DNA from: Angustibacter sp. Root456 | Lineage (GTDB): Bacteria; Actinomycetota; Actinomycetes; Actinomycetales; Angustibacteraceae | Length of the DNA stretch: 64,000 bases | Direction of reading: 5' to 3' | Assembly: GCF_001426435.1 (NCBI RefSeq) | Contig: NZ_LMER01000020.1 | Location: forward strand, 651,985 to 715,984 | Shown: positions 1 to 64,000 of the stretch, piece after piece | Layout of the letters: every line of letters starts with the position of its first letter | How positions within the stretch are numbered: position 1 is the first letter of the stretch | The notes under the pieces: model-generated | The model's input: the letters and a program-made list of their open reading frames with translations, nothing else | Database searches by the model: none | What the model was told of the DNA's origin: nothing | Program-made: the position numbers and the translations under genes

Positions 1-297
1 GCACCGCGCGTCGTGAGCGAGTCGGTGCAGGAGGCCACGGACAGCACCACGACGCGCAGCACGCGTCACACCGACGAGGCCGAGCCCGACGCCACCGAGC
101 ACGCGCAGGCTGACGACGAGGGCGACGACCAGGGCGAGCACGCCGAGGGCGACGACCACGGTGACGACAGCGGCGAGCACGCTGAGGAGGGCGACGACCA
201 CGGCGAGCACGCCGAGGGCGACGACCACGGTGACGACAGCGGCGAGCACGCCGACGATGGCAGCGAAGACAGCCACGACGGCGGCTCCGACGACTGA
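1..297 (+). CDS. Asp/His-rich protein tail (partial)
   Basis: The reading frame is open from base 1, so this is the C-terminal end of a gene that begins upstream. The visible ~98 residues are almost entirely Asp, Glu, Gly and His, arranged as imperfect repeats of a GDDHGDDSGEHAE-type unit. There is no domain, membrane segment or catalytic motif. Such acidic, His-rich tails are common on exported or membrane proteins and can bind divalent metals, but nothing here proves that. The gene is convergent with the two-component system that follows. The frame is convincing because the composition is strongly biased and repeated at protein level; the function is unknown. Confidence 0.6.
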   Translation, partial: APRVVSESVQEATDSTTTRSTRHTDEAEPDATEHAQADDEGDDQGEHAEGDDHGDDSGEHAEEGDDHGEHAEGDDHGDDSGEHADDGSEDSHDGGSDD

Positions 298-319
298 CCC
301 GCGCTAGCTCCCGGCCGCC

Positions 320-1609
320 TCACCGGCGGCCGGGAGCGAACGTCACGATGGCCACCGTGCCACCCCGCAGGCCGCGGCGGACGACGAGCTCGCCGCCCGC
401 GGCCTCCGCCGTGCGCCGCACGATGTCGAGGCCGAGTCCCGTCGATCCGGCGCCGCTGACTCCCCGCTCGGTGAGCGAGGGGTCGGTGAGGCCGGGGCCG
501 GCGTCGATGACCTCCAGGCGCACGGCGCCTGCGCTGTCGTGCGACAGGGCCACCTCGAACGGCGTCCCCTCGGGGGTGTGGGCGAAGACGTTGTCGAGCA
601 GCACGTCGAGGGCGTCCGCCAGCTCGGTGGCGTCCAGCGCTGCGGGCACGGGTCGCTGCGGCACCTCCACGGTGACGGTGCGGTCCTGGTCGGTGGCCAG
701 CGCCGACCAGAAGTCGACGCGCTCGCGCACCACGGCGGCGGCGTCGCACCCTCGGTCGAGGCTCGACAGCACCGGCCGGCGGGCCTCCTTGACGATCGCG
801 TCGACGGTGCGCTGCAGGTGCTCGACGTGAGCGCCCAGCCGTTCGGCGGCCTCAGCCGGGCGCACGGCGTCGACATCGAGCCGCAGCGCGGTGATCGGCG
901 TGCGCAGGCGGTGCGACAGGTCGGCCACCGCCTCGCGCTCGATGCGCAGCAGCTCGCCGATGCGGTCGGCGAGCCGGTTGAGCGACGACGCGAGGTCCGC
1001 GACCTCCGGCGGGCCGCCCACGTGGGCGCGCGCCGTCATCTCGCCCTCGCGCAGCCGGTGGGCCACCAGCGACACCTCGCTGATGGGAGCCGCCACGCGC
1101 CGTCCGAGCCGGTCGGCGGCGAACAGCGAGCCCGCGAGCAGCAGCAGCCCGAGCGCGGCGATCGTCAGCCACGCGGCGGTGAGTCCCCGGTGCAGCTCGC
1201 CCCCGGGAACCACGCTGCGGACGACGGCGGTGCCGTCCTGCGTGACCACGGGCACGTAGACGCGCGCGGAGCCGTCGGGGCGGCGCGAGGTGAAGGCCTC
1301 ACCGCTGCGCGCCCGCTCCAGCAGCTCGTCGTCCGCGGTGCCGATCGCCGGCCCGATCTGCGTGCCGTCGGCCAGCGCGACGCTGGTCTGCAGGCGCGAC
1401 CGCTCGCCGACCCCCGCCACGAGGTCGGCCAGCTGCCGCTGGTCGCTCACCGCGGCCACGAGCGCGGCGACGCTCTGAGCCTCCTGGCTGGCGCTGGCGA
1501 GGGCGCGGTCCTCGGCGAGGGTCCGCACGAGCAGGCCGAGGGGGATGAGGAATGCCAGGATCACCGCTGAGGTGGTGGCTGCCACGAGCAGCCAGATCTG
1601 CCGCCGCAT
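320..1609 (-). CDS. two-component sensor histidine kinase
   Basis: A membrane histidine kinase of 429 residues. A hydrophobic segment near residues 6-28 and a second near 146-165 bracket an extracytoplasmic sensor region of about 115 residues. A HAMP-like linker follows, then the phospho-acceptor box DLSHRLRTP with His233, an N box (DNVFAHT, 339-345), a G1 box (DAGPGL, 369-374) and a final GLGLDIV box. I start it at the ATG at 1609 because this overlaps the stop of the response regulator by one base (TGATG), the usual coupling; a longer frame upstream is only the regulator read in another frame. It should phosphorylate the regulator encoded just before it. The signal is not evident. Confidence 0.93.
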   Translation of the reverse strand: MRRQIWLLVAATTSAVILAFLIPLGLLVRTLAEDRALASASQEAQSVAALVAAVSDQRQLADLVAGVGERSRLQTSVALADGTQIGPAIGTADDELLERARSGEAFTSRRPDGSARVYVPVVTQDGTAVVRSVVPGGELHRGLTAAWLTIAALGLLLLAGSLFAADRLGRRVAAPISEVSLVAHRLREGEMTARAHVGGPPEVADLASSLNRLADRIGELLRIEREAVADLSHRLRTPITALRLDVDAVRPAEAAERLGAHVEHLQRTVDAIVKEARRPVLSSLDRGCDAAAVVRERVDFWSALATDQDRTVTVEVPQRPVPAALDATELADALDVLLDNVFAHTPEGTPFEVALSHDSAGAVRLEVIDAGPGLTDPSLTERGVSGAGSTGLGLDIVRRTAEAAGGELVVRRGLRGGTVAIVTFAPGRR

Positions 1610-2304
1610 CAGGCGCCGTCGTCGGTCGGCGCCTCGAGCAGCAGCCCCACGCCGCGCACGCTGTGCAGGTACCGCGGCTGCGCGGCGCTCTCGCCGAGCT
1701 TGCGGCGCAGCCACGACAGGTGGACGTCGATGGTGCGGTCGCCGCCGCCGTACGGTTGACGCCACACCTCGGCCAGCAGGTCGCGCTTGCTGACCACCTC
1801 ACCGTGTCGGCTGGCGAGCGCGTAGAGCAGGTCGAACTCCTTGCGCGACAAGTCGATCGGCTCGCCGGCCAGACTCACCTTGCGGGTGCGGCCGTCGATC
1901 ACCAGCTCCCCGATGGTGACCGACGACGACTCGGCCGGCCCGCGGCCACCGCGCCGCAGCACCGCCCGGATCCGCGCCTCGACCTGGTCGATGCCGAAGG
2001 GCTTGGCGACGTAGTCGTCGGCGCCGGCGTCGAGGGCCCTCACCACCGCGGCGTCGTCGTCGCGCGCCGTCACCATGACGACGGGGACGTCGCTCACGGC
2101 ACGCAGCATGGCCAGCACCTGCAGGCCGTCGACGTCGGGGAGCCCGAGATCGAGCAGCACCAGGTCGGGCTGGTCGTCGAGCGCCGACTGCAGGCCGGTC
2201 ATCCCGCGGTCAGCGCTCAACGTCGTGTGGCCGCGCTCGGTGAGGGCACGCACGAGCGCGCCGCGGATTCCCGGGTCGTCCTCGACGACGAGGATGGTTG
2301 CCAC
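1609..2304 (-). CDS. OmpR/PhoB-type response regulator
   Basis: A 231-residue DNA-binding response regulator. The receiver domain (about 1-120) has the acidic pair in VVEDD, the phosphorylation site Asp52 in LLDLGLPD and the conserved Lys101 in AKPFG. A winged-helix Trans_reg_C domain follows (about 135-225, with ALASRHGEVVSK and VDVHLSWLRRKL). It is the first gene of a two-gene operon with the kinase, whose start overlaps its stop. The start codon is GTG, and on this strand a TAGCGT box ends six bases before it, so the transcript is probably leaderless. The promoter faces the divergent gene at 2370. Confidence 0.94.
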   Translation of the reverse strand: MATILVVEDDPGIRGALVRALTERGHTTLSADRGMTGLQSALDDQPDLVLLDLGLPDVDGLQVLAMLRAVSDVPVVMVTARDDDAAVVRALDAGADDYVAKPFGIDQVEARIRAVLRRGGRGPAESSSVTIGELVIDGRTRKVSLAGEPIDLSRKEFDLLYALASRHGEVVSKRDLLAEVWRQPYGGGDRTIDVHLSWLRRKLGESAAQPRYLHSVRGVGLLLEAPTDDGA

Positions 2305-2369
2305 GTGCTGACGCTACTGCCGCGCGGGTTCTGTCGTGCTCAGCCCGCGCCGGATGTCAGGCTGTGGTC

Positions 2370-3029
2370 ATGAGGAGGCGCGCGCTCGTGGCCGCGGTGG
2401 CCGGCTGGGTCACCGTGGTGGGTGCGACGTCGACCGTGGCGTGGTTCGCCATCGACCGCGCGGGTCGCGAGGTGCTCACCGCGACGTCCGAGGCGCGGGT
2501 CGACCCCGGCGCGGTGAGCACCGGTGCCCCGCGCACGCCGCGGCCGTCACGGGCCCAGACGGCACCGACGACCTCGCCGAGCTCCTCGACCTCCACGCCC
2601 ACCTCGCCGACGGCGCCGATGTCACGGTCGTCCAGCCGCGCGGCGACGACGGGCTCCGGGCCACGCACCACGACGCCGAGCCGCCCGCGCAGCTCGACGA
2701 CGTCTGCCGCGCCGTCGTCGAGCCGCCCGCGCGCGACGACGACGTCCACACCGCCCAAGCCGGCGGCCGTCGACCGCACCGTGCGGGTGGAGGGCGGTCA
2801 GGTGGGCGTGCGGTGCGTGGGGCGCACGGCGTCCCTGCGGTTCGCCCAGCCGGCGGACGGCTGGGCGGTGGGCGTAGACGACTCAGGGCCGGAGCACGTG
2901 AAGGTGACGTTCCGGTCGTCCGGCGAGCGTCGTGAGATCGAGGTCGAGGCCGAGTGCTCGGGGGGCACCCCCGTGTTCTCGACCTCGGACGACGAGCGCC
3001 GCGAGAGCGAGTCCGGCGCCGACGACTGA
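2370..3029 (+). CDS. exported Ser/Thr/Pro-rich protein
   Basis: A 219-residue protein of unknown function. The N-terminus (MRRRALVAAVAGWVTVVGAT) is a positively charged, hydrophobic signal or anchor segment. It is followed by a long Ser/Thr/Pro/Arg-rich linker (about 45-135) and a compact C-terminal part of about 80 residues with two Cys (in GVRCVG and AECSGG) that may form a disulfide. The ATG at 2370 is chosen because the signal peptide starts there and a CAGGCT box ends six bases upstream. It is divergent from the two-component operon, so it may be a target or accessory of that system; this is inference. Its stop is followed at once by repeat copy R1. Confidence 0.75.
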   Translation: MRRRALVAAVAGWVTVVGATSTVAWFAIDRAGREVLTATSEARVDPGAVSTGAPRTPRPSRAQTAPTTSPSSSTSTPTSPTAPMSRSSSRAATTGSGPRTTTPSRPRSSTTSAAPSSSRPRATTTSTPPKPAAVDRTVRVEGGQVGVRCVGRTASLRFAQPADGWAVGVDDSGPEHVKVTFRSSGERREIEVEAECSGGTPVFSTSDDERRESESGADD

Positions 3030-3031
3030 CC

Positions 3032-3104
3032 GTTGATCACGTTCAGTGGGTGACACTCCGCTTGCCGAGGGGTGCATCCCTCGGCAAGCGGGTGCAGGCC
3101 TTGA
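3032..3104 (+). repeat. dispersed repeat R, copy R1 (forward)
   Basis: The copy starts with GTTGATCACGTTCAGTGGG and contains a perfect hairpin: CTTGCCGAGGG (3061-3071), a six-base loop, then CCCTCGGCAAG (3078-3088). It lies two bases after a stop codon and could act as a terminator, but there is no T tract. It is inverted with respect to copy R2, and the two enclose the methyltransferase gene. Confidence 0.85.
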
Positions 3105-3124
3105 CCAGCGCGCCATGATCAGCC

Positions 3125-3973
3125 ATGAGCACCTCGCCCGACCCGGCGGACGACGTCCCGCCCGCTCTGCGCAACGCTCGCCTCTTCGACGCGCTCGCCG
3201 ACAGCTACGACGCGGTGGGCGTCGACTTCTTCGGGCCCATCGCCGCCGCGTTGCTGCAGGCCCTCGACCCCCAGCCCGGTGAGTCCTTCGTCGACCTCGG
3301 CTGCGGCAAGGGGGCGCTGCTCCTGCCGGCAGCGCAGGCGGTCGGGACGACGGGCCGTGCCGTGGGTGTCGACATCTCACCCGGCATGCTCTCGGCGGCC
3401 CGGGAGGCCGCCGACCGGCTCGGGCTCGCGGCGGTCGACCTGGCGGTCGGGGACGTCCAGTCGCCCGAGCTGCCCGCCGGCGCCTTCGACGTCGTGGGCT
3501 CGTCCCTCGTGCTGTTCTTCCTCGCCGACCCGCTCGCGGCGCTCACCGCCTGGCGCGCCCTGCTCGCACCTGGTGGGCGCCTGGGCGTGAGCACCTTCGG
3601 GGCCCAGGACGACGTCTGGCGGGCCGTCGACGACGTGTTCACTCCCTACCTGCCGCAGTTCGTGCTCGATGCGCGCACCAGCGGGGGTCGCGGTCCCTTC
3701 GCCTCGGACGCCGGGATGGAGCAGCTGTTCGCGGCTGCCGGGCTCACCGACGTCCGGACGGTGTCGCGTGCGCTGCCGGTGCGCTTTCGGGACGCCGACC
3801 ACTGGGCCGCCTTCAGCATGTCGACGGGCCAGCGGGCGATGTGGGCTGCTGTGCCGGAGGGCGAGCGGGCCGGCGTCCGGGAGGAGGCGGTGCGGCGCCT
3901 GCGGCGGGCGTCGACCTCCGACGGCGGCATCGAGCTCACCCAGCAGGTGCGGTACACGCTGGGGCGCGCCTGA
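3125..3973 (+). CDS. SAM-dependent methyltransferase
   Basis: A 282-residue class I (Rossmann-fold) methyltransferase of the UbiE/MenG-like type. Motif I is FVDLGCGKGALLL (about residues 56-68), followed by the acidic end of strand 2 in GVDISPGM and a motif III-like strand in APGGRLGVSTF. The substrate cannot be read from the sequence; distant relatives act on quinones, sterols and small metabolites. The gene stands alone between inverted repeat copies R1 and R2 and upstream of the heat-shock operon, with which it shows no functional link. The ATG at 3125 lacks a strong ribosome-binding site. Its placement between inverted repeats raises the possibility that it is cargo acquired with them. 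Confidence 0.88.
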   Translation: MSTSPDPADDVPPALRNARLFDALADSYDAVGVDFFGPIAAALLQALDPQPGESFVDLGCGKGALLLPAAQAVGTTGRAVGVDISPGMLSAAREAADRLGLAAVDLAVGDVQSPELPAGAFDVVGSSLVLFFLADPLAALTAWRALLAPGGRLGVSTFGAQDDVWRAVDDVFTPYLPQFVLDARTSGGRGPFASDAGMEQLFAAAGLTDVRTVSRALPVRFRDADHWAAFSMSTGQRAMWAAVPEGERAGVREEAVRRLRRASTSDGGIELTQQVRYTLGRA

Positions 3974-3991
3974 GCCGGGCAGGGCGGTCCT

Positions 3992-4071
3992 CCACTTGCC
4001 GAGCCTTCCGCGCACGTGTCGAGGGGTGCAACCCTCGGCAAGCGGCGTGTCACCCACTGAACGTGATCAAC
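3992..4071 (-). repeat. dispersed repeat R, copy R2 (reverse)
   Basis: Read on the minus strand it starts at 4071 with GTTGATCACGTTCAGTGGG and continues through a CTTGCCGAGGG block into two CTCGRCA-type tail repeats. It faces copy R1 across the methyltransferase gene and separates that gene from the dnaK control region. Confidence 0.85.
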
Positions 4072-4127
4072 GGGGGAGTGGGCGCAGCTGGGCGGTGACC
4101 TGCGGGAATGCGCAGCGCAGACATGAG

Positions 4128-4148
4128 GTTGAGTCAGGTGTACTCAAG
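4128..4148 (+). promoter_or_regulatory. HAIR (HspR) operator, upstream site
   Basis: GTTGAGT, seven bases, ACTCAAG: one mismatch from the HspR consensus CTTGAGT-N7-ACTCAAG. It lies 63 bases upstream of a perfect site, as expected for a dnaK operon repressed by the HspR encoded in the same operon. Confidence 0.85.
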
Positions 4149-4163
4149 TTCCGAGGCGCGGAT

Positions 4164-4192
4164 TTGACAGGTCCGGAGGCGCTGCCGAGACT
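4164..4192 (+). promoter_or_regulatory. likely dnaK promoter
   Basis: A consensus -35 TTGACA (4164-4169) is followed 17 bases later by a weak -10 (GAGACT, 4187-4192). The -10 end touches the perfect HAIR operator that begins at 4191, so bound HspR would block RNA polymerase. The -10 call is weak; the -35 and the operator position are clear. Confidence 0.6.
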
Positions 4193-4211
4193 TGAGTGAA
4201 GCAGACTCAAG
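4191..4211 (+). promoter_or_regulatory. HAIR (HspR) operator, perfect site
   Basis: CTTGAGT, seven bases, ACTCAAG: an exact match to the HspR-associated inverted repeat. It sits 40 bases before the dnaK start, in the transcription start region. Confidence 0.93.
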
Positions 4212-4251
4212 GTGGCCGCGCCGCGGCCCGCAACGCACGAGGAGACACCTG

Positions 4252-6132
4252 ATGGCACGAGCGGTCGGCATCGACCTGGGCACGACGAACTCCGTCGTGT
4301 CCGTCCTGGAGGGCGGCGAGCCCACCGTCATCGCGAACGCCGAGGGCGGGCGCACCACGCCGTCCGTCGTCGCCTTCGCCAAGAACGGCGAGGTGCTCGT
4401 CGGCGAGATCGCCAAGCGCCAGGCCGTGACCAACGTCGACCGCACGATCCGGTCGGTCAAGCGCCACATGGGCAAGGACTGGCACGTCGAGATCGACGGC
4501 AAGAACTACACCCCGCAGGAGATCAGCGCCCGCATCCTGGGCAAGCTCAAGCGGGACGCCGAGAGCTACCTCGGCGAGGACGTCACCGACGCCGTGATCA
4601 CCGTGCCGGCGTACTTCAACGACGCCGAGCGCCAGGCCACCAAGGAGGCCGGTGAGATCGCGGGCCTGAACGTCCTGCGCATCATCAACGAGCCCACCGC
4701 GGCCGCGCTCGCGTACGGCCTGGAGAAGGGCAAGGAGGACGAGCTCATCCTCGTCTTCGACCTCGGCGGCGGCACCTTCGACGTGTCCCTCCTCGAGGTC
4801 GGCAAGGACGAGGACGAGTTCTCGACCATCCAGGTGCGCGCCACGAGCGGTCACAACGACCTCGGTGGCGACGACTGGGACCAGCGCATCGTCGACCACC
4901 TGCTCCAGAAGGTGAAGATGGGCTACGGCATCGACCTGTCCAAGGACAAGATCGCGATGCAGCGCCTGCGTGAGTCCGCCGAGCAGGCGAAGAAGGAGCT
5001 GTCGAGCTCGTCGTCGACCAACCTGTCGCTGCAGTACCTGTCGATGACCGAGAACGGCCCGATCCACCTCGACGAGACGCTGACCCGCGCGCAGTTCGAG
5101 CAGATGACCGCTGACCTGCTCGAGCGCACCAAGGCGCCGTTCAACCAGGTGATCGCCGACGCCGGCATCAAGCTCGCCGACATCGACCACGTCGTGCTGG
5201 TCGGCGGCTCGACCCGCATGCCCGCCGTCACCACGCTCGTCAAGGAGCTCACCGGCCGCGAGCCCAACAAGGGCGTCAACCCGGACGAGGTCGTCGCCGT
5301 CGGCGCGGCGCTGCAGGCCGGCGTGCTGAAGGGCGAGCGCAAGGACGTTCTGCTCATCGACGTCACGCCGCTCTCGCTCGGCATCGAGACCCAGGGCGGT
5401 CTGATGACCAAGCTCATCGAGCGCAACACCGCGATCCCGACCAAGCGCAGCGAGGTCTTCACCACGGCGGCCGACAACCAGCCGTCGGTGACGATCCAGG
5501 TGTTCCAGGGCGAGCGCGAGATGACCCGCGACAACAAGCCGCTGGGCACCTTCGACCTCACCGGCATCGCGCCGGCTCCCCGCGGTGTGCCGCAGATCGA
5601 GGTCACCTTCGACATCGACGCGAACGGCATCGTCCACGTGTCGGCGAAGGACCGCGGCACCGGCAAGGAGCAGTCGATGACCATCTCCGGCGGCAGCGCG
5701 CTGCCGAAGGAGGAGATCGAGCGCATGGTGAAGGACGCCGAGGCGCACGCCGCCGAGGACAAGCAGCGCCGCGAGGAGGCCGAGGCCCGCAACCAGGCCG
5801 AGCAGCTGGCGTGGTCGACCGAGAAGTTCGTCAAGGACAACGACGAGAAGATCCCGGCCGAGCCCAAGGAGAAGGTCACCCAGGCCATCTCCGAGCTGCG
5901 CGAGGCCCTGTCGTCCAACGCTTCGGTCGACGACATCAAGGCCAAGACCGAGGCGCTCGCCACGGTGAGCCAGGAGATCGGCCAGGCGATGTACCAGGCC
6001 GAGCAGGCCGCGGGCGCGGCGGGCGAGTCCGCCGGTGCTCCCACCGGTGAGGCCGGCAGCGCGCCGTCCGACGACGACGTGGTCGACGCCGAGGTCGTGG
6101 ACGACGAGCCCGAGGGGCGTGCGCAGGCATGA
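4252..6132 (+). CDS. dnaK: Hsp70 chaperone DnaK
   Basis: DnaK is the ATP-dependent cytosolic Hsp70 chaperone. The 626 residues start with the classical GIDLGTTNS phosphate loop and contain [29 protein letters not shown], the [11 protein letters not shown] loop and [10 protein letters not shown] of the nucleotide-binding domain (to about 360). The substrate-binding part and an acidic tail (EVVDDEPEG) follow. The ATG at 4252 is chosen because the family N-terminus begins there and GAGGAG lies seven to eight bases upstream; an earlier in-frame ATG at 4192 falls inside the operator. It is the first gene of dnaK-grpE-dnaJ-hspR and overlaps grpE by four bases. Two HAIR sites upstream indicate repression by HspR, which normally needs DnaK as co-repressor. 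Confidence 0.98.
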
Positions 6133-6797
6133 CCGACGCCCCCCTGGGCGACCGTCCGGTCGCGGACGACGGGAGCGAGCCTCCCGTCGTCCGCGACAAG
6201 CGGCGGATCGACCCCGAGACCGGGCAGGTCCGCTCGTCCCAGAGTGGCTCTGCCGCAACCGATTCGACTCCTGAGGCCCAACCCGACGTGAGTGGTGAGA
6301 TGGCGAACGAGACCGAGGTCGAGGCTCCCCTGGAGGCGCCCTCCGGGCTGACCCCCGACCAGGACCTCGCGGCCGAGCGGCTCGCAGACCTGCAGCGCCT
6401 GCAGGCCGAGTACGTCAACTACCGCAAGCGGGTCGAGCGCGACCGCGACGTCGCGCGCGAGTACGCCGTCGCGTCGGTGCTGGAGTCGCTGCTGCCGGTG
6501 ATGGACGACGTCCACCTGGCCCGCCAGCACGGTGACCTCGAGGGCGGCCCGTTCGCCGCGATCGCCGACAAGCTCGAGGCGGTGCTGGGCCGGGCCGGCC
6601 TGCAGCGCTTCGGTGAGCCGGGCGAGGCGTTCGACCCCGCCGTGCACGAGGCGCTGATGCACACGCAGGCCGAGCTGGCCGAGGGCACCGACGTCACCAC
6701 GGTGGTGCAGGTGCTGCAGCCGGGCTACAAGGTGGGCGACCGCGTCCTGCGCGCAGCGCGCGTGGCGGTGGCCGACCCTCAGCCGAGCGCCGAGTAG
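6129..6797 (+). CDS. grpE: nucleotide exchange factor GrpE
   Basis: GrpE promotes ADP release from DnaK. The protein has 222 residues. The first ~75 are disordered and acidic. The conserved part then has a helical segment with [18 protein letters not shown], the [15 protein letters not shown] region and the C-terminal beta domain ([31 protein letters not shown]). Its ATG overlaps the dnaK stop (ATGA), so translation is coupled. The N-terminal extension is longer than in E. coli but usual for actinobacteria. An internal ATG at 6300 is also possible as a start, but the coupled overlap favours 6129. Confidence 0.97.
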
Positions 6798-6827
6798 CTA
6801 CTGCGAGAACGCGAAGGGAGGCGCCGG

Positions 6828-7850
6828 GTGGCCGGGCAGGACTGGTTCGAGAAGGACTTCTACGCGACGCTCGGCGTCGCGAAGGACGCCGACGAGTCGG
6901 CGATCAAGAAGGCGTACCGCAAGCTGGCGCGCAAGCACCACCCCGATGCCAACGCGGGCAACGACGAGAAGTTCAAGGAGATCGGCGAGGCCTACGCGGT
7001 GCTCTCCGACCCTGAGCAGCGCCAGCAGTACGACGCCATCCGCGCGATGTCGCACGGCGGCGCCCGGTTCGCCCCGGGCGGCGCCGGCGGCAACGGTGGG
7101 TTCGAGGACCTCTTCGGCGGCCTCTTCGGCGGGGCGGGGGGACCCGGCGCTGGCGCCGGCGGCGGCCGTCGGATGCGGTTCGACACCGGCGGTCAGGCCG
7201 TCGACCTCGAGGACCTCCTGCGCGGCATGGGTGGTGGCGGTGGAGGCTTCGGCGGGTTCGGTGGCACGCGCGGCCCCCGACGCGGCGCCGACCTCAACGC
7301 CACCACGACCATCCCGTTCCGCGACGCGGTCACCGGCTCCACGGTGACGCTGCGCGCGCCGGACGGCGGCACCGTGACGACCCGCATCCCGGCCGGCGTG
7401 CGCGACGGTCAGAAGATCAGGCTGCGCGGCAAGGGAGGCGTCGGCGACGCCGGTGCCGAGCGCGGCGACATGTTCATCACCGTGGCGGTCACGCCCGACC
7501 CGGTGTTCGGCCGCCAGGGCGACAACCTCACGGTCACCGTGCCGGTGTCGTTCGACGAGGCGGCGCTCGGCGCGCAGATCGAGGTGCCGACGCTCGGTGC
7601 TGAAGGTGCTGTGGCGACGGTGCGGGTCAAGGTGCCGGCGGGGACGCCGTCCGGCCGGGTGCTGCGGGTCAAGGGTCGCGGCGTGCATCGCGGCAAGACC
7701 ACCGGCGACCTGCTCGTCACGGTCCAGGTCGCTGTGCCGCAACGGTTGAGCGACGAGGCACGGGCCGCCGTCGAGGCCTACGCCGCCGCGACCTCGGGTG
7801 ACGACCCGCGGGCCGAGCTCATGGCCCGCGCGGCGAAGGGTCGCGGCTGA
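6828..7850 (+). CDS. dnaJ: DnaJ/CbpA-type Hsp40 without zinc finger
   Basis: An Hsp40 co-chaperone of 340 residues that stimulates the DnaK ATPase. The J domain (about 8-72) carries the HPD motif in KHHPDAN. A Gly/Phe-rich stretch follows (about 80-150), then the two C-terminal substrate-binding beta domains ([16 protein letters not shown] onward). There is no CxxCxGxG zinc-finger region and essentially no cysteine, so it is the CbpA/type II architecture rather than classical DnaJ, although it sits in the dnaK operon. The start is GTG at 6828 with GAAGGGAGG eight bases upstream. The gap from grpE is 30 bases, and hspR follows after one base. Confidence 0.93.
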
Positions 7851-7851
7851 C

Positions 7852-8316
7852 ATGGCTCAGCGGCGTGGTGAGCGCGCCGAGCTCGACCTCGACGACGACA
7901 CCCCCGTCTTCGTCATCTCCGTCGCGGCGCAGCTCGCCGGCATGCACCCGCAGACGTTGCGGCAGTACGACCGCATCGGCCTGGTGTCGCCCGACCGCAC
8001 GCGCGGTCGCGGGCGGCGCTACTCCGCCCGCGACGTCGCGACGCTGCGCGAGGTGCAGCGGCTGTCTCAAGACGGCGTCAGCCTGGCCGGCATCAAACGG
8101 ATCCTCGAGCTGGAGACGCACGTGAACGCCCTGCAGGCGCGGGTGCTCGAGCTCAGCGCCGAGCTCGAGCGCGCGCAGGCCAGCGCCGGGCTCTCCCGTC
8201 GAGTGTTCGCCGCCGGCCCCGGCGGCGAGGTGGTCTCGCTGCTCGCGGGACGGCGCCCGGACCGTTCCGCGTTCGGCCCGACCTCCGCGCTCGTGGTCTG
8301 GCGCCCCCGCGGCTGA
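7852..8316 (+). CDS. hspR: heat-shock repressor HspR (MerR family)
   Basis: HspR represses the dnaK operon, clpB and often further heat-shock genes by binding HAIR inverted repeats. The 154 residues contain a MerR-type winged helix (about 18-88: VFVISVAAQLAGMHPQTLRQ, YDRIGLVSPDRTRG, RRYSARDVATL), then a coiled-coil dimer helix with EL-rich heptads (about 88-118) and a short variable tail. The ATG at 7852 starts one base after the dnaJ stop; an in-frame ATG inside dnaJ would add 18 unconserved residues and is rejected. As the last gene of the operon it repressses its own synthesis, through the two sites upstream of dnaK. The operon ends at the 28-bp palindrome that follows. Confidence 0.96.
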   Translation: MAQRRGERAELDLDDDTPVFVISVAAQLAGMHPQTLRQYDRIGLVSPDRTRGRGRRYSARDVATLREVQRLSQDGVSLAGIKRILELETHVNALQARVLELSAELERAQASAGLSRRVFAAGPGGEVVSLLAGRRPDRSAFGPTSALVVWRPRG

Positions 8317-8325
8317 CCCCTCCCG

Positions 8326-8390
8326 CCGACTTGTGACGACTTTCCGACCCTTCCCGAGCCGAGAAGGGTCGGAAAGTCGTCACAAGTCGG
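8326..8390. repeat. 28-bp perfect palindrome after hspR
   Basis: The arms at 8326-8353 and 8363-8390 are perfectly complementary over 28 bases, with a nine-base loop (CCGAGCCGA). Key blocks are GACTTGTGACGAC and GTCGTCACAAGTC. It would form a very stable RNA hairpin, and it sits ten bases after the last gene of the heat-shock operon, so a terminator role is likely. It has no T tract, and arms of this length are well beyond a normal terminator. Confidence 0.9.
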
Positions 8391-8556
8391 GTGGGAGAGG
8401 TTGCCCGCGAGGTCAGGACACGCGTCCCTCGTGCCCGGGACGCGTCCCGGCTCATCGTCTCTCCTGGCACCACACCGGTGCCCCCGGGCCGGACGTCGGC
8501 CGGGGCAGCCCGCGGGCGCGTCGAACGTCGCTCCCGCACCGCACGAGGAGCATGAC

Positions 8557-9285
8557 GTGACCAGCACCAGCACCAACCGCCCCGAGTTCGTCGGCGCCGC
8601 CGACCCCTTCGAGGCACGCACCTCCCCCCGCGCCGCGGACGGCGCACCCGGCCGCGGCTGGGCCGTCGCCGGTGTCGGCGCGGGCCTCGCCGGCCTGGTG
8701 GGCATCGGCGCCAGCATGCAGGTCGACGCGGTCTACGACCCCTCGGCCGAGGGGGACGCCGGCAAGATCGTCGACCGGCTCGCCGAGCAGGTCCCGCAGA
8801 TCCTGGTGTTCCACACCGCCACGATGATCGCGGTCGCGCTGACCGTCGTCTTCGCGGCCGGTCTGCAGCGCCGGCTGCGGGCGCAGGCCCCGGCGCAGTC
8901 GCTGCTGCCGACGGTGGCGGCGTCCGGCCTCGGCCTGGTCACCGTCGCCGGCCTCATGGGCGCCGGCCTGACCACCGAGTTCGTCTTCGGCCTCGCCCAG
9001 GACGAGCAGATGGTGCCGGAGTCGGCTGCGTTCTTCGGCCACTGGGTCGGCACGATCCCGTGGCTCTGGATGGGCGCGGGCCTCACCGGCCTGGCCGTCG
9101 CCGTCGCTGCTCTGCGGCACGCGGCCGCGCCCCGTTGGATCGGCTGGGTGAGCGTCGTCCTCGGCGGCCTGACGCTGCTTTTCGGCCTCTCCCCGCTGCA
9201 GTACATGGCCGGCATGGTCGGCCCGCTCTGGCTGCTGGTGGCGGCCGTCGGCTTCACCTTCGGTGACCGCGCTCGCCGAGCCTGA
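8557..9285 (+). CDS. hypothetical membrane protein, about 5 TM
   Basis: I do not recognise a family. The 242 residues have a soluble N-terminus of about 25 residues and then about five hydrophobic segments: GWAVAGVGAGLAGLVGIGAS, a segment around TATMIAVALTVVFAAGL, one around VAASGLGLVTVAGLMGAGL, WLWMGAGLTGLAVAVAAL, and a last pair around VSVVLGGLTLLFGLSPLQYM and LWLLVAAVGFTFG. An acidic loop (DPSAEGDAGKIVDRLAEQV) lies between the first two. The GTG at 8557 is chosen because GAGGAG lies seven bases upstream; a long in-frame extension further upstream has no hydrophobic start and covers structured intergenic DNA. It is a single gene between the heat-shock operon and a two-component pair. Confidence 0.75.
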   Translation: MTSTSTNRPEFVGAADPFEARTSPRAADGAPGRGWAVAGVGAGLAGLVGIGASMQVDAVYDPSAEGDAGKIVDRLAEQVPQILVFHTATMIAVALTVVFAAGLQRRLRAQAPAQSLLPTVAASGLGLVTVAGLMGAGLTTEFVFGLAQDEQMVPESAAFFGHWVGTIPWLWMGAGLTGLAVAVAALRHAAAPRWIGWVSVVLGGLTLLFGLSPLQYMAGMVGPLWLLVAAVGFTFGDRARRA

Positions 9286-9356
9286 CGCCAGCTGATGTCA
9301 CCGACATCGCCAAACCCGGTGACGGCCTCCCTGGGCGCCAATACAGTCCTGGGCTC

Positions 9357-11360
9357 ATGGAGGCCGTCACCGTGAGCGCCGTCCCCGCGCTCACCGCGCC
9401 GGGTTCGCACGCTTCGACCCCTCAGTCCGCTTCGCCGCGGTCGGAGGGCCTGCCCCGCACGGCGGCTGCGATCGCAGTCACCGCGTGGGGCGTCGTCGTG
9501 CTCGCGCTCGTCATCCTCGTCACCGCGCGCCCGCCACTCACCGTTGACCTGTGGTTCTTCGTCGTCGACGCGATGGTGGGCTGCGTCTACGGCCTCGTGG
9601 CGGGGATCGTGCTCTCCCGACGTCGCCACGCCGTTCCCGGTGTGCTCGCGGTGACCGCGCTCGGTGGCGCGGCCACGGCGTTCGCCTTCGCCTACGGATC
9701 GCTCGGGATGCGGTACACCGGGCTCCCGCTGGTCGAGCAGGTGCTGCGGCTCAACGGGGTCGCCTGGGTGCCGGGCACGCTCGGCCTGTTCCTCGTCGTG
9801 CCCTGGCTGGTGCGCGACCACCGGCTCGGTCTGGGCGCCCGCGCCGGGCTCGGGCTCGGCGTGGCGGTCACCGTGACCTTCACCGTGACCTCGGCCCTCG
9901 ACTCCCCGGTGCCCATCGCGCCGCTGGCTGCCGCCACGGTGGCCGTCGGGCTGATCGCGGCGGCGGACACCACCTGGCGCTGGGCGCGCGGGCCGCTCAG
10001 CGAGCGGGTGGGCCTCGGGTGGCTCGCCATCGGCACCGCGATCATGGCGTTGTCGTTCGTGCCCCTCGCCGTGCCCGCCGCCGAGCGGCTGCCGATCTGG
10101 TCGGTGCCGGTGCTGCACCTGCTGGCCCAGGCGTTCTTCCCCGCTGCCGTCCTCGTCGCCGTTCTGCGGCAACGGATGTGGGGTATCGACCTCAGCATCA
10201 GCCGGGCCGTGCTGGGTGGCGTGCTGACCGTCGTCCTCGTGGTCGTCTACGTCGTCGTCGCGGCCGTGATCGCCCGGCTGGTGCCGGGTCAGGGGGCGAG
10301 CCAGGTCGCGGCCGCGGCGGCGGTAGCGGTCGCCGTGCAGCCCTCGCGCCTGTGGCTTCAGCGCCGGGTGCAGCGGCTCGTGCACGGCGAGGCGGCCGAC
10401 CCCCAGCGGGCCGTGCGTCGCCTCGGTGCGCAGCTGGGGTCGGCGCAGACCACCGACGAGCTGCTCGACGGGCTGGTCGCCAGCGTCGCCGAGGCGCTGC
10501 GGCTCGAGTCGGCCGAGCTCGTGACAGCGGACGGCGTGACCGCCTCGCGTGGCGTGGCGACCGCCGCACCGGACGTCGTCCGGCTGAGGCACCGCGCCGC
10601 GGATGTCGGCGAGCTGCGGGTCACGGCCCCCGCCGGCGAGGCCCTCGACGTCCGCTCCCGTCGCGCGCTCGACGAGCTCGCCGCCGTCGTCGCGGCGGGA
10701 GTCGCGCTGGCGCGGGCCTCGCGCGACCTCGACGACGCGCGCGACCGGCTCACCACGGTGCGGCTGCAGGAGCGCCGGGTGATCCGTCGCGAGCTGCACG
10801 ACGGGCTGGGGCCGTCGCTGGCCGGCATCCGGCTCGGCCTGCAGGCGGCGCGCAACGTCGTCGAGACCGACCCGGCCGCCGCGGCCGAGCTGCTGGCCAC
10901 CCTGCAGGCTGAGCTCGACCACCAGGTCGAGGACGTCCGTCAGCTCTCGCGCAGCCTGCTGCCACCGGTGCTCGACGAGCTCGGCCTCGCCGCGGCGCTC
11001 GACGACCTCGCCCAGCGCCAGCGCGAGGGCGGCCTCGAGGTGCGGCTCGACTGCAGCGTGCCCTCGGACCTGCCTCGCGACGTCGCCGCAGCGGTCTACG
11101 GCGTCGTGGCCGAGGCGGTCACGAACGTCGTGCGGCACGCAGCGGCGGGGCGGTGCTGGGTGGCCGTCGGCGTCGTCGACGACGAGCTCGTCGCCCTGGT
11201 CGAGGACGACGGCACCGGCGTTGCGGCGTCGGCCGTCGCAGGCGTCGGCACGACGTCGATGCGCGAGCGCGCCGAGGAGCAGGGCGGCACGCTGACCATC
11301 GAGCCGCGGGCGCCTCGGGGCACGTCCGTTCGCGCGCAGCTCCCGCTGAGCCTCGCGTGA
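9357..11360 (+). CDS. NarL-type sensor histidine kinase
   Basis: A 667-residue membrane kinase. About eight or more hydrophobic segments occupy residues 35-325. A cytoplasmic region follows that resembles a degenerate GAF domain (about 340-450). The HisKA_3 dimerisation helix has the phospho-acceptor in RRELHDGLGP (His481), and the C-terminal HATPase has the N box EAVTNVVRHA and the G box VEDDGTGV, ending with SMRERAEEQGG. This is the architecture of the NarX/DesK group that pairs with LuxR-type regulators, and such a regulator is encoded next with a four-base overlap. The ligand is unknown; an intramembrane or lipid-state signal would fit the many membrane segments, but that is inference. 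A TACAGT box ends nine bases before the ATG. Confidence 0.93.
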   Translation: MEAVTVSAVPALTAPGSHASTPQSASPRSEGLPRTAAAIAVTAWGVVVLALVILVTARPPLTVDLWFFVVDAMVGCVYGLVAGIVLSRRRHAVPGVLAVTALGGAATAFAFAYGSLGMRYTGLPLVEQVLRLNGVAWVPGTLGLFLVVPWLVRDHRLGLGARAGLGLGVAVTVTFTVTSALDSPVPIAPLAAATVAVGLIAAADTTWRWARGPLSERVGLGWLAIGTAIMALSFVPLAVPAAERLPIWSVPVLHLLAQAFFPAAVLVAVLRQRMWGIDLSISRAVLGGVLTVVLVVVYVVVAAVIARLVPGQGASQVAAAAAVAVAVQPSRLWLQRRVQRLVHGEAADPQRAVRRLGAQLGSAQTTDELLDGLVASVAEALRLESAELVTADGVTASRGVATAAPDVVRLRHRAADVGELRVTAPAGEALDVRSRRALDELAAVVAAGVALARASRDLDDARDRLTTVRLQERRVIRRELHDGLGPSLAGIRLGLQAARNVVETDPAAAAELLATLQAELDHQVEDVRQLSRSLLPPVLDELGLAAALDDLAQRQREGGLEVRLDCSVPSDLPRDVAAAVYGVVAEAVTNVVRHAAAGRCWVAVGVVDDELVALVEDDGTGVAASAVAGVGTTSMRERAEEQGGTLTIEPRAPRGTSVRAQLPLSLA

Positions 11361-12007
11361 CGACGATCCGCGTGGTCGTCGTCGACGACCACCCGATGTT
11401 CCGGCTGGGCATGGCCGCGATGCTCGGCAGCCTGGACGGCATCGAGGTGGCCGGCCAGGCCGACAGCGCCGAGGCGGCCTTCGCCGTGGTCGACGCCGCC
11501 GTCGACCCCGTCGACGTGGTGCTCATGGACCTGCACCTCGGCGCCGACTCGGGCGTCGAGACCACCCGCGAGCTGGTGCGACAGCACCCCGACCTGCGCG
11601 TGCTGGTCGTGACGATGCTCGAGGACGACGACTCCGTGGTGGCCTCGGTGCGCGCCGGAGCGCGCGGTTACCTGCTCAAGGGAGCGACACCGGCGGAGGT
11701 CGAACGGGCAGTGCGGGCCGTCGCCAACGGCGAGGTGATCCTCGGGCCCGCGATCGCCGCGCGCGCGCTGGCCCAGCTGACCGGTGCTCGGCCGTCCGTC
11801 TCGCCGTTCCCGTCGCTCACCGAGCGCGAGCTCGAGGTGCTCGACCTGCTCGCGCGCGGCCTCGACAACACGTCGATCTCGCGCCGGCTGGTGCTCAGCC
11901 CGAAGACGGTGCGCAACCACGTCTCCAACGTGCTCACCAAGCTGGCCGTGCCCGACCGATCGGCCGCGATCGTGCGGGCCCGCGAGGCGGGCCTGGGCGT
12001 CGGCTGA
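11357..12007 (+). CDS. NarL/FixJ-type response regulator
   Basis: A 216-residue regulator. The receiver domain has VVVDDHPMFR at its start, the phosphorylation site Asp58 in VVLMDLHLG and the usual Lys in GYLLKGA. The C-terminal LuxR helix-turn-helix is clear (about 150-205: LTERELEVLDLLARGLDN, SISRRLVLSPKTVRNHVSN). The start GTG overlaps the kinase stop (GTGA), which fixes both the start and the pairing with the kinase. A longer frame upstream lies wholly inside the kinase gene. Regulated genes are not evident; the two genes after it belong to other transcripts by their own start-proximal promoters. Confidence 0.95.
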   Translation: MTTIRVVVVDDHPMFRLGMAAMLGSLDGIEVAGQADSAEAAFAVVDAAVDPVDVVLMDLHLGADSGVETTRELVRQHPDLRVLVVTMLEDDDSVVASVRAGARGYLLKGATPAEVERAVRAVANGEVILGPAIAARALAQLTGARPSVSPFPSLTERELEVLDLLARGLDNTSISRRLVLSPKTVRNHVSNVLTKLAVPDRSAAIVRAREAGLGVG

Positions 12008-12020
12008 CGGCTCCTGTTCC

Positions 12021-12050
12021 CTTGAGGGCCCCGGAAGGCGCATACTCAAG
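12021..12050 (+). promoter_or_regulatory. HAIR-like repeat with widened spacer
   Basis: CTTGAG (12021-12026) and CTCAAG (12045-12050) are exact HAIR half-sites, but 18 bases separate them instead of the nine in a standard HAIR. The right half overlaps a CATACT -10-like box (12041-12046) that ends seven bases before the next ATG. The extra nine bases are close to one helical turn. Confidence 0.5.
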
Positions 12051-12053
12051 GTG

Positions 12054-12272
12054 ATGACTACAACGCCCGCGCGGCGGCGGACCCTCGCCACGAGCCCCTT
12101 CCGACCCCAGCCGGAGGCGGTGGTGCCGCACTTCGAGTGCGGTGACCAGGTCAACCACGACGTGTACGGCGTCGGCCGCGTCGTGAGCACCGACGCCGAC
12201 GCGGTCACGGTCGACTTCGGCACGCAGGTGGTGCGGGTCGTCAGCCCGTTCCGCAAGATGGCGGCGCTGTAG
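12054..12272 (+). CDS. small conserved-type protein, unknown function
   Basis: A 72-residue protein. The first ~25 residues are basic and flexible. The rest (GDQVNHDVYGVGRVV, then DAVTVDFGTQVVRVVSPFRK) looks like a small all-beta fold, similar in pattern to the N-terminal CarD/UvrD-tail type of Tudor-like module, which starts with a 'GDxVxHxxYGxGxV' pattern. That similarity is from memory and would predict contact with RNA polymerase or another protein. The ATG at 12054 (or the GTG just before it) lies seven bases after a CATACT box, so the message is probably leaderless. The promoter is overlapped by the HAIR-like repeat, hinting at heat-shock control. Confidence 0.75.
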   Translation: MTTTPARRRTLATSPFRPQPEAVVPHFECGDQVNHDVYGVGRVVSTDADAVTVDFGTQVVRVVSPFRKMAAL

Positions 12273-12300
12273 CGCTCTGCCGTCGTGGCAGGGTGGCGGC

Positions 12301-12756
12301 ATGACCGCTGCCCCGCGTGACGTCCCCCCGCGCACGGACTTCACCGTGTGGTGGCCGACGCAGACGCGGTGGGCCGACAACGACCAGTACGGCCATGCCA
12401 ACAACGTCGTCTACTACTCGTGGTTCGACACCGCGGTGAACGGCCTGCTGATGCAACGGCTCGGCAGCGACGTCCGCGACCTGCCGGCGATCGGCGTCGT
12501 CGCGGAGACGTCCTGCCGCTACCTGGCGCAGGTGGGCTTCCCGCAGGCGCTGGAGGTCGGGATCGCCGTCGAGCGGCTCGGCACGAGCAGCGTGACCTAC
12601 CGCCTCGCGGTGTTCCGGGTCGGCGCGGCCGACCCTGCCGCGGTGGGCCGCTTCGTGCACGTGTACGTCGACCCCGGCACGCGGCGTCCGGTGCCTGTGC
12701 CGCAGGCGGTGCGTGACGCGCTCGCCGACCTCACCAGTTCTGCATCGAACGGCTGA
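12301..12756 (+). CDS. hotdog-fold acyl-CoA thioesterase
   Basis: A 151-residue 4HBT/YbgC-type thioesterase that hydrolyses acyl-CoA or acyl-ACP thioesters in the cytosol. The family signature is visible as TRWADNDQYGHANNVVYYSW, with the catalytic Asp in the DNDQYGH segment and the usual Tyr/Trp after it. Length is normal for a single hotdog domain. The substrate chain length cannot be read. A CAGGGT box ends six bases before the ATG, so the transcript is probably leaderless. The 3' end overlaps the convergent dehydrogenase gene by 26 bases. Confidence 0.88.
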   Translation: MTAAPRDVPPRTDFTVWWPTQTRWADNDQYGHANNVVYYSWFDTAVNGLLMQRLGSDVRDLPAIGVVAETSCRYLAQVGFPQALEVGIAVERLGTSSVTYRLAVFRVGAADPAAVGRFVHVYVDPGTRRPVPVPQAVRDALADLTSSASNG

Positions 12757-13999
12757 AGATCGTCGCGAGGTCGTCGGCCTCCACCGGCCGGGGACTGATC
12801 GACAGCAACCGGGGCTGGGCCAGCGACCCCTCGACGAGAGCCGGGACGTCGTCGGCGCCGAACCCCAGCTCGGCCAGCCCGCTCGGCAGCCCGATGTCGC
12901 GCATGAGCTCGGTCAGCGCCGTCGGCAGCAGGTCGACGGCGTCATCGCACCGGACGCCGGGCGCCAGCAGCTCAGCGGCGCGCACGTGCCGGTCGGGGTT
13001 GGCAGAGTAGGTGAAGCGGAACGACTCGGGCGCGGTCATCGCCACCGACATGCCGTGCGGCACGAGGGGCCCGTCGCCGGGGTAGCCCTCGGCGCGGAAC
13101 TCGCGCACCTGGCCCGCCACCGGGTAGGCGTTGGCGTGCGGCACGTGCACACCGGCGTTGCCGAAGCCCAGCCCGGCGAACGTGGCGGCGAGGGCCATGT
13201 CGGTACGCGCGCCGACGTCGCCTCCGTCGGTCACGGCGCGCCGGAACGACTGCGCGAGCAGCGACATGGCGCGCTCCGCCCACATGTCGGAGATGGGGTT
13301 GGCGCCGCAGTAGGGCACCCGCTCGTCAGCCCGCTTGCGCTCGAAGGTCGCGTACGGACGCGCGGTGTAGCTCTCGAGCGCGTGGCACAGGATGTCCATG
13401 CCGGCGCTCGCGGTGACGCCGGCCGGCTGCGACATGGTGAGCTCCGGGTCGATCACCGCGAGCGTCGGGCGCAGCCGCGCGTGGCTGATGCCGGTCTTGA
13501 CCTTGCGGGCCAGCACGTCCAGCACGCACACGGTCGTGGACTCCGCGCCGGTACCCGTCGTGGTGGGAACGGCGACGAGCGGCAGCAGGTCCGTGGGTGG
13601 CGCCTGGCCGTTGCCGATGGGGGCGTTGACGTAGTCCATCAGCTCGCCGGGGGCGCAGAGCATGAGGTTGACCGCCTTGGCGGTGTCGATGCTCGACCCG
13701 CCCCCGACTGCGACCACCCCGTCGACGCGGCTCAGGACACGGGCGTGCTCGACGGCGTCCTGGAGGCTGCGGTCGGTGGGCTCGACGTGGACGTCGGCGT
13801 ACACCTCGACGTCCACGCCGCCGGCGCGCAGCAGGTCGACGATGCGTTCCGGTGCCCCGGTGGCCAGCACGCCCGGATCGGTCACCAGCAGCACGCGCCG
13901 GCAGCCGAGCGCCGCCAGGTCGTGGGCGAGCTCGGCGCTGGCGCCGGGGCCGAACTTCAGGCCGGGGGCGGCGTACGTGAACACGGTCTCGGCGGCCAC
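12731..13999 (-). CDS. hydroxyacid-oxoacid transhydrogenase
   Basis: An iron-containing (type III) alcohol dehydrogenase family protein of about 422 residues, closest by pattern to hydroxyacid-oxoacid transhydrogenase (HOT, ADHFE1). HOT oxidises 4-hydroxybutyrate to succinic semialdehyde while reducing 2-oxoglutarate to D-2-hydroxyglutarate. Visible features are ETVFTYAAPGLKFG at the start, VVAVGGGSSIDTAKAVNL for cofactor binding, PTTTGTGAEST, and the metal-binding region with HALESYTARPYA and VPHGMSVAMTAP; VPHANAYPVAG supplies a further His. I chose the GTG at 13999 because family proteins begin near there; a GTG at 14017 is possible. It is divergent from a FAD/Fe-S dehydrogenase, a probable partner that would oxidise D-2-hydroxyglutarate. 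Confidence 0.85.
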   Translation of the reverse strand: MAAETVFTYAAPGLKFGPGASAELAHDLAALGCRRVLLVTDPGVLATGAPERIVDLLRAGGVDVEVYADVHVEPTDRSLQDAVEHARVLSRVDGVVAVGGGSSIDTAKAVNLMLCAPGELMDYVNAPIGNGQAPPTDLLPLVAVPTTTGTGAESTTVCVLDVLARKVKTGISHARLRPTLAVIDPELTMSQPAGVTASAGMDILCHALESYTARPYATFERKRADERVPYCGANPISDMWAERAMSLLAQSFRRAVTDGGDVGARTDMALAATFAGLGFGNAGVHVPHANAYPVAGQVREFRAEGYPGDGPLVPHGMSVAMTAPESFRFTYSANPDRHVRAAELLAPGVRCDDAVDLLPTALTELMRDIGLPSGLAELGFGADDVPALVEGSLAQPRLLSISPRPVEADDLATIFSRSMQNW

Positions 14000-14060
14000 G
14001 TGCTGAGACTGCCTCACTCCCGCACCCGCGGCAACGGCGGGTGCGACGTAGGCTTCCGCC

Positions 14061-16901
14061 GTGAGCGAGCTCGTCGAGGAACTGCGGCGCGCCGGGGTCG
14101 CGGAGGTCGACGACAGCGAGCTGCGTCGCACGCTCTACTCCTCGGACGCCTCGCTGTACCGCGTCCCGCCTCGAGCGGTGGTGGTGCCGCAGCACGTCGA
14201 CGAGGTCCTCGCCACGATGGAGGTCTGCCGCAGCCTCGGCGTCCCGGTGACCATGCGGGGCGCGGGCACCTCGATCGCCGGCAACGCGGTAGGGGCCGGC
14301 GTCGTGGTCGACGTCTCGCGCCACCTCAACCGCGTGCTGGACGTCGACACCGAGGCGGGGACGGCGCTGGTCGAGCCCGGTGTGGTGCACGCCGCGCTGC
14401 AGCAGCAGGTGCAGCCGTCGGGGTGGCGTTTCGGGCCCGATCCGTCGACTCACAACCGCGCCACCTTCGGCGGCATGATCGGCAACAACGCTTGCGGTTC
14501 GAGGGCTCTGGCGTACGGCCGCACCAGCGACAACGTGCTCGGTCTCGACGTCGTCACGGCCAGGGGTGAGCGGCTCACCGTGGGGCGCCTCGACGGCCGC
14601 ACGCAGGCCACCACGGCCTCGCCGACGCTCGACGCCTTGCGCCGGGTCATCGACGCCGACCTGGCCGTGGTGCGCACGGAGTTCGGCCGGTTCCGGCGTC
14701 AGGTGTCGGGCTACTCGCTCGAGCACCTGTTGCCCGAGAACGGCTTCGACGTCGCGCGGTTCCTCGTCGGCACCGAGGGCACGCTCGCGCTCACGCTGGC
14801 CGCGCGGGTGCGCCTGGTGCGCGATCCCACCCACCGGGTGCTCGTCGTCCTGGGTTACCCGTCGATGGCGGACGCGGCGGACGCCGTCCCGGCGTTGCTC
14901 GAGCACGAGCCCGTCGCCTGCGAGGGGCTCGACCGCCGGATCGTCGACGTCGTGCGTGACCGGCGCGGCCCGTCGGCGGTGCCCGACCTCCCGGACGGCG
15001 ACGGCTGGCTGTTCGTGGAGCTCGCTGGTGACGACCCGCGCGCCCTGCAGGACGCCGCCCGTCGCGTCGTCGGCGAGGCGGGGGCGCTGGACGCGCGTGT
15101 GGTCGACCACGCGGGGCAGGCCGCCGCGTTGTGGCGCATTCGCGAGGACGGCGCCGGCCTGTCGGCGCGAACTCCCGCGGGCGAGCCGGCCCACTCGGGC
15201 TGGGAGGACGCCGCCGTCCCGCCCGACCGCCTCGGGGACTACCTGCGCGAGTTCGACGACCTCATGGCGGGGTACGGGCTCGACGGCCTGCCGTACGGCC
15301 ACTTCGGTGACGGCTGCGTGCACATCCGCATCGACTTCCCGTTCCGCTCGGGCACGCGCGTGTTCCGCGACTTCATGCTGGACGCCGGAAGGTTGGCCGC
15401 CGCGCACGGGGGCTCGATGTCGGGGGAGCACGGGGACGGCCGCGCCCGCAGCGAGCTGCTGCCGCTGATGTACTCCCGCGAGGCCATCGCGCTGTTCGGC
15501 CGGGTCAAGACGGTGCTCGACCCCGACAACCTGCTGAACCCCGGAGTGGTCGTCGACCCCCTGCCGCTCGACGCCGACGTCCGCGTCGCCCACGCGCCGC
15601 CGTACCGGCAGTCGCTCGGTCTGGCGTACCGGCACGACCGGGGCGACCTGTCGATGGCGGTGCACCGGTGCACCGGTGTCGGCAAGTGCCGGGCCGACAC
15701 CACCGGCACCGGCGGCGTCATGTGCCCGTCGTACCTCGCCACCAAGGACGAGAAGGACACCACGCGCGGGCGCTCGCGCGTGCTGCAGGACGCCGTCGCC
15801 GGCCACCTCGGCCCCGACCCCTGGCGGTCGGAGGCGGTGCACGACGCGCTCGACCTCTGCCTGTCGTGCAAGGGCTGCTCGTCAGACTGCCCCACCGGCG
15901 TCGACATGGCGTCGTACAAGGCGGAGTACCTGCACCAACGCTGGCGCGGCCGGCTGCGCCCGCGCTCGCACTACGCGCTCGGGTGGCTGCCGCGCTGGAC
16001 CCGGCTCGTCGCCCGCGTGCCGGGGCTCACCCGGCTGGCCAACCTCATGATGCGCGTGCGGCTGGTGCACCCGCTCGTCACCTGGGCGGCCGGCGTCGAC
16101 GCGCGCAGGTCGCTGCCGACGTTCGCGCCGCACACCTTCCGCCAGTGGTTCGCCTCGCGCGAGGCGCCATCGCGCCCTGCCCGGCACGGCGACGTCGTGC
16201 TGTTCGTCGACACCTTCACCGACGCGTTCTCGCCCGACGTCGGCCAGGCCGCGGTGGCGGTGCTCGAGGACGCCGGCTACCGCGTGCGCGTCACGAGCGA
16301 GCCGGTCTGCTGCGGGCTCACGTGGGTGTCGACGGGCCAGCTCGACGGCGCTCGCAAGCAGGCGTCGGCGACGGTGCAGGCGCTGCTGCCGCACGTGCGC
16401 GGCGGGGCTGCCGTGCTGGGCCTGGAGCCGTCGTGCACGGGGGTGCTGCGCTCCGACGTCCTCGAGCTGCTGCCGGACGACGAGCTGGCCGCCGCCCGCG
16501 AGGTCGCGGACGCCACGGTCACGCTCGCCGAGCTGCTGCGCCGGACGCCGGACTGGTCGCCGCCCGATCTCGGTGGCGAGCGCGCGGTCGCCCAGCCGCA
16601 CTGCCACCACCACGCCGTGATGGGGTGGCAGGCCGATGCGGCGCTGCTCGACGAGGCCGGCGCCGACGTCCAGCGCCTCGGCGGCTGCTGCGGCCTCGCC
16701 GGCAACTGGGGCGTCGAGCGCGGGCACCACGAGACGTCGGTGGCGGTGGCCGAGACCCAGCTGCTGCCCGCCGTGCGTGAGCTGGGCGACGGCGGCGTGG
16801 TGCTCGCCGACGGCTTCTCGTGCCGCACCCAGCTCGACGACCTCGCGTCGCGGCAGGGCGTGCACCTCGCCCAGCTCCTCGCCCGCCACCTCTCCCGTTG
16901 A
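14061..16901 (+). CDS. FAD/Fe-S 2-hydroxyacid dehydrogenase (YdiJ/GlcD-like)
   Basis: A 946-residue fusion of a GlcD-like flavin domain and a GlcF-like iron-sulfur domain. The FAD_binding_4 domain (about 35-210) shows TMRGAGTSIAGNAVG and ATFGGMIGNNACGSRAL. The FAD-oxidase C domain includes YGHFGDGCVHIRIDFP and GGSMSGEHGDGRARSE. Two 4Fe-4S clusters are indicated by the cysteines in CTGVGKC and VMCPSY, and by CLSCKGCSSDCPTG. Two CCG (heterodisulfide-reductase-type) motifs are VCCGLTWVS and LGGCCGLAGNWG. E. coli YdiJ, with this architecture, is a D-2-hydroxyglutarate dehydrogenase; D-lactate is an alternative substrate. A TAGGCT box ends six bases before the GTG start, so it is probably leaderless. 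The stop codon is formed by the first bases of repeat R3. Confidence 0.9.
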   Translation: MSELVEELRRAGVAEVDDSELRRTLYSSDASLYRVPPRAVVVPQHVDEVLATMEVCRSLGVPVTMRGAGTSIAGNAVGAGVVVDVSRHLNRVLDVDTEAGTALVEPGVVHAALQQQVQPSGWRFGPDPSTHNRATFGGMIGNNACGSRALAYGRTSDNVLGLDVVTARGERLTVGRLDGRTQATTASPTLDALRRVIDADLAVVRTEFGRFRRQVSGYSLEHLLPENGFDVARFLVGTEGTLALTLAARVRLVRDPTHRVLVVLGYPSMADAADAVPALLEHEPVACEGLDRRIVDVVRDRRGPSAVPDLPDGDGWLFVELAGDDPRALQDAARRVVGEAGALDARVVDHAGQAAALWRIREDGAGLSARTPAGEPAHSGWEDAAVPPDRLGDYLREFDDLMAGYGLDGLPYGHFGDGCVHIRIDFPFRSGTRVFRDFMLDAGRLAAAHGGSMSGEHGDGRARSELLPLMYSREAIALFGRVKTVLDPDNLLNPGVVVDPLPLDADVRVAHAPPYRQSLGLAYRHDRGDLSMAVHRCTGVGKCRADTTGTGGVMCPSYLATKDEKDTTRGRSRVLQDAVAGHLGPDPWRSEAVHDALDLCLSCKGCSSDCPTGVDMASYKAEYLHQRWRGRLRPRSHYALGWLPRWTRLVARVPGLTRLANLMMRVRLVHPLVTWAAGVDARRSLPTFAPHTFRQWFASREAPSRPARHGDVVLFVDTFTDAFSPDVGQAAVAVLEDAGYRVRVTSEPVCCGLTWVSTGQLDGARKQASATVQALLPHVRGGAAVLGLEPSCTGVLRSDVLELLPDDELAAAREVADATVTLAELLRRTPDWSPPDLGGERAVAQPHCHHHAVMGWQADAALLDEAGADVQRLGGCCGLAGNWGVERGHHETSVAVAETQLLPAVRELGDGGVVLADGFSCRTQLDDLASRQGVHLAQLLARHLSR

Positions 16902-16977
16902 TCACGTTCAGTGGGTGACACTCCGCATGCCGAGGGTTGCACCCCTCGGCAAGTGGCAGAAACCCTCGAGAAGTGGC
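16897..16977 (+). repeat. dispersed repeat R, copy R3 (forward)
   Basis: It begins with GTTGATCACGTTCAGTGGG and includes CCGAGGGTTGCACCCCTCGG, followed by two CCCTCGRSAAG units (ending near 16947 and 16972). The TGA within its first bases is the stop codon of the preceding dehydrogenase gene. Confidence 0.85.
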
Positions 16978-17029
16978 CGCCGCGGTGCGGCATGCTCGGG
17001 AGTATGCGATGCACGGGGGAGGTCGAGCG

Positions 17030-17899
17030 ATGAGCGCCGCCGCGGTGCTGGTCGCGCTGGCGGCCGCCATCGCGTTCGGCTGGTCGACCGCGCTCATGCA
17101 CCACGGCGCGTCCGGCGCGGACGACGGCGTGGGCTACCTGCGCCTTCTGCGCCACGTCGTGACGCAGTGGCGGTGGCTGCTCGGCATGGCGGCGAGCCTG
17201 CTGGGTCTTGGGCTGCACGTCGTCGCGCTGCACCTCGGCTCGCTGTCGCTGGTGCAGCCGCTCGTGGTCACCGGTCTGTTCTTCTCCCTGGTCTTCCGCG
17301 ACGCGCTCGACCACCAGTGGCCCTCGCGCCGCACCCTCACCTGGGGCGCCATCACCGCCGCCGGGCTCGCGCTGTTCCTCACCGCCGCAGGCTCGACGGA
17401 CGGCGTTCCTGCCCCGGACGACGGCCACGCGGCCGTGCTCATCGGCGTCGGTCTGGCGCTGACCGCCACCTTCGTGTGGGCGTCGGTGCGCTTCAGGCCG
17501 TGGGCGGGCCTGCTCATGGGGACGGCGGCGGGCATCGTCTTCGGGCTCGTGGCGGGGTCGATCAAGGCAGCCACCGAGGCGTGGAGCGCGGGCGAGGTGC
17601 TGAGCTCGTGGCCGGCGTACGCCGTGTGCGTCCTGGGACCGCTCGGCTTCCTGCTCAACCAGCGGGCCTACAACCGCACCCGGCTGCCCGACTACCTGCC
17701 CATGCTCAACATGGTGAACCCGCTGGTGAGCCTGGTCTTCGGCATCGTCGTGTACGCCGAGCGGCCGCCCGGCGACCTCGCGTCGGTGACCGCCGAGGTC
17801 ATCGGCCTCGGAGCGGTGCTGCTGGGCATCTTCTTCCTCGCCCGCACCGACGAGCCCACCCCCGCCGCGGCGCCCCGCGAAGTTGATCACGTGAAGTAG
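17030..17899 (+). CDS. DMT/EamA-like membrane transporter
   Basis: A 289-residue integral membrane protein with about nine to ten hydrophobic segments starting at residue 4 (AAAVLVALAAAIAFGWSTAL). The overall plan, with paired small helices and a final segment around AEVIGLGAVLLGIFFLAR, fits the drug/metabolite transporter superfamily, in the branch that also includes NIPA-like Mg transporters. The substrate is unknown. The ATG at 17030 is preceded by GGGGGAGG, a good ribosome-binding site. The last residues (VDHVK) and the stop are encoded by repeat copy R4, and R3 lies upstream, so the gene is enclosed by two related repeats. The convergent gene ends inside the same repeat. Confidence 0.8.
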   Translation: MSAAAVLVALAAAIAFGWSTALMHHGASGADDGVGYLRLLRHVVTQWRWLLGMAASLLGLGLHVVALHLGSLSLVQPLVVTGLFFSLVFRDALDHQWPSRRTLTWGAITAAGLALFLTAAGSTDGVPAPDDGHAAVLIGVGLALTATFVWASVRFRPWAGLLMGTAAGIVFGLVAGSIKAATEAWSAGEVLSSWPAYAVCVLGPLGFLLNQRAYNRTRLPDYLPMLNMVNPLVSLVFGIVVYAERPPGDLASVTAEVIGLGAVLLGIFFLARTDEPTPAAAPREVDHVK

Positions 17900-17967
17900 G
17901 TTCACGAGCACTTCGCACGGGTTGCACGCCGCGTGAAGTGCTGGCCCACCCCCTTAACGTGATCACC
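17882..17967. repeat. repeat R4, self-paired variant of family R
   Basis: An imperfect palindrome of 86 bases. It opens with GTTGATCACGT and closes with ACGTGATCACC, with the inner arms GAGCACTTCGCACGGG and CGCGTGAAGTGCTGG around a TTGCA loop. Its left half resembles the R consensus. The stop codons of both convergent genes (17897-17899 on plus, 17963-17965 on minus) lie within it. Confidence 0.75.
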
Positions 17968-18940
17968 GGGGCGGGCGCTCGGTGAGGTGGGCGACGCGAT
18001 CGCGGGCGCGCCGGGCCGCCTTCTCGGCGGCGCCCAACGCCTTGTCAGCCGCCGCGCGCCCGGACGCCGCGGTCGTCGCCCGCCGCTGGGCGTCCCGGAC
18101 GGCGAAGCGGGCCTGGGCGAGCTGCTCGCGCAGGTCGTCGACGTGCGCCTCGGCCTGCGACTGCACCTGCTCGGCCTGCTGCTGCTCGGCCTCGGCCGCC
18201 GCGGCAGCCTGCCGAGCCTCCTCGACGGCGCGCTCGGCCTCGTCGAGGTCGCGCGCCGCCTGATCGCGACGCTGAGCCAGCACCTGGTCGCCCCGCGACG
18301 CCCCCGCCTTCGCCCGTCCCGGCGACGGCGGTCGCGACCTCTCCCGCTCCGTCTCCCGCTCCGTCTCCCGCGCCTGCTCCCGGGGCTTCTCCCGCGCCTT
18401 CTCCCGGGGCTTCTCGGGTGACGCCTTCGCCGGACCCCGCCCGGTGAGCGGCGTGGCTGTGGCCGCGGTGAGGTCGACCTCGCCGAACCCGGCGTACGCC
18501 AGGGCCTTGGTGAGGCGTCCGGACGCCACCGCCTCGGACGCCGCGACGTCGGCGACCGCCGCGCGCAGCGTCGCCTCGACCTCCTGCCGCCCGGCGTCGC
18601 TCAACCCACCGTCGACCAGCCCGACGGCGGTCTCGACCAACCCGGCTGCGGCGCGCTGCCGCTCGTGCCCGAGGGCCCGCAGGTCGTCGCCCTTCAACCC
18701 GGCCTGGGCGTCGCGCAGGCGTGCGCCCAGCTCCAGGTAGGCGGCGAGCTCGGCGGCGGCGTCGCGCGCCAGCTGGTTGACGGCGTAGGCCCCGGCGGTC
18801 GGCCGCCGGAGCGCCTTCAGCTGCTTCGCCAGCCCGGTGTCGCCGTCCCGCTTGGCGTCGGCCGCCAGGGCGTCGCGGCGCGCCGTGAACTCGCCAGGTG
18901 CCAGCGCGTACAGCTCGTCGACGGCCTCGTCGAGGTCCAT
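17963..18940 (-). CDS. coiled-coil protein, unknown function
   Basis: A 325-residue protein I cannot assign to a named family. The N-terminal half (about 1-165) looks globular and helical ([40 protein letters not shown]). A basic, repetitive linker follows, rich in EK/ER/PRE units (about 185-225), and then a long Ala/Glu/Gln/Arg coiled coil (about 235-315). The ATG at 18940 has GGAGGTGGGC directly upstream. It is divergent from clpB across a 142-base control region with a HAIR operator, so it may share heat-shock control. There is no signal peptide or membrane segment, so it is probably cytosolic or DNA-associated. The stop codon lies in repeat R4. Confidence 0.75.
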
Positions 18941-18993
18941 GCCCACCTCCTGGCCGCCCATCCTGCCGCGCCGCACCAGGCGGCGCGCGCGGC

Positions 18994-18999
18994 TAGACT
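18994..18999 (+). promoter_or_regulatory. likely clpB -10 box
   Basis: TAGACT lies nine bases upstream of the HAIR-type operator at 19008, which places the operator over the transcription start. I see no clear -35. Confidence 0.5.
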
Positions 19000-19007
19000 C
19001 AGTCACA

Positions 19008-19028
19008 GTTGAGCGGAACACACTCAAC
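19008..19028 (+). promoter_or_regulatory. HAIR (HspR) operator of clpB
   Basis: GTTGAGC, seven bases, ACTCAAC. The core TTGAG-N9-CTCAA matches HAIR exactly and the outer bases differ. It is 55 bases before the clpB start and in the region divergent from the coiled-coil gene. Confidence 0.85.
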
Positions 19029-19082
19029 TTCGTGCGCGTTGACACCGGTGAACCCTTCCGCGTGACCCCCAGGAGCACCTGC

Positions 19083-21677
<2,595 letters not shown>

Positions 21678-21685
21678 CGCCCCCT

Positions 21686-21753
21686 CCGGCAAATTCTTGG
21701 GAATTCGTACGTCTGGGGCACGCCAGACGTGCAAGTTCTTGGGAATTTGCCGG
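21686..21753. repeat. imperfect palindrome after clpB
   Basis: Outer arms CCGGCAAATT (21686-21695) and AATTTGCCGG (21744-21753) and inner arms ACGTCTGG (21709-21716) and CCAGACGT (21723-21730) pair perfectly. Between them both sides carry the same TTCTTGGGAATT in direct, not inverted, orientation. It is related in its outer arms to the palindrome at 60508. It separates convergent genes and may terminate both. Confidence 0.8.
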
Positions 21754-21762
21754 GGGCGGGGG

Positions 21763-22602
21763 TCAGCCGGCCCGGCGGGCGCGGTAGCGCCGCACCTGCT
21801 GGTCGACCGCCGCGTGGACGACGGTGGGCAGCCACCGCTGGGCCGCAACCACCGCCCACTGCTCGCGCGGGAACACGACGAGCGGCTTGTTCTTGGCCAC
21901 GCCGTGCAGCACCGCGTCGGCGAGCGGCTCGGGCCCGGGGAGGCCGCGCGGCTGCAGGGTCGCCGCCAGCTGCCGGACGCCGGACGTCGCCGCGGTCGGC
22001 GCCATGCCGGGGTTGAGGTTGTCGAGCAGCGGGGTCGCGATGAAGGCCGGGCAGACCGCCGTCACCCCGACGCCGACCGGCTTCAGCTCCGAGCGCAGGG
22101 CCCGGCTGAGCGCGACGACCGCGTGCTTGCTCGTCGTGTAGGGCAGCATCATCGGCGTCGTCATCAGCCCGGCCATCGAGGCCGTGTTGACGATGTGGCC
22201 GCTGCCCTGGCGGGTCATCGCCGGCACGGCCGCCTGCACGCCGTGCACCACGCCGTGCAGGTTCACCGCGAGACAGCGGTCCCAGTGCTCGTCGTCGAGC
22301 TCGTCGACCAGACCGCCGACGCCGATGCCGGCGTTGTTGAACAGCAGGTCGAGGCGGCCGTGCGTGGCCACGACCTGGTCGACGGCGTCGCGGAACGCCG
22401 GCCGGTCGGTGACGTCGAGCGTGATCCCCGTCGCGCCGCCAGCGCCGGCGGCGGTCTCGCTCAGCTCCGCGGCCGTCGTCCGGGCCGCGATGCCGTCGAC
22501 GTCCGCGACCACGACCACGTGTCCACGCGACGTCAGGGCCTGGGCCAGCGCCCGCCCGATGCCGGACGCTCCGCCCGTGACCAGGGCGACCTGTTGCTTC
22601 AT
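21763..22602 (-). CDS. short-chain dehydrogenase/reductase
   Basis: A classical SDR of 279 residues, an NAD(P)-dependent oxidoreductase. The cofactor motif is LVTGGASGIGRAL, the NNAG motif is LLFNNAGIGVGG, and the active site is NTASMAG with YTTSKHA (Ser, Tyr and Lys present). It is the last gene of a three-gene operon and its ATG overlaps the monooxygenase stop by four bases. The start shown is fixed by that overlap; upstream in-frame sequence lies inside the monooxygenase gene. In the operon it could oxidise or reduce the alcohol or ketone handled by the Baeyer-Villiger enzyme. Confidence 0.92.
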   Translation of the reverse strand: MKQQVALVTGGASGIGRALAQALTSRGHVVVVADVDGIAARTTAAELSETAAGAGGATGITLDVTDRPAFRDAVDQVVATHGRLDLLFNNAGIGVGGLVDELDDEHWDRCLAVNLHGVVHGVQAAVPAMTRQGSGHIVNTASMAGLMTTPMMLPYTTSKHAVVALSRALRSELKPVGVGVTAVCPAFIATPLLDNLNPGMAPTAATSGVRQLAATLQPRGLPGPEPLADAVLHGVAKNKPLVVFPREQWAVVAAQRWLPTVVHAAVDQQVRRYRARRAG

Positions 22603-24098
22603 GCCGAGACCTCCTGCGGTGGTGAGGGCACGCGCGCCGGCTCGTCGACGTCCAGCTGCACGTGCGCGGGGTCGAGGCGGCGGGTCCGCCGCCACAGCGA
22701 GACGCTGGACGACGGCCAGAGCGTCCGGTTGTTGCCGAACCGATCGAGGTACCAGCTGCGGCAGCCGCTGGCCCACACCGTGTGCTTCGAGCGGCGCTCG
22801 AGCTCGGCGTTGAAGGTGTCCTGCACCCGCTGCGGCACCGAGACCGACCTCGCGCCGGCCTCGTCGCGCATCCGGATGCACTGGGCGAGGTACCGGGTCT
22901 GCGCCTCGATGACGAACACCATCGAGTTGTGGCCCAACCCCGAGTTGGGCCCGACGACGAGGAAGAGGTTGGGGAAGCCGGCGACCGTGACGCCGAGGTG
23001 GGCCTGCATGCCCGCCGACCAGGCCTCGCGCAGGGTGCGGCCACCGGCGCCGGTGACCGTGAGCTGGTCGTGCGGCTCGGTCACCTTGAACCCGGTGCTC
23101 AGCACCAGGGTGTCGACCGGGTGGCGCCGCCCGTCGGCCGTGACGACGGCGCCGGCCTCGACCGCCGCGACGGGGCTCGTGACGAGGTCGACGTTCGGCC
23201 GGTTGAACGTCGGCAGGTAGTCGTTCGAGATGAGGATCCGCTTGCAGCCCATGCGGTACGTCGGTGTGAGGGCCCTGCGCGTCGCGGGGTCGTCGACCTG
23301 ACGGCGCAGGTGGCGCCGGGCCATGAGCTCGAGCAGCCGCATCACTGACGGCGCGGTCGTGAAGGCCAGTACGCGAGACTCGTTGCGCCAGTAGAGGCCC
23401 GCGCGCACGAGACGGTAGAGCCAGGGCTTGCGCTCCAGCCGCTCCTGCTCGTCAGAGGTGATCTCGCGGTCGCCCTTGGGGATGATCCACGACGGGGTGC
23501 GCTGCAGCACGGTGAGGTGCTCTGCTCGCTGAGCGATCTGCGGCACGGCCTGCACAGCGCTCGCTCCCGTGCCGAGCACCGCGACGCGGCGTCCGTCGAT
23601 GGCGGCGGTGTCGTCGTCCGGCCACTGCGCGGTGTGGAAGACGTTGCCCCGGAACGACTCCAGGCCGGGTAGCGCCGGGACGAACGGCTCGCTGAGCGCG
23701 CCGGTGGCCAGGACGAGCGAACGCGTCGACAGCCGCGTGCCGCGCGCGGTGCACAGGTGCCACAGCCCGGCGTCGTAGGTGGCCTCGACCAGCTCCTCGC
23801 CGTAGCGGATCCATTGCGAGACACGGAACTCGTCGGCGACGCGGCGCAGGTAGTCCCAGATCTCCGGCTGCTCGGCGTAGGCGCGGGACCAGCGAGCCGA
23901 CGGCGCGAAGGAGAAGGAGTACAGGTGCGACGGGATGTCGCAGGCGCAGCCCGGGTAGCGGTTGTCACGCCACGTGCCGCCGAGCGCGTCGGCCTTCTCC
24001 AAGAGCACGATGTCGCTGATCCCGTTGCGCTGCAGCTCGATCGCCGCCGCCAGACCGCCGAATCCGGTGCCGACCACCACGGCCTCGTGCACTATCAC
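22599..24098 (-). CDS. type I Baeyer-Villiger monooxygenase
   Basis: An FAD- and NADPH-dependent monooxygenase of 499 residues that inserts oxygen next to a ketone to give an ester. The FAD site is VVVGTGFGGLAAAIEL and the NADPH site VAVLGTGASAVQ. The Baeyer-Villiger fingerprint FxGxxxHxxxWPD is present as FRGNVFHTAQWPD. The GTG start overlaps the hydrolase stop (GTGA), and its own stop overlaps the SDR start, so the three are translationally coupled. Operons with a hydrolase, a monooxygenase and an SDR are known in mycobacteria (the mymA type) and in alcohol or ketone catabolism. The ester product could be cut by the hydrolase. Confidence 0.93.
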   Translation of the reverse strand: MIVHEAVVVGTGFGGLAAAIELQRNGISDIVLLEKADALGGTWRDNRYPGCACDIPSHLYSFSFAPSARWSRAYAEQPEIWDYLRRVADEFRVSQWIRYGEELVEATYDAGLWHLCTARGTRLSTRSLVLATGALSEPFVPALPGLESFRGNVFHTAQWPDDDTAAIDGRRVAVLGTGASAVQAVPQIAQRAEHLTVLQRTPSWIIPKGDREITSDEQERLERKPWLYRLVRAGLYWRNESRVLAFTTAPSVMRLLELMARRHLRRQVDDPATRRALTPTYRMGCKRILISNDYLPTFNRPNVDLVTSPVAAVEAGAVVTADGRRHPVDTLVLSTGFKVTEPHDQLTVTGAGGRTLREAWSAGMQAHLGVTVAGFPNLFLVVGPNSGLGHNSMVFVIEAQTRYLAQCIRMRDEAGARSVSVPQRVQDTFNAELERRSKHTVWASGCRSWYLDRFGNNRTLWPSSSVSLWRRTRRLDPAHVQLDVDEPARVPSPPQEVSA

Positions 24099-24988
24099 GA
24101 CGCCTCCTCGACGAGCTCGCTCAGGTGGCGCGCGACGACCTCCGCGGCCTCGTAGCCCAGCATGTGACCGGCGCCCGGCAGCACCTCGAGCTGGGCGTGC
24201 GGCACGAGCTCGGCGAGCCGACGGGCGTGCGACACGGGGGTGAGGCGGTCGAGCTCGCCCACGAGCACGTGCGTGGGGACGTCGGCCAGCACCGCGAGCG
24301 CCTCGGCCTCGTCGTGCGCGCTCAGCGCGGCGTAGTAGCGCCCGATCGTGGCCAGGCGGGTGGAGGCCACCATGTCGCGCGTCGCGGCGACGTCCGCCGG
24401 CGCGGCCCGGGTGCCGAACAGCAGCCGGCGCTGGCTCTCGTGCGTGATCGCCCGACCCGCCCGCACGCCCGGCACGCGGGAGATCGTGCGCATCAGCGGC
24501 ACCTCCCCGCGGCGCCCCAGGCCACGCAGCTCGCCCGCCGAGGTGCTCACGAGCGCGACGCCCCGCACCCGGGCGCGGACGTCGTCCGGATGCGTGCCGG
24601 CGTACGCCATGACGGTCATGCCGCCCATCGAGTGGCCGCCGAGCACGAGCGGCCCCGCGGGCGCGACGGCGGCGATGACGGCGGCGAGGTCGTCGCCGAG
24701 GCCGCGCACGCTCGGCTGCACCCGCGGACGGCGACGACGCCCCCGCAGCGTCGAGGCCCCGTGGCCGCGCTGGTCATAGGTCACGACGCGCACGCGCACG
24801 CGTTGCTGGACCAGCCCGACGACGCGGTCCCACGAGCGGTGGTCGAGCGTCCAGCCGTGCGCGAGCACCACGGTGGGTGCCGACGGACCGGCGCCGCCCG
24901 CCGCCTCGTGCACCCACGCGGCGAGGCGGGCACCGTCGTCCGCCAGCACGGTGACGGGCCGCACCGCGACCTCGGTGGTGACCGGCAC
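24095..24988 (-). CDS. alpha/beta hydrolase
   Basis: A 297-residue alpha/beta-hydrolase. The oxyanion region is LAHGWTLDHRSWD, the strand 4 region is VTYDQRGHGAS, the nucleophile elbow is GGHSMGGM (Ser in GHSMG), and the acid and His lie in VLVGELDRLTP and PGAGHMLGYE. Esterase or lipase-like activity is expected; with the monooxygenase downstream, ester hydrolysis after Baeyer-Villiger oxidation is plausible. The GTG start has GAAGGAGG four to eleven bases upstream, so this gene, unlike many in the window, is translated with a leader. It is the first gene of the operon and is divergent from the TetR gene. Confidence 0.92.
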   Translation of the reverse strand: MPVTTEVAVRPVTVLADDGARLAAWVHEAAGGAGPSAPTVVLAHGWTLDHRSWDRVVGLVQQRVRVRVVTYDQRGHGASTLRGRRRRPRVQPSVRGLGDDLAAVIAAVAPAGPLVLGGHSMGGMTVMAYAGTHPDDVRARVRGVALVSTSAGELRGLGRRGEVPLMRTISRVPGVRAGRAITHESQRRLLFGTRAAPADVAATRDMVASTRLATIGRYYAALSAHDEAEALAVLADVPTHVLVGELDRLTPVSHARRLAELVPHAQLEVLPGAGHMLGYEAAEVVARHLSELVEEAS

Positions 24989-25012
24989 GGAGCCTCCTTC
25001 GTCAGCTCTGGA

Positions 25013-25044
25013 ACTTACCGGCGGTAACTTACCTGTCGTAAGGT
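25013..25044. promoter_or_regulatory. tandem palindromic operator, TetR site
   Basis: Two adjacent inverted repeats lie between the divergent genes: TTACCG-G-CGGTAA (25015-25027) and CTTAC-CTGTC-GTAAG (25028-25042). The second overlaps the TAAGGT box (25039-25044) that would serve the tetR gene. Binding by the TetR protein would control both the operon and itself. Confidence 0.75.
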
Positions 25045-25050
25045 GATCCT

Positions 25051-25656
25051 GTGAAGTCGCCGACCCGCACCCGGATGCCTCGAGCTCAGCGCGAGCAGCA
25101 GATGCTGCAGGTGGCCGAGGCCGTCTTCGCGGAGTCCGGTTACCAGGCGACCTCGATGGACGACATCGCGGCGCGGGTGGGGGTCACCAAGCCGATGCTC
25201 TACGAGTACTTCGGCAGCAAGGACGGCCTGCTGCGCGCGTGCCTCGCCCGCGCCCGGCAGCAGCTGCACGACCAGACGGTCGACGCAGTGCGCGGCGGTG
25301 GCGAGCCGCGTGACCTCATGGCCCGCGCCGTGCGCGCCTTCTTCGACTTCGTCGACGACCACGCGGCGGCCTGGGCGGTGCTGCAGGCCGAGTCGATGGT
25401 GACCACCGGCCCGGGCGCCCGGGAGATCGAGGAGATCCGGCGCCAGCAGAGCGACTACACCCAGGCCCTGCTGGCCGGCCTGCCTGGCGGCTCGACGCTG
25501 GACCCCCTCGAGCTCGCCGCGCGAGCTGAGATGGTCATCGGTGCCTGCGAACGCGTCGCCGTGTGGCGGACGGCGCAGGCGGCCCAGGCGGTCGGCGCCG
25601 ACCGAGCCACCGAGCTGGTGATGGACGTCCTCTGGCCGGGGCTGTCCACCACCTGA
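25051..25656 (+). CDS. TetR-family repressor
   Basis: A 201-residue TetR-type regulator. The N-terminal helix-turn-helix spans about residues 14-58 (AEAVFAESGYQATSMDDIAA, VGVTKPMLYEYFGSKDGL). The C-terminal ligand domain is variable and does not reveal the ligand. It is divergent from the hydrolase/monooxygenase/SDR operon, with a double palindrome in the 62-base gap, so autoregulation and control of that operon are likely. The GTG at 25051 lies six bases after TAAGGT, which suggests a leaderless message; an ATG at 25075 is an alternative. Confidence 0.92.
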   Translation: MKSPTRTRMPRAQREQQMLQVAEAVFAESGYQATSMDDIAARVGVTKPMLYEYFGSKDGLLRACLARARQQLHDQTVDAVRGGGEPRDLMARAVRAFFDFVDDHAAAWAVLQAESMVTTGPGAREIEEIRRQQSDYTQALLAGLPGGSTLDPLELAARAEMVIGACERVAVWRTAQAAQAVGADRATELVMDVLWPGLSTT

Positions 25657-25710
25657 CCCCCGCCGGTTGACCGCCTGCCGGCTCCCTCGTGAGGACCAGG
25701 CAGGGGACGG

Positions 25711-26067
25711 TCAGCTGGTGCAGAGGCAGAACGGGTGCCCGGCCGGGTCGAGGAACACCCGGAACGTCGTGCCCGGCTGGTGCTCGGCCCGGGTGGCGCC
25801 CAGGGCGACGACGGCGGACTCGCCGGCGTCGAGGTCGTCGACGACCACGTCGAGGTGCATCTGCTGCGGGTGCTCCTGCCCCGGCCACGACGGCGCCCGG
25901 TAGTCCTCAACCTGCTGGAAGCTGATGCAGTCGCCGTAGTCGGCCCGGATGTCGACCCAGCCGTCCTTCGGCTCGAGCTGCCACCCCAGCAGCTCGGCGT
26001 AGAAGCGGGCGAGGCGGTCGGCGTCCGGGCAGTCGATGACGACGGTGGGGAACTTCGCGATGGCCAT
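25711..26067 (-). CDS. VOC/glyoxalase-fold protein
   Basis: A 118-residue single-module vicinal-oxygen-chelate protein. The repeated beta-alpha-beta-beta-beta pattern is visible (VVIDCPDADRLARFYAELLG in the first half, LDVVVDDLDAGESAVVALGA and FRVFLDPAGHPFCLC in the second). Members include glyoxalases, dioxygenases and antibiotic-binding proteins; nothing here decides which. It has HLDV and DPAGHPF but not a complete, obvious metal triad. A TAGCGT box on this strand ends six bases before the ATG. It stands alone. Confidence 0.85.
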   Translation of the reverse strand: MAIAKFPTVVIDCPDADRLARFYAELLGWQLEPKDGWVDIRADYGDCISFQQVEDYRAPSWPGQEHPQQMHLDVVVDDLDAGESAVVALGATRAEHQPGTTFRVFLDPAGHPFCLCTS

Positions 26068-26102
26068 GGCGGGACGCTAGTGCCCCCCTCCGACAGCCGG
26101 CC

Positions 26103-26885
26103 TCAGCCCAGCTCGACGATCACCGGTGCGTGGTCGGACGCGCCCTTGCCCTTGCGCTCCTCGCGGTCGATGGCCGCGCCCGTCACCCGGGACGCCAGCG
26201 CCGGGGAGGCGAGCACGAAGTCGATCCGCATGCCCTGCTTCTTCGGGAACCGCAGCTGCGTGTAGTCCCAGTAGGTGAACTGACCCTCGGTATGCGGCCG
26301 GACGACGTCCGCGTACCCCGCGTCGACGATGGCGTCGAAGGCGGCCCGCTCGGGCGGGGAGACGTGCGTGGAGTTGGCGAACACCGCCATGTCCCAGACG
26401 TCCTCGTCGCGCGGCGCGACGTTCCAGTCGCCGACGAGGGCGATCTGCGCGGACGGGTCGTCGGCCAGCCACTGGGCCCCCGCGACGCGCAGGTGCTCGA
26501 GCCAGTCGAGCTTGTAGGCCAGGTGCGGGTCACCGAGCTGGCGGCCGTTCGGCACGTAGAGGCTCCACACGCGCACGCCGCCGCAGGTGGCGCCGAGCGC
26601 GCGCGCCTCCGCCGCCAGGGGCTCACCCCAGCCGGGCTGGCCGGGGAACCCGAGCTCGACGTCCTCGATGCCGACGCGCGACAGGAGCGCCACGCCGTTC
26701 CACTGCGAGTGCCCGTGGTGGGCCACCTGGTAGCCCATCGCCTCGAACCGCTCGGTGGGGAACTGGTCGTCCTTGCACTTGGTCTCTTGCAGCGCGACGA
26801 CGTCCACGTCGCTGCGCTCGACCCACGCGACGATGCGCTCGAGGCGGGCACGGGCGGAGTTCACGTTCCAGGTGGCGATGCGCAC
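26103..26885 (-). CDS. xthA: exodeoxyribonuclease III
   Basis: A 260-residue Mg-dependent exonuclease III/AP endonuclease for base-excision repair. The family landmarks are all present: TWNVNSARARL at the start, LQETKCKDDQFP with the metal-binding Glu, SLYVPNGR, GDWNVAPRDEDVWD with the catalytic Asp and Asn, RIDFVLAS, and SDHAPVIVEL with the catalytic His. The GTG start at 26885 lies six bases after TAGGTT on this strand, so the transcript is probably leaderless. The promoter is back to back with that of the SDR gene at 26937. Confidence 0.96.
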   Translation of the reverse strand: MRIATWNVNSARARLERIVAWVERSDVDVVALQETKCKDDQFPTERFEAMGYQVAHHGHSQWNGVALLSRVGIEDVELGFPGQPGWGEPLAAEARALGATCGGVRVWSLYVPNGRQLGDPHLAYKLDWLEHLRVAGAQWLADDPSAQIALVGDWNVAPRDEDVWDMAVFANSTHVSPPERAAFDAIVDAGYADVVRPHTEGQFTYWDYTQLRFPKKQGMRIDFVLASPALASRVTGAAIDREERKGKGASDHAPVIVELG

Positions 26886-26936
26886 AGGTCGAACCTACCG
26901 CCGGGCGCCGACACCCTCGGCGGCTAGGGTCCGGCC

Positions 26937-27710
26937 ATGACCACCGCCCTCGTCACCGGCGCCACCGCGGGTATCGGCCTCGCGTTCGTCCGCCGCCTCG
27001 CCGCCGACGGCCACGACCTCGTGCTCGTCGCGCGCGACCAGCAGCGGCTCGACGAGGTGGCCGCAGAGCTGCGCACCGCCTACGGCCGCCAGGTCGAGAC
27101 CCTCTCGGCCGACCTCACCGACCGGGCCGCCGTGCAGCGGGTCGCCGACCGGTTGGCTGACGCGAGCCGGCCGGTCGACGTCCTGGTCAACAACGCCGGT
27201 TTCGGGCTGGGCCGCGGGTTCCTGTCGACCGACGTCGCCGACGAGGAGCGGCTGCTCGACATCCACTGCCGCGCGGTGCTGGTGCTCACCCACGCGGCGG
27301 GGCGCGCGATGCGCGACCGCCGGAGCGGCACGATCATCAACGTCTCGTCGGTGGCGGGCTTCGCGGCGATGGGCACGTACTCGGCGGTGAAGGCCTGGGC
27401 CACGGTGTTCAGCGAGTCCGTCGCGACCCAGCTCGCGCCGTACGGCGTGCGCGTGATGGCGCTCTGCCCCGGGTTCGTGCGCACCGAGTTCCACGGCCGC
27501 GGGGGCATGGACATGTCGGCGCTGCCCGAGTGGGGGTGGCTCGACGCCGACGACCTCGTGGCCGAGGCGCTCGCGGACGTCGCCAAGGGCAAGGTCGTCA
27601 GCGTGCCGAGCCGGCGGTTCGGCACGCTCGTGCTGGCCATGCGTCACCTGCCGCGGTCGGTGGTGCGCAAGGGCTCGGGCGCCGTGCAGCGCCGTCGCAC
27701 GCAGGGCTGA
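26937..27710 (+). CDS. short-chain dehydrogenase/reductase
   Basis: A 257-residue SDR of the DltE/YqjQ-like branch. The cofactor motif is LVTGATAGIGLAF, NNAG is in VLVNNAGFGLG, and the catalytic residues are in NVSSVAGF (Ser) and YSAVKAW (Tyr, Lys). The C-terminus is basic (RRRTQG) with SRRFGTLVLAMRHLPRS before it. The substrate is unknown. A TAGGGT box ends six bases before the ATG. pyrE follows 36 bases later with its own promoter box. Confidence 0.92.
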   Translation: MTTALVTGATAGIGLAFVRRLAADGHDLVLVARDQQRLDEVAAELRTAYGRQVETLSADLTDRAAVQRVADRLADASRPVDVLVNNAGFGLGRGFLSTDVADEERLLDIHCRAVLVLTHAAGRAMRDRRSGTIINVSSVAGFAAMGTYSAVKAWATVFSESVATQLAPYGVRVMALCPGFVRTEFHGRGGMDMSALPEWGWLDADDLVAEALADVAKGKVVSVPSRRFGTLVLAMRHLPRSVVRKGSGAVQRRRTQG

Positions 27711-27746
27711 GGTCGCGCCGGCGACTGCCCGATAGGCTGCGGCCCT

Positions 27747-28289
27747 GTGACGAGCCCTCGCGACGCCCTCCTGACCCACATCACCGACTCCGCGATCGTG
27801 CGCGGCAAGGTGACCCTCTCGAGCGGCAAGGAGGCCGACTACTACGTCGACCTGCGCCGCGTGACGCTGGACGGCGCGGCCGCGCCCCTCGTCGGCCAGG
27901 TGATGCTCGACCTCACCGCCGACCTCGAGTACGACGCCGTCGGTGGCCTCACCATGGGCGCCGACCCGGTCGCGACGGCCATGCTGCACGCTGCCGCCGC
28001 TCAGGGCCGCGAGCTCGACGCCTTCGTCGTCCGCAAGGAGGGCAAGGCGCACGGGCTGCAGCGGCGCATCGAGGGCCCCGACGTCACCGGACGCCGCGTG
28101 CTCGCCGTCGAGGACACCTCCACCACCGGTGGCTCGGCACTCACCGCCGTGGAGGCGCTGCGCGAGGCGGGCGCCGACGTCGTCGCCGTCGCGGTGATCG
28201 TCGACCGCGACACCGGCGCGGCCGAGCGCGTGCGCGACGCAGGCCTGGAGTACCGCTTCGCGTACTCCAAGGCCGACGTCGGCCTCTGA
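27747..28289 (+). CDS. pyrE: orotate phosphoribosyltransferase
   Basis: PyrE converts orotate and PRPP to orotidine 5'-phosphate in pyrimidine synthesis. The 180 residues carry VTLSSGKEADYYVDLR at the front, the flexible-loop Lys region VVRKEGKAHG, and the PRPP-binding motif VLAVEDTSTTGGS. Length is normal for the actinobacterial enzyme. The GTG at 27747 lies eight bases after TAGGCT, consistent with a leaderless message. The 3' side is occupied by repeats C1 and T. Confidence 0.95.
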   Translation: MTSPRDALLTHITDSAIVRGKVTLSSGKEADYYVDLRRVTLDGAAAPLVGQVMLDLTADLEYDAVGGLTMGADPVATAMLHAAAAQGRELDAFVVRKEGKAHGLQRRIEGPDVTGRRVLAVEDTSTTGGSALTAVEALREAGADVVAVAVIVDRDTGAAERVRDAGLEYRFAYSKADVGL

Positions 28290-28337
28290 GCCCCCGGCCC
28301 CTGCTCGATCCTGCCCGCCAGAACCTCTCCCGTGGGT

Positions 28338-28418
28338 TTGGCGCGGGGGCACCCTGCTGCATTCCTATGGCAGTTGGGTGCCCCAGTCGCACTCATGGAG
28401 TGAAGTGATCCTCCCCAG
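28338..28418 (+). repeat. dispersed repeat C, copy C1
   Basis: An ~80-base element that starts with TTGGCGCGGGGGCACCCTGC and ends with CTCCCCAG. It contains the inverted pair GGGGGCACCC and GGGTGCCCC. The same order of blocks occurs twice, in inverted orientation, at 38786-38980. Confidence 0.8.
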
Positions 28419-28422
28419 CGTG

Positions 28423-28552
28423 GCGCTGGCGTGCATGATCACGGACGGCGGTGGGTGCGCTGGCGTGCATGATCACGGACGGCGGTGGGTGCGCTGGCGT
28501 GCATGATCACGGACGGGGGTGGGTGCGCTGGCGTGCATGATCACGGACGGCG
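28423..28552 (+). repeat. 34-bp tandem repeat array (family T)
   Basis: Four units of 34 bases start at 28423, 28457, 28491 and 28525; the last is cut short. Each carries GCGCTGGCGTGCATGATCAC followed by GGACGGCGGTGGGT. Units differ at one or two bases. The last unit encodes the final residues and stop codon of the methyltransferase gene on the minus strand. Confidence 0.95.
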
Positions 28553-29155
28553 GGAGGCGGGGCGGCGCAGGACGCTGACGGCGAAGGAGCTGTCGTCGGC
28601 GAACGGGCGCAGGTCCCAGGTGGCGAAGCGGTGCTCGAGCAGGAGGCCGCTGCCCTCGGTGTCGGCGTCGAAGTCGGCGAGTGAGTAGCCGCGGTCGAGG
28701 CCGAAGCCGATCACCGCGACGCCGTCGGCCCGTAGGTGCTCGGCGAGCCGTCGCAGCACGGCGCCACCGCTGCCCGGCGCGAGGTAGGGCATGACGTTGC
28801 CCGCGCACACGACCGCGTCGAACGGCGCGCTCTCACCCGCCGCCGCCAGGTCGAGCTCCGAGAGGTCGGCGACCAGCCACCGCGGCCCGGGGTGGTCGGC
28901 CTCCGCGGCCTCGATGAGCAGCGGGTCGGCGTCCACACCGACCACCTCGTGGCCGCGCACGTGCAGCTCGGCACCCACTCGCCCGGGGCCGCACCCGGCG
29001 TCCACGATCCGCGCACCGCGCGGCACCATGGCGTCGACGAGCCGCGCCTCACCGGCCAGGTCGGCGCCGTCGGCAGCCATCCGCCGGAAGCGGTCGATGT
29101 ACCACTGGGAGTGCTCGGGACCGTGCTGGGACGCCCAGCGCGTGGGGTTCGCCAT
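28541..29155 (-). CDS. SAM-dependent methyltransferase
   Basis: A 204-residue class I methyltransferase. Motif I is RIVDAGCGPGRVGAEL, the acidic strand-2 end is in VVGVDADPLLIEAAE, and a motif IV-like strand is FDAVVCAGNVM. The start MANPTRWAS is chosen because conserved sequence (GPEHSQWYIDRFRRMA) follows at once and TACGGT ends seven bases upstream on this strand; a longer frame runs into the MFS gene. The substrate is unknown. The C-terminal residues RRP and the stop are encoded by the last 34-bp repeat unit, so the original end of the protein may have been altered by the repeat. Confidence 0.88.
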   Translation of the reverse strand: MANPTRWASQHGPEHSQWYIDRFRRMAADGADLAGEARLVDAMVPRGARIVDAGCGPGRVGAELHVRGHEVVGVDADPLLIEAAEADHPGPRWLVADLSELDLAAAGESAPFDAVVCAGNVMPYLAPGSGGAVLRRLAEHLRADGVAVIGFGLDRGYSLADFDADTEGSGLLLEHRFATWDLRPFADDSSFAVSVLRRPASRRP

Positions 29156-29198
29156 GACCCCGACCGTAACGCCGGACCGACCCAGCGTCCGGGGCGGG

Positions 29199-30692
29199 TC
29201 AGGCGGGGTCGCGCACCTGCCCGCCCGAGCGGTCCTCGGCGGTGGCCGACTGGTCGTCCCGCTCGGCCGACCGGTCCGGCCGGACGACGTCGACGATGCC
29301 GGCGACCAGGGCCAGCACCAGCAGCAGGACGGTGAGCCGCAGCGCGGTGCTGAGGGCGCGCGCGGCATCACCCTGGCTGCTGGCGAGGGTGCTGAAGTAG
29401 ACGCTGCCGACCACGGCGATCCCCGCGGCCGTCCCGATGCGCTGCCCGGTCTGCAGCACACCGCTGGCCGCGCCGGCCTGCCGCACTGGCACCTCGCTCA
29501 CGGTGATGGTGAGGTTCGGCGAGATGACGAAGCCGCTGCCGAGGCCCGCGAGCAGCAGCGGGCCCGCTGTCCACCACGCCACGCTCGGCTGGTCGCCCCG
29601 CCAGGCGACGACGGCGTCGGTCAGCGCCAGCCCGATCGCCACCGCCACGATGCCCCCGACGACGAGGGGCCGGCCGTGGCGCGACACGAGCCGGCCGGCC
29701 GGCACGGCCGTGAGCGCCGAGCCGGCCGCGAACGGGGTCACCGCCAGGCCGGCCTGCAGGGCGCTCAGCCCGAGGCCCGACTGCAGGTACAGCGTCGTCA
29801 CGAAGAAGATGCTCGTGAACCCGGAGAAGTACAGGACGCCGATCGCGGTGCCGGCGCTGAAGCTGCGCCGGGCGAACAGGTGCAGGTCGACCAGCGGGTC
29901 GTGGCCGCCGCGAGACTGCCGGCGCTCCCACAGCACGAACGCGAGCAGCAGCAAGGCCCCCACCGGCAGCAGCAACCACTTCGCCGAGCCCTTCCACTGC
30001 TGCTGCTCGACGAGCGGGAGCAGCAGCACGACCACGGAGGCACCCAGCAGCAGCACGCCCACGGGATCCAGCCCCTGGCTGCGGCGCCGAGAGCCCGCGG
30101 ACGCCGGCACCCACCGCGCCGCCAGCGCCATGCAGGCGAGCCCCACCGGCAGGTTGATGAAGAAGATCCAGCGCCACCCGACGTCCGTGCCGAGCACCTT
30201 GATGATCGTGCCGCCGAGCAGGGGCCCGATGGCCGTCGAGATGCCGATCGCGGCGCTGAGGTAGCCGAACGCCCGGCCCCGCTCGGCGCCGCGGAACTGC
30301 TCCTGGATCAGCCCCGAGATCTGGGGGTTGAGCAGGCCGCCACCGATGCCCTGGCACAGCCGGGCCACCACCAGCACCACGGCGCTGGGTGCCAGGCCCG
30401 CGACCACGCTGCTCACGGTGAAGACGGCCACGCCGGTGACGAACATGGCGCGCCGCGACCAGACGTCGCCGAGGCGGCCGGCGGGCACCAGCACCAGCCC
30501 GAAGGTGAGCGCGTAGCCGGAGACGATCCACTGCAGCTCGCTGCTCTGCGCGTCCAGGCCCTCACGGATCGACGGCAGCGCCACGTTCACGATGCTGATG
30601 TCGAGCAGGGTCATGAAGGCCGCGACCAGGCAGACGGCGAGGGCTCGCCAGCGCTGGGCGTCGGGGGCGTCGGGGGAGGTGCGGTCGCTCAC
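29199..30692 (-). CDS. MFS drug exporter, DHA2 (14 TM)
   Basis: A 497-residue major-facilitator transporter of the EmrB/QacA type with about 14 hydrophobic segments. Characteristic motifs are LDISIVNVALPSI in helix 1, GRLGDVWSRR (motif A between helices 2 and 3) and ARLCQGIGGGLLNPQ (helix 4). These proteins export lipophilic compounds by proton antiport. The GTG at 30692 lies six bases after TAGCGT on this strand, suggesting a leaderless message. No regulator gene is adjacent, so control is unknown. Confidence 0.93.
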   Translation of the reverse strand: MSDRTSPDAPDAQRWRALAVCLVAAFMTLLDISIVNVALPSIREGLDAQSSELQWIVSGYALTFGLVLVPAGRLGDVWSRRAMFVTGVAVFTVSSVVAGLAPSAVVLVVARLCQGIGGGLLNPQISGLIQEQFRGAERGRAFGYLSAAIGISTAIGPLLGGTIIKVLGTDVGWRWIFFINLPVGLACMALAARWVPASAGSRRRSQGLDPVGVLLLGASVVVLLLPLVEQQQWKGSAKWLLLPVGALLLLAFVLWERRQSRGGHDPLVDLHLFARRSFSAGTAIGVLYFSGFTSIFFVTTLYLQSGLGLSALQAGLAVTPFAAGSALTAVPAGRLVSRHGRPLVVGGIVAVAIGLALTDAVVAWRGDQPSVAWWTAGPLLLAGLGSGFVISPNLTITVSEVPVRQAGAASGVLQTGQRIGTAAGIAVVGSVYFSTLASSQGDAARALSTALRLTVLLLVLALVAGIVDVVRPDRSAERDDQSATAEDRSGGQVRDPA

Positions 30693-30761
30693 GGTCCGAC
30701 GCTAGGTGGGGCGGACGACGCCCGCCCGCCGGTGACCGGCTCGGCCACGCCCGGGTGGGTT

Positions 30762-30779
30762 GACGTGCATGATCACGGG
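30762..30779 (+). repeat. relic of repeat family T
   Basis: GACGTGCATGATCACGGG matches the core of the 34-bp repeat array at 28423. It lies between the divergent MFS and lemA genes. Confidence 0.55.
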
Positions 30780-30862
30780 GGGGGTGGCGTCGGGAACCCA
30801 GAGGCGGTGCCGGACGTCGCACCACCGGTAGCATCGCGCTGCACCCTCGGAAGGGGACCTTC

Positions 30863-31480
30863 ATGGGTACCGGGATCGTCATCCTGATCATCGTCATCGT
30901 GCTCGTCGTCGTGCTCGCCCTCGCGGCGGTCGGGATGTACAACGGGCTCATCAAGCTGCGCAACGTCGTGCAGGAGTCGTGGCGGCAGATCGACGTCGAG
31001 CTCAACCGGCGGCACGACCTGATCCCGAACCTCGTCGAGACGGTCAAGGGCTACGCCTCGCACGAGCGCGAGACCCTGCAGGCGGTGACCAACGCGCGCG
31101 CCGCGGCGATGCAGCCGGGCGCGTCACCGGCCCAGCAGGCCCAGCAGGAGAACGTGCTCACGCAGGCGCTCGGCCGGCTCTTCGCCGTCGCCGAGGCCTA
31201 CCCCGACCTGAAGGCAAACCAGAACTTCCTGCAGCTGCAGCGCGACCTCACCGACACCGAGGACCGCGTCGCCGCCTCACGCCGGTTCTACAACGCCAAC
31301 GTGCGGGCCCTGAACACCAAGGTCGAGACGGTGCCGTCGAACATCGTCGCGGGCATGTTCGGGATCAAGCAGGCCGAGTACTTCGAGGCCGACGACGAGC
31401 AGGTCCGCGCGGCGCCGCAGGTGTCGTTCGGGACGCCGGGCGGCGCCCCCCAGCAGCCTCCGGCCCCGCCCTCGGCGTGA
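30863..31480 (+). CDS. lemA: LemA family protein
   Basis: A 205-residue LemA protein. One N-terminal transmembrane helix (IVILIIVIVLVVVLALAAVG) is followed by the conserved helical domain: WRQIDVELNRRHDLIPNLVE, VKGYASHERETLQAV, LGRLFAVAEAYPDLKANQNF and YNANVRALNTKVETVPSNIV. The C-terminus is a Pro/Gly/Gln tail. LemA proteins are membrane-anchored and widespread; their function is unclear. A TAGCAT box (30829-30834) and a GAAGGGGA ribosome-binding site precede the ATG. Confidence 0.93.
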   Translation: MGTGIVILIIVIVLVVVLALAAVGMYNGLIKLRNVVQESWRQIDVELNRRHDLIPNLVETVKGYASHERETLQAVTNARAAAMQPGASPAQQAQQENVLTQALGRLFAVAEAYPDLKANQNFLQLQRDLTDTEDRVAASRRFYNANVRALNTKVETVPSNIVAGMFGIKQAEYFEADDEQVRAAPQVSFGTPGGAPQQPPAPPSA

Positions 31481-31548
31481 CCGGGGTCACCGGCGTCAGG
31501 TGACTCGAACGGCTCAAGAACACGCCGATCCTTGCCGATAGCCACACG

Positions 31549-33549
31549 GTGGCTGCCTTCCCTCGATCCCTCGTCACCCTCGGCGTCATCGCCCTGATGG
31601 TCGTGCCGGCGTCCGTGGCGAGCGCGACGCCGTCGTCCGGCCGCCCGGACGCGACACCTGGCTCGAGTGTCGGCTCCGCCCAGCGGGCGGCGCACGGTCA
31701 TCGCCCCGATCCGACGCACGTCGACCCCGCGCCGCGTGGCGTCGACGTGCACGCTCGGGTGTCGACGGCTGAGGTGGTGGCGCGCTCCGGTGTGGAGCGG
31801 CGTCCGGCTCGGCTCGCCCCGCGGTCGTCATCGCGCACCGGCAGCCAGCTCGCCGGCGACACCCTCGCGGCGGACCGCCCCGCTGTCGTGCTCGACGTGC
31901 CCGCCGGCGTTCCGGGCAACCCTGCCATCACCCAGCACGTCTCGCCCTCGTGCACGGGCACGGGCACCGACGGCAACCGGGTGCAGGTGCTGTACGCCTA
32001 CGAGGCCGGCCAGGCCGACCGGCTGGCATCGATCAGGGCCTCGCTGCAGTCGTACGTAGCCGACGTCGACGACACCTTCGCGCTGTCGTCGCCGAACGGC
32101 AACCGCCGGGTGCGTTGGGTCACCTCGTCCAGCTGCGTGCCCGACATCCGGGCGGTGCAGGTGCCGGTCGGATCGTTCGGCAACACCACCACCTACGGCC
32201 TCGACGAGATCGCCACCGCCGCCGAGCAGGCGGGGATCCAGACGGCCAACCGCAAGCTCCTGACCTTCGCCGACGCGAACGGCCTGTGCGGTATCGGTGA
32301 GATCTACCAGGACGACTCGGCGGCCGCCACCAACACCAACAACACCGCGGTGCCCATGGTCGCGCGCATCGACGTGGCGTGCTGGAGCATGGGCGCGACG
32401 GGCCACTCGACGCCGGCGCACGAGCTGATGCACATGCTGGGCGGGGTGCAGGAGTCCGCGCCGCACTCGACGACGCTCGGCCACTGCACCGACGAGAACG
32501 ACGTCATGTGCTACGAGGACGGTGGCTTCGACCACGCCGGCGTGCACGCCCTCATGACGCAGGTCTGCCAGGCTGACGCGGACGAGCGGTTGTTCGACTG
32601 CGGTCGCGACGACTACTTCAACGCGGGCACGCCCGGCACCGGCTCGTACCTCGCGACGCACTGGAACACCGCGCAGTCGAGCTACCTCAACGTCATGACC
32701 ACCTCGATCTCGGGCCCGACGTCGCTGCGTCCCGGGCTCGCCGCCACCTACACCGCCACCCCGAGCCTGCCGGCCACGGTGCGGTGGACCGCGACGGCGT
32801 CCGGCTGCCTGCCCGCGACCGTGACGTCGCTCAGCATCCGCGTGCAGTGCCCCTCGAGCTACCACGGCACGTTGGGCCTCACCGCGACGTTCACGACGTC
32901 GTCGGGTCAGCAGCTCGTGGCGAAGCGGTCGGTGAGCCTGAGCGGACCGTCGGCTCCCCTCGCGGTCGCGCTGAGTGCGACGTCCAAGGTCTACACCGGT
33001 TACGCCGCAACGCTGTCGACGTCGGTCAAGTACGGCGCGACGCCCGTGCGTGCGCGCCTGTCGGCTCAGTACTACTCCAAGGTGAACGGGGTGGGCACCT
33101 GGCGCACCTTCGCCACCACGACCACCTCGTCGACCGGCACGGCGCGCTTCTCGGCGCCACGCTGGACGACGATCGGCAAGCGCTACTACCGCGTCGTCGT
33201 GTCCGTGGGTTCGGGCAGCGGGTGGACCACGCACGTCTCGCCGACTCGCGTGACGTACTCGATCTACCGGATGCACCTGACCTCGGGCGTGCGCAGCGGC
33301 CGCCCCGACCTGGTCGCCGGCTACCTGCGCACGAGCACCGGCGCACCGGCGCGCTACCAGAACGTCCGCCTGCAGTACCGCCACTCCGGCAGCCCGACGT
33401 GGCACAGCCTCACGTGGCGCAAGTCGTCGCGCACCGGGCGGGTGGCCGCGAGCGTGCAGCCTCGCCGGCGGACGTACTACCGCTGGGTGTACTACGGCGC
33501 CACGTACTACGGAAAGGCCGTGAGCGCCCAGCGGTACCTGCGCTACTGA
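31549..33549 (+). CDS. secreted zinc-metalloprotease-like protein
   Basis: A 666-residue exported protein. The signal peptide is SLVTLGVIALMVVPASVASA with cleavage after the last Ala. The catalytic-like region has HELMHMLGGVQESAPH with His291, Glu292 and His295, then CTDENDVMCYEDG, which resembles a metzincin Met-turn. The usual third ligand place in HExxHxxGxxH is Gln, and His in SAPH comes five residues later. Cysteines are paired along the domain. The C-terminal ~300 residues are Ser/Thr/Tyr-rich beta repeats of an Ig-like kind and a basic Tyr-rich end (RTYYRWVYYGATYYG), probably for surface or wall attachment. The GTG start has only a weak ribosome-binding site. Confidence 0.82.
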   Translation: MAAFPRSLVTLGVIALMVVPASVASATPSSGRPDATPGSSVGSAQRAAHGHRPDPTHVDPAPRGVDVHARVSTAEVVARSGVERRPARLAPRSSSRTGSQLAGDTLAADRPAVVLDVPAGVPGNPAITQHVSPSCTGTGTDGNRVQVLYAYEAGQADRLASIRASLQSYVADVDDTFALSSPNGNRRVRWVTSSSCVPDIRAVQVPVGSFGNTTTYGLDEIATAAEQAGIQTANRKLLTFADANGLCGIGEIYQDDSAAATNTNNTAVPMVARIDVACWSMGATGHSTPAHELMHMLGGVQESAPHSTTLGHCTDENDVMCYEDGGFDHAGVHALMTQVCQADADERLFDCGRDDYFNAGTPGTGSYLATHWNTAQSSYLNVMTTSISGPTSLRPGLAATYTATPSLPATVRWTATASGCLPATVTSLSIRVQCPSSYHGTLGLTATFTTSSGQQLVAKRSVSLSGPSAPLAVALSATSKVYTGYAATLSTSVKYGATPVRARLSAQYYSKVNGVGTWRTFATTTTSSTGTARFSAPRWTTIGKRYYRVVVSVGSGSGWTTHVSPTRVTYSIYRMHLTSGVRSGRPDLVAGYLRTSTGAPARYQNVRLQYRHSGSPTWHSLTWRKSSRTGRVAASVQPRRRTYYRWVYYGATYYGKAVSAQRYLRY

Positions 33550-34193
33550 GCCGCGTCGTCCACCGAGCGCTCGCCACGCCGGCTCCGCCGCCGGGCGATC
33601 GCTGGGCCGGCGAGGGTGCCGACCACCGACGCCAGGACGGCGACCCCGGCGACGGCGTACGCGGCGTACCGCAGCCACGGCACGCTGTAGGCCCAGTGGC
33701 CGAGGACGACCAGCCCGGTGGCCCACAGCAGCGCGCCGACGGCGTTCGCCGAGCCGAACCGCGCGTACGACATGCGGGCCACGCCGGCCACGATGGGCGT
33801 GAAGGTGCGCACCCACGGGATGAAACGCGCGATGACGACGGCGCCCCAGCCCCAGCGCTCGTAGAACCGTTCTGCCGCAGGCAGATGGCGCGCGGCACGC
33901 CCGGCTCTGCGCTCCACCCAGGGCCGGCCGAACCGCCGTCCGCTCCAGTAGCCGACGGCGTCACCGGCCACGGCCGCGACCGCCACGCCGAGCGCGAGCA
34001 CCCACACCGACAGCGGGGAGCCCGGCTGCGCCGACAGCAGGCCCGCCGCGAACAGCACCGTGTCTCCCGGCAGGAAGAACCCCACCAGCAGGCCCGACTC
34101 GACGAACACCAGCGCGAAGAGCACCGCGTAGACCCCGCCGGCGGTGAGGTGGGCGAGGTCGGGGTCGAGCAGGTTCGAGAGCCAGTGCGACAT
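33543..34193 (-). CDS. DedA family membrane protein
   Basis: A 216-residue DedA/SNARE-associated protein. Landmarks are FVESGLLVGFFLPGDTVLFAAG, the loop GDAVGYWSGRRFGRPWVERR, and ARFIPWVRTFTPIVAGVARM. DedA proteins are bacterial lipid-transport (flippase-like) proteins linked to undecaprenyl phosphate or phospholipid recycling and to envelope stress tolerance. Its ATG overlaps the stop of the HTH regulator gene by one base, so the two are an operon. A second DedA gene lies at 37375. The 3' end overlaps the secreted protein gene by seven bases, convergently. Confidence 0.92.
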   Translation of the reverse strand: MSHWLSNLLDPDLAHLTAGGVYAVLFALVFVESGLLVGFFLPGDTVLFAAGLLSAQPGSPLSVWVLALGVAVAAVAGDAVGYWSGRRFGRPWVERRAGRAARHLPAAERFYERWGWGAVVIARFIPWVRTFTPIVAGVARMSYARFGSANAVGALLWATGLVVLGHWAYSVPWLRYAAYAVAGVAVLASVVGTLAGPAIARRRSRRGERSVDDAAQ

Positions 34194-34783
34194 CAGTCGG
34201 CGATCTCGTCGTCGGGGTGCACCGGCACGACGGCGAAGAAGAAGCTCACCGGGCGGGTGTCAGGACGACGCTCCCGCAGGTCGCGCACCTGGCTGAACCG
34301 GTCGACGGTCTGCAGCACCGCCTCGCTGAGCTCGCGCGCCTCCTCAGCGGTGAGCCGAGGGAAACCGCGGTTGATGGTGGCGATCTGTCGCCAGGGCTCG
34401 GGTTCGTCGTCCTCGCGCCGCCGCCAGGCGTCGAGGTCACGGCGGAGTCGGTCGAGGTAGAGGCCGGCGACTGCGTCGCTCGCGGCGGGAGAAGCGCTCG
34501 CGCTCATGATCGTCAGGCCCTTGGCGCTGGCCTCCCAGGGGCGCTCGCGCGCGTCACCGGACGACGTCGCCCGCCGCACGATGCCCCACTTCTCCAGGGC
34601 CCGCAGGTGGTAGCTCATGGCGCTCGGGGTCAGCCCGGTCAGGGTGGCCAGCTCGCTCGCCGTGCGGACGTTGCCCTGGTAGAGCTCGTCGACCACGGCG
34701 GTGCGCGCGGGGTGGGCGAGCGCGCGCAGGGCGCGGGGGTCGTCGAGGACGAGCTCGTCGGGCGGGGGCTTGCGGCGGGGCAC
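34193..34783 (-). CDS. ArsR-type winged-helix regulator
   Basis: A 196-residue transcription regulator. The helix-turn-helix spans about residues 14-85 (LRALAHPARTAVVDELYQ, SELATLTGLTPSAMSYHLRA, EKWGIVRRA), typical of ArsR/HTH_20. No Cys metal-binding site is present, so a metal signal is unlikely. The second half is helical and may dimerise. It is divergent from an MFS gene, and a perfect inverted repeat lies between them. The GTG start follows TAGGCT by six bases. It forms an operon with the DedA gene. Confidence 0.88.
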   Translation of the reverse strand: MPRRKPPPDELVLDDPRALRALAHPARTAVVDELYQGNVRTASELATLTGLTPSAMSYHLRALEKWGIVRRATSSGDARERPWEASAKGLTIMSASASPAASDAVAGLYLDRLRRDLDAWRRREDDEPEPWRQIATINRGFPRLTAEEARELSEAVLQTVDRFSQVRDLRERRPDTRPVSFFFAVVPVHPDDEIAD

Positions 34784-34823
34784 GGCACGAGCCTACGGCG
34801 TGGAGGGGGTTGCGCGCCGCAGG

Positions 34824-34843
34824 TGTGAAGCGTTACCTTCACA
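34824..34843. promoter_or_regulatory. palindromic operator, TGTGAAG-N6-CTTCACA
   Basis: Perfect seven-base arms (34824-34830 and 34837-34843). The repeat overlaps a TACCTT box (34834-34839) that ends seven bases before the MFS start, so binding would block that promoter. The likely binder is the ArsR-type protein encoded divergently. Confidence 0.8.
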
Positions 34844-34846
34844 GTT

Positions 34847-36127
34847 ATGAAGCGAACCCTTCGGAATCTGCGGACGTCGGTGTGGCGGCACCGCGACCTG
34901 CGGCTGGCCGGCCCCGGGCGGGCCCTCAGCGTCCTCGGCGACGAGATCGCGCTCATCGCGCTCATGCTCCACGTGCACGACAGCGGCGCCGGAACACGCG
35001 GCGTCATGCTGCTGCTCGGCGCGGCCGCGCTGCCCACCGTGCTGCTCGCGCCGTGGGCGGGCCGGCTCGCCGACCGCGTGGACTCGCGGGTGCTCACGGT
35101 GGCGAGCGCACTCGGCCAGCTGCTCGCCTGCGTGGCCCTGGCCGTCGCCGGGCCGTTGTGGCTGGTGTACCTGCTCGTCATGGCCCTGCAGGCCGGCCAA
35201 GCGGTGAGCTCGCCGACATGGCAGGCGCTCGTGCCACGCATCGTCGGGCCCGACGAGGTAGGCCGCGCCGTCGGCGCCACCCAGGCGCTCACCACCCTGG
35301 CCGCCGTGGGCGGCGCCCCCCTCGGTGGCCTGCTCGCCGGCCTCGGTGGCCAGCGCCTCGCCCTGCTGGCGGACGCCGCGACGTTCGGCGTGCTCGCGGT
35401 GGTGGCGCTCGCCGTCCGCACGCGCCGGGCCGGTGCGCACGACGCCACGCTGGCCCTGGCGCGGGCTGCCGCAGCCGATCGCCCCAAGGCGCTCGACGGC
35501 CTGCGCGTGGCCCGGCGCGACGCGCTGCTCTGGCCGATCCTCAGCGCCCTCATGGTCTACGTCGTCGTCGGCGAGGCGACGAACGTCGTCGAGGTGTTCC
35601 TGGTGCGCGACGCGCTGCACGGCACGAGCGTGCAGTACGGCCTCGTCGGGATGGCCGTGACGCTCGGCATCGTCGGCGGCTCGCTGCTGGCCGGTCGCGC
35701 CAGCGGCGCCCGCGCGCTGGCCGTGGTGACGGTGATCGCGGCGGCGGTGCAGGCCGCGGCCGTGCTGGGGGCCGGGCTGGCGCCGTCCATCGTCGCGGTC
35801 ATCGGGGCGTTCGCCGTGCTCGGAGTGGCCAACGGCGCGCTCAACACCTCGACGTCGACCCTGGTGCTCACGCGAGTGCCCGATCAGCAGCTCGGCCAGG
35901 TCAACGCTGCCCTCAACGGGATGGCGCGGGGCTTCTCGATCGGGGCCCTGCTGCTCGGCGCGTGGGCGGGCGGGGTGCTCGGGCCGCAGCGGACGTTCGT
36001 CGCGTCCGGCGTCGCGTGCCTGCTCGTCGCCGGCTGGCTCGCCGTACGCGTGCACTCAGCCGCACGGCCTACCCTGGCCCGGTGGCAGACGAGCGACGAC
36101 CAGGCGACGACGACCGCACCCGGGTGA
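34847..36127 (+). CDS. MFS transporter
   Basis: A 426-residue major-facilitator transporter with about 12 hydrophobic segments. A motif A-like loop, APWAGRLADRVDSR, follows helix 2, and the centre has a cytoplasmic loop rich in Arg and Ala. The branch is close to the enterobactin-exporter/EntS or macrolide-efflux type, so export of a small molecule is likely, but the substrate is unknown. It is under a TGTGAAG palindrome and divergent from the ArsR gene, the common repressor-exporter arrangement. The message is probably leaderless (TACCTT ends seven bases before the ATG). The LCP gene starts inside its last 46 bases in another frame. Confidence 0.9.
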   Translation: MKRTLRNLRTSVWRHRDLRLAGPGRALSVLGDEIALIALMLHVHDSGAGTRGVMLLLGAAALPTVLLAPWAGRLADRVDSRVLTVASALGQLLACVALAVAGPLWLVYLLVMALQAGQAVSSPTWQALVPRIVGPDEVGRAVGATQALTTLAAVGGAPLGGLLAGLGGQRLALLADAATFGVLAVVALAVRTRRAGAHDATLALARAAAADRPKALDGLRVARRDALLWPILSALMVYVVVGEATNVVEVFLVRDALHGTSVQYGLVGMAVTLGIVGGSLLAGRASGARALAVVTVIAAAVQAAAVLGAGLAPSIVAVIGAFAVLGVANGALNTSTSTLVLTRVPDQQLGQVNAALNGMARGFSIGALLLGAWAGGVLGPQRTFVASGVACLLVAGWLAVRVHSAARPTLARWQTSDDQATTTAPG

Positions 36128-37293
36128 TCCATACGGGGGGAACCCGGGGACCGGGACGGGCTCCGGACGGCGCCCCTGGGCACGGCGTGCGGCCGCCCTC
36201 GGCCGGGGGCCGGAGTCCGCAGCGGCCGAGTGCCGGTGGTGGCTACGCAGGCGGCGGGTCGGGGGGCGAGTACGCCGGTGGCGCGGTGCCCGCGACGGGG
36301 CGTCCGCGGCGGCGGCGGCGCGTGCCCGTCAAGACCATCGTGCTGCTGGTCGTGCTCGCGGTCATCGCCTACCCGATCGCCCTGCTCGCCGTCGCCTGGA
36401 CCCACCTCGGCCGGGTCGACGCGCTGCCGGCCGACACCGCCGCGACGCCGGGCCGCACCTACCTGGTCGTCGGCTCGGACTCGCGCAAGGGCCTGACCAA
36501 GGAGCAGGCCAAGCAGCTGCACACCGGCGGCGCCGACGTCGGGCAGCGCACCGACACGATCATGCTGCTGCACGTGCCGGCCGGTGGGGGCCCGACGGTG
36601 ATCATGAGCATCCCGCGCGACAGCTACGTCAAGATCCCCGGCCACGGGCACAACAAGATCAACGCCGCCTTCGCCTTCGGCGGTCCGAAGCTGCTGGCCC
36701 GCACCATCGAGGAGGCCAGCGGAGTGCAGATCGACGACTACGCCGAGATCGGGTTCGGCGGCTTCGCGGCCATGGTCGACGCCGTCGGTGGCGTGAAGAT
36801 CTGCCCCAAGCGCGACATGAAGGACAAGGACGCCGGCCTCAACATCAAGAAGGGCTGCCAGCAGGTCGGCGGCGCCGTCGCGCTGGGCTACGCACGGGCG
36901 CGGCACTCCGACCCCCGCGGCGACCTCGGACGCGTCGAGCGCCAGCGTGAGGTGCTCGCCGCGATCGTGTCGAAGGCGACCCAGCCCTCGACCCTCATCA
37001 ACCCGTTCCGCACGTTCCCTCTCGCGTCGTCCGGGGCCAGTGCGCTGACCGTCGACGAGCACACCGGGCCGGTGGCCCTGGCCCGCTTCGTCTTGGGCAT
37101 GAAGGGCGCAGCCGGGGGCAACGGCCTGTCGATGACCGTCCCGGTGGCCGGCACCGGGAACCGCCCGGGCGCGGGCTCGGTCGTGCTCTGGGACGACGCC
37201 AAGGCCCGCAAGGTGTTCGCCGCCCTCAAGCGCAGCGACACCAAGGCGCTGCGGCCCTACGCCGAGGAGCAGAAGGCCCAGCTCGACAAGTAG
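36082..37293 (+). CDS. LCP-family (LytR-CpsA-Psr) protein
   Basis: A 403-residue LCP protein. These membrane-anchored enzymes attach polymers such as arabinogalactan or teichoic acid to peptidoglycan. A Gly/Pro/Arg-rich cytoplasmic tail (about 1-75) precedes one transmembrane helix (TIVLLVVLAVIAYPIALLAV). The LCP domain shows TYLVVGSDSRKGL, QRTDTIMLLHVP, SIPRDSYVKIPGHGHNKINA and YARARHSDPRGDLGRVERQR, containing the conserved Asp and Arg residues for pyrophosphate and Mg binding. The GTG at 36082 follows TACCCT by six bases, a likely leaderless start; it overlaps the MFS gene by 46 bases. A long frame extending further upstream is out of frame with real coding of the MFS gene. Confidence 0.9.
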   Translation: MADERRPGDDDRTRVIHTGGTRGPGRAPDGAPGHGVRPPSAGGRSPQRPSAGGGYAGGGSGGEYAGGAVPATGRPRRRRRVPVKTIVLLVVLAVIAYPIALLAVAWTHLGRVDALPADTAATPGRTYLVVGSDSRKGLTKEQAKQLHTGGADVGQRTDTIMLLHVPAGGGPTVIMSIPRDSYVKIPGHGHNKINAAFAFGGPKLLARTIEEASGVQIDDYAEIGFGGFAAMVDAVGGVKICPKRDMKDKDAGLNIKKGCQQVGGAVALGYARARHSDPRGDLGRVERQREVLAAIVSKATQPSTLINPFRTFPLASSGASALTVDEHTGPVALARFVLGMKGAAGGNGLSMTVPVAGTGNRPGAGSVVLWDDAKARKVFAALKRSDTKALRPYAEEQKAQLDK

Positions 37294-37311
37294 CCCCCGC
37301 CCGGCCCACCC

Positions 37312-37342
37312 CGTCGTCCGTGATCATGCACGCCAGCGCACC
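37312..37342 (-). repeat. single copy of repeat family T
   Basis: Read on the minus strand it is GGTGCGCTGGCGTGCATGAT followed by CACGGACGAC, one unit of the array seen at 28423. It lies between the convergent LCP and DedA genes. Confidence 0.8.
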
Positions 37343-37374
37343 TCGGGGCCCGGGGTGGCCGCCCGTCGTCCGGG

Positions 37375-38085
37375 TCAGGGACCGGTGACGTCCTCGTCGA
37401 CCACGCGCTGGCGCTCGTGCACCTCGTCGTACCGAGGGTCGCGGCCGTCGTCGCGCGCGGTGGCCTTCGCCCGGCGCCGGTGGAGCAGCCACTCGATGCC
37501 CACCGGCACGAGCGAGACGAGCACGATGGCCAGCAGCATCGACTCGATGTGGCCGCGGACGATCGGGATCGTGCCGAGGAAGTAGCCGAGCAGCGTCACG
37601 CCCACCGCCCAGAGCACGGCACCCAGCCCGCTGTAGGTGTAGAAGCGGCGGCGGTCCATGCGCCCGACCCCGGCGACGAGGGTGATGAAGGTGCGCACGA
37701 TGGGGACGAAGCGCCCGAGCACGAGCGCGCGGGGGCCGTACCGGTCGAAGAACGCGTACGTCTGGTCGATGTGCTTCTGCTTCACCAGGCGCGAGCTGGG
37801 GCCGACGATCTTCGGCCCCGCCGCGCGCCCGATCTCGTAGCCGGCCACGTTGCCGCCGAACGCCGCGAGGGTGAGCAGCACCAGCACCAGCCACAGCGGG
37901 TAGTGGATCGTGCCCTCGCTGACGAGCAGGCCCACCGTGAACAGCAGCGAGTCGCCGGGCAGCAGGAAGAAGAACAGGCCGCACTCGATGAACACCACGG
38001 CCATGGCGCCCCACAGAGCCCACGGCCCGAAGCTGTCGAGCAGGTGCTGGGGGTCGAGCCACGAGGGGCCGAGGGTGTGCATCAC
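37375..38085 (-). CDS. DedA family membrane protein
   Basis: A 236-residue DedA protein and the second in the window. Landmarks are FIECGLFFFLLPGDSLLFTVG, FGGNVAGYEIGRAAGPKI and LGRFVPIVRTFITLVAGVGRM. The tail is charged (DDGRDPRYDEVHERQR). It is closer to the classical DedA/YqjA pattern than the copy at 33543. The first codons are GTG-ATG; the GTG follows TACCCT by six bases on this strand. It is divergent from the SpoU gene over about 40 bases. Confidence 0.92.
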   Translation of the reverse strand: MMHTLGPSWLDPQHLLDSFGPWALWGAMAVVFIECGLFFFLLPGDSLLFTVGLLVSEGTIHYPLWLVLVLLTLAAFGGNVAGYEIGRAAGPKIVGPSSRLVKQKHIDQTYAFFDRYGPRALVLGRFVPIVRTFITLVAGVGRMDRRRFYTYSGLGAVLWAVGVTLLGYFLGTIPIVRGHIESMLLAIVLVSLVPVGIEWLLHRRRAKATARDDGRDPRYDEVHERQRVVDEDVTGP

Positions 38086-38124
38086 CCCTCAAGGGTAGGT
38101 GAGTCGCTCGCGTACGCTCGCCGC

Positions 38125-38775
38125 GTGGATCCGACGTCGCGCGACGGCGCAGGTGCGCAGCCCGAAGTCGGCGTCGGCCCGTGGCCCGGCCCGTGGCCGG
38201 ACGACGACCGGTACGACCCCGAGCTGCTGCGGGTGGGGGACGCCCGCAACGTCGTCGACCGCTACCGGTACTGGCGGCTCGAGGCCATCGTGGCCGACCT
38301 CGACACCCGGCGGCACCCCTTCCACGTCGCGGTCGAGAACTGGCAGCACGACTTCAACATCGGGTCGGTCGTGCGGACGGCGAACGCGTTCCTCGCCGGG
38401 GGCGTGCACGTCGTGGGGCGGCGGCGCTGGAACCGGCGCGGTGCGATGGTGACCGACCGGTACCAGCACGTCAGCCACCACGCCGACGTCGACTCGCTCG
38501 TGCAGTGGGCGGCGTCCGCCGGGCCGGACGGCGGGCCGCTGCCGCTGGTGGGCATCGACAACCTGCCCGGCGCGGTGCCGCTCGAGGGGTACCCGCTGCC
38601 GCGCGCGTGCGTGCTGGTGTTCGGGCAAGAGGGGCCGGGGCTCTCGGCGTCCGCGCACGAGGCCTGTGACGTCGTCCTGTCGATCGCGCAGTTCGGCTCG
38701 ACCCGCTCGATCAACGCCGGCGCGGCCGCCGCGATAGCGATGCACACCTGGATCACCCACCACGCCCTCCCGTAG
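38125..38775 (+). CDS. SpoU-type RNA 2'-O-methyltransferase
   Basis: A 216-residue SPOUT-class (TrmH/SpoU) RNA methyltransferase. Motif 1 is NWQHDFNIGSVVRTANAF (Arg in VVRTANAF), motif 2 is VLVFGQEGPGLS, and motif 3 is IAQFGSTRSINAGAAAAIAMH, which form the trefoil knot that binds SAM. The target RNA (tRNA or rRNA position) cannot be read; TrmL and TrmH are both possible. The GTG at 38125 follows TACGCT by six bases, consistent with a leaderless message. Its 3' end is directly before repeat C2. Confidence 0.92.
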   Translation: MDPTSRDGAGAQPEVGVGPWPGPWPDDDRYDPELLRVGDARNVVDRYRYWRLEAIVADLDTRRHPFHVAVENWQHDFNIGSVVRTANAFLAGGVHVVGRRRWNRRGAMVTDRYQHVSHHADVDSLVQWAASAGPDGGPLPLVGIDNLPGAVPLEGYPLPRACVLVFGQEGPGLSASAHEACDVVLSIAQFGSTRSINAGAAAAIAMHTWITHHALP

Positions 38776-38785
38776 GTGGCCCTCT

Positions 38786-38980
38786 TTGGCGCGGTGGCAC
38801 CCTGCGGCCAACCTAGTGAAGCGGGGGCACCCAGTCGCCATCAGCGAATGAAGTAGAGCGCCCCAGTCCCGCCACGCGCTCACCCTGACGCGCGGGGGAA
38901 CTGGGGAAGATCACTGCATCGAGCGATGCCCACTGGGGCACCCCACTGCCATAGGTTGGCCGCAGGGTGCCACCGCGCCA
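38786..38980. repeat. inverted pair of repeat C (C2 forward, C3 reverse)
   Basis: C2 runs 38786-38866 and C3 runs 38901-38980 in reverse. Their outer ends are perfectly complementary over 29 bases (38787-38815 and 38952-38980); both carry GCGCGGTGGCACCCTGCGG or its complement. C3 read in reverse matches copy C1 at 28338 more closely than C2 does. The pair fills the gap between convergent genes. Confidence 0.9.
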
Positions 38981-38994
38981 CACAACGGGAGGGG

Positions 38995-39954
38995 TCAGCG
39001 GGGCCAGATGCGCCGGTGCGTGCGGACGGCGGGTGCCTGGGTCTGCGCCCACACGCGCCGCCAGGGCGCGACGTCGGGCCCGGACGTCGACGGGGTGGCG
39101 CCCGAGGCCGCCCGCCGCTGCGCCTGCCACCAGGTGGTGGCGTCCTCGTCGATGAGCTGGCTCACCGCCGCCTCGACGCGCGCACCGAGCTCGCGCGGAC
39201 CCTCGCCGTCACCCGGCCGCAGCGGCTCGCCGAAGCGCACGGTCACCGGGGGACGCCCCGGCACCGGCCACCCGCGCCCGCGCGGCATGGCCGCGAACGA
39301 GCCGCGGATGCCGATCGGCACGACCGGCACCTGGTGCTGCACCGCGAGGTACGCCGCACCGTGCCGGAAGCGGCGCGTCCAGCCGTCGGGCGAGCGGGTG
39401 CCTTCGGGGAACACCACGACGCTCCAGCCCTCGTCGAGCAGCGAGCCGGGCGTCGACGACAGCGAGCCGGAGCGGCGCTCGATCGGGAAGGTGTTGAAGA
39501 CCATCGCCGAGCCCGTGGCCCGCCACCAGGTGTCGAAGAAGTAGTCCGCCGCTGCCGCCACCGCGGTGTGCCGGCGCCACGCGTGCGGCAGCGAGCACAA
39601 GATCAGCGGGGTGTCGAGGTGCGAGGTGTGGTTCGCCACGAAGACGACCGGGCCGTGCACGCGGTCGAGGACGTCGAGCCCGTGCACGGTCGGCCGGATC
39701 TCGTGGCGCAGCAACGGGGCCAGCCCGAACCGCTGGATCCCGTCGCGCACTGCCACCGCCGCCGGCCGGCGTGCCCACTCCGTGGGGAACGGCTCGCTCG
39801 TCTTCGCCGGCACGAAGGGCTCGGCCGAGCGCGGCACCATCTGCCGCCGCCCCCAGCGCCAGCCCTTGGCGACCATGCGGACGTCGGCGCGCGCGCCGCG
39901 CAGCAGCTCGCCCGAGAGCACGTGGCGGGTGACGTGGGCGACCGGACCGCTCAT
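38995..39954 (-). CDS. PlsC-type acyltransferase
   Basis: A 319-residue 1-acylglycerol-3-phosphate acyltransferase-like protein. The HX4D catalytic motif is NHTSHLD, block II is FNTFPIERRSG, block III is VVFPEGTRSPDG and block IV is VPVVPIGIRG. These enzymes move an acyl chain from acyl-CoA or acyl-ACP to a lysophospholipid or another alcohol at the membrane. It has an N-terminal extension of about 70 residues. Its ATG overlaps the LarA-like gene stop by four bases, so it is the last gene of a four-gene coupled operon with an acyl reductase, which points to a lipid product. Confidence 0.9.
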   Translation of the reverse strand: MSGPVAHVTRHVLSGELLRGARADVRMVAKGWRWGRRQMVPRSAEPFVPAKTSEPFPTEWARRPAAVAVRDGIQRFGLAPLLRHEIRPTVHGLDVLDRVHGPVVFVANHTSHLDTPLILCSLPHAWRRHTAVAAAADYFFDTWWRATGSAMVFNTFPIERRSGSLSSTPGSLLDEGWSVVVFPEGTRSPDGWTRRFRHGAAYLAVQHQVPVVPIGIRGSFAAMPRGRGWPVPGRPPVTVRFGEPLRPGDGEGPRELGARVEAAVSQLIDEDATTWWQAQRRAASGATPSTSGPDVAPWRRVWAQTQAPAVRTHRRIWPR

Positions 39955-41531
39955 CGCACGTCCGCGATCAGGTGCGGAGGGTTGCGCAGGTAGGTGATCG
40001 ACGGCGATCGGCCCACCGTGCTCGACGCCATCTCGAGCGCGTCCTGCAGGGAGGACGCCGCCCGGAACCCCATGCGCTCCACGGCCTTGCGGTTCGCGCC
40101 CACCCAGATCACGTCGCCGACGTGGTCCATCGCGTGCGCCGCCCAGTACCACATGTAGAACGGGTGGACGCCGTGGTAGGCGTGCGACGTCCGGTACAGG
40201 TGGATGTACCAGGGGTCGGTGGCGTACTGCTCCTCGAACTTCGCCTCGATGACCGCGGGGTCCGTGGACGACGTCAGCACCTCTTCGTAGAAGTCGACGT
40301 AGCTCGGGTGGTGAAGCTGGTTGAAGTCCGGCTCGACCGGGTGGTACAGGATCACCGCGCCGCCCTTGCGGACCACGGGCTGACCTCGGTAGCTGTTGAA
40401 GTAGTAGCCGAGCCCCATGCACGTGGCGAGGATCGGGTTCATCACCGAGTTGACGTTGTAGGGCCCGAGGTAGGGGACGCCGAGCACGAGGACGTCGCTC
40501 TGCCCCTGCACCTCGACGAGCTGCTGCTCGTGCACCTTCGCCACGGTGAGCTCGTGCACCGCCTCCGTCTCACCGGCGTTCACACCCGTGAGCCCGTACG
40601 GCGCCCGCATGCCCTGGAAGATGTTGTGCGTCAAGCCCTTCGGGGCCAGAGCCAACCCGCGCCGAGCGGCGAGCATGGACGCCTGGTCCTTGACTCCCCA
40701 CTCCCACTCGCGCTTTTGCAGGAACGCGAACTGCGACGGGAAGACGTCGTTGTTGAGCGTCGTCTCGATCGTGAAGATCTTGACGTGGTCGGCCAGCATG
40801 CGACCCATGCGCCAGGCGCTGTGGTGCATCGCCGACTTCGTGTGGTCCATGAACGACCGCGAGTGCACCATCGTGTGGCTGTTGTGGTGATGGCGCAGGC
40901 TCTTGTACGACGCGAGCCCGATCGGCACGGACTTGTGGCCGCCGTCCATGGCCACGAGGTTGACGTTGACGTAGACCAGCAGGTCGCTCTCGGCCGCGCG
41001 ACGGTTGATCTCGACGTCCTCGCCGCGGTCGGTCTGGCCGACGTGCAGCAGGTTGTCCTTGTCCTCGGCGTCGTGGTTGTAGAGGGCGCCCTGGGGGAAG
41101 AACGAGCGGAACACGCGCTCGCCCACGATCTCCTTGAGCTCGGAGGCGGTGAGGCGGCGGTGCAGCGCGTTGGCCGAGATGATCTCGACGTCGTCGACGC
41201 CGGCCTCGGCGGCCATGGTGAGCACCTGCTCGATGATCCGCTGGCGGATGTCGGGTTTCACCATGGGCGGCAACGGCAGCGAGATGTCGTCGAACGCGAT
41301 GGTGAGGCGCATGCCCGGCCGCAGCAGGGTCGGCAGCGGGTCGCTGCCCACCGGCTCGAGCAGCGCGCGGTGGATCGCGCCGTCGACGTCGCGGATGCCC
41401 GGCAGCGACTCCGGCGGGTAGACCACGCGCGTGCCGCGCGGGAACGTCTCGAGGCGGAACCCCTCGCCCTCGTGGACGACGAGCGGCGGCGTGCGGCCGT
41501 CGACCTCCAGCACGAAACCTGGGCGGCTCAC
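39951..41531 (-). CDS. LarA-family (nickel-pincer racemase-like) protein
   Basis: A 526-residue LarA/DUF2088 protein. Lactate racemase LarA of Lactobacillus plantarum uses a nickel-pincer nucleotide bound to Lys184 and swaps hydride on a 2-hydroxyacid. Here IAFDDISLPLPPM holds the N-terminal Asp region, and His124 (NALHRR), Lys200 (DGGHKSVPIG) and His216 lie with the spacing of LarA His108, Lys184 and His200 as I recall them. A counterpart of His174 is not obvious. It is about 100 residues longer than lactate racemase, with extra Trp/Tyr/His-rich C-terminal sequence (YHGVHPFYMWYW). The GTG start has AGGAG ten bases upstream. No cofactor-maturation genes (larB, larC, larE) are in the window. 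Confidence 0.82.
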   Translation of the reverse strand: MSRPGFVLEVDGRTPPLVVHEGEGFRLETFPRGTRVVYPPESLPGIRDVDGAIHRALLEPVGSDPLPTLLRPGMRLTIAFDDISLPLPPMVKPDIRQRIIEQVLTMAAEAGVDDVEIISANALHRRLTASELKEIVGERVFRSFFPQGALYNHDAEDKDNLLHVGQTDRGEDVEINRRAAESDLLVYVNVNLVAMDGGHKSVPIGLASYKSLRHHHNSHTMVHSRSFMDHTKSAMHHSAWRMGRMLADHVKIFTIETTLNNDVFPSQFAFLQKREWEWGVKDQASMLAARRGLALAPKGLTHNIFQGMRAPYGLTGVNAGETEAVHELTVAKVHEQQLVEVQGQSDVLVLGVPYLGPYNVNSVMNPILATCMGLGYYFNSYRGQPVVRKGGAVILYHPVEPDFNQLHHPSYVDFYEEVLTSSTDPAVIEAKFEEQYATDPWYIHLYRTSHAYHGVHPFYMWYWAAHAMDHVGDVIWVGANRKAVERMGFRAASSLQDALEMASSTVGRSPSITYLRNPPHLIADVR

Positions 41532-41583
41532 GAGCTTCTCCTAGCGTTGTGCGACAAGCGGTTCGTCGGGTGGTCAGTGGTGC

Positions 41584-42789
41584 TCACGCGCGGCTCCGGA
41601 CGTCGAAGCAGACCTTCACGGTGCCGAGCCGGCCGGCGGACTGGGCGTGGTCGAGCGCCTCGCGCCAGCGGTGCAGCGGGTAGCGGCCGCCGACGACGTC
41701 GTCGAGCGGTGCCTCCTGCGCCAGCTGGATCGCGACGTCGAAGGCGTCGCCCGTCGAGGCGTACGTCCCCGCGACCTCCAGCTCGCGGAACCACGCCGGC
41801 GACAGGTCGGCGGCCGACGGCATGCCCGAGAGCACGACACGCCCGCCCGCCTTGGTCGAGCGCAGCACGGTGTCGAGGGACGACGTCGAGCCCACCGCGT
41901 CGATGCCGACGTCGACGCCCCCCAGCAGCATCTCGGTGGCGCCGCTGAGGCGGGACGCCGGGCCCGGAAGCCCTTCTGGCGCAACGCGAAGGGCGCGCGT
42001 GGTGCGCCGTACGGCACGCATGGCCTCGTTGGGAGCGGCGACGTCGCTCGCGCCGAACGCTCGCGCGAGCTGCTCCTGCCGGCCGTGCTTGGCGATGACC
42101 GTGATGCGTCCGGCGTCGGTGAGGTGACGCAGGGCCAGGACGGCGAAGAGGCCGACCGCGCCCGCGCCCGAAACCAGCACGCTGCCACCGGCCGGCACCT
42201 GCGCCCTGCGAGCGAGCTGCACCGCGCAGGCGAGCGGCTCCACGAGCACGGCCCGCTCGTCGGAGAGGCCGTCCGGCACCGGGTGCAGCTGCGAGCGGTG
42301 CACGGTGAGGCGCTCGCCCCAGCCGCCGCCGGTGTCGCGGCAGAAGCCGGTCTGCAACCCGGGGGAGACGTGGCCCACGGTGACGTGGTTGCACAGGTTG
42401 GTGCGCCCGGTGCGGCACGGCTCGCACGGCTCGACCCCGCGGGCGGCGCACGCGAGCACGGGGTCGATCACCACGCGCGTGCCCCGCGGGAGGTCGTCGC
42501 AGTCCTCGACCAGCTCGCCGACGATCTCGTGCCCCGGCACGAACGGCATCGACACCAGCGCCGAGAAGTACAGCGAGGTGGACCCGGTCACCGCGCCCAG
42601 GTCGGACCCGCAGATCCCCGACAGCAGCGGACGCACCTGCGCCCAGCCCGCACGCCGCACCACCGGCTCGTCGCGCGTCACCAGCCGCACCGGAGCCATC
42701 GGCCCCACGAGCAGGCCGGGCACGCGACCACCCACCGCCTTCGCCGCGGCGTACCGCGGGATCGAGCGGAACATCTCGAGCGCCAGCAT
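41584..42789 (-). CDS. zinc-dependent alcohol dehydrogenase (MDR)
   Basis: A 401-residue medium-chain dehydrogenase. The catalytic zinc region has SGICGSDLG and FVPGHEIVGEL. The structural zinc lobe has four Cys in ACAARGVEPCEPCRTGRTNLC, read as C-A-A-R then C, C and C. The nucleotide site is VLVSGAGAVGLFAVLAL. Insertions around residues 255-290 are unusual. The start is the ATG at 42789, which overlaps the stop of the acyl reductase gene by one base (TGATG); a longer frame upstream is inside that gene. In the operon it could oxidise or reduce the long-chain alcohol/aldehyde made by the reductase. The substrate is not known. Confidence 0.88.
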   Translation of the reverse strand: MLALEMFRSIPRYAAAKAVGGRVPGLLVGPMAPVRLVTRDEPVVRRAGWAQVRPLLSGICGSDLGAVTGSTSLYFSALVSMPFVPGHEIVGELVEDCDDLPRGTRVVIDPVLACAARGVEPCEPCRTGRTNLCNHVTVGHVSPGLQTGFCRDTGGGWGERLTVHRSQLHPVPDGLSDERAVLVEPLACAVQLARRAQVPAGGSVLVSGAGAVGLFAVLALRHLTDAGRITVIAKHGRQEQLARAFGASDVAAPNEAMRAVRRTTRALRVAPEGLPGPASRLSGATEMLLGGVDVGIDAVGSTSSLDTVLRSTKAGGRVVLSGMPSAADLSPAWFRELEVAGTYASTGDAFDVAIQLAQEAPLDDVVGGRYPLHRWREALDHAQSAGRLGTVKVCFDVRSRA

Positions 42790-45119
42790 CACGGCAGGCT
42801 CACTCCCGTCGTGTCGTGCCGGACGTCGGGCACGCGCCCGCGCGAGGTCGCAGGCGGTGTCCGCCACGTCTCGACCGGCCAGCGGGCGGCGCGTGCGGCG
42901 CGGTAGAGCGCGACGTCGGGGGAGACCGCCGTGGGCTTGCCGACGGCGCGCAGCAGGGGCAGGTCGGAGTGGCTGTCGGCGTAGCCGTACGAGCGCGACA
43001 GGTCGAACCCGTTGACCTCGGCGTAGCGCACCAGCCAGGCTGCCCGCGACTCACCGACCAGCGGCGGGCTGGCGAGGAACCCGGTGGCCCGGCCGCGCTC
43101 GTCGACGGCGAGCTCGGCGGCCACGATGTGGTCGAACAGCGGCTCGAGCGGACGGGTCAGCGGCCGGACGGCGCCGGTGAGCAGCACCGTGTGGTGCCCG
43201 GCCGCGCGGTGCTCGCGGATGCGCCGCAGCGCGGCCCCGCTCACCCGCTCGAGCACGTGCGGGGCGATGACCTCGTCGACGAGCGTGTCGAGCTCGTGCA
43301 GGTCGGCGCCGGCGTACCGGCGGTAGACCGCGCGCAGGAAGCCACCGCGGTCGCGCCGCTCGGCGCCGATGTAGCGCGGCATCCGCTGCAGCAGACGGCC
43401 GATCTCGCGCACGCGACCCATGCCGTCGAGCTCGGGCAGCCGCAGCCACAGGTAGGTCTCGATCACGTTGCTCGACAGCAGCGTGCCGTCCATGTCGAAC
43501 ACCGCCAGCACACCCGACGGGTCGCCGTCGAGCCGGCGCGGCTTGGGGTCACCCTGCGCCTGCCGCTTCTTGCGGATGACGTCGTACTTGCGCATCGGCT
43601 CGGTGACGCTCGGGCAGTGGATGTCGCGGATGTACTCGGTCCAGTCGACCACCGCGGTGTCGAAGCCGAAGAGCTCGAGGTCGGCGGGGTCGAGCGCGCG
43701 GTGCAGAGCCAGCGTGTTGTCGTCGACGAACTGCAGCTCGACCTGGGTGTACGAGCGGTAGAGGTCGAGGTAGCGGCGCAGGAACTCGAGCCGGCGCTTG
43801 GTGCGGTCGAGCTCGCGCGAGAACTCGCGCGCGCGGTCGCTGCGCGGCAACAGGCCGAGGGCGCGGTCGGCCAGCTGATGGGCGCGTTCTCCTTGCACGA
43901 GAACGCGTTCGACCCGCTCCGAGCCAGGGAACCGCCACGTCGCCAGCGGCACGGCTCCCCGCTCGCCGAGGTCGAACGGGTGGCGGTCGAAGTACTCGCG
44001 CACCAGCTCGTAGAGGCGGCGGAAGGTCAGCGGGTTCCGCGCGCCGGACGACACGTGGAAGTACTGCGGCGCAGCGGGCTCGGGGTCGGTGGCGCACACG
44101 GCGAGGATCGCGTTGACCACGTGGTCGACCGGCACGATGTCGACGACCGAGTCCGGCGCGGCGGGGAACTCCGGCAGCTCGCCGCGGCCGTAGGCCAGGA
44201 TGATCGGCTCGGCCATCTTGAAGCCCTCGATCCAGCCCGGGTGGGGCCAGGTGAGGGCCGACTCGATGATGCTCGGGCGCACGATGCTCACGGGGACGGC
44301 GGGCAGTCCGGGCGCGTCCTTCGACGTCCCCGAGGTGAGCTCCTCGACGACGCGCTCGCCCATCGCCTTGGTGAAGGTGTAGACGTCGGTCCAGCCCAGG
44401 CTGCGGGCGCGCTCACCGCCGGCCTGCTGCTGCTGCGTCCGCACCCACTCGCGGCGGCGGCGCTCGGCGTCCTGCGCCGACGTGATGGGCCCGGCGCGCC
44501 CGTGCTCTCGCTCGGCCTCGGTGCTCAGCCGGTCGAGCACGTCCGGGCGCCGCGAGTCGTCCTCGATCTGCTGGGCCAGCCGCAGGCCGGCGTCGCGCTC
44601 GACCCGCCAGTCGACGTCGTGCGCCACGGAGCGCTCGGGCACGGCGCCGCGCCGGCGGCCGCCGACGTACGCCGTCGAGACGTGCACGTAGTGGATCGGT
44701 GTCACCGACCGGGCGCTCGCCTCGAGCACCCGCTTGACGAGCCCGTGGGTGCCGACGACGTTCGTGGTGAAGGCGTCCTGGATCGGGGGGTCGAACGACA
44801 CGTCGCCCGCGCAGTGCACGACGACGTCGAGGTCGCTCGGCAGCTCGGGGACGTCGGCGAGGTCGCCCTCGATCACGCCGACCCGGGCGAGCAGCGCCTC
44901 GACGCCGCCCACGCGCGAGGCCGCCGACGCGAAGGTCGGCTTGGCCAGCAGCCCGGCGACGCGGTCACGGCCCGCCTGCCCGGCCTTGGGCCGCACGAGC
45001 ACCACCGGCTGGGCGCCCGGGATCTCGGTGAGCAGGCGCTGCAGCAGCGCCTCGCCGACGAAGCCGGTGACGCCGGTGAGCAGGATGCGCCGACCGTCGA
45101 GCTGGTCCCTCAGCCGCAC
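42789..45119 (-). CDS. fatty acyl reductase-HAD phosphatase fusion
   Basis: A 776-residue two-domain protein. The N-terminal part (about 1-520) is a fatty acyl-CoA reductase-type extended SDR: ILLTGVTGFVGEALLQ for NADPH, HYVHVSTAYVGG, and the catalytic pair in VYTFTKAMGE (about Tyr246, Lys250). A 'sterile'-type C-terminal region follows (FRRLYELVREYFDRHPF). The second part (about 535-776) is a HAD-IB hydrolase: VFDMDGTLLSS (motif I), VLLTGAVRPLTRP (motif II) and YGYADSHSDLPLLRAVG (motifs III and IV). HAD-IB relatives are phosphoserine phosphatase-like. The GTG at 45119 has AAGGGG seven to twelve bases upstream; sequence further upstream has no homology. It is the first gene of the four-gene operon. 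Confidence 0.88.
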   Translation of the reverse strand: MRLRDQLDGRRILLTGVTGFVGEALLQRLLTEIPGAQPVVLVRPKAGQAGRDRVAGLLAKPTFASAASRVGGVEALLARVGVIEGDLADVPELPSDLDVVVHCAGDVSFDPPIQDAFTTNVVGTHGLVKRVLEASARSVTPIHYVHVSTAYVGGRRRGAVPERSVAHDVDWRVERDAGLRLAQQIEDDSRRPDVLDRLSTEAEREHGRAGPITSAQDAERRRREWVRTQQQQAGGERARSLGWTDVYTFTKAMGERVVEELTSGTSKDAPGLPAVPVSIVRPSIIESALTWPHPGWIEGFKMAEPIILAYGRGELPEFPAAPDSVVDIVPVDHVVNAILAVCATDPEPAAPQYFHVSSGARNPLTFRRLYELVREYFDRHPFDLGERGAVPLATWRFPGSERVERVLVQGERAHQLADRALGLLPRSDRAREFSRELDRTKRRLEFLRRYLDLYRSYTQVELQFVDDNTLALHRALDPADLELFGFDTAVVDWTEYIRDIHCPSVTEPMRKYDVIRKKRQAQGDPKPRRLDGDPSGVLAVFDMDGTLLSSNVIETYLWLRLPELDGMGRVREIGRLLQRMPRYIGAERRDRGGFLRAVYRRYAGADLHELDTLVDEVIAPHVLERVSGAALRRIREHRAAGHHTVLLTGAVRPLTRPLEPLFDHIVAAELAVDERGRATGFLASPPLVGESRAAWLVRYAEVNGFDLSRSYGYADSHSDLPLLRAVGKPTAVSPDVALYRAARAARWPVETWRTPPATSRGRVPDVRHDTTGVSLP

Positions 45120-45147
45120 CTCGTGCCCCTTCTGTTTGCGGTCCCGT

Positions 45148-45167
45148 GGCGCCGCACCTGCGGCGCC
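45148..45167. repeat. short hairpin in divergent control region
   Basis: GGCGCCGC, four bases, GGCGCC's partner GCGGCGCC: perfect eight-base arms. It is 29 bases upstream of the acyl reductase start and in its probable 5' leader. The rest of the 225-base gap to 45345 shows no clear promoter box. Confidence 0.55.
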
Positions 45168-45344
45168 CGGGTGCCCTCGTCTGTGACGCGGGCCACCCGG
45201 CATCCAACCACTTCGGAGCCGACCGGCGCCCGGACGGGTCGACCCGCGAGCACCTGGCGGCCGCGTGGGCCGGCCTCGCGGCTCCCAGGCAACACCCAGC
45301 CTGCTCACGGTGCGGCTGCAGTCTGAGGGGGCAGGCTCCGCAGC

Positions 45345-46736
45345 ATGAGCCACGACCTGCTCGCAGCGGTGCCCGCGACGCGCCCTGTCGTGCGGGCCAC
45401 GCCGGGGTGGTGGCGGGACGTCGCGGCGGCGCTCGCCTGGGCCGGCCTCGCCGCCGTCGTGCTGCTGTGGATCGCCGGTGGAGGGCTGAGCGAGGTGTCG
45501 GCACCCGGTGCGGTGGCGACGTCCCTGGGGCGCCTGACCGGCCTCGTCGCGGCCGACCTCATGCTGCTGCAGGTGCTGATGATGGCTCGCGTGCCGTTCG
45601 TCGAGCGCAGCTACGGCCAGGACGAGCTGGCGCGGTGGCACCGCCTGGCCGGCCTCACGTCGTTCACCCTCATGCTGGCGCACGTCGTCCTCATCCTCAT
45701 CGGGTACGCCGCCGCAGCGCGCACCGGCCTGTTCGCCGAGACGTGGGCCGTGGTGGTCACCTACCCGGGCATGCTGCTGGCCCTCGCCGGCTTCGTCGCG
45801 CTGGTGATGGTGGTGGTGACGTCGTTGCGCGCCGCCCGCCGGCGCCTGCGCTACGAGTCGTGGCACCTGCTGCACCTGTACGCGTATGTCGGCGCCGGGC
45901 TCGCGCTGCCCCACCAGCTGTGGACCGGCCAGGAGTTCATCACCCACCCCTGGGCGCGGGCCTACTGGTGGGCGGTCTGGGGTATCGCGCTCGGCTCCGT
46001 GCTCGCCTTCCGGCTCGGCCTGCCGCTGCTGCGCTCGTGGCGGCACCGGCTCGTGGTCGACCGGGTCGTCGTCGAGGGGCCCGACGTCGTCTCGGTGCAC
46101 CTGCGCGGCCGGCACCTGCACCGGCTGCCCGTGCGGGCCGGCCAGTTCTTCAGCTGGCGCTTCCTGGACGGCCCGGGCTGGACGCGGGCCCACCCGTACT
46201 CGCTGTCGGCGGCCCCCGCCGGCGACACGCTGCGCATCACGGTGCGCGAGGCCGACGGGCGCCTGGCTCGGCTGCGGCCCGGCACGAAGGTGCTCGTCGA
46301 GGGGCCGTACGGCCGACTCACCGCCGAGCAACGGCTGCGACCGAAGGTGACGCTCATGGCGTCCGGTATCGGGATCACGCCTCTGCGCGCCTTGCTCGAC
46401 GACCTCGACGCCGCACCGGGCGACCTCACCCTCATCTTCCGGGCGTCGGACGAGCGCGGGCTGGTGCTGCGTGAGGAGCTCGAAGCCATCGGCCGCGAGC
46501 GCGGCGTGCGGCTGCTGTGGGTGCTCGGCCCACGCATCCCCGACCGCGCTACCTGGCTGCCCGAGCAGGCCAAGCACCTCTCTGACGCTCAGGCCCTGCT
46601 GCGGCTCGTGCCCGACGTCGCCGACCAGGACGTCTACCTCTGCGGCGCCGAGCCGTGGATGCTCGCCGCCCGTGACGCCGCCCGCGCGGTGGGCGTCCCC
46701 GACCACCACATCCACCTGGAGCGCTTCTCATGGTGA
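45345..46736 (+). CDS. membrane flavocytochrome, ferric reductase-like
   Basis: A 463-residue membrane oxidoreductase. The N-terminal half (about 30-235) has six hydrophobic segments with paired His that would bind two hemes (RWHRLAGLTSFTLMLAH and ESWHLLHLYAYVGAGLALPH). The C-terminal half is a ferredoxin-reductase module: AGQFFSWRF, HPYSLSAAPAG for FAD, and MASGIGITPLRALL and YLCGAEPWM for NAD(P). It should pass electrons from cytosolic NAD(P)H across the membrane. The following gene for an FMN-binding exported protein overlaps its 3' end by seven bases and the third gene is apbE, so the three probably form one extracytoplasmic electron-transfer chain. Confidence 0.9.
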   Translation: MSHDLLAAVPATRPVVRATPGWWRDVAAALAWAGLAAVVLLWIAGGGLSEVSAPGAVATSLGRLTGLVAADLMLLQVLMMARVPFVERSYGQDELARWHRLAGLTSFTLMLAHVVLILIGYAAAARTGLFAETWAVVVTYPGMLLALAGFVALVMVVVTSLRAARRRLRYESWHLLHLYAYVGAGLALPHQLWTGQEFITHPWARAYWWAVWGIALGSVLAFRLGLPLLRSWRHRLVVDRVVVEGPDVVSVHLRGRHLHRLPVRAGQFFSWRFLDGPGWTRAHPYSLSAAPAGDTLRITVREADGRLARLRPGTKVLVEGPYGRLTAEQRLRPKVTLMASGIGITPLRALLDDLDAAPGDLTLIFRASDERGLVLREELEAIGRERGVRLLWVLGPRIPDRATWLPEQAKHLSDAQALLRLVPDVADQDVYLCGAEPWMLAARDAARAVGVPDHHIHLERFSW

Positions 46737-47275
46737 CCTACGACCCCGCTGCGGTGGCCGCCCGTGAGCGGGGCGTCTCGCGCCGTCGGCTGCTCGGTGC
46801 CGCGGGTGCCACGGCCTTCGGTGTCGCGGTGCTGTTCGTCTACCCCACCTCGCACGGGACGTCGCTCGCGTCGGGCCGCGCCGGCACCGCGGGCACCGTG
46901 GGGCTCACGGGGACGGCGTCCGGGGCGGCCGGGGCGGCGTCCGGGTCGTCCGGGTCGGCCGGTGCGGCCGGGTCGTCCGGCTCGGCCGGCTCGGGTGACG
47001 GCACCTTCACTGGTGACACGGTGCAGACCCGTTGGGGGCCGGTGCAGGTGCAGATCATCGTCTCCGGCGGCAAGATCACCGCAGCGGACGTCGTCCAGGT
47101 GCCGCAGGACAACCCGCGCGACCAGGAGATCAACTCCTACGCCGTGCCGGTGCTGAACTCCGAGGTGGTGCAGGCGCAGAGTGCCCAGATCGACACCGTG
47201 TCGGGCGCGACGGTCACCAGCGACGGGTACCTGCAGTCGCTGCAGTCGGCCATCGACGCCGCGCACCTGGGCTGA
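46730..47275 (+). CDS. exported FMN-binding protein
   Basis: A 181-residue protein. The N-terminus has a Tat-like or lipobox-free signal (SRRRLLGAAGATAFGVAVLF), then a Gly/Ser/Ala linker of about 50 residues. The C-terminal FMN_bind domain (about 95-181) ends with DTVSGATVTSDGY, whose Thr in SGAT is the usual site of covalent FMN attachment, as in NqrC and RnfG. The start overlaps the flavocytochrome stop; a GTG one codon later is possible. It is expected to sit outside the membrane, take electrons from the flavocytochrome and be flavinylated by the ApbE encoded next. Confidence 0.9.
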   Translation: MVTYDPAAVAARERGVSRRRLLGAAGATAFGVAVLFVYPTSHGTSLASGRAGTAGTVGLTGTASGAAGAASGSSGSAGAAGSSGSAGSGDGTFTGDTVQTRWGPVQVQIIVSGGKITAADVVQVPQDNPRDQEINSYAVPVLNSEVVQAQSAQIDTVSGATVTSDGYLQSLQSAIDAAHLG

Positions 47276-47278
47276 CGC

Positions 47279-48034
47279 ATGACGCGCCGCGCCGTCGTCG
47301 AGCAGGTGATGGGGCTGCCGGTCAGCCTGCACCTCGACGGCCCGCAGGCCCAGAGCCCGGCGACGTTGCAGGCGGTCGCCGACGTCTTCGCGCTGCTGCA
47401 CGAGGCGGACGCCCGCTTCACCACCTACCGCGACGACAGCGAGGTCATGCGGCTGCGCGACGGCCGACTCGACCTCGCCGACGCCTCGCCCGACGTCCAC
47501 GAGGTGCTGCGGCTGTGCGACCTCGCGCGCGAGCGCACCGGAGGGCTCTTCGACGCCTACCTGCCGGGCGCCGACGGACGCCGCGTGCTCGACCCGTCCG
47601 GCCTGGTGAAGGGGTGGGCCGCCGCCCGGGCCGCGCGGGTGCTCGACGCCGTGCCCGGCCTCGCGTACTCGCTTAACGCCGGTGGCGACGTCGTGGTGGG
47701 CGGGCAGGCACCGCGCACCTGGCGCATCGGCATCGAGGACCCGCGTGACCGCTCGCGCGTCCTCTTCGTGGTCGAGCGCTCGGTGGGCGCGGTGGCGACG
47801 TCCGGCACAGCGGCCCGCGGGGCCCACCTGGTCGACCCCCGCGACGGCGGCCGTCCGGCGTCCCTGCTCGCGGTGACCGTCGTGGGAGCGTCCCTGATGT
47901 GGGCCGACGTGCTCGCCACGGCGGCGTTCGTGCGCGGCGCGGACGCCGTCGCGTGGGTCAGCCGTCAGGTCGGCTACGCGGCGCTCGCCGTCCACGCCGA
48001 TGGCGTCGTCGAGGCCGACCCCACCCTCGTGTGA
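47279..48034 (+). CDS. apbE: FAD:protein FMN transferase ApbE
   Basis: ApbE moves FMN from FAD to a Thr in SGAT-type motifs of exported flavoproteins. The 251 residues carry HEADARFTTYRDDSEVMRL near the front, GLVKGWAAARAARVL, SLNAGGDVVVGG and VATSGTAARGAHLVDPRDG, the order seen in the family, and a C-terminal Asp in MWADVLATAAFV. It lacks an obvious signal peptide, so it may act on its substrate before export, or use a start I cannot see. The gene begins three bases after the FMN-binding protein, its probable substrate. Confidence 0.93.
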   Translation: MTRRAVVEQVMGLPVSLHLDGPQAQSPATLQAVADVFALLHEADARFTTYRDDSEVMRLRDGRLDLADASPDVHEVLRLCDLARERTGGLFDAYLPGADGRRVLDPSGLVKGWAAARAARVLDAVPGLAYSLNAGGDVVVGGQAPRTWRIGIEDPRDRSRVLFVVERSVGAVATSGTAARGAHLVDPRDGGRPASLLAVTVVGASLMWADVLATAAFVRGADAVAWVSRQVGYAALAVHADGVVEADPTLV

Positions 48035-48041
48035 GGGGCAC

Positions 48042-48842
48042 TCAGTCGCCCGGGGTGAGCTCCTGGACGAGCGGCACGAGGTCGGCCACGGAGTCGACGA
48101 CGCGGGTGGGCCGGTAGGGAAACCGCTCGACCTGCTCAGCCCGCGTCGAACCCGTGAGCACGAGCACGGTGCGCAGGCCGGCCTCGAGGCCGCTGACGAT
48201 GTCGGTGTCCATGCGGTCGCCCACCATCACGGTCGACTCCGAGTGCGCGTCGATCCGGTTGAGCGCGCTGCGCATCATGAGCGGGTTGGGCTTGCCGACG
48301 AAGTAGGGCTCGACGCCGGTCGCCCGCGAGATCAGGGCCGCCACCGACCCCGTGGCCGGCAGCGACCCCTCCGCCGAGGGACCGGTCGGGTCGGGGTTGG
48401 TGGCGATGAAGCGCGCGCCCGCCTCGATCAGCCGGATCGCCCGCGTGATCGCCTCGAACGAGTAGGTGCGGGTCTCGCCGAGCACCACGTAGTCGGGGTC
48501 GCGGTCGGTGAGCACGTAGCCGACGTCGTGCAGCGCCGTGGTGAGCCCGGCCTCACCGATCGTGTACGCCGTGCCGCCCGGCCGCTGGGTGTCGAGGAAC
48601 TGCGCGGTGGCCAGGGCCGACGTCCAGATCGACTCCTCGGGCAGGTCGATCCCGCTGCGGGAGAGGCGAGCCCGCAGGTCGCGTGGGGTGTAGATCGAGT
48701 TGTTGGTGAGCACGAGGAAGCGCCGGCCGGACGTCCGCAGCGCCTCGATGAACTCGCTGGCACCGGGGATCGGGTGCTGCTCGTGCACCAGCACGCCGTC
48801 CATGTCCGTGAGCCAGCAGTCGACCGGCTTGGGGGTGCTCAT
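48042..48842 (-). CDS. HAD-IIA sugar phosphatase (NagD-like)
   Basis: A 266-residue HAD superfamily IIA phosphatase. Motif I is [11 protein letters not shown], motif II is [15 protein letters not shown], motif III Lys is in VGKPNPLMM, and motif IV is [11 protein letters not shown]. NagD-like members hydrolyse sugar or nucleotide monophosphates. The ATG is preceded by a CACGAT box six bases upstream on this strand, and the promoter is divergent from that of the flavoprotein gene 38 bases away. It is convergent with apbE, eight bases apart. Confidence 0.93.
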
Positions 48843-48880
48843 GAGGCCATCGTGGCAGGCCGGGCGCTAGCGTCGCGGCC

Positions 48881-50278
48881 ATGACTCGGACGGCGGGCAG
48901 GGGCGGGGCGAGGCGGCTGGTGGTGATCGGCGCCGACGCCGCCGGCATGAGCGCGGCGAGCCAGGCGCTGCGCGTGGCCGCCGCCCGAGGTGAGCGCCTC
49001 GAGGTGATCGCGTTCGAGAGCGGCGAGCACACGTCGTACAGCCAGTGCGGGGTCCCCTACTGGGTCGCCGGCGACGTCGACTCCGCGGACGCGTTGGTCG
49101 CCCGCACGGCCGAGCAGCACCGGGCCAACGGCATCGACCTGCGGCTGCGCACCGAGGTGACCGAGCTCGACCTCGACCGCCGCGAGGTGGCGGTGCGCGT
49201 CCTCGACAGCGGCCGCACCGAGCGCGTCGGCTTCGACGACGTCCTCCTCGCCACCGGCGCCGCCGAGGTGTGGCCCGACTGGGCGCGCGGTCTGCCCGGC
49301 GTCCACCCCGTCAAGACCCTGGACGACGGCGCCACCTGGCGCTCGCTGCTGGCCGGACGCGACGGCGAGCCGCCCCGCCGCGCGATCGTGGTCGGCGGCG
49401 GGTTCATCGGGGTCGAGGCGGCCGAGGCGTTCGCCCGGCGGGGCGTCCAGACGCTGCTCGTGACGCGCGGCGAGGAACCCATGTCGTCGTCGCTCGACCC
49501 CGCCATGGGCGCGCTCGTGCGCGAGGGGCTGGAGCGGCTCGGCGTCGAGGTGGTGTGCGGCACCGAGGTCGAGGGCGTGGAGTCCCGCGCCGGCGAGCTG
49601 ACCACGGCGTGCATCGGTGGCCACGAGCACCGCGCCGACGTCGTGGCGCTCGCGGTGGGGGTGCGCCCGCGCGTCGAGCTGGCCACCGCCGCCGGCCTGC
49701 GGGTGGGCGACCACAGCGGCCTCGTGCCCGACCACACTCAGCGCGTCGCGGACGGCGTGTGGTCGGCCGGCGACTGCTGCGAGGTGTGGGACCGCGTGCT
49801 CGAGCAGTACTGGTACACCCCGCTCGGGACGCACGCCAACAAGGCCGGCCGCGTCGCGGGCACGAACATCGGCGGTGGTTCGGCGCGCTTCGCCGGCTCG
49901 GTGGGCACCGCGATCACGCGCGCCGGCGAGGCCGAGGTGGCGCGCACCGGCGTGCTCGCCGACTGGGCGCGCCGGCACGGCTGGGACGTCGAGCAGGTGA
50001 CGGTGCGGTCGACCACGGCGTCCGGCTACATGCCCGAGGCCGACCCGATCACGGTGAGCGTGCTGGGCGAGCGCGGCACGGGGCGCCTGCTGGGCGCCCA
50101 GATCGTGGGTGGGCGCGGCGCGGGCAAGCGGATCGACGTCGCCGCGATGGCGTTGTGGTCGGGGCTCGGCGCGCACGACGTCGCTGCCGCCGACCTGGCG
50201 TACGCGCCGCCGTTCTCACCGGTGTGGGACCCCGTGCAGATCGCCTGCCGCAAGCTCGCCGACGCCCTCTCCCGTTGA
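48881..50278 (+). CDS. CoA-disulfide reductase-like flavoprotein
   Basis: A 465-residue pyridine nucleotide-disulfide oxidoreductase. The FAD site is VVIGADAAGMSAAS, the NAD(P) site is VVGGGFIGVEAAEAF, and the second FAD motif is VWSAGDCCEVWD. A redox Cys lies in YSQCGVPYW, matching the SFCGxPY site of CoA-disulfide and NADH-oxidase-type enzymes. A C-terminal dimerisation domain follows (TRAGEAEVARTGVLAD). Likely roles are reduction of CoA or other low-molecular disulfides, or peroxide or oxygen defence. TAGCGT ends seven bases before the ATG. The last bases, CTCTCCCGTTGA, are repeated again just before repeat R5. Confidence 0.88.
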   Translation: MTRTAGRGGARRLVVIGADAAGMSAASQALRVAAARGERLEVIAFESGEHTSYSQCGVPYWVAGDVDSADALVARTAEQHRANGIDLRLRTEVTELDLDRREVAVRVLDSGRTERVGFDDVLLATGAAEVWPDWARGLPGVHPVKTLDDGATWRSLLAGRDGEPPRRAIVVGGGFIGVEAAEAFARRGVQTLLVTRGEEPMSSSLDPAMGALVREGLERLGVEVVCGTEVEGVESRAGELTTACIGGHEHRADVVALAVGVRPRVELATAAGLRVGDHSGLVPDHTQRVADGVWSAGDCCEVWDRVLEQYWYTPLGTHANKAGRVAGTNIGGGSARFAGSVGTAITRAGEAEVARTGVLADWARRHGWDVEQVTVRSTTASGYMPEADPITVSVLGERGTGRLLGAQIVGGRGAGKRIDVAAMALWSGLGAHDVAAADLAYAPPFSPVWDPVQIACRKLADALSR

Positions 50279-50291
50279 CGCGCCCTCTCCC

Positions 50292-50372
50292 GTTGATCAC
50301 GTTCAGTGGGCGACACACCGCTTGCCGAGGGTTGCATCCCTCGAGAAGTGGCCGGAACCCTCGACATCCCCT
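50292..50372 (+). repeat. dispersed repeat R, copy R5 (forward)
   Basis: It begins with GTTGATCACGTTCAGTGGG and carries GCTTGCCGAGGGTTGCATCC followed by two CCCTCGA units. The 16 bases before it repeat the 3' end of the flavoprotein gene, as if that end was duplicated when the element arrived. A TAGGTT box for fba (50391-50396) lies just downstream. Confidence 0.85.
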
Positions 50373-50434
50373 CGGCTCCGGCCGAGCCGGTAGGTTGGCG
50401 CCAGGTCCCGCTGAGCGACATCCGAGGAGCGCCC

Positions 50435-51466
50435 ATGCCCATCGCCACGCCCGAGTCGTACGCCGAGATGCTCGACCGCGCCAAGGCCGGCTCGTTCGCC
50501 TACCCGGCCATCAACGTGACGTCGTCGCAGACGCTCATCGCGGCGCTGCGCGGCTTCGCCGAGGCCGAGAGCGACGGCATCGTCCAGATCTCCACCGGAG
50601 GCGCCGAGTACCTCTCGGGCTCGACGGTGAAGGACATGGTCACCGGGGCGGTGGCGCTCGCGGCGTTCGCGCACGAGGTGGCCAAGCACTACGACGTCCA
50701 GATCGCCCTGCACACCGACCACTGCCCGAAGGACAAGCTCGACAGCTACGTGCGGCCGCTGCTCGCGGTGTCGAAGGAGCGCGTCGACCGGGGTGAGCAG
50801 CCGCTCTTCCAGTCGCACATGTGGGACGGCTCGGCCGTGCCGGTGGAGGAGAACCTCCAGATCGCCCGCGAGCTGCTCGAGCAGGCCGCGGCCGCGCGGA
50901 TCATCCTCGAGATCGAGGTCGGCGTCGTGGGCGGCGAGGAGGACGGCGTCGTCGGCGCGATCGACGACAAGCTCTACTCGACGCCGGAGGACGCGCTCGC
51001 CACCGCCGAGGCGCTCGGCCTCGGCGAGAACGGCCGCTACATGACCGCGCTGACCTTCGGCAACGTGCACGGCGTGTACAAGCCGGGCAACGTCAAGCTG
51101 CGCCCCGAGATCCTCAAGCAGGCGCAGGACGCCGTCACGAAGGCCAAGGGCCTGCCCGAGGGGTCGAAGCCGTTCGACCTGGTGTTCCACGGCGGCTCCG
51201 GGTCGCTGGCCGAGGAGATCGCGGCCGCCGTCGACTATGGCGTCGTGAAGATGAACGTCGACACCGACACCCAGTACGCCTTCACCCGCCCGGTCGCCGC
51301 GCACATGTTCACGAACTACGACGGCGTGCTGAAGGTCGACGGCGAGGTCGGCAACAAGAAGCTGTACGACCCGCGCGCCTGGGGCAAGGCCGCCGAGGCC
51401 GGCATGGCCGCGCGCGTCGTCGAGGCGTGCCAGCACCTGCGTAGCGCGGGGCAGCGCCAGCGCTGA
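50435..51466 (+). CDS. fba: class II fructose-bisphosphate aldolase
   Basis: A 343-residue zinc-dependent aldolase that interconverts fructose 1,6-bisphosphate with glyceraldehyde 3-phosphate and dihydroxyacetone phosphate. Zinc and active-site features are ALHTDHCPKDKLD (Asp and His), LEIEVGVVGGEEDGV, FGNVHGVYKPGNVKL and LVFHGGSGS, then MNVDTDTQYAF. The ATG at 50435 has GAGGAG six bases upstream; TAGGTT at 50391 would give a ~32-base leader. The position next to a DUF3151 gene and purA is usual for actinobacteria, here split by an extra gene between repeats R6 and R7. Confidence 0.96.
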   Translation: MPIATPESYAEMLDRAKAGSFAYPAINVTSSQTLIAALRGFAEAESDGIVQISTGGAEYLSGSTVKDMVTGAVALAAFAHEVAKHYDVQIALHTDHCPKDKLDSYVRPLLAVSKERVDRGEQPLFQSHMWDGSAVPVEENLQIARELLEQAAAARIILEIEVGVVGGEEDGVVGAIDDKLYSTPEDALATAEALGLGENGRYMTALTFGNVHGVYKPGNVKLRPEILKQAQDAVTKAKGLPEGSKPFDLVFHGGSGSLAEEIAAAVDYGVVKMNVDTDTQYAFTRPVAAHMFTNYDGVLKVDGEVGNKKLYDPRAWGKAAEAGMAARVVEACQHLRSAGQRQR

Positions 51467-51476
51467 GCGGCCGCCC

Positions 51477-51555
51477 GTTGATCACGTTCAGTGGGTGACA
51501 CTCCGCTTGCCGAGGGTTGCACCCCTCGACAACCGGACGGACCCCTCGACAAGTC
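51477..51555 (+). repeat. dispersed repeat R, copy R6 (forward)
   Basis: It begins with GTTGATCACGTTCAGTGGG, continues with GCTTGCCGAGGGTTGCACCC and ends in two CCCTCGACAA units about 20 bases apart. Together with the inverted copy R7 it encloses the AbiEi-like gene. Confidence 0.85.
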
Positions 51556-51656
51556 CCCCGCGGCCCGTCGTCCACAGGGACGGCGGGCCGCTGGCTTGTC
51601 CACAGGCGCCGACGCCCGGACGGCGGCCCCCGGCTTCGCGCCGTCACGCTGCCTCG

Positions 51657-52634
51657 ATGCGCACCGTCTCGATCGAGCTCCCGCCGTCCCTGTCGTCCGC
51701 TTTCGTCAAGCAGGGGTCGGTGTTCAGCACGGCGCAAGCCGTCGCGGCCGGCCTGAGCCACCGCGAGATCACCACTCGCGTGGCGCGCGCCGAGTGGGTG
51801 CGGTTGCGGCGCGGCGCCTACACCACGCGCCAGGTGCACGAGGCGAGCGACGAGGCGGCGCGCCACGTCCTCGCCGCGCGAGCCGCCCACCTCACCCTGA
51901 CCGCCCGCCACGCCTTCAGCCACACCACCTCGGCCGTGCTGCACGACCTCCCGCTGCACGAGCTCGACCTCAGCGAGGTGCACGTGACGCATCTGGACGG
52001 CGAGGGCAGCGGTCGGCACGAGTCGAAGGTGTGGCACCACATGGGCACCGTGCCCCCTGGCGACCTCACCAGGGCCGGCGACCTCCCCGCGCTGAGCCTG
52101 TCACGCACCGCCTTCGACGTCGCGCGCGTGGCGGCGCCGGGCTCGGCCCTCGTCGTGGCCGACGCTGCACTGCGTCGGGGGACGACGTCCGCCGATCTGC
52201 GCCGACAGCTCGAGGCCGGCATGGACTGGCCGGGCGCCCGATCGGCGTCGCGGCTGCTGCCGCTGGCCGACGGTCGGGCTGAGTCCGCAGGTGAGAGCCT
52301 CGCCCGGCTGGTCTTCCACGACATCGGGCTCGACCCGAACGAGCTGCAGCTCGACATGACCACGGACCGAGGTGAGGCCCGGGTGGACTTCGCCTGGACC
52401 CGGTGGCGCATCGTCGGTGAGTTCGACGGCCGCATCAAGTACGGGCGGCTGGTGCGGCCGGGGGAGTCGCCGTCGGACGTCGCGTGGCGCGAGCGGCAAC
52501 GCGAGCTGGCGATCGAGCGGGCGGGCTGGATCGTCGTCCGGTTCACGTGGGCGGAGCTGCGCGACCACGCGCTGGTGCGGCATCGGCTGCTGGAGGCGAT
52601 GGCCCGCGCGCGGGTGCTCTTCGGCCTCGTCTGA
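51657..52634 (+). CDS. AbiEi-like HTH / nuclease-like protein
   Basis: A 325-residue protein of the actinobacterial type annotated as AbiEi-family antitoxin domain. The N-terminal ~75 residues form a winged-helix-like region (FSTAQAVAAGLSHREITTRV, WVRLRRGAYTT). The middle resembles the AbiEi C-terminal region (HAFSHTTSAVLHDLPLHEL). The end (about 215-325: ESLARLVFHDIGL, EARVDFAWTRWRIVGEFDG, KYG) resembles a DUF559/Vsr-like PD-(D/E)xK nuclease with a possible acidic and Lys site. No separate toxin gene is adjacent. The ATG at 51657 is used because the family starts there and CACGCT ends six bases upstream. It lies between inverted repeats R6 and R7. Confidence 0.75.
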   Translation: MRTVSIELPPSLSSAFVKQGSVFSTAQAVAAGLSHREITTRVARAEWVRLRRGAYTTRQVHEASDEAARHVLAARAAHLTLTARHAFSHTTSAVLHDLPLHELDLSEVHVTHLDGEGSGRHESKVWHHMGTVPPGDLTRAGDLPALSLSRTAFDVARVAAPGSALVVADAALRRGTTSADLRRQLEAGMDWPGARSASRLLPLADGRAESAGESLARLVFHDIGLDPNELQLDMTTDRGEARVDFAWTRWRIVGEFDGRIKYGRLVRPGESPSDVAWRERQRELAIERAGWIVVRFTWAELRDHALVRHRLLEAMARARVLFGLV

Positions 52635-52640
52635 GGGCTC

Positions 52641-52729
52641 TTCTCGAGGGTTCTTCCCGAGGGTTCAGCCCGCTTGTCGAGGGGTGCAACCCTCGCCAAG
52701 CGGAGTGTCACCCACTGAACGTGATCAAC
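52641..52729 (-). repeat. dispersed repeat R, copy R7 (reverse)
   Basis: On the minus strand it starts at 52729 with GTTGATCACGTTCAGTGGG. Its tail has three to four CCCTCGRSAAG-like units in a row, more than any other copy. It faces R6 across the AbiEi-like gene. Confidence 0.85.
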
Positions 52730-52780
52730 GGGGGGAGAGGTGGCCGGGCGCGGGGGTGAGGGCTGCGACAGGATGAGCGC

Positions 52781-53194
52781 ATGAGCCACGACAACCTGCT
52801 CGGCATCGCGCCCACCCACCTGCCCGACGAGCCCGAGCGCACGGTGGCGGCGGCCCTCGCGGACGGCACGCCGGCCGTCGACCTCGCCGCACAGCACCCC
52901 GCTGCGAGCCTGCCGTGGGCGGTGCTGGCCGAGCAGGCGCTGGCGGGGGGCCGGACGATCGAGGGCTACGCCTACGCGCGCACGGGGTACCACCGGGGTC
53001 TGGACGCGCTGCGCCGCGCGGGCTGGCGCGGGCAGGGCCCCGTGCCGTGGCAGCACGAACCCAACCGCGGGTTCCTGCGGGCCCTGCACGCGCTCGGCGC
53101 TGCCGCCGCCACGATCGGCGAGGACGGCGAAGCCGAACGCTGCGCGACCTTCCTGCGCGACTGCGATCCCTCCGCCGCGCAGCAGCTCGGCTGA
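52781..53194 (+). CDS. DUF3151 protein
   Basis: A 137-residue protein of the DUF3151 family, which is conserved in actinobacteria and usually next to fructose-bisphosphate aldolase; its function is unknown. Visible conserved stretches are LGIAPTHLPDEPE, LPWAVLAEQAL, EGYAYARTGYHRGLDALRRA and EPNRGFLRALHALG. There is no membrane segment. A CAGGAT box ends six bases before the ATG. Its separation from fba by a gene enclosed in inverted repeats suggests that the gene was inserted into the ancestral fba-DUF3151 pair. Confidence 0.9.
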   Translation: MSHDNLLGIAPTHLPDEPERTVAAALADGTPAVDLAAQHPAASLPWAVLAEQALAGGRTIEGYAYARTGYHRGLDALRRAGWRGQGPVPWQHEPNRGFLRALHALGAAAATIGEDGEAERCATFLRDCDPSAAQQLG

Positions 53195-53261
53195 GCCCGC
53201 ACGCGCGAGAGCGCCGCGGTCCCCCACAGACCGCGACGCCCTCGACGTCGTACCACCCTGA

Positions 53262-53339
53262 CCACTCAGCGCCCCGGACCCAGCCCCTTGGACGGCGGCG
53301 TTGCCCGGTGCCGACGTCCCTTGATGTCCCGCTGAGTGG
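53262..53339. repeat. ten-base inverted repeat, 58-base loop
   Basis: CCACTCAGCG (53262-53271) and CGCTGAGTGG (53330-53339). It lies in the 302-base gene-free stretch 53195-53496, which otherwise holds only the twin palindromes and a short hairpin near its end. Confidence 0.5.
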
Positions 53340-53432
53340 CCCGAGTCCGCGGCCGACCCCTGCCCCGGCCGCGTCCTCGCCCACCCACGATGATGCACGC
53401 TCTCCGGCGATCTGTCTGTCCCTTACCTGCCA

Positions 53433-53471
53433 TTGGCAGTAAGATGCCAACCATGACATTCAGTGATGTCA
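53433..53471. promoter_or_regulatory. twin palindromes, 6-6-6 architecture
   Basis: TTGGCA-N6-TGCCAA (53433-53450) and TGACAT-N6-ATGTCA (53454-53471). Both are perfect, both have six-base arms and six-base spacers, and their centres are exactly 21 bases apart. They lie 26-64 bases before the LuxR-type gene and look like two different operators on one face of the helix. Confidence 0.75.
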
Positions 53472-53478
53472 AGATCAC

Positions 53479-53492
53479 GCACCGCAGGGTGC
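53479..53492 (+). promoter_or_regulatory. hairpin over the LuxR-type gene ribosome-binding site
   Basis: GCACC-GCAG-GGTGC is a perfect five-base stem whose right arm includes the AGGG that lies nine to twelve bases before the ATG at 53497. It could limit translation. Confidence 0.45.
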
Positions 53493-53496
53493 TTGC

Positions 53497-54492
53497 ATGA
53501 GCACGGTCCTGGGCACCTTCGGGATCGGACCGGACTCCGAGGTGCTCTACCGTCTGGTGCTGCGCCAGGACGGCCAGACCGTGCCGGAGTACGCCGCCAC
53601 GCTCGGCTGGGACGTCGACCACCTGCACGGTGCGCTGCGCCCGCTGCGCGAGCACCGGCTCGTGCGGCACAACCTCGACGACACGCTGGCCGCGCCGCAC
53701 CCCCGCCGCACGCTCAACCGGCTCATCGAGCGCGAGAGCGTCCACCTCGAGCTGCGCCGGCGCGAGCTCGACGAAGTGGCCGCGGCGGTCAGCGACTTCT
53801 CCGCCGAGCACCGCGCCGGCCAGACCGACGTGGGTCAAGCCGGGTTCGGGTCGGCGCCGTTCGACGTCGTGCCCCCCGACGGCGTGGCCGCGCTCGTCGA
53901 GGACCTGCTGACCTCGACCACCGGGCCGATCCGGTCGTTCCACCTCGCCGTCGCGGCCGGCCCGGCCACCGACGCGGGCGTCGACAAGCGAGCCCGCGAG
54001 GTGATGCGCGAAGGCCGCGAGCTGCGCTCGATCTACCCCGTCAGCGTGCTGGACGACGCCCAGCGCCTCGCGTGGGTGCGCGAGTGGGCGGCGCTGGGCG
54101 AGCGGCAGCGCATGGTGGAGTCGGTGCCGGCCGAGTTCGCGGTGTTCGGTGCGGACGTCGTGCTCGCGGCGGCCACCTGGGGGGAGCCGGCGACCAGTGC
54201 CGTGACGCTGCGCTCGCAGCTGCTCGTGGCGGCCTTCACGGCGGTGTTCGACGACGCCTGGGCCGGCGGCCTGCCCGTGCCCGACCAGGACCTCGAGCAG
54301 GACGCCGAGACCCGGCTGCTCACCCTGCTGGCCAGCGGTTTCAAGGACGAGGCGATCGCGCGCTACCTCGGGCTCGGGGTGCGCACGGTGCGGCGCCGGG
54401 TGGCCGCGCTCATGGACGAGCTGAGCGTGCACACGCGCTTCCAGCTGGGCGTGGTGGCGGAGCGCCGCGGGCTGCTCGGCCGGCGTCCGTGA
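53497..54492 (+). CDS. LuxR-type HTH regulator with TrmB-like N-terminus
   Basis: A 331-residue transcription regulator. The first ~70 residues resemble a TrmB-like winged helix (VLYRLVLRQDGQTVPEYAAT, LHGALRPLREHRLVRH). The centre is helical and may bind a ligand. The C-terminal LuxR helix-turn-helix (about 268-325) reads TRLLTLLASGFKDEAIARYL then GVRTVRRRVAALMDELSVHT. The family is common in actinobacteria, often beside secondary-metabolite or wall genes; targets are unknown. Two perfect palindromes upstream suggest autoregulation or control by another factor. The stop codon is formed by the first unit of a 17-bp tandem repeat. Confidence 0.9.
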   Translation: MSTVLGTFGIGPDSEVLYRLVLRQDGQTVPEYAATLGWDVDHLHGALRPLREHRLVRHNLDDTLAAPHPRRTLNRLIERESVHLELRRRELDEVAAAVSDFSAEHRAGQTDVGQAGFGSAPFDVVPPDGVAALVEDLLTSTTGPIRSFHLAVAAGPATDAGVDKRAREVMREGRELRSIYPVSVLDDAQRLAWVREWAALGERQRMVESVPAEFAVFGADVVLAAATWGEPATSAVTLRSQLLVAAFTAVFDDAWAGGLPVPDQDLEQDAETRLLTLLASGFKDEAIARYLGLGVRTVRRRVAALMDELSVHTRFQLGVVAERRGLLGRRP

Positions 54493-54573
54493 GCGGCCGG
54501 CGTCCGTGAGCGGGCGGCGTCCGTGAGCGGGCGGCGTTCGTGAGCGGGCGGCGTTCGTGAGCGGGCGGCGTTC
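54481..54573 (+). repeat. 17-bp tandem repeat, five units
   Basis: Units start at 54481, 54498, 54515, 54532 and 54549; a partial one follows at 54566. The consensus is CGGCGTCCGTGAGCGGG, and units four and five have T for the second C of GTCC. The first unit supplies the last residues and the TGA stop of the LuxR-type gene. Confidence 0.95.
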
Positions 54574-54578
54574 TTCGG

Positions 54579-54610
54579 TAGCCTCGCGGGGTCCGCGGGA
54601 CCTCGCGGAC
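54579..54610 (+). promoter_or_regulatory. purA promoter box and leader hairpin
   Basis: TAGCCT (54579-54584) is a likely -10. Directly downstream GTCCGCG (54591-54597) and CGCGGAC (54604-54610) form a perfect seven-base stem with a six-base loop near the predicted 5' end of the message. The leader would be about 45 bases. Confidence 0.55.
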
Positions 54611-54635
54611 GTCGCGTCAGGAAGCAGGTGACCAC

Positions 54636-55925
54636 ATGCCCGCGATCGTGCTCGTCGGAGCCCAGTGGGGTGACGAGGGCAAGGGCAAGGCCACCGACCT
54701 GCTCGGCAGCCGCGTCGACTACGTCGTGAAGTTCAACGGCGGCAACAACGCCGGGCACACCGTGGTCATCGGCGACGAGAAGTACGCGCTGCACCTGCTG
54801 CCGTCCGGCATCCTCACGCCCGGCTGCACCCCGGTGATCGGCAACGGCGTGGTGGTCGACCTCGCCGTCCTCTTCGAGGAGCTCGAGGGCCTGCGCGCGC
54901 GCGACGTCGACACCAGCCGTCTGGTGGTCAGCGCCGACGCGCACGTCATCGCCCCCTACAACCGCGTGCTCGACAAGGTGACCGAGCGGTTCCTCGGCAG
55001 CCGCCGCATCGGCACCACCGGCCGCGGCATCGGCCCGACGTACGCCGACAAGATGAACCGCGTCGGCATCCGCGTGCAGGACCTGTTCGACGAGGGCATC
55101 CTGCGCCAGAAGGTCGAGGGTGCGCTGGAGCTGAAGAACCAGATCCTCACCAAGATCTACAACCGCCGGGCCATCACGGTCGACGAGGTGGTCGAGGAGC
55201 TGCTCGAGCACGCCGAGGCGCTGCGCCCGATGGTGCGCGACACCGGCCTGCTGCTCACCGACGCGCTCGACGACGGCCGCACCGTGCTGCTCGAGGCCGG
55301 CCAGGCCACGCTGCTCGACGTCGACCACGGCACCTACCCGTTCGTCACGTCGTCGAGCGCGACGGCCGGCGGCGCGTGCACCGGCTCGGGCATCCCGCCG
55401 AACCGCATCGACCGCGTCGTCGCGATCCTCAAGGCGTACACGACCCGCGTCGGCGAGGGCCCGTTCCCCACCGAGCTGCATGACGACATGGGCGAGTTCC
55501 TGCGCAAGACCGGCGGCGAGTACGGCACCACCACCGGTCGGCCGCGCCGCTGCGGGTGGTTCGACGCCGTCGTCGGCCGGTACGCCCAGCGCATCAACGG
55601 CGTCACCGACTTCGTCATCACCAAGCTCGACACCCTGTCGGGCCTGGAGACCGTGCCGGTGTGCGTGGCCTACGACGTCGACGGCGTCCGCCACGACGAG
55701 ATGCCGATGACCCAGTCGGACTTCCATCACGCCAAGCCGATCTACGAGGAGCTGCCCGGCTGGTGGGAGGACATCAGCCACTGCCGCAGCTTCGAGGAGC
55801 TGCCGGTGAACGCCCAGCGGTACGTCGAGCGGCTCGAAGAGCTTGTCGGGCAACGGGTCTCGGCCATCGGCGTGGGCCCGGGCCGCGACCAGATCATCAG
55901 CCGGCACGACCTGCTCGAGGGCTGA
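54636..55925 (+). CDS. purA: adenylosuccinate synthetase
   Basis: PurA joins IMP and aspartate with GTP in the first step to AMP. The 429 residues include the P-loop [16 protein letters not shown], the NNAGHT segment in [12 protein letters not shown], the [11 protein letters not shown] signature, and [20 protein letters not shown]. The C-terminal GTP region reads [12 protein letters not shown] and [11 protein letters not shown]. The ATG at 54636 has AGGAAGCAGG upstream. It follows the fba-DUF3151 block, a common actinobacterial order, and its stop abuts the acetyltransferase start. Confidence 0.97.
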
Positions 55926-56564
55926 GTGGGCGCCATCGCGCCCGATGCGCGTCCGTTGGTCGGTCGCGTCGTCCGGCTCGACCCCACGGTGTCGGACGAC
56001 GGCCCCGGCCTGTTCGCGGCGCTCGACGACGAGCGCGTGTGGGCCGCGGGGTACGGCGGCGGCCCCGCGGGGCGTCCGGCGGACGTCGCCGGCGCTCGCA
56101 GCTCGGCGCTCGCCGCCGAGCAGGCCAGGGCGGTCGAGCCTGGCGCGCCCGGCTACCGCGTCGCCTACACCGTGCGGCTGGTGGCCAACTCAGAACTCGG
56201 CGCCGCCGGCACGGTCGTCGGCACGACGAGCATCGGTGACGTGATCCTGCACGACGAGCGCGCCCACATCGGCTGGACCGGCTACGGCCCACGCTGGTGG
56301 GCGAGCGCCGTCAACCCCGAGTGCAAGCTGTTGCTGCTCGCGCACTGCTTCGACGACTGCGGCCTCGGCCGGGTCAAGCTGCAGACCGACCTCATCAACG
56401 AGCGCTCGCAGGCGGCCATCGCCAAGCTGGGCGCCACGCGCGAGGGTGTGCTGCGCCGACACAAGGCGCGCGCCGACGGCACCTTCCGCGACACCGTCGT
56501 CTTCTCGATCCTGCGCGACGAGTGGCCGAGCGTGCGCGGGCGGCTGGAGGCCCGGCTGCGCTGA
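55926..56564 (+). CDS. GNAT acetyltransferase, RimJ/RimL-like
   Basis: A 212-residue GNAT-family N-acetyltransferase. The segments RPLVGRVVRLDP, TVVGTTSIGDVIL, HIGWTGYGPRWWAS, CFDDCGLGRVKLQTDLINER and AIAKLGATREGVLRRH match the RimJ/RimL branch, which acetylates protein N-termini or small amines with acetyl-CoA. The GTG start comes directly after the purA stop, so it is co-transcribed. The substrate is unknown. Confidence 0.9.
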   Translation: MGAIAPDARPLVGRVVRLDPTVSDDGPGLFAALDDERVWAAGYGGGPAGRPADVAGARSSALAAEQARAVEPGAPGYRVAYTVRLVANSELGAAGTVVGTTSIGDVILHDERAHIGWTGYGPRWWASAVNPECKLLLLAHCFDDCGLGRVKLQTDLINERSQAAIAKLGATREGVLRRHKARADGTFRDTVVFSILRDEWPSVRGRLEARLR

Positions 56565-56642
56565 CGGTCTGACAGCGCGCCGGCCGGATCGTCGTACAGA
56601 GTGCAGGCGACGGCTGCCGTCCGCCGACCTACGCTGGCCAGC

Positions 56643-58046
56643 ATGAGCACCGTCACCGTGGAGTCCCTGGCCCCCACCGCGCCCCCGATCGACCGCGAGG
56701 CCGCCCAGCGCGCCTACGACCTCGACCGCGCACACGTCTTCCACTCGTGGTCGGCGCAGGGCGCGCTCGATCCGATGGTGGTGGCGGCGGCGCAGGGCAG
56801 CTGGGTCTGGGACGGCGAGGGCAACCCGCTGCTCGACTTCAGCAGCCAGCTGGTCAACACCAACATCGGTCACCAGCACCCGGCCGTGGTGCGCGGCATC
56901 CAGGAGCAAGCGGCGAAGCTGTGCACCGTCGCACCGCAGCACGCGAACGACGCGCGCAGCGAGGCCGCGCGCCTCATCGCCGAGCGGGCACCTGGTGACG
57001 CCCTCAACCACGTGTTCTTCACCAACGCGGGGGCCGAGGCGGTCGAGAACGCCGTGCGCATGGCTCGCCTGCACACCGGCCGCCGCAAGGTGCTCGCGCG
57101 CTACCGCAGCTACCACGGCAACACCCAGACGGCGATCCACCTCACCGGCGACCCGCGCCGCTGGCCCAACGACTCCGGCGCTGAGGGCGTCGTCCACTTC
57201 TTCGGGCCGTACACCTACCGCTCGGCGTTCAACGCCGCCACCGACGACGAGGAGTGCGCCCGCGCCCTCGCCCACCTCGAGCAGGTCGTGCAGCTCGAGG
57301 GGCCCGGCACCATCGCGGCCATCGTGCTCGAGACGATCCCCGGCACGGCGGGAATCATGGTGCCGCCGCCCGCGTACCTGGCCGGCGTCCGCGAGATCTG
57401 CGACCGGTACGGCATCGTCTGGATCGCCGACGAGGTCATGGCCGGGTTCGGGCGCACCGGCGCGTGGTTCGCCGTCGACAACTTCACCGCGTCGGACGGC
57501 GGGCGCCTGCAGCCCGACCTCGTGACCTTCGCCAAGGGCGTCAACTCCGGCTACGTGCCGCTGGGCGGCGTGATCGTGAGCGACGCCATCTACGAGACCT
57601 TCCGCGAGCGCCCCTTCCCCGGCGGCCTCACCTACTCGGGCCACCCGCTGGCCTGCGCCAGCGCCGTGGCCACCATCAACGCCATGACCGACGAGAAGAT
57701 CGTCGAGAACGCCGCGCGTATCGGGCGCGAGGTGCTCGCGCCGGGCCTGGCCGAGCTGGCCGAGCGGCACGACGTCATCGGCGAGGTGCGCGGCCTGGGC
57801 GTGTTCTGGGCGCTCGAGCTCGTGCGCGATCGCGAGACCCGCGAGCCGATGGTGCCCTACAACGCCAGCGGAGCCGACGCCGCGCCGATGGGCCGGCTCA
57901 CCGCGGCCTGCAAGCGGCGCGGCCTGCTGCCCGCCGTCAACATGAACCGGCTGCACGTCGTCCCGCCGTGCACCGTCTCGGACGACGAGGCCCGGCTCGG
58001 TCTCAGCCTGCTCGACGAGGCACTGGGCGAGGCCTTCACCGGCTGA
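56643..58046 (+). CDS. class III PLP-dependent aminotransferase
   Basis: A 467-residue class III aminotransferase. Landmarks are FHSWSAQGALDP near the front, FTNAGAEAVENAVRMAR, YRSYHGNTQTA, the PLP-Asp motif IADEVMAGFGRTG, and the PLP-Lys in TFAKGVNSGYVPLGG. The order resembles taurine- or beta-alanine-pyruvate type enzymes, but the amino donor cannot be read. TACGCT ends seven bases before the ATG, so the message is probably leaderless. The strong hairpin at 58189 should end the transcript. Confidence 0.9.
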   Translation: MSTVTVESLAPTAPPIDREAAQRAYDLDRAHVFHSWSAQGALDPMVVAAAQGSWVWDGEGNPLLDFSSQLVNTNIGHQHPAVVRGIQEQAAKLCTVAPQHANDARSEAARLIAERAPGDALNHVFFTNAGAEAVENAVRMARLHTGRRKVLARYRSYHGNTQTAIHLTGDPRRWPNDSGAEGVVHFFGPYTYRSAFNAATDDEECARALAHLEQVVQLEGPGTIAAIVLETIPGTAGIMVPPPAYLAGVREICDRYGIVWIADEVMAGFGRTGAWFAVDNFTASDGGRLQPDLVTFAKGVNSGYVPLGGVIVSDAIYETFRERPFPGGLTYSGHPLACASAVATINAMTDEKIVENAARIGREVLAPGLAELAERHDVIGEVRGLGVFWALELVRDRETREPMVPYNASGADAAPMGRLTAACKRRGLLPAVNMNRLHVVPPCTVSDDEARLGLSLLDEALGEAFTG

Positions 58047-58188
58047 GGTCTCGACCGACCGTTGAACGCTGCACAAATGTGCCAGAACCCTGGCGTGTCG
58101 CACCGGTATCTGCCATCCTCGCGGTAGCCGGCTCGCCGGCCTCGAGAACCACTGGTCGCATCCCCCCACGCGACGCGTTCTCGTGACC

Positions 58189-58232
58189 ACGAAGCCCCCG
58201 AGAGAAACCCCCCTGCCTCTCGGGGGCTTCGT
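58189..58232. terminator. strong 16-bp stem terminator
   Basis: Arms ACGAAGCCCCCGAGAG (58189-58204) and CTCTCGGGGGCTTCGT (58217-58232) pair perfectly around a 12-base loop. It lies between the aminotransferase and purD. An additional weak inverted repeat (CGAGAAC and GTTCTCG) flanks bases 58143-58183. The remaining bases of the 278-base gap show no gene. Confidence 0.85.
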
Positions 58233-58324
58233 GCTGCCCAGCCCCGCCGCCCAGGCCGGTTTTTCGGCGCCCGCGGCGGCCCGAGCGGCGGAAGGGGGAC
58301 GCCGGCTCGCTACGCTCACCGACC

Positions 58325-59593
58325 ATGAAGGTCCTGGTGCTGGGGTCCGGAGCCCGCGAGCACGCCCTGCTGAGCGCCCTGGCCCGTGATCGCGAGGTCG
58401 AGGCCCTGGCCGCCGCACCGGGCAACCCGGGCATCGCGGCGCAGGCCGAGTGCCTCGCGGTCGACCCCCTCGACGGTGACGCCGTGGCCGCCCTCGCCGT
58501 CTCGTGGGGCGCCGACCTCGTCGTCATCGGGCCCGAGGCCCCGCTCGTGGCCGGCGTCGCCGACGCGGTGCGGGAGGCCGGCGTCGCCTGCTTCGGCCCG
58601 AGCCGGGCGGCCGCGCAGCTCGAAGGCAGCAAGGCGTTCGCGAAGCAGATCATGGCGGCGGCCGGAGTGCCGACCGCGCTGGCGCACGTCTGCCGCACCG
58701 TCGACGAGGTGGCCGAGGCGCTCGACGCCCTCGGTGCGCCGTACGTCGTCAAGGACGACGGTCTCGCCGCCGGCAAGGGCGTGGTGGTCACCGACGACCG
58801 CGCCGCCGCGCTCACTCACGCCGCAGCCTGCCTGGCTCGCGGCGGCGATGCGCAGGTGGTGGTCGAGGAGTTCCTCGACGGGCCCGAGGTGTCGCTGTTC
58901 TGCATCACCGACGGTGCGGTCGTCGTCCCGCTGGCGCCGGCCCAGGACTTCAAGCGCCTGCTCGACGGCGACGCCGGGCCCAACACCGGCGGCATGGGCG
59001 CCTACTCGCCGTTGCCCTGGGCGCCGATGAGCCTCACCGACGAGGTGGTGGCTCGCGTCGCGCAGCCGACGGTCGACGAGATGGCCCGCCGAGGCACGCC
59101 CTTCGCCGGCCTGCTCTACGTCGGTCTGGCCCTCACCGCGCGCGGCCTGCGCGTCGTGGAGTTCAACGCCCGCTTCGGTGACCCCGAGACGCAGGTGGTG
59201 CTCGCCCGGCTGCAGACGCCCCTCGCGTCGGTGCTCCACGCCGCGGCCACCGGCACCCTCGGTGACCTCGCACCGCTGCGCTGGACGCCGGACGCCGCCG
59301 TCGCGGTCGTGCTCGCCGCCCCCGGGTACCCGGCGTCCACCCAGACCGGCGGCGTGCTGCGCGGCCTGGACGACGCCGCCGCCGTGCCGGGCGCCACGGT
59401 GCTGCACGCCGGCACCGCCGAGCGTGACGGCGACGTGGTCGTGTCCGGCGGCCGGGTGCTGTCGGTGGTCGGCACCGGCCCCGACCTCTCTGCCGCCCGC
59501 GCGACGGCGTACGACGCGCTCGCGCGCATCCACCTGGACGGCGGCCAGCACCGCTCCGACATCGCCGCTGCGGCGGCCGAAGTACACGCATGA
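58325..59593 (+). CDS. purD: phosphoribosylamine-glycine ligase
   Basis: PurD (GAR synthetase) joins glycine to phosphoribosylamine using ATP. The 422 residues start with [16 protein letters not shown] and include [59 protein letters not shown] and the metal-binding [23 protein letters not shown] ends eight bases before the ATG. The purC start overlaps the stop by four bases. Confidence 0.97.
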
Positions 59594-60483
59594 TCGCCAA
59601 CATCCCGCCCGCACCCGAGCTGCCCGGCTACCGGCACGTCTACTCCGGCAAGGTGCGCGACCTCTACGAGCCGGACGACGGCACCGGCCACCTGCTGGTC
59701 GTCGCGAGCGACCGCATCTCCGCCTACGACCACGTGCTGGCCACGACGATCCCCGACAAGGGGCGGGTGCTCACCCAGCTGTCGCTGTGGTGGTTCGACC
59801 AGCTCGCCGACCTCGTGCCCAACCACCTCGTCGACGGGCCGGTGCCGGACGCCGTGGCGGGGCGGGCCGTGCTCGTGCAGCGCCTCGACATGTACCCGGT
59901 CGAGTGCGTGGCGCGCGGCTACCTCACCGGCTCGGGGCTCGCTGAGTACCGCTCGGGGGGTGCGGTGTGCGGGGTGCTGCTGCCCGAGGGGCTGGTCGAC
60001 GGGTCGCGCCTGCCGGAGCCGATCTTCACCCCCGCCACCAAGGCCGAGCTCGGCGACCACGACGAGAACGTCACCTACGAGCAGGTGGCCGCCACGATCG
60101 GGGACGACGCGGCCGAGCGCCTGCGCGACCTCACGCTCGCGGTCTACGCCCGCGCCGAGGGCATCGCCCGCGAGCGCGGCATCGTGCTGGCCGACACCAA
60201 GCTCGAGTTCGGCCGCGACGAGGGCGGGGCCGTCGTCCTGGGTGACGAGGTGCTGACGCCGGACTCCTCGCGCTTCTGGCCGCTCGAGCGCTGGGCGCCG
60301 GGTGGGTCGCAGCCGTCGTTCGACAAGCAGGTCGTGCGCGACTGGCTGACCTCGCCGGCGTCCGGCTGGGACCGCTCGGGCGACGCGCCGCCCCCGCCGC
60401 TGCCGGCCGAGGTCGTCGAGCGCACCCGCGCTGCCTACTTCGAGGCCTACGAGCGCCTCACCGGCACACCCTTCCCCGCCTGA
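59590..60483 (+). CDS. purC: SAICAR synthase
   Basis: PurC adds aspartate to CAIR in purine synthesis. The 297 residues include [10 protein letters not shown] for [36 protein letters not shown], and [14 protein letters not shown] with [15 protein letters not shown]. The length fits the actinobacterial and yeast-like type. The ATG overlaps the purD stop (ATGA), so purD-purC is a coupled pair. It is followed by a long palindrome. Confidence 0.97.
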
Positions 60484-60507
60484 CGCCCGCCGCCCCGACC
60501 CACTTCG

Positions 60508-60573
60508 CGGCAAATTCCCCGGAACTTGTACGCCTGAGGCCTCTCAGGCGTACAAGTTCCGGGGAATTTGCCG
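60508..60573. repeat. 31-bp perfect palindrome after purC
   Basis: Arms 60508-60538 and 60543-60573 pair perfectly over 31 bases with only a four-base loop (GCCT). Blocks GGCAAATTCCCCGGAACTTG and CTTGTACGCCTGAG mark the left arm. The outer GGCAAATTC/GAATTTGCC is shared with the palindrome after clpB. It separates convergent genes and could end both transcripts. Confidence 0.92.
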
Positions 60574-60584
60574 GCAGGGGGGGG

Positions 60585-61256
60585 TCAGGAAGCCAGGGGG
60601 TCAGTGGCGCCGGCGCCGGCGAGGTCGACGATCCGGGTGCCTTCAGGGGCCAGGTGCGTCGCGTGGGCCAGGTAGATCGCCCGCGCCGGCGGCTGCAGCG
60701 GCCCCTCGTGCACCGGGACGGCGACCGCCGGGCTCACCGCGCGCAGGTACTCGACCATGTCCCACGTCTTCGACCACGGCGCCCACACCGGCAGCGCCAG
60801 GACGTCGACCCCGCTCGGTGCGACGTCGTACGCGTCGCCCGGGTGCAGCAGCAGGCCGCTGCCGCCGTCGGTCGTCGAGCGGCCCAGCAGCATCCCGACG
60901 TTGCCCACGCGGGGGACGTCGGGGTGGATCACCGCGTGGTGGCCGCCGGCCCCGCGCAGTGGCACGCCGGCGAGCTCCACCTCGTCGCCGGGGTGCAGCG
61001 GCTCGGCCTCGATCGAGGCCTCGCGCAGCTGGTGCACCGTCTCGGGCTCGGCCAGCAGTCGCGCGTCCGGGTTCGCCGCGAGCAGCGCAGGCAGCCGCTC
61101 GACGTCGACGTGGTCGCCGTGCTGGTGGGTGACGACGACGGCGGTGAGGTCGGTGAGCTGCTCGAACCCCGAGCTGAAGACGCCGGGGTCGAACAGCACG
61201 CGGGCGCCGTCGGTCTCGACGAGCAGGCAGGCGTGGCCGAGGTGGGTGAGCTGCAT
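60585..61256 (-). CDS. metallo-beta-lactamase-fold hydrolase, UlaG-like
   Basis: A 223-residue MBL-fold hydrolase. The metal motif is THQHGDHVD (HxHxDH present), a further Asp/His lies in LLHPGDAYDV, and LGHACLLVET starts the fold. UlaG-type members are lactonases or phosphodiesterases; some bacterial relatives act in tRNA or nucleotide metabolism. It lies between purC and purS but on the opposite strand, so it is not part of the purine operon. The ATG start follows CAAGGT by six bases on this strand. Confidence 0.88.
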   Translation of the reverse strand: MQLTHLGHACLLVETDGARVLFDPGVFSSGFEQLTDLTAVVVTHQHGDHVDVERLPALLAANPDARLLAEPETVHQLREASIEAEPLHPGDEVELAGVPLRGAGGHHAVIHPDVPRVGNVGMLLGRSTTDGGSGLLLHPGDAYDVAPSGVDVLALPVWAPWSKTWDMVEYLRAVSPAVAVPVHEGPLQPPARAIYLAHATHLAPEGTRIVDLAGAGATDPLAS

Positions 61257-61383
61257 GCCCTCACCTTGGCACGGGTCGGCGTCCACCGGCGACGGGGTGG
61301 TCAGAGCACGCCCACGGCGTCGGTACCCTGGAGGAGCCGCTGATCGCCCGGCCGACACGGCCGCCATCACCTGGAGCGCCTGC

Positions 61384-61629
61384 ATGGGACGCGTCGTCGT
61401 CGACGTCATGCTCAAGCCCGAGATCCTCGACCCGCAGGGACAAGCCGTCGCCGGCGCCCTGCCACGCCTGGGCTTCACGGGGTTCACCTCCGTGCGCCAG
61501 GGCAAGCGGTTCGAGCTCGAGGTCGAGGGCGAGGTGACCGACGAGGTGCTCGCCCAGGTGCGCGAGGCCGCGGCCACGCTGCTGTCGAACCCGGTGATCG
61601 AGGACGTCGTGCGGGTCGAGGTCGCCTGA
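61384..61629 (+). CDS. purS: FGAM synthase subunit PurS
   Basis: PurS is the small subunit that bridges PurL and PurQ in formylglycinamidine ribonucleotide synthase. The 81 residues read [20 protein letters not shown] and [15 protein letters not shown], then VEDVVRVEV near the end, typical of the family. TGGAG lies eight bases before the ATG, and TACCCT (61323-61328) is a likely -10, which gives a leader of about 50 bases. A longer frame upstream is out of any conservation and is rejected. The stop overlaps the purQ start by one base. Confidence 0.95.
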
Positions 61630-62326
61630 TGCGCATCGGCGTGGTGACCTTCCCCGGCTCGCTCGACGACAAGGACGCCGCCCGCGCCGCCCGCATCGCC
61701 GGGGCCGAGGCCGTCGCGCTCTGGCACGGCGACGCCGACCTCAAGGGCGTGGACGCCGTCGTGATCCCCGGCGGGTTCTCGTACGGCGACTACCTGCGCT
61801 GCGGCGCGATCGCCCGCTTCGCGCCCGTGATGACGCCGCTGGTGCAGGCTGCGGCCGGCGGCCTGCCGGTGCTCGGCATCTGCAACGGCTTCCAGGTGCT
61901 GTGCGAGACGCACCTGCTGCCCGGCGCGCTGGTGCGCAACGACCACCGCAAGTTCGTCTGCCGCGACCAGACGCTGAGCATCGAGCGCGTCGACACCCCC
62001 TGGACTCGCGGCTACACGCAGGGCCAGCAGATCGTCGTCCCGCTGAAGAACGGTGAGGGCGGCTACGTCGCCGACGAGCGCACGCTCGACGAGCTCGAGG
62101 GTGAGGGGCGCGTCGTCGCGCGGTACGCCGGCGACAACCCCAACGGCTCCTACCGCGCGATCGCCGGTGTCTCCAACGCCGCGGGCAACGTCGTCGGCCT
62201 CATGCCGCACCCGGAGCACGCCACGGAGCCGGGCTTCGGGCCGGACGCGCGCAGCGGCACCGAGGGGCTGGACGGCCTGACCTTCTTCACCTCCGTCATC
62301 GAGTCGGTCGAGGGGCTGGTGCGCGC

Positions 62327-62330
<4 letters not shown>
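61629..62330 (+). CDS. purQ: FGAM synthase glutaminase PurQ
   Basis: PurQ releases ammonia from glutamine for PurL. The 233 residues form a class I glutamine amidotransferase: [17 protein letters not shown], the nucleophile Cys in [10 protein letters not shown], and the His/Glu pair in [13 protein letters not shown]. The ATG overlaps the purS stop (TGATG) and its own stop overlaps the GTG of purL (GTGA), so purS-purQ-purL is a translationally coupled operon. Confidence 0.97.

Positions 62331-64000
<1,670 letters not shown>

What the first reader, a model, noticed from the sequence alone, without database searches (positions are those of the whole stretch)
12731..16901. Divergent HOT and YdiJ-like genes suggest a self-contained D-2-hydroxyglutarate cycle
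HOT makes D-2-hydroxyglutarate while oxidising 4-hydroxybutyrate. The large FAD/Fe-S protein has the same domain order as E. coli YdiJ, which oxidises D-2-hydroxyglutarate. Back-to-back genes 61 bases apart could run the cycle together: 4-hydroxybutyrate to succinic semialdehyde with electrons passed to the respiratory chain through 2-hydroxyglutarate. The specificity of both proteins is inferred from family.
Basis: partly seen in the sequence, partly recalled or inferred. Interest (0 to 1): 0.65.

Follow-up and report, generated by a model that had tools for sequence, protein, structure and literature searches.

The report
Bacterial hydroxybutyrate oxidation via hydroxyglutarate shuttle
Two back-to-back bacterial genes most likely form a small redox loop in which 4-hydroxybutyrate is oxidised by passing its hydrogen to 2-oxoglutarate, and the resulting 2-hydroxyglutarate, known in people as a disease and cancer metabolite, is at once re-oxidised; the same pair recurs in many actinobacteria, often in gene clusters that make or use 4-hydroxybutyrate.

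Summary
A HOT-type iron alcohol dehydrogenase, complement(12731..13999), and a 946-aa FAD/Fe-S protein, 14061..16901, stand back to back 61 bp apart. HOT carries both inserts that define its subfamily. The flavoprotein has YdiJ's domain order but is only 28% identical to E. coli YdiJ and fails its NCBIfam cut-off; it does share an active-site Arg (R423, at human D2HGDH Asn443) with E. coli YdiJ: 89 of 89 YdiJ-type rows, 0 of 6 hand-picked distant paralogues. The pairing recurs: 25 of 80 other HOT loci have the flavoprotein downstream on the same strand; in a 396-genome sample 31 of 41 HOT genomes carry it, 18 within 20 kb. Neighbours (two lactonase types, succinate-semialdehyde dehydrogenases, plasmids of ether degraders) point to 4-hydroxybutyrate. 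Best reading: 4-hydroxybutyrate + 2-oxoglutarate -> succinate semialdehyde + D-2-hydroxyglutarate, which the flavoprotein re-oxidises to the respiratory chain. Substrates and electron acceptor are inferred. Animal precedent: C. elegans HPHD-1/DHGD-1; no bacterial report found in my paper searches.

The parts
12731..13999 (-). HOT-type (cd08190-like) iron-containing alcohol dehydrogenase, 422 aa, GTG start
13307..13357 (-). HOT insert 1, 17 residues, absent from E. coli FucO
   Evidence: definition in PMC5125639
13064..13102 (-). HOT insert 2, 13 residues, absent from FucO and from 9 of 9 other non-HOT relatives aligned
   Evidence: definition in PMC5125639
14061..16901 (+). YdiJ-like FAD/Fe-S D-2-hydroxyacid dehydrogenase, 946 aa; predicted D-2-hydroxyglutarate dehydrogenase
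14169..14582 (+). FAD_binding_4 domain (residues 37-174)
14826..15548 (+). FAD-oxidase_C substrate domain (residues 256-496), with R361, H414, H421, E456, H457
15327..15329 (+). codon of R423, at the place of human D2HGDH Asn443 (binds the C5 carboxylate); Arg also in E. coli YdiJ
15660..15902 (+). Fer4_8 iron-sulfur domain (residues 534-614)
16221..16448 (+). CCG cysteine-rich domain (residues 721-796)
14000..14060 (.). 61-bp divergent promoter region; holds a 9-bp inverted repeat 14021-14045 that is not found in G001
12301..12756 (+). 4HBT_2 acyl-CoA thioesterase whose end overlaps the HOT end by 26 bp (convergent); homologues lie in operon with HOT in Deinococcus and Planosporangium and with a plain Fe-ADH plus SSADH in Rhizobium

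Best explanation
The module oxidises 4-hydroxybutyrate without releasing NADH. HOT (probably with tightly bound NAD) moves a hydride from 4-hydroxybutyrate to 2-oxoglutarate, giving succinate semialdehyde and D-2-hydroxyglutarate. The YdiJ-like flavoprotein oxidises D-2-hydroxyglutarate back to 2-oxoglutarate and passes the electrons through FAD and its iron-sulfur/CCG half to the respiratory chain, which pulls a reversible step forward and removes a harmful by-product. Succinate semialdehyde goes to succinate through an SSADH. Front ends that supply 4-hydroxybutyrate differ by lineage: in the window a thioesterase (from a 4-hydroxyacyl-CoA), elsewhere lactonases or ether-degrading clusters. 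Shown here: gene identities, subfamily marks, repeated linkage, pathway neighbours, an SSADH candidate next to a GABA aminotransferase in the same genome. Inferred: substrates, direction, bound NAD, electron acceptor, co-expression.
For: (1) HOT: both defining inserts (17 and 13 residues), Fe ligands D210, H214, H296, H323; 111 HOT rows form one clade with SH-aLRT 100 against 10 non-HOT Fe-ADHs (quick tree). (2) Flavoprotein: the catalytic set of human D2HGDH (R386, H434, H441, E475, H476) is present, and R423 replaces Asn443 exactly as in E. coli YdiJ, which is strictly specific for D-2-hydroxyglutarate. Arg in 89 of 89 YdiJ-type rows; Met/Leu in 6 of 6 distant paralogues that I picked. (3) Linkage: 25 of 80 HOT loci have the flavoprotein downstream on the same strand, 20 of them within about 130 bp; divergent in the window's family; same cluster 0.9-18.5 kb apart in 14 genomes of family f35, with a flavoprotein of a separate clade. 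Co-occurrence 31 of 41 HOT genomes against 53 of 355 others, Fisher 1.9e-15; without the 23 f35 HOT genomes 12 of 18, 2.5e-6 (relatedness not corrected). (4) Pathway context: G189/L200 has SSADH-like, SDR, HOT, AttM lactonase (409.7 bits, cut-off 390) and flavoprotein on one strand; a second lactonase type precedes HOT in 8 of 80 loci, and in G002 of the window's family; 3 loci hold lactonase + HOT + flavoprotein. Mycobacterium dioxanotrophicus plasmid: SSADH (819.5 bits, cut-off 730), HOT and flavoprotein overlapping by 4 bp. R. ruber YYL plasmid: monooxygenase cluster, HOT, flavoprotein. (5) Thioesterase: overlapping operon with HOT in Deinococcus taeanensis; with Fe-ADH and SSADH (717.8 bits, cut-off 646) in Rhizobium. 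(6) Own genome: SSADH-like 572 bits divergent from GABA aminotransferase 620 bits (cut-off 507).
Against: The flavoprotein fails the YdiJ equivalog cut-off (412 vs 1350), and by sequence and fold its nearest solved relatives are lactate dehydrogenases (mLDHD rank 1; human D2HGDH rank 22). Human D2HGDH's Lys401 and Thr390 are missing (Trp, Ala), though E. coli YdiJ lacks them too. The flavoprotein is commoner than HOT: 53 of 84 genomes with it have no HOT at the threshold used, and 10 of 41 HOT genomes lack it, so it must have other work, and HOT other partners. 55 of 80 HOT loci show no adjacent flavoprotein (some are cut by contig ends). The window's genome has no AttM-like lactonase and no PhaC, so its source of 4-hydroxybutyrate is unknown. 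The own SSADH candidate is below the family cut-off (572 vs 646). No promoter-like site was found.
Confidence: 0.7

Rival explanations
1. Same two-enzyme shuttle, different hydroxy acid: HOT oxidises 3-hydroxypropionate (propionate shunt) or another hydroxy acid released by the thioesterase, as HPHD-1 does in C. elegans.
For: The C. elegans HOT orthologue HPHD-1 couples 3-hydroxypropionate to D-2-hydroxyglutarate (isotope tracing). The window has a thioesterase and no lactonase, which fits any hydroxyacyl-CoA.
Against: Lactonase and SSADH neighbours in the same HOT family, a lactonase even in the window's own family, fit a C4 gamma-hydroxy acid. The thioesterase's Rhizobium homologue sits with SSADH.
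Confidence: 0.13
2. The two proteins are not a cycle: HOT is an ordinary NAD-dependent hydroxybutyrate dehydrogenase, and the flavoprotein clears D-2-hydroxyglutarate made by SerA, sharing only regulation.
For: YdiJ in E. coli has that role. The flavoprotein is found without HOT in 53 of 84 genomes. HOT has the NAD-type Asp at the coenzyme position, and Rhizobium has a plain Fe-ADH in the same slot.
Against: No reason then for tight linkage with HOT in several arrangements with two flavoprotein clades, or for linkage inside lactonase/SSADH clusters.
Confidence: 0.12
3. The flavoprotein oxidises D-lactate, glycolate or another monocarboxylic 2-hydroxy acid and is neighbour to HOT for another reason.
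For: Closest solved structures are lactate dehydrogenases; Lys401 is not conserved.
Against: R423 groups it with E. coli YdiJ and against lactate dehydrogenases and the distant paralogues, which have hydrophobic residues there.
Confidence: 0.05

Closest known systems
C. elegans HPHD-1 / DHGD-1 (PMC10096224; passages and section 8 read)
   Same: HOT orthologue makes D-2-hydroxyglutarate while oxidising a hydroxy acid; a separate D2HGDH recycles it
   Different: Animal, 3-hydroxypropionate; here the recycler is an FAD/Fe-S protein and the genes are linked
Mammalian ADHFE1 (HOT, cd08190; PMC5125639, passages and sections 11, 12, 14 read)
   Same: Both subfamily inserts, metal ligands
   Different: Activity proven there; the 2016 paper calls the activity in non-animal organisms unknown
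E. coli / Pantoea YdiJ (PMC9504171; abstract and Results read)
   Same: FAD_binding_4, FAD-oxidase_C, Fe-S, CCG order; Arg at the Asn443 position
   Different: 28% identity, below the NCBIfam cut-off; in E. coli it clears SerA-made D-2-hydroxyglutarate and has no HOT beside it
Agrobacterium blcABC (attKLM) gamma-butyrolactone operon (PMC5924552; passages read)
   Same: Lactone to 4-hydroxybutyrate to succinate semialdehyde; AttM lactonase also beside HOT in f35 and Deinococcus
   Different: HOT plus flavoprotein in place of the blc dehydrogenase; the window itself has a thioesterase and no lactonase
Achromobacter dhdR-d2hgdh operon (PMC8651671; passages read)
   Same: Bacterial D-2-hydroxyglutarate catabolic unit with a GntR regulator
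   Different: D2HGDH without adjacent hydroxy-acid genes, no HOT

Membership tests
HOT subfamily (cd08190) | Insert between helices 5 and 6 (19 residues in human) | tested here: met
   17 residues P223-C239; also partly present in 4 of 10 non-HOT rows, so not exclusive
HOT subfamily (cd08190) | Insert between helices 8 and 9 (13 residues in human) | tested here: met
   13 residues E308-L320; absent in 10 of 10 non-HOT rows
HOT subfamily (cd08190) | Metal ligands Asp/His/His/His and GGGS motif | tested here: met
   D210, H214, H296, H323; GGGS at 107-110
HOT subfamily (cd08190) | One clade apart from other Fe-ADHs | tested here: met
   111 HOT rows, SH-aLRT 100, quick tree with few non-HOT rows and no animal sequence
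HOT subfamily (cd08190) | Transhydrogenase activity with bound NAD | not testable with these tools
   needs purified enzyme
YdiJ D-2-hydroxyglutarate dehydrogenase (NF049975) | NCBIfam equivalog cut-off 1350 bits | tested here: not met
   412.4 bits
YdiJ D-2-hydroxyglutarate dehydrogenase (NF049975) | Domain order FAD_binding_4, FAD-oxidase_C, Fe-S, CCG in one chain | tested here: met
YdiJ D-2-hydroxyglutarate dehydrogenase (NF049975) | Active-site residues as in E. coli YdiJ, incl. Arg at the Asn443 position | tested here: met
   R361, H414, H421, R423, E456, H457; that this Arg binds the C5 carboxylate is inferred
YdiJ D-2-hydroxyglutarate dehydrogenase (NF049975) | Strict activity on D-2-hydroxyglutarate | not testable with these tools
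   needs assay
Human-type D2HGDH | Lys401, Thr390, Asn443 for the C5 carboxylate | tested here: not met
   Trp, Ala, Arg
blcABC-type lactone operon | Lactonase gene in the unit | tested here: not met
   no AttM-like lactonase in the own genome; one is present in G002 of the same family

The most novel reading that the evidence does not exclude
D-2-hydroxyglutarate is a dedicated catabolic hydride carrier in bacteria. A HOT + YdiJ-like core replaces the NAD-dependent 4-hydroxybutyrate dehydrogenase step and is combined with interchangeable front ends (thioesterase, two lactonase types, ether monooxygenases) across Actinomycetota, with HOT-lactonase and HOT-thioesterase operons also in Deinococcota, so that 4-hydroxybutyrate oxidation is driven by the quinone pool rather than by the NAD pool.
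Probability: 0.5. Interest if true: 0.72.

Novelty: new variant of a known kind. Interest (0 to 1): 0.6.

Why it matters
The role of HOT outside animals was stated as unknown in 2016 (PMC5125639), and a physiological role for D-2-hydroxyglutarate production and recycling was shown in C. elegans in 2023 (PMC10096224). Bacterial operons that hold producer and recycler together make the question directly testable with deletions, and they offer enzymes for 4-hydroxybutyrate and gamma-butyrolactone catabolism that would not depend on free NAD. They also suggest how a harmful metabolite can be a useful carrier when its recycler is made with it. My searches of the held papers gave no report of this bacterial pair; most subscription journals are not in that library.

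Tried and rejected
Considered and rejected: (a) the flavoprotein as a true YdiJ: rejected on the NCBIfam cut-off; (b) a conserved operator in the 61-bp gap: the 9-bp inverted repeat of the window is not in the G001 gap, so no claim is made; (c) E. coli's ydiJ-menI neighbourhood as a parallel to the window's thioesterase: E. coli MenI gave no BLAST hit to it; (d) promoter/terminator scan: nothing found; (e) AttM-like lactonase or PHA synthase in the own genome: none. The AlphaFold model of the flavoprotein (pLDDT 82.7) is weak at the active site (residues 456-459 under 50), so it was used only for fold comparison.

Rows dropped: the row L225_para (a short own-genome homologue that did not align at the active site) was left out of the R423 count, and L224 gave no row; the six distant paralogues were picked by hand from the ~30% class. 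In-58 matches with broken frames or under 75% coverage did not enter the trees, and duplicates of one physical locus were merged. Co-occurrence thresholds (1e-90, 1e-150) were chosen once and not varied. Gap sizes are between ends of BLAST matches, so they can be off by a few codons.
Full report
What is in the window. The window lies in an actinobacterial genome of 3.84 Mb (the named HOT relatives found are actinobacteria). HOT is complement(12731..13999) with a GTG start; the flavoprotein is 14061..16901, so the gap is 61 bp. Pfam gives Fe-ADH plus ADH_Fe_C for the first, and FAD_binding_4, FAD-oxidase_C, Fer4_8 and CCG for the second. A third gene, a 4HBT_2 thioesterase at 12301..12756 on the + strand, runs into the end of HOT with a 26-bp overlap.

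Is the first protein a HOT? The subfamily is defined by two inserts (PMC5125639, section 3.8.1). Aligned with E. coli FucO, the window protein has 17 extra residues at the first place and exactly 13 at the second; the 13 other HOT rows in that alignment have both, and 10 of 10 non-HOT rows lack the second (the first is partly present in 4 of the 10). Metal ligands and the NAD-type Asp are in place. In a quick tree 111 HOTs form one clade. The plasmid records name the 42-63% identical relatives hydroxyacid-oxoacid transhydrogenase (7 of 7 records); that label is loose, since the Natrinema protein lacks the second insert.

Is the second a D-2-hydroxyglutarate dehydrogenase? It is 28% identical to E. 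coli YdiJ over nearly its full length and does not reach YdiJ's cut-off, so it is not filed as YdiJ. YdiJ itself is strictly specific for D-2-hydroxyglutarate (PMC9504171). In human D2HGDH, Arg386, His434, His441, Glu475 and His476 handle the common hydroxy-acid part; Thr390, Lys401, Tyr432 and Asn443 hold the C5 carboxylate, and these are replaced by hydrophobic or small residues in lactate and glycolate enzymes (PMC7801405, passages). The window keeps the first set. At the Asn443 position it has Arg423, as E. coli YdiJ does; Lys401 and Thr390 are lost in both. Arg is there in 89 of 89 YdiJ-type rows (window, E. coli, 87 others) and Met or Leu in 6 of 6 hand-picked ~30% paralogues. That the Arg reads the far carboxylate is an inference from position. 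Against this, overall sequence and fold are nearest to lactate dehydrogenases.

Is the pairing real? In the window's family the genes are divergent in the window's genome and in G001; the short contigs of G002 and G003 show the same, in G002 with a lactonase gene between. Of 80 HOT loci fetched from named genomes (the best 80 of 535, chosen by likeness to the window's relatives), 25 have the flavoprotein downstream on the same strand, 20 within about 130 bp, a few with touching ends. The flavoprotein tree puts most of these with the window, while the f35 partners form another clade. In a sample of 396 genomes of the phylum, HOT (E <= 1e-90) is in 41 and the flavoprotein (E <= 1e-150) in 84; 31 have both. 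Among the 31, 18 have them within 20 kb (5 within 1 kb), 2 on one contig over 500 kb apart, 11 on different contigs. Fisher's test does not correct for relatedness; without the 23 f35 HOT genomes it is still 2.5e-6. In G002 the HOT at this site falls in another HOT subclade than the window's, which hints at replacement in place; support is from a quick tree only.

What is the substrate? The neighbours point one way. In f35, HOT is followed by an AttM-type lactonase (14 of the 27 loci newly fetched), and in G189 one strand carries SSADH-like, SDR, HOT, lactonase (409.7 bits, cut-off 390) and flavoprotein. In G118 an SSADH-like gene (642.7, cut-off 646) touches the flavoprotein start. A different lactonase type precedes HOT in 8 of 80 named loci and in G002; three loci (L067, L102, L130) have lactonase, HOT and flavoprotein in a row, with a divergent GntR/FCD regulator. 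AttM is the gamma-butyrolactone hydrolase of Agrobacterium blcABC (PMC5924552, passages). On a plasmid of Mycobacterium dioxanotrophicus PH-06 (a dioxane degrader, PMC5578833, text as shown) SSADH, a transporter, HOT and the flavoprotein (4-bp overlap) stand together; on R. ruber YYL plasmid pYYL1.1 HOT and the flavoprotein lie beside a monooxygenase cluster. That YYL degrades tetrahydrofuran, whose breakdown runs through 4-hydroxybutyrate, is recalled and comes from no call. In Deinococcus wulumuqiensis HOT is followed by AttM (461.6 bits). In the other annotated plasmid loci that I opened, R. pseudokoreensis has SSADH and a transporter near HOT but no YdiJ-like gene beside it, and Natrinema has neither.

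The thioesterase. The window's thioesterase has a 73% identical copy at the same place in G001, and 61-63% identical ones directly upstream of HOT on the same strand in two Planosporangium loci. In Deinococcus taeanensis a 47% identical one overlaps the end of HOT by 4 bp; in two Rhizobium plasmids one lies between a plain Fe-ADH without HOT inserts and an SSADH (717.8 bits, cut-off 646). So in this slot HOT and ordinary Fe-ADHs seem to replace each other, and a C4 hydroxyacyl-CoA is the likely thioesterase substrate. Of the five thioesterase plasmid hits that I opened, one (Tsukamurella) has no Fe-ADH beside it.

The own genome. It has an SSADH-like gene (572 bits, below the cut-off of 646) divergent from a GABA aminotransferase (620 bits, over its cut-off) on contig 18, no AttM-like lactonase and no PhaC. 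Succinate semialdehyde can therefore probably be used; where 4-hydroxybutyrate comes from is open.

Mechanism and standing. An animal precedent is shown in C. elegans with 3-hydroxypropionate (PMC10096224, passages and section 8), which is also the main rival substrate. I rate the cycle at about 0.7. Novelty: a bacterial variant of a known enzyme couple, with a different recycler protein and with gene clusters that name the pathway; no report was found in the paper searches.

Noticed in passing
L067, L072, L073, L080, L089, L127, L137 (just after HOT); L036 1104-1493: A small FmdB-like zinc-ribbon gene follows HOT on the same strand in 7 of 80 loci and in G002, mostly where a lactonase precedes HOT. 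The name FmdB is recalled; no role known to me.
   Followed up: no
L198, L199, L201, L202, L203: In family f35 HOT stands near class III PHA synthase genes (PhaC 404 bits in L202, cut-off 365), suggesting a tie between 4-hydroxybutyrate and polyester storage.
   Followed up: partly
L210 1131-2921, L211 2836-4629: A thiamine-diphosphate enzyme (PRK08273 type, 1008 bits in L211) lies just before HOT-unlinked YdiJ-like genes in two families.
   Followed up: partly
L207 8374-9891: Glycerol kinase (748 bits, cut-off 590) directly follows a HOT-flavoprotein pair.
   Followed up: no
Blastococcus loci such as L076 5218-7920: HOT is divergent from an AMP-forming acyl-CoA ligase and a putative cyclase family protein in several Geodermatophilaceae.
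   Followed up: no
window 14021-14045: 9-bp inverted repeat with 7-bp spacer inside the 61-bp divergent promoter region; not seen in G001's gap.
   Followed up: partly
L075, L085, L100, L142: In the Nocardioides albus/luteus group HOT lies between a TauD-type dioxygenase and an MFS transporter.
   Followed up: no

Follow-up and report, generated by a model that had tools for sequence, protein, structure and literature searches.

A dispersed palindromic repeat, probably MITE/REP-like, at gene 3′ ends in Angustibacter sp. Root456

R3 and R4 are probably two members of a dispersed repeat family that is non-coding, palindromic and MITE/REP-like. Its copies would settle at gene ends, where they provide a stop codon and a 3′-UTR hairpin; the family has a putative mobiliser and a candidate role as terminator. 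Both copies lie in the window, a 64,000-nucleotide (nt) stretch of the high-GC genome of Angustibacter sp. Root456. The copies found there and the genes that end at R3 and R4 are listed in Table 1.

Table 1. Repeat copies and gene ends in the window
Feature	Coordinates	Strand	Remarks
R1, class A	3032..3111	+	3 nt past stop of + ORF ending 3029
R2, class A, reversed	3992..4071	-	directly after methyltransferase gene 3125-3973; congener counterpart L076:9259-
FAD-linked oxidase / 4Fe-4S dehydrogenase	14061..16901	+	stop within R3
R3, class A (one-ended)	16897..16976	+	GTTGATCACGTT end adjoins dehydrogenase; hairpin CCGCATGCCGAGGGTTGCACCCCTCGGCAAGTGG; tail AACCCTCGAGAAG
Putative transporter	17030..17899	+	last five codons and TAG within R4
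R4, class B (two-ended) palindrome, diverged subfamily	17882..17967	.	TGATCACGTGAAGTAGG common to R4 and L029:2691
Coiled-coil protein gene	17963..18940	-	TGA within R4
Gene end CTCTCCCGTTGA and second copy directly before R5	50267..50291	+	~18 bp partial duplication
R5, class A	50292..50370	+	no counterpart in congener
R6, class A	51477..51556	+	11 nt past aldolase stop; congener counterpart L069:15388-
R7, class A, reversed	52647..52729	-	after AbiEi-like gene 51657-52634; congener counterpart L069:14149+

The dehydrogenase carries FAD_binding_4, FAD-oxidase_C and Fer4 domains (Pfam, window genes). Its TGA was originally placed within R3's first five bases, and the raw sequence confirms these coordinates: the ORF closes with CTC TCC CGT TGA, and the TGA (16899-16901) falls within GTTGATCACGTT. 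The same holds for the reading of R4 as the source of two stops. The transporter ORF ends with GTT GAT CAC GTG AAG TAG, so that R4 encodes VDHVK-TAG, and the other R4 end, GTGATCACG, gives the convergent coiled-coil gene its TGA; this gene has no orthologue in 1.87 Mb of congener sequence.

The original prediction also held that a C-terminus replaced or shortened relative to orthologues lacking the repeat would mark an insertion. At R3 the final residues are altered (LPG/LPR to LSR), with LSR* here, LPG* in the congener (G001) and G003, LPR* in G018 and LPE* in G049, but the protein is not shortened, and its stop stands where it does in orthologues without the repeat, the differences being restricted to the last residues. 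Because this stop is unmoved, the R3 gene end is explained just as well by local mutation, or by gene conversion of a 3′ end that was already there. The transporter, which has no Pfam match, ends in ..REVDHVK* here and in ..RSYAG* in its sole close orthologue. Its tail differs and ends in the repeat; the orthologue is itself C-terminally variable, so the change may have gone in either direction.

R5 and a gene of the congener provide more informative comparisons. The pyridine-nucleotide oxidoreductase at 48920-50278 ends with CTCTCCCGTTGA, followed by CGCGCCCTCTCCCGTTGATCACG, and the proposed duplication of this gene end is present, CTCTCCCGTTGA recurring directly 5′ of R5. The protein terminates in ADALSR*, compared with ..ATL*, ..ERL*, ..DRL* and ..ERL* in four orthologues, and the repeat edge contributes its two extra residues (SR) through TCC CGT. 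The partial, one-sided duplication before R5 is the only candidate for a target-site duplication, the congener being too diverged to show a clean empty site. On sequence comparison, the clearest case of an element turned C-terminus of an existing protein is the congener's MeaB (named from sequence), which finishes as ..VAAVTSDVDHVQ with its TAG inside a class B element, giving the end ..AAVTSDVDHVQ. MeaB without the element ends in ..DAVTA* in this genome and in ..DAVSSA*, ..AAVAG* or other endings elsewhere; the six-residue, element-encoded tail DVDHVQ is absent in this genome and in other genera. Further genes have their stop inside a copy at L013, L017 and L039 in this genome, and other actinobacteria add the genes at L045 and L190.

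The idea that elements enter at 3′ ends and replace the stop is thus supported for R5 (RL*/TL* to ALSR*) and, most clearly, for the congener's MeaB (+DVDHVQ*) but not for R3. Stop supply by the element is one outcome and not the rule, because most copies have a stop 2-30 nt upstream of the element. In the cases with outgroups (MeaB and the R5 oxidoreductase), a tiny non-coding repeat has turned into the C-terminus and stop of a conserved protein, and the annotation of gene ends in these genomes should allow for tails that a repeat encodes. L015 was rejected as an example of truncation: its protein ends earlier than the congener's, but outgroup tails vary.

Translation of the consensus reveals TGA in two frames (GTTGATCA; GGGTGAC) and a sole open frame, VDHVQWVTL... 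Where a gene enters the element in this open frame (R4, L017 and the meaB element), TGG (W) is TAG in 3/3, compared with 2/71 other ends (Fisher p = 1.5e-4, or 1.2e-3 without the R4 subfamily), in a test of three genes only, one of which belongs to an R4-type subfamily that carries TAG anyway. These few cases suggest selection for a prompt stop.

We propose that copies arrive beside or across a stop codon, through insertion or with another copy as template, and that a putative trans-acting enzyme would recognise the near-invariant TTGATCACGT end. Stops built into two frames, with TAG in the third, would confine the harm to a few terminal residues, so that copies at 3′ ends would survive. Once settled, the long hairpin would serve as the 3′ UTR of the gene, where it may terminate or stabilise transcripts that reach it from either side. 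As a candidate mobiliser, a RAYT/REP system was rejected: PF01797 (Y1), the mark of RAYT-type transposases, has no match in the genome, whereas control genomes were positive. The nine window genes scanned include no transposase.

Oriented extraction and a covariance model together recover ~45 copies in the genome, and a blast search with R3 hits about 40 places. In the window, TTGATCACGTTCAGTGGG, the 18-nt end, is found 8 times at <=3 mismatches, with 0.02 expected. Two layouts are seen. Class A copies are one-ended and ~80 nt long, (C)CCG-TTGATCACGTTCAGTGGGTGACACTCCGCTTGCCGAGGGTTGCACCCCTCGACAAGCGG-NCGGAACCCTCGACAAG, and class B copies are two-ended palindromes of exactly 84 nt, TTGATCACGTTAAGTGGG...CCCACTTAACGTGATCAA, in which the outer ~10 nt are inverted and invariant; class A has one such end only. 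The base 5′ of TTGATCA is always G in this genome's copies, after a C-rich leader. As in MITEs, class B is short and non-coding with terminal inverted repeats, and copies are dispersed and differ in presence between relatives. None of six loci matches Rfam at E <= 1.

An alignment of 17 class B copies, spanning 84 fixed positions, has invariant pairs 2-10 and 16 inner pairs with two-sided changes, and its covariation score is reached by 0/500 shuffles and exceeds all slid controls. Predicted hairpins can be very stable (-80 kcal/mol and z -15 for L035; z -4.2 for R4). The class A copy L066 folds no better than its shuffles (z -0.15).

The copies are placed in a distinct manner relative to genes, as judged with a home-made gene caller whose codon-usage model was trained on this window. 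Among 43 copies analysed, 15 lie between convergent, 26 between tandem (R1 included, after reassignment from the ORF list) and 2 between divergent genes, compared with 5.1, 23.2 and 14.6 predicted by the length of intergenic sequence in 400 kb of the same contig. The convergent excess has a p of about 8e-5 and the divergent deficit a p of about 6e-6 by length; when intergenic regions are counted instead of bases, these become 0.007 and 0.025. Of the tandem copies, 16/25 have the stop <=30 nt away (7.4 expected, p about 1e-4), and none of the called genes contains a copy. A strictly unidirectional element was rejected, because class A copies run either way with respect to tandem genes (14 vs 7).

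The congener, the one other genome in the genus, holds its own version of the family, with the same ends, length and layout and a different core; no copies were found in the other 57 relatives searched, and within the order the family is absent outside the genus. Most compared orthologous sites in the congener are empty, including those 3′ of the orthologues of the dehydrogenase, the R5 oxidoreductase, the aldolase, the transporter and several other genes. R2, R6 and R7 have counterparts there in the same place and orientation with lineage-specific sequence, although the R6 counterpart adjoins the same AbiEi-like gene and not the aldolase. For these three, concerted evolution or retention would fit as well as fresh insertion.

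Placement and hairpins make a terminator role plausible, and the strongest rival reading goes further: the elements would primarily be functional bidirectional terminators or mRNA-end hairpins, maintained by selection and kept uniform through gene conversion, with stop overlap as a by-product of their tight position against gene ends. We treat this as a serious, if tentative, possibility. It would account for the convergent excess, for stops close by in both orientations, for the stable hairpins of L035 and R4, for the covariation, and for the retention of R2, R6 and R7. Other actinobacterial families agree, with 10 convergent, 7 tandem and 0 divergent among 17 sampled covariance-model or pattern matches. 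Like intrinsic bidirectional terminators, the copies place long hairpins between convergent genes. Unlike them, R3 and R4 are without a U-tract, a terminator scan returning nothing at either, and the copies have the sequence identity of a dispersed family and a lineage-specific presence. The shuffle-like folding of L066, the invariance of the outer 10 nt, which exceeds the needs of pairing, and the majority of orthologous gene ends in the congener, which do without an element, also speak against this reading.

A broader version of the repeat reading posits a class-wide actinobacterial family of palindromes with a fixed length of ~84 nt, one- or two-ended with a near-invariant TTGATCACGT-type end, spread by a putative trans-acting system that targets gene 3′ ends and replaces stops and 3′ UTRs; we consider this rather unlikely. 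With the 17 class B copies as its basis, the covariance model recovers palindromes of 83-84 nt in three further families of the class. The most convincing are those of Jiangella, where 84-nt copies have the same 18-nt ends. Exact 18-nt ends outside the genus are confined to Jiangella, and the model matches in the families f45 and f27 may partly be generic long palindromes. Exact-pattern contig matches outside Jiangella were set aside as seemingly due to chance, with no second palindromic arm in the flanks viewed. With the family common to the genus and Jiangella, and similar palindromes in two more actinobacterial families, the putative mobiliser could be sought.

R3 and R4 were also described as enclosing the transporter. 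This enclosure is real, but the transporter, which has few relatives in the order, sits at a different place in the congener, with no repeat directly after it. Three close pairs in the window enclose one gene with TTGATC ends outward (R1/R2 around the methyltransferase, R3/R4 around the transporter and R6/R7 around the AbiEi-like gene), and these could be composite mobile units, which we judge improbable. Genome-wide, eight neighbouring pairs lie <2 kb apart, compared with 1.0 expected (maximum 6 in 5000 draws); the R6/R7 pair is kept around the AbiEi-like gene in the congener despite a different upstream gene, and the transporter's different position in the congener and its scarcity would suit a mobile unit. 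Against this, the enclosed genes are unrelated and are not transposases, the two elements of a pair resemble each other no more than random copies do, some close pairs have the same orientation, R6/R7 is the only pair seen conserved, and the congener's transporter has no element directly after it. The same lack of likeness between neighbours rejects local duplication as the source of close pairs; in one exception, the L031 pair, the two copies are more alike and also have the downstream flank in common.

Very improbable, finally, is a coincidental overlap, in which the repeats came to lie downstream by drift or placement and GTTGA matches by chance the stops that the genes already had. The identical R3 stop position in orthologues without the repeat favours it; the tails that the element encodes in MeaB and in the R5 gene speak against it, as do the same overlaps found again in unrelated genes.

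Literature searches, of incomplete coverage, returned no description of this family, and the best reading is that it is new and of the same kind as the Coxiella QMITEs, from which its description sets it apart. QMITE1 and QMITE2 of Coxiella burnetii are palindromic MITEs whose insertions in functional genes lie at 3′ ends, with C-terminal overlaps of 1-50 bp and an in-frame copy that gives EnhC its tail in one strain (PMC5896051). By description, such 3′-end insertions able to supply a C-terminus are the nearest described phenomenon. The family studied here differs in its unrelated host, its length of ~80-86 nt, its near-invariant TTGATCACGT ends, its one- and two-ended forms and the TAG that closes the one open frame in copies entered by a gene.

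REPs are dispersed palindromes of 20-40 bp tagged GTAG or CGTC. They form lineage-specific families and mostly lie 3′ of coding regions, in gaps between genes that are convergent or unidirectional; the CGTC families have no dedicated transposase (PMC3733652). The repeats described here have the same convergent and unidirectional placement and, like the CGTC families, are without a known transposase, whereas at 84 nt they are about twice as long, end in TTGATCA and fall outside the 20-40 bp, GTAG/CGTC definition. Within the actinobacteria, the MIRUs of Mycobacterium tuberculosis are intergenic repeats whose ends overlap the stop and start codons of flanking genes; they contain small ORFs and are not known to form long palindromes. 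The two groups are thus both actinobacterial and overlap gene ends, and differ in the long palindrome of the family described here.

Two copies of the palindromic element in the Angustibacter sp. Root456 genome, spaced 622 bp apart at a single locus (L031), have the downstream flank in common as well as the element itself, and the pair therefore probably arose by local duplication. At the end of some copies of the one-ended form, class A, a tail unit of the AACCCTCGACAAG type is present at least twice, as at locus L018. In the congener, an extra membrane-protein gene separates the aldolase gene from the counterpart of R6, the class A copy that follows the aldolase gene in the window. In three covariance-model matches from another actinobacterial family, f45 (L177, L179 and L185), the outer arms, read by eye, could form separate small hairpins, and a three-hairpin fold may be an alternative for these palindromes.

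The window also contains other repeats. A second palindromic family includes a 92-nt inverted pair with a spacing of 10 nt. A 34-bp unit, GCGCTGGCGTGCATGATCACGGACGGCGGTGGGT, is repeated in tandem in about four copies, with related single copies elsewhere, one of them inverted; TGATCACG also occurs within this repeat. A near-perfect 40-bp hairpin has a relative in inverted orientation at a distance of 39 kb.

Coordinates of the repeats and associated features
Feature	Sequence	Position
Element pair		L031:1624; L031:2246
Class A tail unit	AACCCTCGACAAG-type	window 52647-52670
Congener interval with the R6 counterpart and the extra membrane-protein gene		L069:15388-16160
Second palindromic family	arms GGGTGCC / GGCACCC	window 28336-28387; 38787-38983
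34-bp tandem repeat, including related copies	GCGCTGGCGTGCATGATCACGGACGGCGGTGGGT	window 28389-28558; 30753-30784; 37304-37348
40-bp hairpin and related copy		window 60499-60582 and 21680-21752
17-bp tandem repeat	CGGCCGGCGTCCGTGAG	window 54477-54571
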